Positions 1-32,500 of a DNA stretch of 32,500 bases are shown one piece after another. The stretch's first letter is position 1. Every line of letters starts with the position of its first letter. A model generated the notes under the pieces. It was not told the origin of the DNA. It saw only the letters and a list, made by a program, of their open reading frames with translations, and searched no databases. Source of the stretch: a virus; the IMG/VR virus record IMGVR_UViG_3300007735_000620, positions 1 through 32,500 of that record; one strand, 5' to 3'. The position numbers and the translations under genes are program-made.

Positions 1-153
1 GGCGGCGCCCTTGCCGGTGTGCTGCCTACTCGGCCCACTCGGCCCACTCGGCCCACCAGTCACCAGCGCGCGTGACGTAGACGCGCACGCCAGCGCGCGA
101 AAGCGCGGTGCAAAACTCAAGCACCTGCTCGTCGGTCATCGCGTCAAGGTCGG
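1..153. repeat. Left copy of the terminal redundancy
   Basis: These bases recur at 32330-32500. The copies differ in the number of 9-bp units (three here, five on the right) and by one substitution near 117 (CAAAACTC here, CAAAAATC on the right). The right copy is cut by the window end, so the repeat may be longer. The simplest reading is that the sequence wraps round a circular or terminally redundant phage genome; a true direct terminal repeat or a duplicated gene is possible. If this is a wrap, the unit length from base 1 to 32330 is 32,329 bp. Confidence 0.9.
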
Positions 154-220
154 CCTTGGTGGTGATCAGGTCGCCGGGGCAGATGCAGTCGAGGCTCATC
201 TCTGGTGCGGGTGCGTTCAT
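26..220 (-). CDS. Small acidic protein ending in WAE tripeptide repeats, unknown function
   Basis: This encodes 64 residues. I chose the ATG at 218-220 because AGGAG lies just upstream; the longer open frame to 340 would run through the promoter. The N-terminus starts MNAPAPEMSLDC and the middle is a short helical segment (ADLDAMTDEQVLEF). The last ten residues are WWAEWAEWAE, encoded by three copies of a 9-bp unit. The second copy of this gene, at the right end, has five units, so repeat number changes length without shifting the frame. It is the first gene behind the leftward promoter at 267-295; if the genome is circular, the next genes are 32028-32273, 31783-31995 and 31679-31786. I recognise no family. 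The position suggests an early accessory gene. Confidence 0.7.
   Translation of the reverse strand: MNAPAPEMSLDCICPGDLITTKADLDAMTDEQVLEFCTALSRAGVRVYVTRAGDWWAEWAEWAE
29..55. repeat. 9-bp tandem repeat, three copies (WAE codons)
   Basis: The unit CTCGGCCCA occurs three times here and five times at 32358-32402. Read on the minus strand it encodes Trp-Ala-Glu, so gain or loss of units keeps the frame. Exact short tandem repeats are prone to replication slippage, which would explain the copy-number difference. Confidence 0.95.
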
Positions 221-266
221 GTGCCTGTCTCCTGGTTGGCGCCGCGCTCGATGCGCTGGCCCCACC

Positions 267-295
267 AGTCTACCACCGTGGCGCACTTGCGTCAA
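267..295 (-). promoter_or_regulatory. Leftward sigma70-type promoter
   Basis: On the minus strand there is TTGACG (290-295), a 17-bp spacer and TAGACT (267-272), a good match to a bacterial sigma70 promoter. It lies 47 bp upstream of the start codon at 220. About 45 bp from the -35 box to beyond the -10 box closely match the rightward promoter at 385-413 in inverted orientation. Confidence 0.7.
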
Positions 296-384
296 GCGAT
301 ACCGCAAAAGATTCTGCACAAACTTTGATAGTGCCGACACCGTGCAGCTTTACAACTTTCTGCATCTTTTTTTGCGTGCTTCCC

Positions 385-413
385 TTGTCGCAAATGCTCC
401 ACGGTGATAGTGT
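385..413 (+). promoter_or_regulatory. Rightward sigma70-type promoter, homologous to the leftward one
   Basis: TTGTCG (385-390), a 17-bp spacer and TAGTGT (408-413) precede the gene starting at 460. From the -35 box to about 429 the sequence matches the leftward promoter with six differences in 45 bases, including the shared tail GTGGGGCCAGCGCAT. The -10 box is weaker than in the leftward copy. Confidence 0.6.
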
Positions 414-459
414 GGTGGGGCCAGCGCATGCCGCGCTGCATCAACCGACAGGAAACACA

Positions 460-834
460 ATGAACGCCACGCCGAACACGCTCAGCCGCCCGACCTTCAC
501 CGCGCAGATGCGCCGCGTGATGGACCACAACAACACGCGCACCGCGTTTGTCCTGACGGTGCGTGATGGCGCCATCTGGGAAGTGGCTCGGGCTTACATC
601 CTCTGGGGCAGGTCTGGCCGTGTACAGGTCGTGGTCGTCAACTACGGCAACCAATGGGCGATGCAATCCTTGCACTACGGCAGCGCGTCCGGCTACGGCT
701 ACGACAAGCTTACTGCAGCCCTGGCCGGTGCACGCATCGGCGACGTTGTGCTTACCGACCATGGCCGCGACGGTCTGACCATTACCGAAGCGGCATGCGC
801 GCATGGCTGGAAGCTCTGCGGCTTCAACGCGTAG
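460..834 (+). CDS. Hypothetical early protein, 124 residues
   Basis: I chose the ATG at 460 because ACAGGAAACACA lies just before it, closely resembling the leaders of the leftward small genes; the open frame extends upstream but through the promoter. The protein begins MNATPNTLSRP and has a probable alpha/beta core with beta-strand-like stretches (RTAFVLTVRDG, RVQVVVVNYG) and a C-terminal helical region. I see no catalytic motif, membrane segment or zinc site, and do not recognise the family. It is the only gene behind the promoter at 385-413. It ends directly against the convergent stop codon at 835, with no room for a terminator between them. Confidence 0.7.
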   Translation: MNATPNTLSRPTFTAQMRRVMDHNNTRTAFVLTVRDGAIWEVARAYILWGRSGRVQVVVVNYGNQWAMQSLHYGSASGYGYDKLTAALAGARIGDVVLTDHGRDGLTITEAACAHGWKLCGFNA

Positions 835-1188
835 TCATCCGCTCCGCGCAATCCGGCGGGCCAGCTCTGCTGCTGCGGCGGTCGGGGCTGGCACGCTGGG
901 TGCGGGCGGTGGAGTCCAGGCTCGGCGCGGCTGCGCTGGCTCTGGCCAGAGCTGGCGTTCAAGCCATGGCACGGCACCGATTGCCCATGCGGTGAACGCG
1001 TCAAGGTCGAGCGTGCCGCCGCTGCGCTGGCGTCGGGCCTTCTCAATCCCACGCCACAGTGCGCTGGCCTGCTCGGGCTGCGGGTCAGGGTGCAGCGTGC
1101 ACCCAAGCTCAAGCTGTACCCAACGGTGCAGCAGCTCCGCGAAGATAACGTCGACCTGCAAGGGGACAATGGAACGGCGTTGAGTCAT
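835..1188 (-). CDS. Hypothetical protein downstream of the replication initiator
   Basis: This encodes 117 residues. The start at 1186-1188 is preceded by GGAGAACACC; an upstream in-frame ATG at 1200 has no ribosome site. The N-terminal part is mixed helical (VDVIFAELLHRWVQLELG) and the C-terminal third is rich in proline and alanine before a basic helix. It follows the initiator-like gene on the same strand with a 31-bp gap made of 13-bp repeats. In lambdoid phages the gene after O is the helicase loader P; the position suggests a similar role, but I see no sequence signature of P or DnaC, so this is only a contextual guess. Confidence 0.65.
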   Translation of the reverse strand: MTQRRSIVPLQVDVIFAELLHRWVQLELGCTLHPDPQPEQASALWRGIEKARRQRSGGTLDLDAFTAWAIGAVPWLERQLWPEPAQPRRAWTPPPAPSVPAPTAAAAELARRIARSG

Positions 1189-1200
1189 GGTGTTCTCCAT

Positions 1201-1239
1201 GGAACGTCATAGTGGAACGTCAGAATGGAACGTCAGAAT
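1201..1239. repeat. Three 13-bp tandem repeats across the end of the initiator gene
   Basis: The unit GGAACGTCA plus four bases (TAGT, GAAT, GAAT) occurs three times in a row. The array covers the last six codons and the stop of the initiator gene (1220-1222) and the gap to the next gene. Thirteen is not a multiple of three, so the array cannot expand inside the coding frame without shifting it. Confidence 0.9.
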
Positions 1240-2233
1240 CGTCGAGGTCTGGCTGCTGCGCTGCAAGCCACGCTTCCGCTTCGGCGTTCTCGCGTGCAAT
1301 GCGTGCGGCTGCGGCTGCTGCCCGTCGACCGCTGGGGCTCTGCGCTTGGCGCTGCACCCAAGCGGGTGCTGGCTGGTCGGGCTGCTGCTCCGCAAGCTCC
1401 GCTGGTGTAGGCGCTTGCGCTCCGGTCCAGGTGCGGCGCAGCGCGTACTCGGGATGGCGCAGCACACAAGCAAGGTCGACCGTCCGGTCGGCGCTTGGGT
1501 TGCGGCTGTCTTCCCCTCGATGCCACGCCGCTGCAGGGTCATGCAGTAGCCAGACCATCGCGTCGTACAAGTCTTGGGCTGGCACCTTGGCAAGCACCGT
1601 GCGCACCTTGGGCACCCATGTTGCAGCGCTCAGCCCTCGCCCTCCGGCATGACGGCTTAGGCGCAGCTCTTCAAGGCGCGCAAAGCAGTGCTCGGCTTCG
1701 CTGCGTTCGCGCTGTGCTGCTGTCGGTGCTGTCGGTTCCGCTGTCGCTTGCGCCTTCTTGCGGCGCTTGGTCGGCGCAGCCGACATGCTCTCTTCTGGCG
1801 GGTTCAGTGGTGGGTTCTCTGGCGGGTTCTCTGGGGGGTTTGGGTGCCACACTGACACCGGGGGGTGTCGCTCTGACACCGGGGGGTGCCACACTGACAC
1901 CGGGGGGTGTCGCTCTGACACCGGGGGTGTCTCTGTGACACCGGGGGTGTCGCTCTGACACCCCCCCTCAACCTTGAGCGCAGCCAAGTGCAGCACGTAG
2001 GTTGGCGTCACCCGCTCTGGCACGTAGTGCGCAGTCAACAGGCCGGTTGCTTCGAGCGCACGCAAGGCACGCTGCACTGTGCGCTCCGACCATCCAGCAC
2101 GGCGGCACAAGGAGCGCAGCGAAGGCCAGCACCGCCCGCTGTCGTCTGCAAAGGACCACAGCGCCAGCGCGGTTGCAAGCTCGACCCCTTCGAGGTCGCT
2201 GTCCATAAGTGTACGGGCATCAAGCTGGCGCAT
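1220..2233 (-). CDS. Winged-helix replication initiator (lambda O-like) with iteron-encoding linker
   Basis: This encodes 337 residues in three parts. Residues about 17-80 form a winged helix-turn-helix (CWPSLRSLCRRAGWSERTVQ, then RALRALEATGLLTAHY), the layout of phage replication O and related HTH proteins. Residues about 90-148 are a low-complexity linker with PPVSERH/PPVSVWH heptads and NPPE repeats. Residues 150-337 are a basic then helical, alanine-rich region ending in DLDDSDVPF, like the acidic tip of bacterial SSB. The linker DNA carries five palindromes, as the lambda origin lies inside gene O. The likely job is origin binding and recruitment of host replication proteins. The start is uncertain: the ATG at 2233 has no clear Shine-Dalgarno, and ATG at 2204 is an alternative. 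A transcriptional regulator is the other possibility. Confidence 0.75.
   Translation of the reverse strand: MRQLDARTLMDSDLEGVELATALALWSFADDSGRCWPSLRSLCRRAGWSERTVQRALRALEATGLLTAHYVPERVTPTYVLHLAALKVEGGCQSDTPGVTETPPVSERHPPVSVWHPPVSERHPPVSVWHPNPPENPPENPPLNPPEESMSAAPTKRRKKAQATAEPTAPTAAQRERSEAEHCFARLEELRLSRHAGGRGLSAATWVPKVRTVLAKVPAQDLYDAMVWLLHDPAAAWHRGEDSRNPSADRTVDLACVLRHPEYALRRTWTGAQAPTPAELAEQQPDQPAPAWVQRQAQSPSGRRAAAAAARIARENAEAEAWLAAQQPDLDDSDVPF
1793..1840. repeat. Four 12-bp tandem repeats (NPPE codons)
   Basis: Four units related to CTCTGGCGGGTT lie end to end and encode Asn-Pro-Pro-Glu/Leu on the minus strand. They adjoin the palindrome array and together with it form about 170 bp of repetitive DNA inside the initiator gene. 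Confidence 0.85.
1843..1962. repeat. Array of five palindromic iterons, candidate replication origin
   Basis: The palindrome GACACC-(G)3-4-GGTGTC occurs at 1854-1869, 1875-1890 (one base off), 1896-1911, 1917-1931 and 1937-1951. Half sites flank it at 1843-1848 and 1957-1962. Spacing is 21, 21, then about 20 bp, roughly two helical turns, so all sites face the same side of the DNA. Because two spacings are 20 bp, the same unit is read in all three frames of the host gene. Binding sites inside the initiator gene match the known lambda arrangement; origin function here is inference. Confidence 0.7.
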
Positions 2234-2304
2234 GGTTAGCGCCGCCCGTGGCGGTGTTCAGGCATTGGATGTTCCTGCTTGGGTTGATGCCGGTCCTGCC
2301 CCAA

Positions 2305-2348
2305 CCCGCGCGTCGCTGGTCCGATGATCAGTCGGGGCGACGCGCGGG
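2305..2348. repeat. Perfect 12-bp inverted repeat with internal stem
   Basis: The arms CCCGCGCGTCGC (2305-2316) and GCGACGCGCGGG (2337-2348) are exact complements separated by 20 bases. Inside, CCGA and TCGG can form a second short stem. A further 6-bp inverted repeat (GGGTTG 2281-2286, CAACCC 2302-2307) overlaps the left arm. No T-run follows on either strand, so a simple intrinsic terminator is unlikely. Confidence 0.85.
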
Positions 2349-2411
2349 TGCGCTGGCAAGGCGCGTGACAGGAACAGCCGAAGCGATGGTAACGTCTGGC
2401 GCACAAGCCGC

Positions 2412-2452
2412 AACCCAAAAATGAAGACGGCACCCAGACCATTCTGGATGCC
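2412..2452 (-). terminator. Leftward terminator or attenuator before the initiator gene
   Basis: On the minus strand GGCATCCAG (2444-2452) pairs with CTGGGTGCC (2429-2437) over nine positions with one G-U pair and a six-base loop. GTCTTCATTTTT follows. This is a typical intrinsic terminator shape. It lies about 30 bases after the weak leftward promoter at 2485-2514 and about 200 bases before the initiator gene, so it would act as an attenuator if that promoter is used. Confidence 0.6.
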
Positions 2453-2480
2453 GCCCCCTCGTTGCATTGCGTTCTGCGCA

Positions 2481-2624
2481 CGCCATTCTACCGCTGCCTG
2501 ACGGGCAACGGCAAGGCGACCTTCCTATCTTTTCTGGCGCCGTAAAATACTTTCGCCGTTCTATCAACGCTTGACGGGCGACGACCTTCCTATCTTTTCT
2601 GGCGCCGCAAAATACTTTGCGCCG
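2481..2624. repeat. Two long direct repeats, 65-bp period
   Basis: Copies lie at 2481-2558 and 2554-2624. Their core, from 2517 and 2582, is nearly identical over about 42 bases (it contains CTATCTTTTCTGGCGCCG and AAAATACTTT). The left parts are diverged (CGCCATTCTACC against CGCCGTTCTATC). A degenerate third beginning (CGCCGATTGCTTGAC) follows and supplies the -35 box of the rightward promoter. The position between divergent operons suggests operator or origin sites; no protein is known to bind them. Confidence 0.85.
2485..2514 (-). promoter_or_regulatory. Possible leftward promoter for the initiator operon
   Basis: On the minus strand there is TTGCCG (2509-2514), an 18-bp spacer and TAGAAT (2485-2490). 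It lies in the diverged part of the first direct repeat, and the second repeat has only TAGAAC at the matching place without a good -35 box. The match is moderate. Confidence 0.4.
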
Positions 2625-2629
2625 ATTGC

Positions 2630-2658
2630 TTGACCTGTAGCGCACGCCGCAATAGGAT
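2630..2658 (+). promoter_or_regulatory. Rightward sigma70-type promoter of the recombination operon
   Basis: TTGACC (2630-2635), an exact 17-bp spacer and TAGGAT (2653-2658) lie 27 bp before the first gene. The strong ribosome site AAAGGAGG (2669-2676) follows, eight bases before the GTG start. It directly follows the two long direct repeats, which are therefore placed to control it. Confidence 0.75.
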
Positions 2659-2684
2659 CGGGGGGCGCAAAGGAGGCGCATCCA

Positions 2685-2840
2685 GTGAGTACTACACAGA
2701 ACGTCCAACCCTACACCAGCATCAAGGTGCACGCGCAAACGCGTGAACTTGCAGAGCAACTGCGCGCGAAGCGTGGCTTGCGGTCTATCGCTGCACTGAT
2801 CGAACAACTCGTGGCGCAAGCCAGCAAGGAGCAAGCATGA
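2685..2840 (+). CDS. Small ribbon-helix-helix-like DNA-binding protein
   Basis: This encodes 51 residues from a GTG at 2685 with the ribosome site AAAGGAGG upstream. The sequence has a beta-strand-like start (YTSIKVHAQTRELAEQL) followed by two helices around a short turn (KRGLRSIAALIEQLVAQ), the general pattern of ribbon-helix-helix or Arc/CopG-type proteins. It is the first gene of the rightward operon and its stop overlaps the next start (ATGA). Proteins of this kind often repress their own promoter, and the direct repeats before the promoter would be candidate sites; that link is inference. The fold call rests on pattern only, since the protein is short. Confidence 0.65.
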   Translation: MSTTQNVQPYTSIKVHAQTRELAEQLRAKRGLRSIAALIEQLVAQASKEQA

Positions 2841-3604
2841 CCACCAACCTGACCATCAGCGACAACTGCGCTGAGCTGTTCAAGGCCCTGGCCCAAGCAC
2901 AGGGGCAGATGGGCCGCGCCTACAAGACGGCCAACAACCCTGCCTTCCGCACCAAGTACAGCGACCTTGCATCTATTCTTGAGGCTGTGCTGCCGAGCTA
3001 CAACGCTGCCGGTATCGCCATCTCTCAGCATCCTGTGCTGGACGGCGACCTTGTGCACTGCACCACCATGCTGTTGCACGAATCCGGTCAGTGGATGCGC
3101 TCAGTCTGCACGATGCCCGTCGGCGGCAAGAAGGATGCGCACGCTGTTGGGTCGGCCATCAGCTACGTACGGCGCTACACACTGGCCAGCATCTGCGGTG
3201 TGATTCAGGCCGACGATGACGGCAACGCGGCGACACAGCAGCAGCAGCACGAAGCACCGCGTCCGCGGTTCGCTGCAGCGCCAGCACCGGCACCAGCACG
3301 CACTGACAGCCTGACGCGCGCAGAGCTGATTGCTGCGCTCGATGGCGTGATCGACTACCGCGTGCTCGAATCGTACTGCGGCTGGCATGGGAAGGCAGAG
3401 CCGACCGCGATGCCGCACCACCAGCAGCAGCAGATGCTGGCTTGGGTGCGCGGTCCTGGTCTGCCTGTGCTCCAGGCGTACGCTGAAGAGCGCGACCAGG
3501 AACAGCGCCAGCTTGAGGCTGATGTGTCGGCGGCAATGGGTGTCGAGTCGACCCTGCCTGCGCCAGAGCCAACCCGTCGTGTCCGCAAGGGAGGTGCCGC
3601 ATGA
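2837..3604 (+). CDS. erf: ERF-family single-strand DNA annealing protein
   Basis: This encodes 255 residues, typical for the ERF superfamily (P22 Erf and relatives). Residues about 5-135 carry the family features: LFKALAQAQGQMGRAYKTA, then KYSDLASILEAVLPSYNAAGI, a GQW turn, and the conserved GSAISYVRRYTLASICGV segment followed by DDDGNAA. The C-terminal half is linker-like with a glutamine run and a basic tail (RRVRKGG). ERF proteins form rings that anneal complementary single strands in recombination and help circularise or recombine phage DNA. AAGGAG precedes the start, which overlaps the stop of the small DNA-binding gene. The exonuclease-like gene four places on is the natural partner. 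Confidence 0.9.
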   Translation: MTTNLTISDNCAELFKALAQAQGQMGRAYKTANNPAFRTKYSDLASILEAVLPSYNAAGIAISQHPVLDGDLVHCTTMLLHESGQWMRSVCTMPVGGKKDAHAVGSAISYVRRYTLASICGVIQADDDGNAATQQQQHEAPRPRFAAAPAPAPARTDSLTRAELIAALDGVIDYRVLESYCGWHGKAEPTAMPHHQQQQMLAWVRGPGLPVLQAYAEERDQEQRQLEADVSAAMGVESTLPAPEPTRRVRKGGAA

Positions 3605-3966
3605 CCATGAGTGTTCGCGTTCACTGGGCGCATCGCGCAGCCGCCGCGCTCGAAGAGGCAGGCATCACAGACTACAGCGTGCAAGTGAACGCGCATGGCG
3701 TGTACCTGCACCTTGGCTTCAAGGACTTCGTGAAGCTGGTGCAGAAGCACGCTGCCAACGCGCGCGGTGGTGAGACTACCGCAAAGCAGGTTGGCGAAGG
3801 CATGCTTGCGTACCTGTCGCTGACCCTCGTGCACGGCAACATCACGTACTGCACGCAACAGTCGGTGGACTACCGCAAGCTTGCGCTGCCTCAGGGCGGC
3901 AAGTCGCTGGGCCGTTGGAATCCTGACCACCAGCCAAGTCCCTGGCTGATTGAGACCGAGCAGTGA
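3601..3966 (+). CDS. Hypothetical protein in the recombination operon
   Basis: This encodes 121 residues, starting within the ERF stop codon (ATGA). It opens with a helix (HWAHRAAAALEEAGI), then beta-like stretches (DYSVQVNAHGVYLHLGF) and a helical middle (FKDFVKLVQKHAANARGG). I see no metal or nucleotide motif and do not recognise a family. The position between ERF and a RuvC-like nuclease suggests a role in DNA metabolism, but nothing in the sequence proves it. Confidence 0.75.
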   Translation: MTMSVRVHWAHRAAAALEEAGITDYSVQVNAHGVYLHLGFKDFVKLVQKHAANARGGETTAKQVGEGMLAYLSLTLVHGNITYCTQQSVDYRKLALPQGGKSLGRWNPDHQPSPWLIETEQ

Positions 3967-4451
3967 TTCTGCTTGGCATCGACCCAGGGCCGACCACCAG
4001 CGGGGTCTGCGTGTATGACGCCACATCGGCACCGTTCGTTGTGGCGTCGCATGCGCGGCTGCGCTGGCACGATGCGCGCGAATGGCTGCGCGCGTACCCC
4101 AACGCGCTGGTCATCTGCGAGCGAACGCAAGCTGGTCCACCATCTACCCAAGTGGTCCTGACCACAGAGATTGTGGGGCGGGTGCAGGAAGCCTGCGACC
4201 TGCTGGGCCATCAGCTCGTGCTGAAGTATCGGCGCGAAGTGCTGCAGGCCCTGGGCTGTGCAGCCGCGGGCAACAAGGACGCGCTGGTCAGGCAGGTTCT
4301 GATCGGCATGCACGGTGGCGATGGCCTTACAGCTGTCGGCCACAAGAAGCGGCGCGGCCCATTGTGGGGCGTGTCATCGCACAGCTGGCAAGCGCTCGCG
4401 CTTTGCGTTGCGCATCGCCTGCAATCGGGAGCAACCTATGAACGAAGCTGA
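3963..4451 (+). CDS. RuvC-like Holliday junction resolvase family protein, active site altered
   Basis: This encodes 162 residues from a GTG overlapping the previous stop (GTGA). The N-terminus ILLGIDPGPTTSGVCVYD is the first RuvC/RNase H-fold strand pair with catalytic Asp7. LVICERTQ gives the second acidic residue, Glu53. The middle (VLKYRREVLQALGC, GNKDALVRQVL) and the C-terminal GVSSHSWQALALCVAHRL match phage RuvC-like proteins. There the family usually has H-x-x-D; here it reads H140-S-W-Q143, so the last acidic ligand seems to be missing. It may still bind branched DNA, use another residue, or be inactive. The role would be cutting recombination intermediates before packaging. Confidence 0.8.
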   Translation: MILLGIDPGPTTSGVCVYDATSAPFVVASHARLRWHDAREWLRAYPNALVICERTQAGPPSTQVVLTTEIVGRVQEACDLLGHQLVLKYRREVLQALGCAAAGNKDALVRQVLIGMHGGDGLTAVGHKKRRGPLWGVSSHSWQALALCVAHRLQSGATYERS

Positions 4452-5235
4452 ATACCGGGCACATCCTGCTGTCAACTACAGCACGCTCAAGCACATGCGC
4501 AAAAGCCCGCTGCACTACCGGCATGCGGTCGACAACCCTGAGGATAGCGGCAACGAATACGCCATGCTCCGCGCCGTGCATGCGTTGGTGCTGGAGCCGA
4601 TGACCGCGCACGAAACGATCGCCGTGTGGGACGGTCGGCGCGACAAGCGCGACAAGGCGTACTGCGCGTTCTTGGATGCGAACGCTGGCAAGGACATTCT
4701 GAACCCAACTGAGCACGCGCAAGCGCTGGCGGTGTCGGCTGCCTACAGCCGCAACAGCACGGTGCAGTGGCTGCTGAGCCTACCGGGCACACGCTGCGAG
4801 CAACCGCACGTGTGGACCCATCAGTGTGCCAACCTGGAGCTTGCCCTCAAAGGTAAGCCGGACATCCTGCACTACAGCGCAGAGCATGGTCTGATCGTCG
4901 CCGACCTGAAGACCTGCGGCGATACGGATGCGCGGCTGGTCGCCAGCATGGCCCGCAAGTACGGGTGGCTGCTGCAGCTTGCGCACTACACGCTGCTTGC
5001 GTTCGACCTGTGGCAACTGGACCCGACCACCACGCCCGTACACTGGCTGACCATCACAGCCGAAGACAAGGCACCGTTCGATTGCACCGCTTTGTCTTGG
5101 GATGCGGGCTCGATCATCGCGGCTTTGCAAGAGCACGCTGCGCTGATTGCACAGCTTGAGCGCTGCTTGCTGACTGACCAGTGGCCGGGCCGCGGGGAGC
5201 TTCAGGTCGCCAGCCTGAGCCACGCCGATGCTTGA
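4438..5235 (+). CDS. PD-(D/E)XK nuclease, RecE/phage exonuclease type
   Basis: This encodes 265 residues. I chose the ATG at 4438, with GGGAG upstream and a 14-base overlap with the previous gene; the longer frame lacks a ribosome site. The N-terminus YSTLKHMRKSPLHYRH and AVHALVLEP fit the RecB/RecE-like phage exonuclease family. The nuclease core is clear: GKPDIL with Asp142, then VADLKT with Asp156 and Lys158, then KYGWLLQLAHY with the Q-x-x-x-Y motif (Gln180, Tyr184). Such enzymes resect double-stranded ends to give the strand on which ERF loads. Together they form a two-component recombination system like RecE/RecT or Red. Exonuclease activity and polarity are inferred from family. Confidence 0.88.
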   Translation: MNEAEYRAHPAVNYSTLKHMRKSPLHYRHAVDNPEDSGNEYAMLRAVHALVLEPMTAHETIAVWDGRRDKRDKAYCAFLDANAGKDILNPTEHAQALAVSAAYSRNSTVQWLLSLPGTRCEQPHVWTHQCANLELALKGKPDILHYSAEHGLIVADLKTCGDTDARLVASMARKYGWLLQLAHYTLLAFDLWQLDPTTTPVHWLTITAEDKAPFDCTALSWDAGSIIAALQEHAALIAQLERCLLTDQWPGRGELQVASLSHADA

Positions 5236-5563
5236 AACCGTAGTCGATCGCATGCGCGCTGAGCGCTGCGTCGGCTGGGTCGCGTACCTGCACCTGCGCG
5301 AAGATGGCAACACGATTGAGCGTTGCTTTCTTCGTCGCGGGAAGCGGGTGTGGTGGGTCCGCGATCTGGTGCCAGCTCTGCTGGGGCAACGCGGACAACG
5401 CATGGCCGCGATGCTGGCGCTCGATGCCGTCGACGGGCTGACCATCTGGCGGGTGCAGTGCGACCGTCCCTGGCTCTGGCGGAACCTGGAGTACACACAC
5501 ATGGAGCTTGCAATCGGGCAAGTGCTGCGCACCGTGCGCAGCTTTGGGGGCACGCGTGGATGA
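5228..5563 (+). CDS. Hypothetical protein, tryptophan-rich, 111 residues
   Basis: The ATG at 5228 overlaps the nuclease stop by 8 bases, and the ribosome site is weak, so translation is probably coupled. The protein has several tryptophan-containing beta-like segments (VGWVAYLHLRE, RVWWVRDLVPALL, LTIWRVQCDRPWLWRNLEY) and a C-terminal helix. It resembles a small alpha/beta domain, perhaps an inhibitor or nucleic-acid-binding accessory protein, but I do not recognise it. There is no signal peptide or metal site. Confidence 0.7.
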   Translation: MLETVVDRMRAERCVGWVAYLHLREDGNTIERCFLRRGKRVWWVRDLVPALLGQRGQRMAAMLALDAVDGLTIWRVQCDRPWLWRNLEYTHMELAIGQVLRTVRSFGGTRG

Positions 5564-5906
5564 CCACAAGGCACTGGTAACGCTGGCCAACGTGGCGTTG
5601 GGTCCAGGCTACGGGGATGGGCCGCCAGCCGTGATCAAGGCTGGTCGAGGTCTGCCGCCCGTGCTGGTGGATTGTCTGCTGGAGCGCAGCGTTGTAGGCA
5701 AAAGCAAGTACGGTCGCCTGCTTCCGATCGGCTGGCCGCTGGCTACAGCGGGTGCGTTCCAAGAAGCGCTCGACCTGCTGGTGTATCTGGCCAGCGACAC
5801 AAGCAGCACGCGGCTTGAGCGCTGGGCTGCGCGTTGGCTGGTCCGCAGCTTGGCACGGCGGCTGGCGAAGCAAGCACAAGCTCAAGTGTGGGGGGGTGGG
5901 CAATGA
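5556..5906 (+). CDS. Hypothetical protein, 116 residues
   Basis: I start it at the GTG 5556-5558 (reading VDDHKALVTLANVALG), which overlaps the previous stop by 8 bases and has GGGGGC upstream; the frame is open further upstream but only inside the previous gene. The protein contains a conserved-looking block (RGLPPVLVDCLLERSVVGKSKYGRLLPIGW) and a strongly basic helical C-terminus (RWLVRSLARRLAKQAQ). The KSKYGRLLP stretch resembles small phage proteins of unknown role. It may bind nucleic acid through its basic tail, but this is speculative. Confidence 0.7.
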   Translation: MDDHKALVTLANVALGPGYGDGPPAVIKAGRGLPPVLVDCLLERSVVGKSKYGRLLPIGWPLATAGAFQEALDLLVYLASDTSSTRLERWAARWLVRSLARRLAKQAQAQVWGGGQ

Positions 5907-6292
5907 GCGTCGTTGATGATCTGGTTGTGTTTGCGGCCACATGCCGCGCAAAACGCGCCGAGGGGCAGCCGACGCCGGTATGGGTGGGTGACCTGAGCGG
6001 CGCCGACCTGCGCGACGCCGACCTGCGCGGCGCCGACCTGAGCGGCGCCCTCGTCGAGGGCGGCATCGTCGACACCCACGTGGCCGGAGCGGCAGGCTCC
6101 TACCAGTGGCACGCTCTCCGGCTGCAGGATGGCGCGATCATCCTGCAGTACGGATGCGAGCGGCGCGCGCTGGCAGTGTGGCTATCGCGCGGCCCTGAGT
6201 ACGGCGCGCAGCATGGCCACACTCACGACCACTGGGCCACGGGGCCAGCGGTGGCTATCGCGGCGGCGGTGGCGCTAGGGGGTGCGCGATGA
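5903..6292 (+). CDS. Short pentapeptide-repeat protein fused to an unknown domain
   Basis: This encodes 129 residues, starting in the stop of the previous gene (ATGA). After about 30 residues there are four A(D/L)LxG-type pentapeptides (DLSGADLRDADLRGADLSGA), encoded by near-exact 15-bp DNA repeats. The remaining ~75 residues (SYQWHALRLQDGAIILQYG, then HGHTHDHWATGPAVAIAAAV) form a separate domain with a W..G..L.YG pattern seen in other small phage proteins. Four repeats give only about one coil of a right-handed beta-helix, too short for a gyrase-mimicking protein. The function is unknown. Confidence 0.75.
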   Translation: MSVVDDLVVFAATCRAKRAEGQPTPVWVGDLSGADLRDADLRGADLSGALVEGGIVDTHVAGAAGSYQWHALRLQDGAIILQYGCERRALAVWLSRGPEYGAQHGHTHDHWATGPAVAIAAAVALGGAR

Positions 6293-6540
6293 GCCACATC
6301 GTGAGCACATGCGACGAGTGTGGCCGGGCGTTTCTGGACTATGACGCGGAGCCCCGGCTTTGGTGCAGTGTGTACTGCGAGACGCAGCCCGCGCGCTTCT
6401 CGGCCACGGAGGCTCGCGGCGCTGCCGCCGAGCGCGCCGCCGTGGTGGCGTGGCTGCGCGAAAATGTGGCTCAGCGCGTGCTTTCGCTACATGACACTAT
6501 CGCTTGCATCGAGCGCGGCGAGCATCGTAACGGGGCATAA
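6289..6540 (+). CDS. Small zinc-ribbon-like protein, last gene of the rightward operon
   Basis: This encodes 83 residues, overlapping the previous stop (ATGA). Cys8-x-x-Cys11 (STCDECGRAF) and Cys26-x-x-x-Cys30 (RLWCSVYC) give a likely four-cysteine zinc site. The rest is a helical segment (AAERAAVVAWLRENVAQRVL). Such proteins in phage early operons often bind DNA or a host protein, but no specific family is apparent. A bidirectional terminator follows ten bases after the stop. Confidence 0.75.
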   Translation: MSHIVSTCDECGRAFLDYDAEPRLWCSVYCETQPARFSATEARGAAAERAAVVAWLRENVAQRVLSLHDTIACIERGEHRNGA

Positions 6541-6549
6541 AAGACAACA

Positions 6550-6582
6550 ACGCCGGTCAGAGCCCCATGCCCTGACCGGCGT
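6550..6582. terminator. Bidirectional intrinsic terminator between converging operons
   Basis: ACGCCGGTCAG (6550-6560) and CTGACCGGCGT (6572-6582) form a perfect 11-bp stem with an 11-base loop. Rightward transcripts then meet GTTTGC, a weak T-run. Leftward transcripts meet TTGTTGTCTTTT, a better one. It lies exactly between the end of the recombination operon (6540) and the end of the late operon (6644). Confidence 0.85.
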
Positions 6583-6643
6583 GTTTGCAGTCTGGCGCTA
6601 GCCCCATCTTGCGATGGACGCCAGATTGTGCGCTCGACGGCTA

Positions 6644-6931
6644 TCACAAAGTCGACGGCTGCCACAGCACCAGCAAGCTGTCGCCGGTCGTGTTGGTGGT
6701 CGAGAGCTGGATGTTGCCGTCGCTGGTGATGCTGGCTTCGCTCTGCACGCTGCTGATGTTGATGTTCGCAGCGGTCGCATCGCGGTCAAGGCGCACCACA
6801 GCTGCAAGCGCGTCGCTGGTCTTGATGCCGCTGACAGCGATGTTGGTGGCTGCAGTGGTGCCAGCGACGACAGCAGACCGGAGCACGGTCGAGCCAGCGG
6901 TCACAAGGTTCTTGGGGCGAACGTACTTCAT
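6644..6931 (-). CDS. Small virion-type beta protein, last gene of the late operon
   Basis: This encodes 95 residues with GGAG upstream of the ATG at 6929-6931 and a 4-base overlap with the endolysin gene. The sequence (AATNIAVSGIKTSDALAAVVRLDRD, ending GNIQLSTTNTTGDSLLVLW, each part a stretch of strand-like residues) matches a family of small conserved proteins seen near the structural genes of many phages. Their role is not settled; a decoration or tail-associated part is the usual guess. There is no signal peptide or membrane segment. Confidence 0.75.
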   Translation of the reverse strand: MKYVRPKNLVTAGSTVLRSAVVAGTTAATNIAVSGIKTSDALAAVVRLDRDATAANINISSVQSEASITSDGNIQLSTTNTTGDSLLVLWQPSTL

Positions 6932-7392
6932 GGGCGGACTCCTGCGGTGTAGGGAAGGTAGCCAAGCGTGTCTGCTGGTGCCCACAGCAGTTGTTTGCGG
7001 TTGGGCGCAGCCAAGCGAATCTGCACATGCAGATGGCCGCCGCGCTCTGGCGCGTAGGCGATGGCTTGATCGAAGTCGACGCCGCAAGCCTGCAGCGCAT
7101 CGACAAGATGATGGCAGGTCAGACCGTCGACCTTCAGGTCTGCGGCGCAGCCTTGCACGTGGCGCGATTGCGGACTGCCGCCGACCTTGCGGTTGACAGC
7201 GGGGCAACGGTAGCCGCTGGTCACCTTGATGGGGCGACCAAGATGGCGACGCAACGGATCGAGCACATGCTGCACCAGCAAGCCAAGATTGCGCCGGGCT
7301 TCGCCTGTCGGCACGTTGGGCAATCCTGTGCTGGTGCGGGTCATCTCGGCAAAGGTAAAGAACTCACCAAGCCGCGGCGCTTCGTCGTTCAT
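6928..7392 (-). CDS. Endolysin: zinc peptidase of the M15 family
   Basis: This encodes 154 residues, the usual size for single-domain M15 (D-Ala-D-Ala carboxypeptidase-like) phage endolysins. The metal site is visible: [11 protein letters not shown] carries His78 and Asp85 of the S-x-H-x-x-G-x-A-x-D motif, and GGHLHVQI carries the third ligand, His122. [15 protein letters not shown], just before, is the usual substrate-side loop. It would cut peptide cross-links in peptidoglycan at lysis. There is no signal peptide, so export would depend on a holin, for which 7782-8105 is the candidate. Start and stop overlap with neighbours (ATGA). Confidence 0.9.
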
Positions 7393-7523
7393 TTGGCCTT
7401 CTTGCGCTTGCCTGCTTTTTGCAGTGCAATCGCGACCGCTTGCTTTTGCGGGCGGTCCTCGCCCATCAGCTTGCGGATGTTGCTGGCGATAGTCTTGGCT
7501 GACTTGCCCTTCTTGAGAGGCAT
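7389..7523 (-). CDS. Small basic conserved phage protein, 44 residues
   Basis: This short gene begins [20 protein letters not shown] and continues with [24 protein letters not shown]. The pattern SAKTI..NI..L...[10 protein letters not shown] is a very widespread small phage protein family of unknown function, often found near structural or lysis genes. It overlaps the endolysin start by 4 bases, and AGGAGATAGC lies before its ATG at 7521-7523. About a third of the residues are Lys or Arg, so nucleic-acid binding is possible. Confidence 0.8.
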
Positions 7524-7524
7524 G

Positions 7525-7782
7525 CTATCTCCTGCTCTTGGCGCCGCTGCATGCCCATGCCTTGCGGCTCAGTCGCAACGGGCTGTCGGGGTCGGCTGCA
7601 GCCTTGGGGAAGTCGCGCATCTGGCCAAGGCTGCGTGCGCAGTACGCGTCGCCTTTGCTGGTGCCGGGTCGAACACGCGGGCCGCCACCCTTCGCTGAGC
7701 CAGCTTGACCGTAGCTGACCTTCTTGCCGCTCTTGGTGATCTTCACCTTGGCTTTGCCCTTGGCTGGCTTGCGTGATGGCAT
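7525..7782 (-). CDS. Small basic conserved phage protein, 85 residues
   Basis: The ATG at 7780-7782 overlaps the upstream stop by one base (TGATG); a GTG directly before it is also possible. The N-terminus is lysine-rich. The central block [20 protein letters not shown] followed by [14 protein letters not shown] and [11 protein letters not shown] is a conserved small phage protein pattern I have seen in other phages (recalled as a DUF6321-like family, number not certain). The function is unknown. It sits between the candidate holin and the endolysin. Confidence 0.78.
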
Positions 7783-8105
7783 CACACGTTCCGGTCTGGC
7801 GACAACGCGCCAGGGTTGCCGCTGAACTGGCCAGCATCGGTCAAGCCTTCAAGGCGTGCAAGCCGCCTGTCGATGCTGCTCAACGTCTTGGTGATGGCAA
7901 CGGACTCCGCCTTCTGAGTCGCAATCAGGGTGTCGATTTGGTCGAGGTGCCGCTTGGCCAGCGTGCCTGCCAACGGCATCGCGTGCTTGACGGCCATGGT
8001 GTACAGCGCGTACAGCACGCCGACCAGCACGATGACTGCAGCACCAGGGCCAGCCAACAACGGGATTGTGTTGCTGATCAATCCTGCGTCAACCTGAGCA
8101 ATCAT
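7782..8105 (-). CDS. Membrane protein with coiled coil, candidate holin
   Basis: This encodes 107 residues from the ATG at 8103-8105, with GGAAGG upstream; the open frame to 8156 adds only a cysteine-rich stretch without a ribosome site. One hydrophobic helix lies at residues about 18-39 (GPGAAVIVLVGVLYALYTMAV). A predicted coiled coil follows at about 49-85 (HLDQIDTLIATQKAESVAIT, then SSIDRRLARLEGL). Size, single membrane helix and position two genes before the endolysin suggest a holin; an inner-membrane spanin or another membrane protein is possible. It overlaps the previous gene (ATGA). Confidence 0.7.
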   Translation of the reverse strand: MIAQVDAGLISNTIPLLAGPGAAVIVLVGVLYALYTMAVKHAMPLAGTLAKRHLDQIDTLIATQKAESVAITKTLSSIDRRLARLEGLTDAGQFSGNPGALSPDRNV

Positions 8106-8314
8106 GCTGCACCTTCCGTCTTCTTGGCACACATCAGTCGGATGGGCGGACGGCATAGGGTGACGCCCGGCGTGGTGGCGACATCGGGCTGATAGGCCGC
8201 CAGAATCTCGTCCATTTCCGCCTGCGTGTAGATGGTCGTGACAGCCCAGGCTTCCGCATAGTTGCCTGCGTCGTCGGTCTGGTACTCGCCCAGGTTGATG
8301 CGATCGATGCGCAA
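8102..8314 (-). CDS. Hypothetical 70-residue protein with a TTG start
   Basis: No ATG or GTG is well placed. A TTG at 8312-8314 has a near-perfect AAGGAGG five bases upstream, so I start there (reading LRIDRINLGEYQTDDAGNY). The protein has an acidic helix (YTQAEMDEILAAYQPD) and a basic end. It lies between the fibre-like gene and the candidate holin and overlaps the latter by 4 bases. I recognise no family. A small chaperone or tail accessory protein is possible by position only. Confidence 0.65.
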   Translation of the reverse strand: MRIDRINLGEYQTDDAGNYAEAWAVTTIYTQAEMDEILAAYQPDVATTPGVTLCRPPIRLMCAKKTEGAA

Positions 8315-8324
8315 GGGAGCCTCC

Positions 8325-9092
8325 TTAGCTGAGCTTGGTGACAGCGTACTTGACGCGCATCGCGAACGCGCCACCAGTTGATGTGACAGTACCGTTGGTG
8401 CTCAGCATGACGGCCAGCGCAAGCTGCGTTGTCGACGCCGACGCCCACGTGTTGCCGTCCTGGCGGATGTTGCTGGCGACAGTCGTGGCCGATCGAGCCA
8501 TGCACGCGCCGCCAGCTTTGCCACATGAGCCAAGAGCTGAGCCACCAGTGAAGACGGTGGAGCCTACACCGCTGACCATGCTGGCCACGGTGCCAGCAGC
8601 GCCCAAGTTGTCGGCGACGATGCCCACACCAGGGGTGCCAACAGTCGTGGTCAAGCAGTACACGCCCGATGGGCGCATGGTGCCGATGACCGTGCTGCTG
8701 GCGCTTTCGACAACAGCAAGCGCCACAAGGTACTGGCGAGCAAGGCCGACACTCACGTTGTCGAAGCGCACGTTGAAGCTGAAGGCGTCGCCTACCAGGA
8801 CTGGCGAGCCATCGCTGTACGTCAACGGCGCGCGCCATTTCGGGCTGGTGAAGTTGGCGCCGCTGATCAGCGAATAGGTCTCGTTTGCAACAGCAATGGT
8901 GTTGGTGTTGAACGTGTGCGTGTCGGTGGCTGCATCGTAGCTGTAGCTCGACAACGCAACAGCAGCGGTGTCCGTGAACACGTAGCCGCCACCGTTCAAG
9001 TCACCAAGCGAACGCATGGCAGCCGTAGCTACGGATGCTGCGGGGCCGCCGCTGGCACCCGTAGCCGGATCGAAGGCAGGGACAATGGGCAT
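8325..9092 (-). CDS. Beta-rich virion protein, probable tail fibre or surface decoration part
   Basis: This encodes 255 residues from the ATG at 9090-9092 with GGAGACC upstream. It is rich in Thr, Ser, Ala, Val and Gly with short strand-like blocks (SYSYDAATDTHTFNTNTIAV, FSFNVRFDNVSVGLARQYLV, STNGTVTSTGGAFAMRVKY), as expected for a beta-structured fibre or decoration protein. There is no signal peptide or enzyme motif. The neighbours (a second beta-rich protein upstream and lysis genes downstream) fit the distal end of a virion operon. The fibre assignment is inference from composition and place. Confidence 0.65.
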   Translation of the reverse strand: MPIVPAFDPATGASGGPAASVATAAMRSLGDLNGGGYVFTDTAAVALSSYSYDAATDTHTFNTNTIAVANETYSLISGANFTSPKWRAPLTYSDGSPVLVGDAFSFNVRFDNVSVGLARQYLVALAVVESASSTVIGTMRPSGVYCLTTTVGTPGVGIVADNLGAAGTVASMVSGVGSTVFTGGSALGSCGKAGGACMARSATTVASNIRQDGNTWASASTTQLALAVMLSTNGTVTSTGGAFAMRVKYAVTKLS

Positions 9093-9093
9093 C

Positions 9094-9528
9094 TCAGGTC
9101 TCCGACCAAGTGATGCACGATTGCGCGAAGTTGGCCGTGCCCGCATCGAGCTTGGCGAACAGGTAGAACGTCGAACCCCCGAAGATTTGGAACACCGGGA
9201 TGCCGACCTCAACAGCAATGCAGCCGCTGTTGGCGGTGGTGATGCCGGTGGCCAGCGTTGCGGTAACGTCGGGAATCAGCGTGTAGTCGCCCGCTGCATC
9301 AGCGCACAGCCGCAAAGTGCATTTGGTCGCACCACCTGCGATGTTGGTCAAGCGTACGTGGATTGACTCGACCCGATTATCGAAGGGGCCGGGCTTCAGG
9401 TATTGCACGGCGTCGACCAGCATGTCGTGCACATGCACATCCGCAAGATCGAAAGTGGTGCCAAGCACCGGGACTGGGCTGGGCACGACAAGGCTGTCGT
9501 GAAAGAACGTTCTGATTCTCGCTGGCAT
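9094..9528 (-). CDS. Beta-rich virion-type protein, 144 residues
   Basis: AGGAGGG precedes the ATG at 9526-9528. The N-terminus MPARIRTFFHDSLVVPSP leads into strand-like segments (VESIHVRLTNIAGGATKCTL, ATLATGITTANSGCIAVEV, FYLFAKLDAGTANFAQ). The layout resembles small structural proteins at the end of phage tail operons. It stops one base before the next start codon. I do not recognise the family. Confidence 0.65.
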   Translation of the reverse strand: MPARIRTFFHDSLVVPSPVPVLGTTFDLADVHVHDMLVDAVQYLKPGPFDNRVESIHVRLTNIAGGATKCTLRLCADAAGDYTLIPDVTATLATGITTANSGCIAVEVGIPVFQIFGGSTFYLFAKLDAGTANFAQSCITWSET

Positions 9529-9539
9529 GCCCCACCCTC

Positions 9540-9569
9540 CTGGTAGCTGGCGTGCTCAGTGTATGTCAA
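9540..9569 (-). promoter_or_regulatory. Weak possible promoter before the fibre and lysis genes
   Basis: A consensus TTGACA (9564-9569, minus strand) overlaps the stop of the giant gene, and TACCAG lies 18 bases on (9540-9545). The -10 match is poor, and TTGACA could be chance, as TTGA is formed by the stop codon. If real it would give the lysis genes extra expression. Confidence 0.25.
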
Positions 9570-12500
9570 TCTCTTGGCGTCTGCACCTTGATCTGCTGCT
9601 GTTGTAGGCGGATTGCCTTTTGGATGGCGCCCATCTGGCTCTGCGCACCAAGCGGAGTTTCAAGTCCGAACGCAAAGCCGAACGTGGTCGGCAAGCCGCG
9701 GCGCTTGGGGTCGATGTAGTCGCTGACGTTGTACGTCAGGCCCATCTTGGTGTAGTCCTCCATCGTGCGCTGGAAGCCCAGGGTCTGCAGCACAGCCATG
9801 TCGCGGATAAAGCGCGCATGGTCCTGCGTGCTCTGGAACCGATACTCAACTTTGCCCAGGAACGGTGCCGCTGGGTCTTGCGCTTCAAGGCGACCTGACT
9901 TGCGCTCTTCGTCGCGCGCTACGGGCACGATGTTGTACTCTTCTTTGAGCCAAGGCCACAGCACATCGGGGCTGTTCTCAATCGCGTAGGCAACCCATAC
10001 GTCGTCGACCTTCTGGCCACGCCCTGTGTTGCTGGGCCGGGCAAGCGCGTCGGCCATCACCATGTCCACCAACGGCGTCAACGATTCGTTGGCAACCGCT
10101 TGCGCAAGCGTGCCGGGCGGAATGTCCGGCGCACCAACCTGCAGCCCATGCGCGGCGAATCGCACAAGGTCGCCGTACATGCTGAGCGCTGGATTGGTTG
10201 GCCCGTACAAGCGCGAAGCCGCGGTCTGATCGAAGATTTTGGTGTTGCCGATCGGCAGACGAAAGCGCGTATGGTCGACGTTCAACTCGTCGTCCATCTG
10301 CTTTTGCAGGTCGCGGTGCAGCAACAGCGTGCGATTCAACGTGTCGGGGTCGCGCGCCAGGGCTTCGATGACCTCGCGGGTCATTGCTTCGCGGAACGCC
10401 AGGAACATCACATAGCGGTTCAATCCGCCGCTGTACCGCACGTTGCCGTAGTCGAGCACGCTGTTGCGGGCAAGCTGCGCAGCTTGCGGTGCAGTCAAGC
10501 CTTCCTGCAGTGCGGTTGCAAAGACGTTCTGGCGGAACGCGCGGTCTGTCGCGTTGGCCGCATACTGCCAGAATCCAGTACGGGTCGGGTCCATGTTGCG
10601 CAACAGGTACTGTCGCAACGCTGGCGCCTTGACGCCCTCTGCGGTCAGTCGTGCATCGCGTGCCAAGTCGCGGGCGAACGCGTTGGCGAACTCCAGGCCG
10701 CCACGCGTCAGGCTGATGTTGTGCTCGCGCATCAACTGGTCAAGCTCGCCGCGCGTGATGGGCTGGCCAGTCCGCGTGGTGAACAGCACCTCGTCGAGCG
10801 CTCCAGGGTTGGAGCCAAGGCTGTTGACCAGTGGACGCCGCAACACCTCGGGGAGTTGTGCTGAAGCTTGCAGCGCGACCTCGCCAGCTTGCGCAGTGGC
10901 ACCGCCACGCGGGCGCAGGTAGCGGATGGCACCAGTGGTGCCCAACGTGGTCGCGATAATCAGCGGTGCGGTGATCAGGTTCGTGCCCAAGTAGCGCGTG
11001 TTGGGCAAAGGCAACGGCACAGGAATGGGCTGGCCGCCGGTCGTTTCATCGCTGAAGATGTAGTAGCCGCCACCAAGCAGACCAGCCGCGCCGATTGTAC
11101 GGGGCAAGCTCAGGGTGTCAAGCAGCACCTGCAGCACGTATTCGCCAGCCGCACCAGCTTCACCACCAAGCGCACGCTGCAGCTTTTCGCTGCGCTGTAT
11201 GGCGTCAAGGTTCTCCGCAAGCTTGCCGTCCTTGCTGGCAGCTTGCAGGTTTGCAAGCGCTTGCATGAAGTCCTGGCCAGCCACGCCGAAGCGCGGATCG
11301 TCAGGGTTGATCTGGTCGACCAGTCCGGTCATCGCCTTGCGCGTCTGCTCCAGGTCTGGCGCCCATCCATAAGCGCGGCTGTTGGCTTGCATCTCAAGCA
11401 CGGCAGGCTCAACGAAAGACTGCAGCGCGTTGCGCAACAGCGCCTTCCGCATGACCTCGATGACTTCTTTGTACGACAGACCGCTGCGTTGCGCGTTCTC
11501 GATGGCTGCGATCAAAACCCCATCGTCGGGGCTGACAATCGACCGCGCCATGGCCGTCTGGCCTTGCTCAATCAGCAACTGCAGCGCCTTGGTGGTCGCC
11601 ATCTTCTCAAAGAACAACAGATTGAGCTTGGGGTCGTCCAGACCTTCATACAGAACCGCCCGCAAGTCAGGGGCGCGATCGCCGTTCTCCAGCATTTTGC
11701 CGTAAACGTAGTTGATAATGTCTGTCTTTGCGGCTGGCGTCAGGTTTCGCCATGCGCGCAAGGTCAACTGGTCCAAGGATTCGCTGAGCGGGCCACGCGC
11801 CGTGCGTTGAAACGGCGTTCCTGGCACCGTGTCTGCTGCGCCAGCCACCGATGCTGCGCTGGCGCGAAACAGCTCTTGCTCTGCCGTCCGCATTGCCATG
11901 CGCTCTGCACGTGCAGGCAACACGCCGCTTCTGAGTGCCGCTGCACGGGTCAAGTCTGCAAGCAGCGTGGCTCTTGCTTCTTCCGCTGCATACTGCGTGC
12001 GAAGCAAGCGGTCAGGGCTGTCGGTAAACTGGCCAACGCTCAAGTCGCCACGCATCCATGGGTTCGCGTCAAGCATCGCTGTGGCTTCGCGGGCCACGAT
12101 GCGCTGACGGTCCATGCCCATCGCCCATGCTGCAGCAGTGTCGAGCACTGCATCATTCAGCAATCGCACCGGGCCAAGGTTGCGCGGGTCTTGCTTGCCC
12201 ATCCATTGAAAGAACCCAGCGATGGCGTCGCCATAGGGTACTGCAGGTCGAGCAAGGCCGCGCATGTCAAGCTCAGGGTTGTCCTTGCGGATGCGCGCAA
12301 GAACGTCGCGGAAGCTCTGCAGTGTGACTGGAATCAAGGTCTGATTGCCAGCCGCATCAGTGGTCACAATGTAGCGCCGCAGTGCATTTTCATCGACGCC
12401 GACCAGTCGGCTGAAGATGGTCGGGCCAAAGAACGTACGCAGCAAAGCAGCCCAAGCGCCAGCCTGCACCTCTTCAACGGCCATGGTCTGCGCCTGCTGC

Positions 12501-15500
12501 TTCGCCTGGGCAATGACACCACCGCTGACCTGTGAACCCAAGCCGCCCGCTGCTTTGCCAGCGCGTTGCTGGTACGCGACCGTCGACCAAGCATCAGTCT
12601 CGGCCATGCCTTGCGCCACAAGGTCATCAACCCGGCGCTGTAGTGCTGCGGTAGCGTCGGTAGCCGCGGCTGCAATGCGTCGTTGCAGCACGGTGTTGAA
12701 CGCTGACTCTGCATCAGTGCGCAGCGCTTCAGCGCGTACCTCTCGCTGGAACTGGTCAGGAATAGCTGCGACGGCCTCTTCAATCTTGCGGCCACGCTGC
12801 TGTGTGATGAACGGCGTTTGGTCCTTGAAGGTCGTCCTGTAGGCGGTGTAGTCAATCTTGGGGAACTTCTTGGATGCCTTCAGTACGGCGCTGCCCAAGA
12901 TGTTCTTTGTGATTGCAAGCGCTTGCGAAGGAACAGTGAACACGCTGGGTTCACGCGCTTCTGTCAGGGGCCGGGCTTGTGCGACAGCGCGTTCGCCGGT
13001 CGCCAGCCCTGGCACGCGCTCTTGTGCTGCTGACAGCAGACCCAAGCCCACGCTGGGCTGGGCCGCGCGCTGCGTTTGCTCACCAGCCAACAGCGCTTCA
13101 GCAGCCGTTTCGCCCAAAACGTCACGGTATGCAGCCGTCAACGCTGCATCTGTCAGGAAGTGGTGCTCGCTCTCCGTCAAGGGACGGTTGGCTTCGAGCG
13201 CATCGAGCACAGCGCGACGCGCTGGTGAACGCGCGATGGTGTTGGGGCCGAAGATTTCGTCGCGCGCGAATCGGGAATCCATGTCCCAACGGAACACCAT
13301 CGTCGGGCGACCGTTTACAGTCGGGCCAACTTGCGCGACGAACAGCGGACCAGCGCCGCGCCCATAGCCGTTGAACGTGTCGCTGACCTTGTTGAGCACA
13401 TCGGGCGAAAGCTTCTGGCGCGGCACCATCAACGTATTGGTGACCAGCACCAAGTCTTCAGGCACAAGGTTCTCGAACGTCGACGCCACAGCGCGCGAAC
13501 CGGCACCAAGCGCAGCTTCGCGCACAAGGTCCGGCGCTGTGTTGATCAACTCGTCGCCACCAAGACGGCGCGCAAAGCTCTCGGCGACAGGGCCGCCGCG
13601 CGGCAATCCGCGCTGTAGCTCTTGCCCGAACGCATGCAGAGACTGCATCATCGGCGCGTTGTTGCTGATGGGCAGGTATTTGGCGTTGGGCTGCAATCGA
13701 GACAGAGCCTTCGCAAAATCGCCAGGGTTAGCCACGCCATCGGCGATGTACGCAAGCTCGTCCATCAAGTCGCCTGCGTTGCTCGAACCGTATGTCTGCC
13801 GCAACGCGCTGCGCTGCGCTGGCGTCATGCCTGCAAGCTCGTTGATGTCTTGATCTTCGAGGATCGCGAGAATCCTACGGGCTTGCTCTGCTTCTTCCAA
13901 GTCTGCGTTGCGCAGCACTGTCTCGATGGCTGGACGGTACACTGATGCCTTGAAGCTCAGCAGTGCATCTTGCAGAGCATCGTTGTCCAACCGCCCCGTG
14001 CCCCATGGCACAGTGTCGGCCATCGTGTCGGCGACGCCCAGGGTTCGCAAGAACTCGCGACCTGCAGACGAATCGCCAGCCATGGTGCGCAAGTCGCCGA
14101 CCGTTGCGTTGGGGTCGTTGATGATCTGCCGCGCGATCAAGTACGGGCTCAGCGTGTCCTTGGCCACAGCATCGGCCAGCACAGTCTTGATCTCGGATCG
14201 GTCCATCAGAACGTCAAGCACTGGCTTCTCGACATCGCCTTCATCGAGCAAGTCTTGCCCTGCTCGAATGAGTCGCACCTTCTTGCTGTACTCGACCGGA
14301 TTGGCCACGAAGTCGGCAGCGCGTGCGCCGGTTTTCATCGCCTCCGCTGCCCGCAATAGCTGCGCCGCTTTGACTGTTTCGCCAGCCTGCACCGCTTGTG
14401 CGGCTGCACCAGCAGCACGCGCTGCGCCACCAACAGCAGCCGCTCTTGCGGCGGTTCCCGTAGTCCGCGCAACCTTGCCAAGCGCAGAGATAGGCCCGAT
14501 GCCATAGATCATCTCGGCACCAGCGCCCAGCACCAGTGGTGCGTACAGCGCAGATTGCCCGATCAAGCTTTCGTCTATGTTCTTGAGCCGTTCGCCGGTT
14601 CCCTGGTCCAGCGTGTTGAACGCACCGCTTGCAAGCTCTTCTGTGTAGGCGGGAATGCTGTAAAGTTCGTCGCCCAAGAACCGGCCTTTGGCAAGGCTGG
14701 TCACAACGTCGCCCAAGTAGGTCTCGGTCTCGCTGGCTCCGCGCATGCCGGTCGGGTCGATCATCGACAAGCCTTTGCGGTTGATGCCTTGGAACGGCAT
14801 GGGGATGCCAGTCGGAACCGCTGTGCCGCCGATAATGCCGGATGTCACATCCTTTGCATCAGCCGCGCTCATGCCCATGCGCTGCAATGCGCTGGTCACA
14901 AAGTCGTTGACCTTGAACGCGAACTGGTCTGGATTCGTCGCGTTGCCTTCATCGTCGACATCATAGAACAACGGCAATCCAAGCACCGCTTCGTTTACCA
15001 TCGTGCTGATCAGTCCAGTCTGACGGATCGCTGCGCCCAACGGGGTCTCGATGCCAACACCCGTGCCAGGGTCGACGGTCGACAAGACGTTGCGCAGGTA
15101 CGGATCGGTCTCTTCAGCAATCTGCTGGCGCACATCAGCAGCGTATTCGTCGGTGTACAGCAGCGAACCTGGAATGTCTTGGAACGCAAGCTCGCGCTGA
15201 AGTGCGCGCGTCTGCCGCGCCTTCGCTGCAATGTCAGGACTGATGATCTGCTGCCGGGCAAAGGTCTCGATGACCTGCTCTGCTGGCGTTGCAGGGCGCC
15301 GCTGCCCGCTGGGCTCTACATACGTGGACGGGTCGGTGCGGAAGTCGATGCGCGATTCGCGAAAGAACGGCGGGATGGGCAGCATCGAGCCGATACCACC
15401 TTCGCCACGCGTGGTTGGGTCGCCCTCTGGCCCAACCCTACGCGCAAGCACATCAACGGATGCCTTGCGTGCCGCTTCCTTTGCGCCTTCAACGGTGTAG

Positions 15501-16057
15501 CCATACGCGATGTACTGGCGAATCAGGTCGCTTTCCATCTGGTCAAGCTGTTGGCGTAGCTCGCCAGCCATCTGCGGTTCATCGACGGGCCGACCGTACA
15601 ACGGCTCCCCAGCTTGCAGATTTGCATCAGCAGCGCTTGGCACCATGTCGCTGCCGAACGGCACAACAATGCGCACGCGTGGTTTTGCAGGCTCGACCGG
15701 CATGCCAGGGGCTTGCAGGTCGGCAAGCTGCTCGTCCGTCAACGTGTAGCCCAGGTACTCGTTGAGCTGGCTGGCTGGCGCTCGCCCTGCCCGCACATCG
15801 GCTTCAAGCCGGGCTTGGTATTCCGCCGCGGCTTCATCCTGCTGTGCCTCAGGGATGAACTCTACAGGCTGCTCAGCGGGCGCTGGAGCGCGTGCAGGTC
15901 TGCGCGCGGCTGCAGGCATGAGTGCCACGCTGGGCGCGGCTGTAGGCGCTGTAGCGCTGGGCAGGGCGGCAGCCTTGGCGCGTAGCTCCGCTGCGTCTGC
16001 AGATCGACCAAGCGCTTCATACCTGTCGGCAAGCTTCAGGTAGTGTTCGCGGTTCAT
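9566..16057 (-). CDS. Giant internal virion protein, 2163 residues
   Basis: This gene fills a fifth of the window. The N-terminal ~140 residues are Ala/Pro-rich after a helical start (MNREHYLKLADRYEALGRSA). Most of the rest is helical and Ala/Arg/Leu-rich. A hydrophobic pair near residues 1650-1700 (AAGLLGGGYYIF, then LITAPLIIATTLGTTGAI) could cross a membrane; an alanine-rich stretch near 520-550 is a weaker candidate. The C-terminal region (APQAAQLARNSVLDYGNVRY and following) resembles ends of large polyvalent phage proteins. Size and order after two other internal-protein candidates suggest an ejected protein like T7 gp16, which helps move DNA across the envelope. I found no lysozyme, peptidase or RNA polymerase motif, so an enzyme role is not supported. 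Confidence 0.75.
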   Translation of the reverse strand: MNREHYLKLADRYEALGRSADAAELRAKAAALPSATAPTAAPSVALMPAAARRPARAPAPAEQPVEFIPEAQQDEAAAEYQARLEADVRAGRAPASQLNEYLGYTLTDEQLADLQAPGMPVEPAKPRVRIVVPFGSDMVPSAADANLQAGEPLYGRPVDEPQMAGELRQQLDQMESDLIRQYIAYGYTVEGAKEAARKASVDVLARRVGPEGDPTTRGEGGIGSMLPIPPFFRESRIDFRTDPSTYVEPSGQRRPATPAEQVIETFARQQIISPDIAAKARQTRALQRELAFQDIPGSLLYTDEYAADVRQQIAEETDPYLRNVLSTVDPGTGVGIETPLGAAIRQTGLISTMVNEAVLGLPLFYDVDDEGNATNPDQFAFKVNDFVTSALQRMGMSAADAKDVTSGIIGGTAVPTGIPMPFQGINRKGLSMIDPTGMRGASETETYLGDVVTSLAKGRFLGDELYSIPAYTEELASGAFNTLDQGTGERLKNIDESLIGQSALYAPLVLGAGAEMIYGIGPISALGKVARTTGTAARAAAVGGAARAAGAAAQAVQAGETVKAAQLLRAAEAMKTGARAADFVANPVEYSKKVRLIRAGQDLLDEGDVEKPVLDVLMDRSEIKTVLADAVAKDTLSPYLIARQIINDPNATVGDLRTMAGDSSAGREFLRTLGVADTMADTVPWGTGRLDNDALQDALLSFKASVYRPAIETVLRNADLEEAEQARRILAILEDQDINELAGMTPAQRSALRQTYGSSNAGDLMDELAYIADGVANPGDFAKALSRLQPNAKYLPISNNAPMMQSLHAFGQELQRGLPRGGPVAESFARRLGGDELINTAPDLVREAALGAGSRAVASTFENLVPEDLVLVTNTLMVPRQKLSPDVLNKVSDTFNGYGRGAGPLFVAQVGPTVNGRPTMVFRWDMDSRFARDEIFGPNTIARSPARRAVLDALEANRPLTESEHHFLTDAALTAAYRDVLGETAAEALLAGEQTQRAAQPSVGLGLLSAAQERVPGLATGERAVAQARPLTEAREPSVFTVPSQALAITKNILGSAVLKASKKFPKIDYTAYRTTFKDQTPFITQQRGRKIEEAVAAIPDQFQREVRAEALRTDAESAFNTVLQRRIAAAATDATAALQRRVDDLVAQGMAETDAWSTVAYQQRAGKAAGGLGSQVSGGVIAQAKQQAQTMAVEEVQAGAWAALLRTFFGPTIFSRLVGVDENALRRYIVTTDAAGNQTLIPVTLQSFRDVLARIRKDNPELDMRGLARPAVPYGDAIAGFFQWMGKQDPRNLGPVRLLNDAVLDTAAAWAMGMDRQRIVAREATAMLDANPWMRGDLSVGQFTDSPDRLLRTQYAAEEARATLLADLTRAAALRSGVLPARAERMAMRTAEQELFRASAASVAGAADTVPGTPFQRTARGPLSESLDQLTLRAWRNLTPAAKTDIINYVYGKMLENGDRAPDLRAVLYEGLDDPKLNLLFFEKMATTKALQLLIEQGQTAMARSIVSPDDGVLIAAIENAQRSGLSYKEVIEVMRKALLRNALQSFVEPAVLEMQANSRAYGWAPDLEQTRKAMTGLVDQINPDDPRFGVAGQDFMQALANLQAASKDGKLAENLDAIQRSEKLQRALGGEAGAAGEYVLQVLLDTLSLPRTIGAAGLLGGGYYIFSDETTGGQPIPVPLPLPNTRYLGTNLITAPLIIATTLGTTGAIRYLRPRGGATAQAGEVALQASAQLPEVLRRPLVNSLGSNPGALDEVLFTTRTGQPITRGELDQLMREHNISLTRGGLEFANAFARDLARDARLTAEGVKAPALRQYLLRNMDPTRTGFWQYAANATDRAFRQNVFATALQEGLTAPQAAQLARNSVLDYGNVRYSGGLNRYVMFLAFREAMTREVIEALARDPDTLNRTLLLHRDLQKQMDDELNVDHTRFRLPIGNTKIFDQTAASRLYGPTNPALSMYGDLVRFAAHGLQVGAPDIPPGTLAQAVANESLTPLVDMVMADALARPSNTGRGQKVDDVWVAYAIENSPDVLWPWLKEEYNIVPVARDEERKSGRLEAQDPAAPFLGKVEYRFQSTQDHARFIRDMAVLQTLGFQRTMEDYTKMGLTYNVSDYIDPKRRGLPTTFGFAFGLETPLGAQSQMGAIQKAIRLQQQQIKVQTPRD

Positions 16058-17934
16058 CGTGTCCGCTCCAGCATCAGTTGCTCTTCCTCAGTCAAGGTCG
16101 GCGGCAACACAGAACCGCTGAAGCTCAAGTCGCCCATTGACAAGTCTGGTGGCGGTGATGGCGTTGGCCTCAACGCTGGCATTGGCGGTTCTGCAAGCTG
16201 TCGCTGGGCTGCGACCAACAATGCCATCTGCTGTTGCCGTGCTGCATCGCCTGCAGCATCTGGTGTAGGCGGCAACGTCACAGGCATCGCCATAGGTGCA
16301 GGCAACGGCGCTGGCGTAGGTGTTGGCGTAGGCGCTGGTGGTCTACCCTGCAGCACGTTCGCATCGGTGGTCTGCGTCTGCAGGTCGCGACCGTTGAAGT
16401 ACGCGCCGTAGTAGGCGAACGCTTCGCGGCGCGCGTCTACATCGTCGGGGTACATCTTGTTGACGGCAGCCACAAAGTCAGGGAACGCTGGGCGCTTGGT
16501 CGGGTCGGCCTTGATGATCAAGTCGGCCTTGGTCTCAACGGTGCTCTGCGGCGCAATCTGGCCGCCAGCATCGGTAAAGCGCTTCATGGCGTAGGGCAGC
16601 GCTTCTGCCGCAATCGGGCTGACAGCCGCTGCAGCTTCATAGGCTTCGCGTGGAACCTCTGGCAGACCGCCCATTCGCCGCGCTGCGCGGGTTGTGGGCG
16701 TGCCTTCGCGCTCTGGCACCTGCTGTGAAAGCAGACCAGCACGCCGTTGAAGCAGGTTCAGATAGGTGTCGTCGTAGTACACATCAGCGCCGCGGGGCAA
16801 GCGCTCAGCGCGACGCCCCTTCTCGAACGCTGCCTTGGCTGCGTCATAGTCGGCACCAAGCTCTTCACGCGTCGCCCGACCATCATCAGCCAAAGCTTGC
16901 GTGTAGCGCGACAGCATCAGCGCTTCTTCGTCGCTCAGCGGTTCACCGATGCCAAGCTCAGCACGAACCTGTTGCAACGCGGTGCGCTCCGCTGCAGCAA
17001 TCTCTTCTGGCGTGTCGCGCTGATCGGCTGGCAACGCGTCGACAATCTGACGCGCGCGCTTCTCAAAAAAGTTGGGACCGGGTGCGGTCTTGCCAAGCAG
17101 AGTTGCCGCGGCAATCTCCTTCTCGGCATCAAGCGCAACCTGAGGCTCGCGACCCGATTGAAAGCTCTTGGCAATGAAGTTGTTGGTGCTGTACATCCGG
17201 TCGATGGCGCTGATGACTTCGAGCGCTTCGCGCGTCAACTGCTTGCCTTCACCCACCGCAGGCAACAAGTCTGGTCGGCGTCGCCGCAATGCGTAGTACA
17301 GATCGGTCGCTGCCACCTGCCGGGTCAACGGGTCTTCTGAAGTCGCGCTCGCTCCGAATCGTTGCTGCGCATCAAGGAACGCAAGCTGCATGTCTAGCGC
17401 AAGCTGCTCTGGAGCCATGCGTCCGATTGTGCCGCCACGATCCAGGGTGCCCAAGAACTCAGCAGCAAACTGCGCGTAGGGTCGCGGCACCTCGACCAGC
17501 TTGTCGTAGTCGCGAAGTGCGCGCCATCCTGCTTCTGCAGCAATCTCGGCACGCTTGACCTCATTGCCGGTCATGCCCTCGATGAAGTCAAGCACATCGC
17601 CATCAGCGCCGCCCGCACCGCCAGCACCACCCGCTCCACCAGCCATGCGCCGACCAGCACCGGCACCGATGCCGCTTGGGCCTGCGCCGGTTGAACGGTA
17701 ACGGGCAAGCAAGCCGTCAATCTGGCTTAGCTCTTGGCTGATTAGCTTGCGCTTCTCTGCGTCCGCTGCCGCTTGGAAGGCTTCATCCTGCTGCAACAAC
17801 TCGAACGTCTTGGCCTTGAACACAGCCGGATGGTAGCGGAAGTACAACTCCAACGCGCGCGTAGTCGCCGTTTGATTGGGACCAAGGAACGACCGCGGCT
17901 GGTAGGCAGGAATGGCTGACGGGGGCAAAGGCAT
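16054..17934 (-). CDS. Probable internal virion protein, 626 residues
   Basis: I start it at the ATG 17932-17934, nine bases after GGAGG; a TTG two codons upstream overlaps the previous stop. The protein is helical with a glycine/alanine run near residues 95-110 (GGAGGAGGAGGADGD). A Pro/Thr-rich linker near 540-560 (PTPTPTPAPLPAPM) leads into a Pro-rich end. Its stop overlaps the giant gene start (ATGA). In T7-like virions three internal proteins (gp14, gp15, gp16) are encoded in this order, small to large. This gene has the size and place of gp15. The match is by order and composition, not by sequence I can align. Confidence 0.65.
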   Translation of the reverse strand: MPLPPSAIPAYQPRSFLGPNQTATTRALELYFRYHPAVFKAKTFELLQQDEAFQAAADAEKRKLISQELSQIDGLLARYRSTGAGPSGIGAGAGRRMAGGAGGAGGAGGADGDVLDFIEGMTGNEVKRAEIAAEAGWRALRDYDKLVEVPRPYAQFAAEFLGTLDRGGTIGRMAPEQLALDMQLAFLDAQQRFGASATSEDPLTRQVAATDLYYALRRRRPDLLPAVGEGKQLTREALEVISAIDRMYSTNNFIAKSFQSGREPQVALDAEKEIAAATLLGKTAPGPNFFEKRARQIVDALPADQRDTPEEIAAAERTALQQVRAELGIGEPLSDEEALMLSRYTQALADDGRATREELGADYDAAKAAFEKGRRAERLPRGADVYYDDTYLNLLQRRAGLLSQQVPEREGTPTTRAARRMGGLPEVPREAYEAAAAVSPIAAEALPYAMKRFTDAGGQIAPQSTVETKADLIIKADPTKRPAFPDFVAAVNKMYPDDVDARREAFAYYGAYFNGRDLQTQTTDANVLQGRPPAPTPTPTPAPLPAPMAMPVTLPPTPDAAGDAARQQQMALLVAAQRQLAEPPMPALRPTPSPPPDLSMGDLSFSGSVLPPTLTEEEQLMLERTR

Positions 17935-17936
17935 GG

Positions 17937-18605
17937 TCAACGACCTCCGCGGCCAGCGCCGAACGCACCAGCCATCTGCATCGCCATCTGCGCTTGGAAC
18001 ATCTGCGCTTGTGCATCGCGCATCTGCTGGCTACCGGCTGCAGCGTTCATCATCTGATTGTAGCCAGTCTGCATCTGCTGAGCGCCGTAGATGCTGCCAG
18101 CAGTCGAAGCCGCAGCACCAAACAAGTCGCCGACAAGCTGGCGATTGGCCATCTTGCGCGCCGCTTCCGCATCTGCTTGGCGCTGCTGAAGCTCCAAAAG
18201 CTGTTGTTCATTGCGGGCCAACGCCTCTTGGTCGGCTTGTGCAATGACGCGCTGTTGCTCAGTGAACGCGCGGCGCTGTGCGTCTTGCTGGGCCAAGTCC
18301 TGCAGGAACAAGTCGCGTCCAGTGTAGGCGCTGTTGGCTTGCGCTTGCTGCAACTGCCGGGCTTGCAGGTCGGCCATGGCACCAGCGCGCTGCGCTGCGC
18401 CTGTGCTCTCCATCAAGGCCCGCTGCCCTTCCGTCAACCCAAGCTCGCCTTCAGCTTCGCGCTGCTGCAGTCGACCGAGCCGTCGCTTGTACGCGTCGGG
18501 CATCAAGGCTTCAGCTTGCTTGCGGGCTGCCGCCGATTGCGCAATCGCACCACCTGCAGATGCTACACCCATCGCGATCGGCAGAGCCAAAAGTGGCAGA
18601 GCCAT
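17937..18605 (-). CDS. Probable internal virion protein, gp14-like, 222 residues
   Basis: The N-terminus (LPLLALPIAMGVASAGGAIA) is hydrophobic and glycine-rich, and a long glutamine- and alanine-rich helical body follows (QREAEGELGLTEGQRALM, LARNEQQLLELQQRQADAEA). The C-terminal region is Met/Gln/Ala-rich and ends GAGRGGR. This build, a short membrane-active segment plus helices, is typical of the smallest ejected protein of podoviruses (gp14 of T7). GAGGTGAAGC precedes the start. Three bases separate its stop and the next start. Confidence 0.7.
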   Translation of the reverse strand: MALPLLALPIAMGVASAGGAIAQSAAARKQAEALMPDAYKRRLGRLQQREAEGELGLTEGQRALMESTGAAQRAGAMADLQARQLQQAQANSAYTGRDLFLQDLAQQDAQRRAFTEQQRVIAQADQEALARNEQQLLELQQRQADAEAARKMANRQLVGDLFGAAASTAGSIYGAQQMQTGYNQMMNAAAGSQQMRDAQAQMFQAQMAMQMAGAFGAGRGGR

Positions 18606-18613
18606 GCTTCACC

Positions 18614-19330
18614 TCACAAGTAGTAGACTTCGAGACTGACGCCCCAGTTGATGATTGCGCTACGGTCGATGGTGCTGAGATGCGCAAGCCCGACCGCCAG
18701 CTTGTTGGTCGCGGTGAAGACCTTGACGCCGCTCATGTTGCCATAACCGCGGATCGAATACGGAACGGCTGGGCCACCAGGGGGATTGTTGGCCTGGAAT
18801 GTCTGCGCGTTCTGAGCCTCTTCAGCATAGCTCTGCACTACGTTCTTGATTCCGACGCCAGTACCATCAGTCGTTGTGTACTCGGTCACCCACATGTACG
18901 CGTTGGCACCAAGCGAACGCGGCCCATCATCGGGACCGTTGAGCGATTCCATCCACCAGTGGAAGATGACCGTCGCCGTTCTGCGCAGATCAACACCGAA
19001 CGTCGTCTGCGGAACAACCTCAAACGACGAATCAGCCGTGTTGCCGTAGCGCTTGCCAGTCAGAAACGCGCTGCCGAACTGACAGCGGACCAGTGCACCG
19101 CCATCCCATTGGCTGCCCTGGTAGCCGGTCACACCATGCTGAACTCCGGTGATGGCGTCAAGCACTGGCGCTTGAACGTGTCGGGTCTGCACCCACGCGG
19201 AGCTATTGAGCAGATCGCCAGCGACAACGCCTTCGTGCAAGTAGATGCGCAGCGCATCATCGTTCTCTTTGACATCGCCAGCGGTGAACTCGTTGCCGTT
19301 GGCAAAGACGTTGGGGGGCGTGTAAGCCAT
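18614..19330 (-). CDS. Tail-associated beta-rich protein, 238 residues
   Basis: I start at the ATG 19328-19330, which overlaps the previous stop (ATGA) and has GAGG upstream; the longer frame to 19546 lies in the neighbouring gene. It starts MAYTPPNVFANGNEFTAGDV followed by a short helical part, then strand-rich sequence (TATVIFHWWMESLNGPDDG, AYMWVTEYTTTDGTG, KLAVGLAHLSTIDRSAIINW). With the next two genes upstream it forms a set of three of similar size and build, possibly fibre, spike or tail-tip parts. No enzyme motif is seen. Confidence 0.7.
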   Translation of the reverse strand: MAYTPPNVFANGNEFTAGDVKENDDALRIYLHEGVVAGDLLNSSAWVQTRHVQAPVLDAITGVQHGVTGYQGSQWDGGALVRCQFGSAFLTGKRYGNTADSSFEVVPQTTFGVDLRRTATVIFHWWMESLNGPDDGPRSLGANAYMWVTEYTTTDGTGVGIKNVVQSYAEEAQNAQTFQANNPPGGPAVPYSIRGYGNMSGVKVFTATNKLAVGLAHLSTIDRSAIINWGVSLEVYYL

Positions 19331-20247
19331 CAAGAACCTCGCATGTGAACCGCTGAAATACGCCCGCTTCGGCCTTGCAAGTAAAAGCCTGCATCCGCCA
19401 TGGCGTAGTCGTAGACCAGCAGGTTGGATTGCGAACCTGCTGTGTTGTGCGCTGGATGCAGGACTCCGGTGATGACCAGTCGGATGCCGTAAATCGTGAT
19501 GGCTTGCGGAAGCTCTCGACAGTACATGCCGTACGGTGCGAACCATCCGTGCTCATATGCGTTGAGCGTTGCTGATATTTTGCCGTCGCGTGCATCGCCC
19601 AAGCTCGACACCTGCCATGGCGAAATCACAGTAGCCGCGTTGAGCTTGCTGACCTCGAATCCGTTGTAGGCTGTGCCCTTGACCGCAAGCGTTGGGCTCA
19701 TCTGTCCTGGCAACGGAACCCAGTTTACCAGTGCTGCGCTGGTGACATCCCATTCAAGATAGGCCAACCAACAGTGCAGCCCGTCCGTGATGGTGAAGCT
19801 TGCCGGTGGCGGCACCAACCCTGCAACGGCATAGCGGCCAAGCGCACCCGCTGTGTTGAACTGCAGTGCGGGGTACACCGAGTTGACCGAATAGTTCCAC
19901 CAGATGCGGATGACATCCCCAGCTGCCGCAGACCATGGCGTTGCGCTCAGGTTCATAAATGTCGGATTCAGCGCAACGTCTGTGACAGGGAAGACAGCAA
20001 CACCAGCAGCGTTCGAGATGTAGTGCCGAAATGGGCCGATGTGCAGCATACCGGCATCGCCGAGCAATGCGGTTGCAGTGTTCTTTACAATCGGCACGTT
20101 GGTAAAATGTGGCAGATCAAACGCTTGATCCCTGGTATTGTTTGCATCCAGCCCGTTGGGTTGGCTGTAGTCGTTGTATGTGTTGTTTAGCGTAGTCGCA
20201 TCAACAACTTGTCCAGCATCAACGGGACCTCGGACGATGCGGCTCAA
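19330..20247 (-). CDS. Tail-associated beta-rich protein with TTG start, 305 residues
   Basis: The best start is a TTG at 20245-20247, five bases after GGAGG and overlapping the previous stop (TTGA). A longer frame reaches 20292 but only inside the upstream gene and without a ribosome site. The N-terminus (VDAGQVVDATTLNNTYNDYS, then GLDANN) resembles the start of its upstream neighbour. The rest is strand-like with many Trp and Tyr (DVIRIWWNYSVNSVYPALQF, GLHCWLAYLEWDV). I infer a tail fibre or tail-tip protein; the receptor is unknown. Confidence 0.7.
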   Translation of the reverse strand: MSRIVRGPVDAGQVVDATTLNNTYNDYSQPNGLDANNTRDQAFDLPHFTNVPIVKNTATALLGDAGMLHIGPFRHYISNAAGVAVFPVTDVALNPTFMNLSATPWSAAAGDVIRIWWNYSVNSVYPALQFNTAGALGRYAVAGLVPPPASFTITDGLHCWLAYLEWDVTSAALVNWVPLPGQMSPTLAVKGTAYNGFEVSKLNAATVISPWQVSSLGDARDGKISATLNAYEHGWFAPYGMYCRELPQAITIYGIRLVITGVLHPAHNTAGSQSNLLVYDYAMADAGFYLQGRSGRISAVHMRGS

Positions 20248-20948
20248 CGGAACCTCCCGATGGCGAAGATGCGGTTGCCGAACATGTGGCACTGCATCAG
20301 ATTGTACGTTGCTGCGAAGTTTTCAACGGGGTCATCGGGACCAGCCGCTCCAGGCTTTGCTTGCAACGTCACCACAACAGGGCCTGAAGGCATCTGCTGC
20401 GATCCGCTGATCATGTAGCAGTCCATCGCTTTTGCTGGCCCGATGCGCTCGGCCACGATTGCGCCGTTGAACAGGATGCGCAAGCCCAAGAACTTGTCAT
20501 TGGGTGTACCTTCAGGACCGGGTGCTCCAACGTAGCTGCAATGAAAAGACCAGTTGAAGGCAACCTGAATCGCGCAGTTGCCGTACCATTCGACCAGCAG
20601 GTTGCCGCCCTTGAACGGCGTCAACGTGGTCTGAAATGCGGTGATCCAGCCGCTGCCAAAGTTCTTGTAGTTGATCGCACGGAACTGCTCAGCGTAGGTT
20701 GATGCAGATGATTCGCGCAGAACCGTCTGCTCGCCCTGGGCATCGGTAACGCCAGTGTCCCATGGCGACACCGCCCAGCACTTGTGTAGCGCAGATGCGC
20801 TGATCTGCGCCGGGACCAAGCAGCCCTCTGGATATTGCGCGCGGTCCAGTCCGGTCATCTGGCTGCGGAAGGCTTGATGCTCCGCATTGAACTGACCTGC
20901 TTCAATGGTCTGCGCGTTGCGCGCATCGTGCTGGGTCCATTGCTTCAT
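20244..20948 (-). CDS. Tail-associated beta-rich protein, 234 residues
   Basis: This begins MKQWTQHDARNAQTIEAGQF with a helical N-terminal part, then strand-like segments (GGNLLVEWYGNCAIQVAFNW, KFLGLRILFNGAIVAERIG, PSGPVVVTLQAKPGAAG). The pattern I-E-A-x-x-F-N...F...GLD near residues 15-36 recurs as V-D-A-x-x-L-N...Y...GLD in the next gene, so the two may be diverged copies. It overlaps the tail tube gene upstream and the TTG-start gene downstream by 4 bases each. A tail surface or fibre role is likely. Confidence 0.7.
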   Translation of the reverse strand: MKQWTQHDARNAQTIEAGQFNAEHQAFRSQMTGLDRAQYPEGCLVPAQISASALHKCWAVSPWDTGVTDAQGEQTVLRESSASTYAEQFRAINYKNFGSGWITAFQTTLTPFKGGNLLVEWYGNCAIQVAFNWSFHCSYVGAPGPEGTPNDKFLGLRILFNGAIVAERIGPAKAMDCYMISGSQQMPSGPVVVTLQAKPGAAGPDDPVENFAATYNLMQCHMFGNRIFAIGRFR

Positions 20949-23065
20949 GTGGTCCGTCCTGCGATGACGTTGGTGCCGCGCGCTGTGTACTCAAGCTCGT
21001 AGCCCACCAGCACCAGATCATCCGTTGTGGTCAAGCGGAACTTGAACCAACTGCAGGACCGCTGCGCAATCGCAATGCGAATGGGTGCAAGCCGCGTGTC
21101 CTGCCATGCGTCCGTACCGATGATCGCTGTGCCATAGACCGGCTGCGGGCTCTGGTCGGGCGGCTGAGCAAGGTAGACGCCGTTGGTGCCGATGGGCTCA
21201 TACTCAAAGTCCTTGAAGTCATCGACCACAAGCGCAACGCTGCCCGTGGTCATGACCCAGAGGGTGATGTACTGGACTTGCTTCTTGACCTGCGCATCGC
21301 CGAAGTCATGCCACGCTGATTCATAGATCGACACCGGCGGATCGCCCGGCTTGTACACATCGTTGACAATCGTGCCGCCCATGGCCCGCGTGCTGCTGAG
21401 CACGAACAAGCCTGCTGGTGCGTTCTGGCCCGCTTGATTGCCAGTGTGATGACCGAAGATCAGCGTGCCGTTGAACAGCCTGTCGATGCAGCCGACAGGG
21501 AAGCCGCTGCGAACCGACCAGCCTTCCTTCTCCACATGGTAGACAACGCCCAGGTTGGGCCGGTCGTCGCCATTCGCGGGGAAGTAGCAGTGGTAGGCGC
21601 GCTCAGTCGGGCTGTACTTGCCAACTGCTCGTCCTGCACATTCCTTGGTCAAGCGTTCAAGCTCTGCGCCGATCGGTGCACCGACCTCATTGAGTTGCAC
21701 CGTTGAGCCACCATCAAGGCCGCCTGAGATGCTGTAGATGCCATCGAGCGCCAGAAAGAACACGCCCTGCCCTGGCACCGCGTCGATGGTCTGCGGCGAT
21801 CGACAAGCAATCTGCTCGCTCAGCGATTGAACGCTGAAGTTAGGATAGCTGCCGGTCACAATGTCGATGCCGTTTTCGCGGAATACCAGCAGGTTGTTGT
21901 AGTGCGCAAACAGGCCGGTGACCGCGCCACCATTGCTGGCCAGAGCGATGAAGTCGGCTGCTGCAAACTGGTCGATGTATGTTGGCAGCGAAAAGAACAG
22001 GCGCATGCTTTCATCAGCGCCACCATCAAGCCAAAGACAGCTCTTGAAGACGGCACAACAACGGGCGCGGGCTGCAGGGAATGTGACGCTATCGGTCAAC
22101 GCAAGCGCTGGAACACTGAAGCTGATCTCGCGCCGTGCTGCATGAAACAACCCTTCGACGTTGTTGCGCACATCGGCGATGAAAAACAAGTCGCGCTCGC
22201 CATTGAGCGTGCCGTAGATGCGACGCGCAACAGTACCGGGTGGACCTAAGGGGATGCGCAAAGTCGGCGCGTAGCGCACGCTGTTGTCCCCAGCTTCAAT
22301 GGTCCAGCTTGCATCTGCGGTTGCACTGCGCGGGCTTTCGCTGCCAGTGTCGCTGATGAAACTGACAGCGAACTGAAACACGTTCTTTTCATCCGCGGCG
22401 CCTGCCTCTTCTGCACCCATGCCGAAGATGTTGGGGAACACGCTGGCTTTGCCAGCAGCGGAGTACCAGTTGCTTGTACTGTCGCCTGTGTACTCTGAAG
22501 CTGATGCCATGGTGGCGCCTGCGTCAATCGTTGCGACCTTCAGCGCGTTGGGCTGTGGTGGCGGGCCATACCAGCCGAGATCGCGCGACAATGATGCAAT
22601 CTGTGCCGCGGTGATCTCCGCTGCGCGTGGCAACGGCCAAGGCCGCACAATGATGGGGCTGTCGTAGCCGTTGGTGATGACGACCCGGTCCCCGTACTGC
22701 GCGTACACCGATGCTGTGTCGGTTGCTGTTGGCGTGATGCGCGTGCGCAGATTGAGAATGACGTTGGCTTGGCCAACCTCATAGTACAAGTACAGCACGC
22801 CGCCGCTCTCGAACAAGATGCTCTGGCGCGCACCGCCCGTACTCTGCTGCATGACGAACAAGCTGTCGATGCGGCCCAACGCGCCGAACGGGGTGAAGCC
22901 ATCGGCAGGATCGGGCCGGTACTTCTCATAGCCGACACGCGAACTCAAGCCCAATGTGCTGCGCTCGACCGTCCAGTTGTCAATCAGGTTGGCGTTGACC
23001 GGCTGTTGGGGCAGGCTCTGCTCCATGCCGCCGACAACGCGAACCTGCAGGGTCTGACCTTTCAT
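20945..23065 (-). CDS. Tail tubular protein B-like (beta-propeller tail protein), 706 residues
   Basis: Length, position after the adaptor-like gene and content fit the large tail tube or nozzle protein of podoviruses (gp12 of T7 and related beta-propeller proteins). The N-terminus starts MKGQTLQVRVVGGMEQSLPQ and then NLIDNWTVERSTLGLSSR. Propeller-like blade repeats appear later, for example FAHYNNLLVFRENGIDIVTG followed by the typical VPGQGVFFLALDGIYSISGG and KYSPTERAYHCYFPANGDDR. A C-terminal beta domain follows. It would form the distal tail tube through which DNA and internal proteins pass. The family assignment is by pattern and gene order. Confidence 0.8.
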   Translation of the reverse strand: MKGQTLQVRVVGGMEQSLPQQPVNANLIDNWTVERSTLGLSSRVGYEKYRPDPADGFTPFGALGRIDSLFVMQQSTGGARQSILFESGGVLYLYYEVGQANVILNLRTRITPTATDTASVYAQYGDRVVITNGYDSPIIVRPWPLPRAAEITAAQIASLSRDLGWYGPPPQPNALKVATIDAGATMASASEYTGDSTSNWYSAAGKASVFPNIFGMGAEEAGAADEKNVFQFAVSFISDTGSESPRSATADASWTIEAGDNSVRYAPTLRIPLGPPGTVARRIYGTLNGERDLFFIADVRNNVEGLFHAARREISFSVPALALTDSVTFPAARARCCAVFKSCLWLDGGADESMRLFFSLPTYIDQFAAADFIALASNGGAVTGLFAHYNNLLVFRENGIDIVTGSYPNFSVQSLSEQIACRSPQTIDAVPGQGVFFLALDGIYSISGGLDGGSTVQLNEVGAPIGAELERLTKECAGRAVGKYSPTERAYHCYFPANGDDRPNLGVVYHVEKEGWSVRSGFPVGCIDRLFNGTLIFGHHTGNQAGQNAPAGLFVLSSTRAMGGTIVNDVYKPGDPPVSIYESAWHDFGDAQVKKQVQYITLWVMTTGSVALVVDDFKDFEYEPIGTNGVYLAQPPDQSPQPVYGTAIIGTDAWQDTRLAPIRIAIAQRSCSWFKFRLTTTDDLVLVGYELEYTARGTNVIAGRTT

Positions 23066-24375
23066 GTATGCACCAACGTCGTGAACCGACCAAAGCCGTT
23101 CGCGCCCATGTTGTTGAGCCAGTTGCCCTTGACGATGCGGCGGCTGGTCGAGATCAAGTATCTGCGCTCCAGTTGCATCAGCTCGATCTCATACTTGCGC
23201 CGGTAAATCTCTGCTTGTGGCGCATTGTCATGCTTGAAGAGCACATCTGCAAGCGCTCGGTAGGCGATGACCATGCGATGTGCGGGCGGAATCAGCGACA
23301 CATCGTTGTCTTCAGCCATCGGAAGATGACGCACCATGTACCTGACTTGGAACACATAGTCCTTGTCCTGGCGCGGGTACAGCCGGATGCGCTGGGTGAA
23401 TCCGTCAGGATTGCGCATGCGCCCATCGTTGAACAGCGTTTCGTTGGTGGTCAGCGTTGTGACCGACAAGGCGATGGTGCGGGGTGCAACGTCGGTTGGC
23501 AGTAGCTCCATCTTCGCGCCAGGGGTCAGCGGGTCATCGAGCAAGCGCCACGCGTTGAACCCGAACGTCGGCGCGCGCCAGTAGTAGCGCTTGTACAGTC
23601 CGCTGTTGGTGGTCTGCGCGAACGGCGTCAGCACGAAGTCCTGCACATCGCTGGCTGTCAGCGACACAATCTCACCAGGGGCGCTTTCGCGACCAGCAAA
23701 GACCAGCGTGCTGCAGAACTCGACCGTGCGCACACCGCGCCCAACAGCGACAGCCGTGCTCAGCGAAAAGTTGACGCGTGGCCCGCGCAGATGAAACGGA
23801 TCGAACCAGATCCAGTAGATCGGCAGGTTGATCTCGCCCAGGGGCAGGTTCCACCATTCGTCTTCATAGCGCGTCAGATTGTCGAGCAAGCCAGGATCGT
23901 TGGGCGTCCGTGCCTGCGTGCGCCGCGCCACGCCCAAGACAGATGTGCAATCGCCGGGCAGGTCGATGTAGCGGTTGATGACGGTCGCTGCGTAGTTGCC
24001 CGTTGGCTCGGTGAAGTCCGTGTCGATGCGCAGGTTGGTGTCACTGACAACGTTGGTGATGGTGAACGTCAGCGTGCCGCCTGCTGGCAGCGTGACCTCA
24101 AGCTCCTGTCCTGCCATCCAGCCAAGGAAGCTGCCCGGCGCTCCAGTCACAACCTGCGTGGCGTTGGTGAAGCCAAGGCTGGTGAAGGCCACATCCTTGT
24201 AGACGTTTACGTCGACCACCTTGTTGATGAAGGTGAACGGCTTTTCTTGACAGATGCTGCGGTCAGCTTCGTTGAGTAGCGCGTCTACCTGCTTGCTGTA
24301 GACAGGGTTGGTCGGGCTGTAGTCAAGGATGTTGGCTACAAACTCGCGCAAGTCCTTGAGCGATGAAGCAGGCAT
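23062..24375 (-). CDS. Head-tail adaptor / tail tubular protein A-like, 437 residues
   Basis: The start at 24373-24375 has AGGAGCC upstream. The N-terminus (SLKDLREFVANILDYSPTNP, then ADRSICQEKPFTFINK) and the helical C-terminal block (IPPAHRMVIAYRALADVLFK, ending HDNAPQAEIYRRKYEIELMQ) are typical of the adaptor or gp11-like proteins that sit between portal and nozzle. The middle carries an inserted beta-rich domain (GGTLTFTITNVVSDTNLRID), which makes it longer than the usual ~200-residue protein. It overlaps the tail gene below by 4 bases. A terminator-like hairpin lies just upstream of it. Confidence 0.78.
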   Translation of the reverse strand: MPASSLKDLREFVANILDYSPTNPVYSKQVDALLNEADRSICQEKPFTFINKVVDVNVYKDVAFTSLGFTNATQVVTGAPGSFLGWMAGQELEVTLPAGGTLTFTITNVVSDTNLRIDTDFTEPTGNYAATVINRYIDLPGDCTSVLGVARRTQARTPNDPGLLDNLTRYEDEWWNLPLGEINLPIYWIWFDPFHLRGPRVNFSLSTAVAVGRGVRTVEFCSTLVFAGRESAPGEIVSLTASDVQDFVLTPFAQTTNSGLYKRYYWRAPTFGFNAWRLLDDPLTPGAKMELLPTDVAPRTIALSVTTLTTNETLFNDGRMRNPDGFTQRIRLYPRQDKDYVFQVRYMVRHLPMAEDNDVSLIPPAHRMVIAYRALADVLFKHDNAPQAEIYRRKYEIELMQLERRYLISTSRRIVKGNWLNNMGANGFGRFTTLVHT

Positions 24376-24391
24376 GATGGCTCCTATGCAA

Positions 24392-24422
24392 AGGCCCTGC
24401 CCGCGCGAAGCGGACAGGGCCT
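24392..24422 (-). terminator. Hairpin between capsid and tail genes, partial terminator or attenuator
   Basis: AGGCCCTG and CCGC pair with GCGG and CAGGGCCT around a five-base loop, with one mismatch in a 13-position stem. On the minus strand only TTT follows, so termination may be partial. It lies between the abundant capsid and decoration genes and the tail genes, where phages often lower transcription. Confidence 0.65.
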
Positions 24423-24453
24423 AGTGTAGCCTGTGGGAACAGGCCAGCGCGGA

Positions 24454-24951
24454 TCAGAAGTTCTTGAGCACGACAACGCGGCGCAGAACGGTGCCAGCAC
24501 CAGCGCCGATGGTCTGCGCCAGCACGCCGCACACAGGCTGGGTCGACGCCGCTTGCGCAATGTCGGCCACACCAGCAGTGTTGGTGATGGCCAGCATCGT
24601 GCCGATAGCGTTGCCCGCACCAGCGTTGTCGCTGCACAGCGCGGACGCCACGCCGCTGATGACCACATCAACACGCGAACCAGCGGTCAGCGTGCCAGTA
24701 GTCTCTGCGGAGCGCAGTACCACACCGAACGGCACGCGGACGGGCGAGCTGTTGGCGTCGGCCTTGAACACGCCCAGGGTAACGTCGCTGTCAGCGGAGG
24801 CTGCGTAGTCAAACGCAACCCAGTCGCCGACCAGCAGCGTTTCCTTCGCGATGAAGGTCTCAATCTGCCGCCGGTTGGAAGAGTTGACAGCGCTAACGCT
24901 GCCAAAATCCGCGTCGGTATTGAGGCTTTGCAGGGTGGTAGCAGTGGCCAT
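24454..24951 (-). CDS. Probable capsid decoration or head protein, 165 residues
   Basis: I start at the ATG 24949-24951 with GGAGACC upstream. The protein is small and Ala/Thr/Val-rich with strand-like parts (LLVGDWVAFDYAASADSDVT, VPFGVVLRSAETTGTLTAGS, and an end VLRRVVVLKNF). Its place directly after the major capsid gene, its size and composition fit a capsid-stabilising decoration protein. There is no signal peptide or enzyme motif. A hairpin after its stop may reduce read-through to the tail genes. Confidence 0.72.
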   Translation of the reverse strand: MATATTLQSLNTDADFGSVSAVNSSNRRQIETFIAKETLLVGDWVAFDYAASADSDVTLGVFKADANSSPVRVPFGVVLRSAETTGTLTAGSRVDVVISGVASALCSDNAGAGNAIGTMLAITNTAGVADIAQAASTQPVCGVLAQTIGAGAGTVLRRVVVLKNF

Positions 24952-24953
24952 GA

Positions 24954-25970
24954 TCAGGTCTCCGCGTTGACAAGGAAGCCGTGACCGCTCAGGTTGCTGG
25001 TGCAAATCTGCATCCGCACCGCAATCTGCGCGCTCATGGCGGCATAGCCGCTGATGCTCTCCATGTCGCCCAACTCGAACTTCGCGTCGCGGTCGAAGTA
25101 GACGTTGAACAGCTTGGAGTTGAGGAAGTACATCGAAGCCTTGTTCACACCGCCGGAACCGACGAAGCCAAGGTTGGGCTCGATGTACATGGCCGCGCCG
25201 TTGAACTGCAACGCAAGCCGTCCGGCCATGTTGCGCTCTTCGGTGGCGCTGGTGTAGCGCTCAAGCTGCTGCAACTCGTCCTTGTACAGCCCATAGCTGA
25301 TGGGGCTGGCCAAGATCAAGTCGACATCGCCTTCGGGCGCGAACTGCTGGCAGTCAATCAGCAACTGCTGCATGACCTTCAGGCCGTTCGCGGCGAAGCT
25401 GCCGCTGCGGGTCTGGTTCTGCCAGCTGGTCGGGAAGCCAGACTTGGCAATGCCGCCCACGGTGTTGGCTTGGCTGCCAAACGCAACCTCCTCGAACCAG
25501 CCGGTTGCCGCGTCCAGACCGTTGAGAGTCTGAAGATCGGTCAAGATGGTCGAAGAGCCAGCGATCAGCTGCTTCTCAACTTCGCGCTTGAACATGCCCA
25601 TGGTCTGCTTGAGCCGAGCTTCAGCGATGCGCACGATGGCGCGCTCGCCCTTGTTGCTCAACTCTTCCTTGCGGGTGATGACGACCGGGGCGGTCGCATC
25701 GCACCAGCTGTAGGAAGCAGTGCGCATCGGGTCTTTCACCGCAAGCGACACGGCTTCATAGCCGGTGGTCAGCTGGGTGATGGTGGAGTGGTCGGTCAGG
25801 ATGACGGGGCTGTCGACGTACGAACCGCCGTCGACCTCTTCGACGTTCCCAAGCCGCTGCACGGCATCCAAAAGCGGGATGATGCGGAAGGTGTTGTCAA
25901 CTTCCTTGTCCCGCAAGATGCGCAGCGTGCTTGCAAGAATGTCGTTCTGCACACCAGTAGTGGTCGGCAT
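24954..25970 (-). CDS. Major capsid protein, 338 residues
   Basis: Position after scaffold and before a decoration-type gene, and size, support this. Sequence hints of an HK97-fold capsid protein are a helical N-terminal arm (NDILASTLRILRDKEVDNTF), a mid-section with RKEELSNKGERAIVRIAEARL (spine helix), and a C-terminal strand region (ASMYFLNSKLFNVYFDRDAK) followed by GDMESISGYAAMSAQIAVRM. The end would wrap neighbouring subunits. The closest kind I recall is the capsid of podoviruses with separate scaffold proteins; no protease gene is visible, so maturation probably goes without cleavage. GAGAG precedes the ATG. Confidence 0.88.
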   Translation of the reverse strand: MPTTTGVQNDILASTLRILRDKEVDNTFRIIPLLDAVQRLGNVEEVDGGSYVDSPVILTDHSTITQLTTGYEAVSLAVKDPMRTASYSWCDATAPVVITRKEELSNKGERAIVRIAEARLKQTMGMFKREVEKQLIAGSSTILTDLQTLNGLDAATGWFEEVAFGSQANTVGGIAKSGFPTSWQNQTRSGSFAANGLKVMQQLLIDCQQFAPEGDVDLILASPISYGLYKDELQQLERYTSATEERNMAGRLALQFNGAAMYIEPNLGFVGSGGVNKASMYFLNSKLFNVYFDRDAKFELGDMESISGYAAMSAQIAVRMQICTSNLSGHGFLVNAET

Positions 25971-26083
25971 GATGAACTCTCTTGCTGAAGTCAGGGGAAG
26001 GGAGGCGTGTCCGCGAAACGGGGCCGACGCCTTGCCTCAAGCGTGTCCATTCGGGGCTCGCGACAAGGCGTTGATACCGTACC

Positions 26084-26956
26084 TCACGCGCGGACCTTCT
26101 TCAACTGTTGGTAGATCTCCCACGCGCTGCCTTCGCGAATGTCCGGAGCCACAACTTCGCGTCCTGGCTTCGAGCCACGATCGCCGATGACCGCCGCGCG
26201 CTGCATCGCTCGCTTGCGAATCTCGGCCTTGGCTTGCTGCTCTGCCGATTGCTTGCTGAGCATCTTGCCTTTGACCATCCAGTACGCTGCATCCAGCGAC
26301 AGGTTCTTGTCAGCCTGCAGCGCTGCAAAGACTTCGGACTTGATGGCAGGCTCCAGCAGGTCAGGATGCTCTGCCTTGAAGCTCTCATACCGGGTGACAG
26401 CTTCGCGCTTCTGCTGCTGCTGGCTGATGGGCTCCAGTACTTCCTTCAGCCGCTGCGCAACCTTGGCTTCGATCGCTGCCTGGATGTGCTCAGGGTTGAA
26501 GGGGTCGAAGTCCTGCGGCATCGTTCCCGCTTGCTTCGCCAGCGTGTCCAGCAGACCGCTGTTGGCCAGCGCTTGCTGTTGTGCTTCCAGGTTCTTCTTT
26601 TCGCGCGCAAGCTCCTGTGTCTTGCGGGTCATCATCTTGCGCATCTCTGCCATCGCCCGCTGAACGTCGGGCGGCTGTGACGCGTACACAGAATCCCACG
26701 ATTCACCTTCGCGCAGCCCTTCGGGCTCTGGTGCGGGGGCCGATGCTGCCTCCTTTGCCAGTCGCGCTTGCTTGGCTTCATACGCATCCAGCAAGCGGTT
26801 GACCTCTGCCTTGTACTTGTTTCCGGCTTCGGCGCCCCGCTTGCCAGCATCCGCCGGGGTGGCGGCTGCCACCTCGTCGGTTGCGTTGGTCGGTGCGGCT
26901 GCCGTGTCCGGTCCTGCCTGGGTTGACAGGTTGGGTGCAGTCGTCATCTGAGTCAT
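26084..26956 (-). CDS. Scaffolding protein, 290 residues
   Basis: The protein is acidic in front, with a Pro/Ala-rich disordered N-terminus. A long helical and coiled-coil centre follows (VQRAMAEMRKMMTRKTQEL, then AREKKNLEAQQQALANSG), and then a basic helical C-terminus (KAEIRKRAMQRAAVIGDRGS). This build and the position just before the capsid gene are typical of podovirus scaffolds, which shape the procapsid and leave before or during packaging. It starts inside the stop of the small upstream gene (ATGA). A 113-bp gap without a clear signal separates it from the capsid gene. Confidence 0.82.
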   Translation of the reverse strand: MTQMTTAPNLSTQAGPDTAAAPTNATDEVAAATPADAGKRGAEAGNKYKAEVNRLLDAYEAKQARLAKEAASAPAPEPEGLREGESWDSVYASQPPDVQRAMAEMRKMMTRKTQELAREKKNLEAQQQALANSGLLDTLAKQAGTMPQDFDPFNPEHIQAAIEAKVAQRLKEVLEPISQQQQKREAVTRYESFKAEHPDLLEPAIKSEVFAALQADKNLSLDAAYWMVKGKMLSKQSAEQQAKAEIRKRAMQRAAVIGDRGSKPGREVVAPDIREGSAWEIYQQLKKVRA

Positions 26957-27405
26957 CAGGCACGCTCCATCATCAGGTCTTCGGGCGAAGTCTCAACCTT
27001 GACCTCGACCTCGGTTTCACCGCCTTCGCCGTTCATCAGCTGGGCGAACTCAGGGCTGTTGGCCAGCGCGTCGACCTTGCTGGCAAGCAGCGCGACATCG
27101 CGGTCGCTGGTGACGTTGCTCAGCGTGATCTCGATGTTGGAACCGCTCTCTGCCGCCGCATCGCTGAGCATGGCCAACCCGCGCACGAACTCGACAGGGA
27201 ACGCAGTCTGGTCGCTGCTGAAGGTCGGGTAGTCGCCTTCCATGCCGCCAGCCTTCATCGCCTTGTTGAAGGCTTTGACCAAGCCGTTGAGCGCAGCCGC
27301 GCTGAACTTGCCCTTGGGCACCTCAAGCATGGCGTCGGCTTCATCCTGCAGCGCACCGGCTGCATCGTCATATTCGTCGGCCATCATCTGCATGTCGTCT
27401 TTCAT
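26956..27405 (-). CDS. Acidic hypothetical protein before the scaffold gene, 149 residues
   Basis: I start at the ATG 27403-27405 with GTGAGGG upstream; the frame runs further up only through the zinc-ribbon gene. The protein has an acidic, Met-rich start (MKDDMQMMADEYDDAAGALQ). A helical centre (SAAALNGLVKAFNKAMKAGG) follows, then an alternating acidic and valine tail (GGETEVEVKVETSPED). A head-assembly accessory or scaffold partner is plausible from the place between portal and scaffold. I do not recognise a family. Confidence 0.7.
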   Translation of the reverse strand: MKDDMQMMADEYDDAAGALQDEADAMLEVPKGKFSAAALNGLVKAFNKAMKAGGMEGDYPTFSSDQTAFPVEFVRGLAMLSDAAAESGSNIEITLSNVTSDRDVALLASKVDALANSPEFAQLMNGEGGETEVEVKVETSPEDLMMERA

Positions 27406-27412
27406 GGCGCCC

Positions 27413-27814
27413 TCACACTTCAGGGTTGGGGAAGGTCTCGGCCATCGCAATCGATGTCGAGCCCGTGTCTTGTAGCACACGCTGAAAAGTCGCGATGTTG
27501 CGCTCGTGCTGGTCCTTCTCTCCAGACACGCGGCTGATCTCGCGCTCGACCTCGCCCTCTTCAACTTCGCGCAGATTGCGTGCACGCATGACTTGTTCGC
27601 GGTGCTTCTTGTCGCGCAGCGTCATGTTCAAGCCGCGGTCATGGTAGCCGTCCCATTGCGTGTCGCCCCAGGACCACGCGGTCTTGGCTGGTGCCGACAC
27701 CAGCACAGCCGCATGCTGTCCGCACTGGCAGACAATCTGGTCAAGCCGCTGTTCATACTTGCGCAGCTTCGTGATGTGGTGACCGGATCGGCACCGATAC
27801 TCATACATGGGCAT
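27413..27814 (-). CDS. FmdB-like zinc-ribbon protein with reduced cysteine set, 133 residues
   Basis: The N-terminus MPMYEYRCRSGHHI, followed by VCQCGQHAAVLVSAPAKTAW, closely follows the FmdB/CxxC zinc-ribbon pattern. The usual C-x-x-C...C-x-x-C is altered to Cys8 with His12/His13, and Cys29-x-Cys31. Metal binding may therefore use histidine or be lost. The rest is a helical, charged tail (REVEEGEVEREISRVSGEK). Similar zinc-ribbon proteins lie beside portal genes in many podophages; their role is not known. It overlaps the portal stop (ATGA). Confidence 0.78.
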   Translation of the reverse strand: MPMYEYRCRSGHHITKLRKYEQRLDQIVCQCGQHAAVLVSAPAKTAWSWGDTQWDGYHDRGLNMTLRDKKHREQVMRARNLREVEEGEVEREISRVSGEKDQHERNIATFQRVLQDTGSTSIAMAETFPNPEV

Positions 27815-29523
27815 CAGACTACGCCTCCCTGCGGCAAGATGCTGGCAATGTTGTCGGGCGATGGTCCTGCCAGCATGTTCGCCATCGCCTGCTCTGGCGC
27901 TGCAGGCAGGCCGGGCGCTTGCGCCGATGCGCCGGTCGCTGGCACATCTTTGGGCAGGAAGTCTTCAGGCAGGTCATAGCTGCGCACCAGCGCCTTGAGG
28001 ATGGTGGCAGGCTGCACACCAAGCTGCGTGAGCAACGGCACCAGGGCCTGAAGCTCTTGCTTCTTGACGCTATCGCTCATCGGGGTGCTGCCGCTGTCCT
28101 GCGCGTAGAACGCGAAGTCTGCGATCAGGTCATCCGCCCGCACAACTTGAGCCTTGCCCTGCAGCCGCACGATGATGTCTCCGCTGTCCATCAGCGTTGC
28201 AAGCATGACCACGTAGGTCTGCGCAGCTTGCGCGATTGCTGCGTCGCGCTCGCGGGCTTGTCGCCCAATCTCGCTGGCGCTGTAGGCAGCAAGCGCGGTG
28301 ACCTCCGTTGCCGTGGCCTTGGTCGCCTGCCCGCGCGTGAACGGCGCCATGACACTGCCGCGGCTGAAGTCGCTATCAACTTGCTGCAGGTAGGCTTCAA
28401 GCTCTGGTGGCGTTGGGCTGTGGGGCACTGGCGCGATGGCCGTGCGCATGTCTTGCCCTTCGCTGGTCTCAATCTCGATGAACTCGCCGTCTTGGCCCTG
28501 CGCAATCTTTGCCATTGCCTCAGGGTCAAGCACGCCCTTCTTGACCATCCATTGCCGTGCAGCCTTGCGGACTCCGTTCGCTTGGAACGTGCGGATGGTG
28601 TTGACCTCGACCACCTGATCGTAGACGCGGCGCAACGCGCTGTAGCCGCGCAAAGGCTCGTCCGGTTCGCGGCTCATGTAGATCGGCACGATGGGCACGA
28701 TGGGCCGGTCGCTGCTTGTGCGGAACGGAATGTCCGCGAACTTCTCCTGCTCTGGCTCGCTCTCGTCGTCGCCATCGGTCGCGCCGATGTAGAGCGCCAC
28801 GCCGTCGTATAGGAACTTGTTGCCCTCAAGGAAGTCGGGCGACCACACCACCATCTTGTCGGCCACCAAGTCGTAGAACTCCACCACCAAGATGTAGTCG
28901 TCCGTGACCTGCTCTACCGGGTCGGTCGCGCGTCGGTAGGCTGGCGTGTTGTCGTCGTCTTGGTTGTCCAGGAACCGGCTGAACGTGCGCTTGCTGTACT
29001 TCTTGTTGCCGTACTTCGCCTTGGCAACGTCCAGGGGAAGGAAGTACCGGTGGCCGATGTAGCGCTGCGTTGCCCAACTGCTTGCGGTGTCATCCACCAG
29101 CACATCCCATGGGCAGATTGGCGTCATGTCCACGCGGTTCAAAACGTCGGGCGCATCGCTGGCTGTCAGCTTGAGCGCAGCCCACGGGTAGATCAACGCC
29201 AGCCGCATGCCGTCTTCAATCTGGCGACGCGTCGAGACAAGCCAGTTGTTCGCAATCTCCTGCGTTAGCTCGGCGTTGCCGTTGCCCCGGATGTCGGGCT
29301 TGACCACAACGGACGGGTCTCGCACGAAGAGCGACGCCACGTAGCTCTCCACCAACTCATAGGCGCGGCTTGTCTCGATCAACAGGCTGTCGTCGTAGTC
29401 GGGGTTGCGCTTCCAATACCGCATCAGGTACGCGTTGCGAAGACGGCGCATCTCTGGGCGTCGATCGTCCCAATATCGGCAGTGCGCGTCATAAAGCTGT
29501 CGGGCAACCTTCGGCGTGATCAT
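27814..29523 (-). CDS. Portal protein, 569 residues
   Basis: The length and place right after the large terminase gene, with a 4-base overlap, identify it. Sequence support includes the N-terminal helical part (MRRLRNAYLMRYWKRNPDYD) and SLLIETSRAYELVESYVASL. The mid-section (YSALRRVYDQVVEVNTIRTF) and the crown-side helix (ATEVTALAAYSASEIGRQAR, then ERDAAIAQAAQTYVVML) follow. These are arrangements seen in podovirus portal proteins. Twelve copies would form the channel for packaging and ejection. The C-terminus is Pro/Ala/Gly-rich. Confidence 0.9.
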   Translation of the reverse strand: MITPKVARQLYDAHCRYWDDRRPEMRRLRNAYLMRYWKRNPDYDDSLLIETSRAYELVESYVASLFVRDPSVVVKPDIRGNGNAELTQEIANNWLVSTRRQIEDGMRLALIYPWAALKLTASDAPDVLNRVDMTPICPWDVLVDDTASSWATQRYIGHRYFLPLDVAKAKYGNKKYSKRTFSRFLDNQDDDNTPAYRRATDPVEQVTDDYILVVEFYDLVADKMVVWSPDFLEGNKFLYDGVALYIGATDGDDESEPEQEKFADIPFRTSSDRPIVPIVPIYMSREPDEPLRGYSALRRVYDQVVEVNTIRTFQANGVRKAARQWMVKKGVLDPEAMAKIAQGQDGEFIEIETSEGQDMRTAIAPVPHSPTPPELEAYLQQVDSDFSRGSVMAPFTRGQATKATATEVTALAAYSASEIGRQARERDAAIAQAAQTYVVMLATLMDSGDIIVRLQGKAQVVRADDLIADFAFYAQDSGSTPMSDSVKKQELQALVPLLTQLGVQPATILKALVRSYDLPEDFLPKDVPATGASAQAPGLPAAPEQAMANMLAGPSPDNIASILPQGGVV

Positions 29524-31082
29524 GCGGTGGTTCTCCAGGGTAGGGCCTTGCTGCGGATTCGGGCGACGCGACGTTCACGAATGAACGCGTCCATGGTGCT
29601 CTGCTGCGCTTCGCGGCGCTGGCTTGCGGGCGCTGCTCGCACGCATCGGTAGGCCAGCGCCATAGCCATAGCCAAGTCATCGTGTAGCCCGACCGGCGCT
29701 TCAGGGGTGACCTTGCGGACTTCGAGTGCGCGAAGCTCCATCAGCGTGTTCTGGTCAAGACACCAGATCAACCGCCCGCGGATGTGCTCGCGTAGCGTTT
29801 CGAACGCGTCCAGCTTGCTTTTGACCGTCGTCACCCATGGCTTGCCGTTCGCGTCGCTCCACAACTTGCGGTAGCGCAGCCGGTCAAGCTCGCGCAGCAC
29901 TACATGCCCGTGGTTGTTGCTTTCGCACAGCACCAGCGCGTTGCCGTAGCGCTGGCCAACGGTCGCCACGCGGGCCGCCCATTCGTGCGGGGCTACCGTG
30001 TTGCTGCGCTCGATGTAGGCAGGCTGCAGCGTTGCAAGGTCGACCACGCACAGCGCGCTGTAGTCTCCACCGTTGCCGCCCCCAACGTCGACACCCATGA
30101 CGTATGCGCCGCCATGGTCGGGCGGCTCGAACTCTCGCACGGGTCCGTCGAACCATCGCTGGTCGATGGCGTCCAGGTCGGCGGGGTCAAGCCACGTAGA
30201 CTCGCGCGATAGGAACGCATCGTCCATGCACGCGGGGTACTCGCGGCGGAACTTCGCAAGCCCAAGCGTTGCAATCTGCTGGCGGCGCCACCATAGCTGT
30301 GCATCGTCGAGCCCGTGCCGTTCTGCAAGCGCTTCCTCTTCGTCGGTCCACTGCAGCCCGGCGGGTATGTCGTCGTCCCTGTAGGGCTGGTGCTGGTGCC
30401 ACCAGTAGGTGAACACCTGCCAACCGTTGTCGGGAGCGCCTTCGATAAGGCGGTGGAACGCATCGCCGGGCGCGTTGACGGTGCTCTCGATGACCAGGGG
30501 GCCATCGCCTACCGTCGACAAGCTCTGCGCAAGCACCTCGTCGGCGTCGGTGTAGAACGCGAACTCGGACAGGTGCGCACCGCTGAACTCGAAGCTGCGC
30601 GTGCCGCCCCTTCCGCCGGTCGTGAAGCTCGACACGCCCGCAAGCGTATCGGCGAAGATGCTGTCCGTAACGCTATCAACCTGCAGCGGACGTTGTAGCA
30701 GCCGGGGCAACTCGTCCAGCCATCGCCGGTCAAGGCGCCGAAGGTTCTTGGCGGACCTGTCGTGGAATGACAGCACCGCGAAGTTCTGCGGGTCCTGCGC
30801 TGTGTACGCGCGGTGGAACTGCCATGCTCGCACGGCTGTCGACACGCCAAGCTGTCGCGCTTTGATAACGATGACGCGCTTGCTCTGGTCAAGCAAGTCC
30901 CACAAGGCAAGCTGCGCCGGGTTGGGGTTGAAGGGTTCGAACTGTCCGGACTGCTTGTTCTTTATGCGCAGCATCTGACAGAACCGCGCGCGGTCTGCCA
31001 GCAGGTCGGCAACCTGCCCGCGCATGTGCGTCGGGATGGTGGGCGGCACGTAGCTGGTCGACCGGGCCGACCTGCGGGTCAT
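29520..31082 (-). CDS. terL: Terminase large subunit
   Basis: This encodes 520 residues, normal for TerL. The ATPase half shows the Walker A variant VIVIKARQLGVST (70-82), a Walker B-like strand with acidic end FSGAHLSEFAF (166-176) and the coupling motif LVIESTVN (196-203). The nuclease half has the RNase H-like acidic set: Asp332 in GVDVGGGNGGDYSAL, Glu387 in LVLCESNNHG and Asp468/Asp469 in GLHDDLAMAMAL. It powers DNA packaging and cuts the concatemer. It overlaps both terS and the portal gene by 4 bases. Confidence 0.96.
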   Translation of the reverse strand: MTRRSARSTSYVPPTIPTHMRGQVADLLADRARFCQMLRIKNKQSGQFEPFNPNPAQLALWDLLDQSKRVIVIKARQLGVSTAVRAWQFHRAYTAQDPQNFAVLSFHDRSAKNLRRLDRRWLDELPRLLQRPLQVDSVTDSIFADTLAGVSSFTTGGRGGTRSFEFSGAHLSEFAFYTDADEVLAQSLSTVGDGPLVIESTVNAPGDAFHRLIEGAPDNGWQVFTYWWHQHQPYRDDDIPAGLQWTDEEEALAERHGLDDAQLWWRRQQIATLGLAKFRREYPACMDDAFLSRESTWLDPADLDAIDQRWFDGPVREFEPPDHGGAYVMGVDVGGGNGGDYSALCVVDLATLQPAYIERSNTVAPHEWAARVATVGQRYGNALVLCESNNHGHVVLRELDRLRYRKLWSDANGKPWVTTVKSKLDAFETLREHIRGRLIWCLDQNTLMELRALEVRKVTPEAPVGLHDDLAMAMALAYRCVRAAPASQRREAQQSTMDAFIRERRVARIRSKALPWRTTA

Positions 31083-31522
31083 CGGGCTGCCCGTAGCAGG
31101 TGCGCAAGCTCGGCCACCGCTGGCGTGGCGCCGTCCGTGGCGCCGTCCGTGGCGCCCTGGGCTTGCCGCTCTACGTGGTCGAGGACAAACCGGGCGGCTT
31201 GCATCCGCACCGCCTGGGGCGGTTCTGCTCCGGTCAGAACATCCGCCACGTACTGCACCGCTGCAGGCACCAGCCGCACCAGGGCGCGCGCTGCCCTGCT
31301 CGATACTTTGGCTGGGTTGGGATGGGCGCGGCGCCAGACCTCGGCTTGTGCCTGCAGCGCGTCCGGGGTCCAGCGGGTCACGCTGGCTGTGTGGCAGAGT
31401 CCGGCACGCACTGCGTCAAAAGGTCGTCCACCAGTTCTGCCCATGAACTCGACGACCTGCCTCTGACTGGCGCTCATGTCGCGTGCGAGCCTTTCCCACT
31501 CCTCTTCTTCGTCGCTGTGCAT
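31079..31522 (-). CDS. terS: Terminase small subunit, probable
   Basis: This encodes 147 residues from the ATG at 31520-31522 with GAGAGGG upstream; the frame to 31666 would run through the promoter region and terminator. After an acidic start (HSDEEEEWERL) a helix-turn-helix-like part follows (SASQRQVVEFMGRTGGRPFD then AVRAGLCHTASVTRW). A helical oligomerisation-type middle comes next (AVRMQAARFVLDHVERQ). The end carries ATDG repeats from a 12-bp DNA repeat. TerS recognises the packaging site and regulates TerL. The call rests on position, size and HTH pattern. Confidence 0.8.
   Translation of the reverse strand: MHSDEEEEWERLARDMSASQRQVVEFMGRTGGRPFDAVRAGLCHTASVTRWTPDALQAQAEVWRRAHPNPAKVSSRAARALVRLVPAAVQYVADVLTGAEPPQAVRMQAARFVLDHVERQAQGATDGATDGATPAVAELAHLLRAAR
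31126..31156. repeat. 12-bp tandem repeat inside terS
   Basis: The unit TGGCGCCGTCCG occurs twice plus seven bases of a third. On the minus strand it encodes the Gly-Ala-Thr-Asp repeat near the TerS C-terminus, so unit changes keep the frame. Confidence 0.85.
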
Positions 31523-31590
31523 GTCGCCCTCTCTGCGTCGTGCTTCATGTCGGCGCGCTCTGGCTGCGCTCTGCCGCGCGGCGCTGTCGC

Positions 31591-31625
31591 TGCGCACTGT
31601 AGCGCAACTGCGCACGCGTAGCGCA
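31591..31625. promoter_or_regulatory. Two tandem palindromes upstream of terS, candidate late-gene operators
   Basis: TGCGC-ACTGTA-GCGCA (31591-31606) and TGCGC-ACGCGTA-GCGCA (31609-31625) lie side by side between the terminator at 31635-31655 and terS. A weak leftward promoter, TTGCGC (31621-31626) and TACAGT (31596-31601) with a 19-bp spacer, overlaps both. This is the natural place for the start of the ~25-kb late operon. The regulator is unknown. Confidence 0.55.
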
Positions 31626-31634
31626 AAAGCAAAA

Positions 31635-31655
31635 GCCCCGCCGGTGAGGCGGGGC
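31635..31655 (-). terminator. Leftward intrinsic terminator of the small-gene operon
   Basis: GCCCCGCC (31635-31642) pairs with GGCGGGGC (31648-31655) over eight GC-rich pairs with a five-base loop. On the minus strand TTTTGCTTTTGC follows directly. It ends the early leftward operon just before the late promoter region, so the two units are insulated. Confidence 0.85.
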
Positions 31656-31678
31656 AAGCGAGGCAAGCGGGGCGGCGG

Positions 31679-31786
31679 CTATTGCATCAGCGACCATAGC
31701 CAGGGCAAGCCGTAGCGTAGGGCCAGGATGGCGGAGCCGGCGAGCCCGATGTAGATGTTCAACACGATAAGCTGCCGCGTTGTCAT
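31679..31786 (-). CDS. Small single-span membrane protein, 35 residues
   Basis: The ATG at 31784-31786 overlaps the previous stop (ATGA), with GAGG seven bases upstream. The protein is almost one hydrophobic helix (QLIVLNIYIGLAGSAILALR, then YGLPWLWSLMQ). It is the last gene before the terminator. A role at the inner membrane, for example in exclusion of other phages or in lysis timing, is possible, but only the membrane segment is actually seen. The function is unknown. Confidence 0.65.
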   Translation of the reverse strand: MTTRQLIVLNIYIGLAGSAILALRYGLPWLWSLMQ

Positions 31787-31995
31787 GCGATTACCTCGGC
31801 GCCCAGTTCGCGTGCGATCTCTTGCACCGCGGCGATCGTGACCGCGTATGCGTCGTGTTCGTGGGCAATCTCGGCGACCTCTGCCGCGGTGATGGCGTAG
31901 CGTCCGCCCTGGCGGACCCATTCTTTTGCCGCCTTGTTGACAGCGTGGTGGATCATCCACTGGATTTCACGATGGCTTAGAGTGCGTGCGTTCAT
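31783..31995 (-). CDS. Small hypothetical protein, 70 residues
   Basis: I start at the ATG 31993-31995, preceded by AGGAGACAGGCAC, the same leader as the gene at 26-220; a frame extends to 32031 without a ribosome site. The protein is helical: MNARTLSHREIQWMIHHAVN, then ITAAEVAEIAHEHDAYAVTI. The first part might be a small helix-turn-helix, but the pattern is not strong. It belongs to the leftward operon of small genes and overlaps the membrane protein gene. Confidence 0.7.
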   Translation of the reverse strand: MNARTLSHREIQWMIHHAVNKAAKEWVRQGGRYAITAAEVAEIAHEHDAYAVTIAAVQEIARELGAEVIA

Positions 31996-32027
31996 GTGCC
32001 TGTCTCCTGTCGTGTTGGTGCTATCGG

Positions 32028-32273
32028 TCACTGAGCTGCAGCCTGCACAGCCCGTCGCCCATCAAAACCCATCAGTGCCGCGCCATGCTCGCGCGCTTCG
32101 CGCAGCGTGCGGAAGTCGCGCGAGTCGTAGGCGGTGCCGTTGCAGACCAAGGCAGCGGTGAAGGTCGGGCGGCCCGACGGTGGCGCCCAACGGGAGATCT
32201 CCACCTCGGCGGGGAAGTCGGTGCCGTTGACGGTGATGCGGCTGCGAAAGGTCGTTGAAAGAACGGTACGCAT
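32028..32273 (-). CDS. Small hypothetical protein, 81 residues
   Basis: The ATG at 32271-32273 follows AGGAGACAGGAACAAC, a variant of the leader found before two neighbouring genes. The protein starts MRTVLSTTFRSRITVNGTDF with alternating strand-like residues, then VEISRWAPPSGRPTFTAALV, and ends in a helix. It looks like a small beta-alpha domain, family unknown. It is the second gene of the leftward operon if the genome is joined through the terminal repeat. Confidence 0.68.
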   Translation of the reverse strand: MRTVLSTTFRSRITVNGTDFPAEVEISRWAPPSGRPTFTAALVCNGTAYDSRDFRTLREAREHGAALMGFDGRRAVQAAAQ

Positions 32274-32354
32274 GTTGTTCCTGTCTCCTGTCGTTGTTGT
32301 GTTGTGACCGTTGGGCTGGGCGCTCTTGCGGCGGCGCCCTTGCCGGTGTGCTGC

Positions 32355-32500
32355 CTACTCGGCCCACTCGGCCCACTCGGCCCACTCGGCCCACTCGGCC
32401 CACCAGTCACCAGCGCGCGTGACGTAGACGCGCACGCCAGCGCGCGAAAGCGCGGTGCAAAAATCAAGCACCTGCTCGTCGGTCATCGCGTCAAGGTCGG
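32355..32500 (-). CDS. Partial second copy of the WAE-repeat gene
   Basis: This is the C-terminal part of the same gene as 26-220; its start lies beyond the window. It ends in five WAE units (three in the left copy) before the stop at 32355-32357. If the window wraps round a circle it is the same gene as an allele, not a second gene. Confidence 0.75.
   Translation of the reverse strand, partial: DLDAMTDEQVLDFCTALSRAGVRVYVTRAGDWWAEWAEWAEWAEWAE
32358..32402. repeat. 9-bp tandem repeat, five copies (WAE codons)
   Basis: Five exact CTCGGCCCA units lie here against three at 29-55. The 18-bp difference keeps the reading frame. Confidence 0.95.

Follow-up and report, generated by a model that had tools for sequence, protein, structure and literature searches.

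Genome and initiator gene

The window analysed here, 32,500 nt in length, is the whole of the IMG/VR virus record IMGVR_UViG_3300007735_000620. It belongs to a tailed phage, with matches to terminase, portal-like, major head and internal virion proteins, all on the minus strand, and to Erf, RuvC-like and exonuclease VIII-like proteins on the plus strand. The first ~168 bases of the window recur at 32332-32500, and this recurrence indicates that the genome is circular or terminally redundant. The two end copies differ in a 9-bp repeat, GCCCACTCG, which is present 3.7 times in one and 5.7 times in the other; this variable tandem repeat sits within a small gene at the window ends. A single open frame of 2163 aa (9566-16057, minus strand) occupies about one fifth of the genome and probably encodes a large virion protein. 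When the portal was used as a query no relative was found among phages.

The gene of interest here encodes P0001 (Table 1), the N terminus of which matches the Pfam family HTH_36 (PF13730) at 6e-13, over the curated cut-off, while the best PHROG is number 391, “replication initiation O-like” (8e-17). In the AlphaFold model the winged helix consists of helices and a two-strand wing (mean pLDDT 88). Structure comparison places the fold near a phage replication protein O (TM 0.80) and also near PDB 4pt7, “Structure of initiator”, which is one among many winged helices. As a single query, P0001 recovered no relative among viral contigs. By analogy, the C-terminal part is proposed to contact the helicase loader or primosome, and the product of the next gene is possibly a partner of the initiator. 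Among Pfam and PHROGs matches, no helicase loader or helicase was identified beside the initiator.

Table 1. Features of the initiator locus (positions in the window).
Feature	Position	Strand	Remarks
Next gene, 121 aa	835..1200	-	no family match; kept beside the initiator in L188
Initiator gene P0001	1220..2233	-	337 aa; winged helix at the N terminus, then a linker encoded by repeats and a C-terminal part
C-terminal part of the initiator	1220..1790	-	proposed helicase loader/primosome contact, from domain plan and analogy with lambda O and pSK41 Rep
12-bp array, RAACC-NN-CCA x4	1796..1841	-	abuts the last iteron; kept in L188
Iteron array, six 17-bp dyads GGTGTC-N5-GACACC	1843..1962	- (gene); read on +	scans and conservation in L188
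Winged helix-turn-helix domain HTH_36, aa 14-66	2036..2194	-	Pfam match and AlphaFold model
Codons of Arg51-Thr52-Val53-Gln54-Arg55, recognition helix	2069..2083	-	helix 50-63 in the model; covariation with the half site

An iteron array within the gene

The linker of this O-like gene is encoded by a dense array of short inverted repeats. Read on the plus strand, 1843-1962 comprises 12 alternating half sites, 10 of which are exact GGTGTC or GACACC; the inexact ones are GGTGCC at 1843 and 1885, with one mismatch each. The exact hexamers occur 27 times in the 32.5-kb window, and 10 of these fall within 109 bp (1854-1962). The half sites form dyads that start at 1843, 1864, 1885, 1906, 1926 and 1946 (four of them perfect, the other two with a single mismatch), giving steps of 21, 21, 21, 20 and 20 bp.

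An earlier note on this DNA, made from the sequence alone, had described five GACACC-N3/4-GGTGTC palindromes. The array exists, and four of these palindromes are perfect, but the fifth (1885) has one mismatch, and this pairing was rejected as the basic unit, as its gap varies in relatives (0, 3, 4, 5, 6 and others). The GGTGTC-N5-GACACC pairing is the more constant one. Across 23 unrelated relatives its N5 gap is unchanged in 46 of 53 cases, a figure that holds partly by construction, since the scan pattern imposed one N5 dyad per locus; a gap of 5-6 bp between opposed half sites also recurs in families with other half sites. The reading of one unit in all three frames, by way of the two 20-bp steps, was confirmed (CQSDTPG, VTETPPV and SERHPPV in the peptide). 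The array is not due to chance, because 200,000 synonymous recodings of the same peptide with the phage's own codon usage yielded at most 6 half sites, compared with the 10 observed.

The only close homologue found lies on a Rhodobacteraceae MAG contig (RFQY01000135.1, here L188), where a protein with 64% amino acid identity to P0001 is encoded beside the same neighbour, with ERF nearby. The alignment of the two arrays is gap-free. Every one of the six GGTGTC and six CACC cores is retained, as are the 20/21-bp steps and the 12-bp array, and the differences comprise the N5 spacers and four of the six right halves, which read TGCACC instead of GACACC. L188 also has a 9-codon insertion preceding the array. 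At codons for identical amino acids, synonymous differences between the two genes number 5/28 within the array versus 100/167 elsewhere (p=5e-5), and all five lie at spacer bases; in the 12-bp array the count is 1/14 (p=1e-4). Both arrays are conserved at the level of DNA. A peptide kept while its palindromes are lost through synonymous changes had been named as evidence against selection on the DNA, and the opposite is seen in L188.

In-gene iterons in the PF13730 family

IMG/VR was scanned with the DNA motif alone (GGTGTC-N5-GACACC-N2-5-GGTGTC). This blind scan returned 33 contigs, and in 25 of them the array lay within an open frame with a PF13730 winged helix, compared with 0 of the 10 contigs returned by a permuted-motif control. 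A scan of 85,000 bacteria and archaea (one genome per species) gave 57 loci. Ten of these were inside PF13730 initiators, in records labelled Alphaproteobacteria, Mycobacterium, Polyangia and others; by a rough estimate, the remaining loci are near the chance level for a collection of that size. Across 23 protein clusters (<60% identity, a threshold that leaves them phylogenetically non-independent) the GGTGTC half is read in frames 0, 1 and 2 in 29, 28 and 24 cases. Since the frames are used nearly equally and the N5 gap is held, it is the DNA unit that has been kept and not the peptide. Palindromes thus persist while linker peptides differ, as had been suggested for this gene.

Homologues were also collected without reference to the iterons, using degenerate DNA patterns for a conserved domain peptide; the domain profile was derived from motif-bearing genes. 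In these two motif-blind, non-redundant sets, 29/40 and 20/30 genes (49/70) carry a 7-mer in at least 4 copies within the 300-nt linker, against a background of 2.9% and 4.9% of other windows on the same contigs. The iterons vary by lineage, often sharing GGTG (GGTGTC, GGTGAC, GGTGCA, GGTGAA). Same-strand spacing is mostly 21-23 bp, i.e. two helical turns, with 17 bp also common; where half sites are opposed, the distance between them is mostly 5-6 bp. Because motif-blind genes carry linker iterons of other sequences, the comparison indicates that in-gene iterons are a property of the PF13730 initiator family.

Two variants of this arrangement were encountered. The linkers of L122, L109, L088 and L125 contain long arrays (AAAGGGTGAAAT, AAAGGGTGACA) in which the iterons are mostly direct rather than palindromic, on the same plan. 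In L016 (5465-5549) and L027 (1366-1405), GGTGTC-N5-GACACC arrays are found outside any long open frame, beside very A+T-rich DNA, and these are possibly stand-alone origins of the same type.

Residue 55 and the half site

The sequence of the iteron covaries with that of the winged helix. A comparison of 53 non-redundant genes in which the half site is clear gave the strongest covariation at the helix column of Arg55 of P0001 (1.1 bits, z=12), and the base concerned is the sixth of the half site. Arg51 and Thr52 are the next-best columns, and the top three are all located within the recognition helix. Arg occupies position 55 in 38/38 genes with GGTGNC half sites versus 2/28 with other half sites. 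The rule was fixed at this point and then tested on two fresh scans that used iterons only. Among the matches listed, Arg was present in 89/89 GGGTGAC arrays versus 0/88 GGGTGCA arrays; when the matches listed were restricted to clusters new to the data, the counts were 36/36 versus 0/15 (p=3e-13).

P0001 itself agrees with the rule (R55 with GGTGTC), as do four isolated or named phages, Vibrio K67 (GGTGTC, Arg), Thermus Cumys (GGTGCA, Gln), D_HF5_3 (GGTGCA, Tyr) and Microcystis Mvi-Yong1342-1 (GGTGAA, Ala). In a tree built from the short domain each trait changes 19 times; only two independent pairs fall on supported branches, both concordant, leaving the support for independent switches of Arg and half site weak. 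The most economical reading of the covariation would be that every initiator binds the array carried by its own gene, with Arg55 reading the C:G pair at half-site position 6.

A second repeat element

The 12-bp array that the earlier note had placed next to the iterons is present (1794-1840), and its RAACC-NN-CCA units lie at 1832-1841, 1820-1829, 1808-1817 and 1796-1805, in 12-bp steps. It is GC-rich and strand-asymmetric. The earlier suggestion that it belongs with the iterons gains support from its conservation in L188 and from the repeats that relatives carry in this position. A de novo search for words enriched in homologues' linkers led to the element GAACC-A/G-TCA (GAACC-R-TCA); the 8-mer GAACCATC alone occurs in 29% of linkers versus about 0% of the background. 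GAACC-R-TCA is present in 32/40 and 17/30 (49/70) of the motif-blind genes versus about 1.5% of other windows, and it is repeated downstream of the iterons with a period of 10-14 bp. When IMG/VR was scanned for two tandem copies of this element only, 93 of 119 contigs, among the matches listed, had them within PF13730 initiators, on the coding strand and 89-303 nt past the domain.

All three reading frames are used by the tandem element (77/19/13 for frames 0, 1 and 2 among the matches listed), and because frame 0 is favoured, selection on the peptide (Glu-Pro-Ser) might contribute in part. A purely peptide-level element was set aside: codons are nearly fixed, and steps not divisible by three occur. 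Glu-Pro-Ser is encoded exactly as GAACCRTCA in 35/42 instances in linkers versus 18/106 elsewhere. The element is not tied to one host, since the Microcystis phage has it and the Thermus phage has an imperfect form. Short blastn searches for it in named phages returned chance-like matches only.

The 12-bp array of the window has only a relaxed form of GAACC-R-TCA. Genes with GGTGTC iterons in general rarely have the exact element (2/21; relaxed form 6/21), and a stretch richer in A+T is usually found in its position (19/23, p=2e-4). A junction rule by which CACCC is followed directly by RAACC was dropped, being true in only 21% of the cases with the exact element. We suggest that the 12-bp array may be the melting or strand-loading side of an origin.

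Relation to known origins

The plan of an origin inside its initiator gene is already known from lambda, Stx phages, SPP1, pSK41-type plasmids and pPR9. In lambda and Stx phages, O binds to iterons that lie midway in gene O, a neighbouring tract is required for unwinding, and O binds single-stranded DNA as well (PMC7466680). The lambda iterons are 18 bp long, start 20-24 bp apart and cover about codons 117-144 of O. The likeness to lambda drawn in the earlier note applies to this plan, in that palindromic iterons spaced by approximately two helical turns lie in the middle of the initiator gene in ori-lambda as in the window (PMC7466680). It does not extend to the protein: lambda O belongs to PF04492 (5.7e-36 for O itself, as a control), whereas P0001 belongs to PF13730 and has no match to PF04492 up to E=1. 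The iteron sequences also differ. The unwinding tract that follows the lambda iterons is A+T-rich, in contrast to the GC-rich, strand-asymmetric array in the window. Lambda has the helicase-loader gene P adjacent; the next gene in the phage described here (835-1200) gave no family match.

Gene 38 of SPP1, with oriL, similarly combines initiator-binding repeats within the initiator gene and an adjoining unwinding element (PMC6316719); the likeness is one of plan, and SPP1 has a second origin, oriR. Plasmids of the pSK41 type, with RepA_N initiators, have the origin inside rep, a winged-helix N-terminal domain and a dispensable linker encoded by the origin, and pPR9 encodes a chimeric initiator with a PF13730 domain and replicates autonomously (PMC5703833). 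These are staphylococcal plasmids, and RepA_N (PF06970) is absent from the Pfam matches of P0001 up to E=1. In the accessible part of a study of Stx phages, PF13730 proteins encoded near cI are reported as helix-turn-helix proteins, with no origin mentioned there (PMC8951638). No earlier account of PF13730-wide in-gene iterons, of the Arg55 rule or of GAACC-R-TCA was found in the literature covered, which included few subscription journals.

A candidate replication origin

Taken together, the comparative tests support the candidate origin that had been proposed within this gene, and origin activity is what we infer from them. Very probably, the replication start site of the phage lies inside its initiator gene, as in lambda. 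We hold with considerable confidence that the array represents the initiator-binding iterons of an origin located in the linker-coding stretch, in conjunction with the following mechanism. The winged helix of P0001 would bind 6-bp half sites through its recognition helix, with Arg55 reading the C:G pair at the sixth position of GGTGTC, and dimers would occupy the GGTGTC-N5-GACACC dyads on one face of the DNA, every two helical turns. The filled dyads might form a nucleoprotein complex resembling the lambda O-some. Such a complex could strain or open the adjoining 12-bp repeats, or allow the initiator or helicase to gain one strand there, and the C-terminal part of P0001 would then bring in the helicase machinery. 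Base composition counts against an origin: beside the array the A+T content barely exceeds that of the gene, unlike in lambda (37% AT in the 60 nt after the array versus 33% for the gene; the family average is ~8 points above the gene). Also on the opposing side are the TGCACC right halves of the one close homologue, the lack of a helicase or loader match next door and the weak tree support for independent switches. GC skew has no clear turn in the window, and was set aside as uninformative evidence for an origin. An RNA element was likewise set aside, there being no Rfam match.

Alternatively, the array might be an operator by which the protein shuts off transcription of its own gene or operon, with replication starting elsewhere. 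Many proteins with the fold of P0001 are repressors, and the covariation points to self-binding, which alone leaves origin activity unproven. We nevertheless consider an operator unlikely, given that the sites are ~270-390 bp into the gene and not at a promoter, and come after the domain in every lineage, that a second conserved element follows them, and that the PHROG and structural neighbours are replication proteins. Moreover, the experimentally studied cases of the same plan are origins (PMC7466680, PMC6316719, PMC5703833).

It is less probable still that the array serves mainly to titrate or handcuff the initiator for copy control or incompatibility, the real start being nearby. Iterons of plasmids do titrate and handcuff their initiators as well, and 12 half sites are a generous number, but lambda as a precedent and the conserved element next to the sites speak for a direct role as origin, and the two roles are mutually compatible. 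Hardly credible, and the least probable of these alternatives, is a peptide repeat, i.e. a proline-rich linker grown by slippage with the DNA similarity as a by-product. The linker is indeed Pro-rich and tandemly repeated, with similar heptads in L188. Against this stand the use of all three frames, the depletion of synonymous changes relative to L188, the failure of the recoding controls to reproduce the array, and the occurrence of the same DNA motif in unrelated proteins with different peptides.

The wider family might be read in the same manner. With slightly better than even confidence, we propose that PF13730 initiators constitute a large class in which each gene combines the domain with its own sites, that the recognition code can be read from sequence only (Arg55 for C at position 6), and that most members, for all the divergence of their iterons, share a host-constant GAACC-R-TCA element with a period of 10-14 bp, which would be a melting or strand-loading signal new with respect to lambda. 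The textbook case of lambda would then become a general rule open to computational checks, and a single gene of an uncultured phage would suffice to predict origin, initiator and recognition residue. Hundreds of matched pairs of protein and site would make a winged-helix recognition code directly testable, and the shared second element would be a defined target for studying DNA opening by phage initiators, also where the genome is GC-rich and lacks an A+T tract.

Other repeats near the initiator gene

Three 13-bp repeats (TGGAACGTCATAG once, TGGAACGTCAGAA twice) at 1200-1238 extend from the last part of the initiator gene into the beginning of its neighbour; none is reported at the corresponding place in L188. 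A 37-bp direct repeat (97%; 2517-2553 and 2582-2618) lies between the initiator gene and the divergent early genes of the plus strand, and its two copies are possibly tandem promoters or sites for a regulator.
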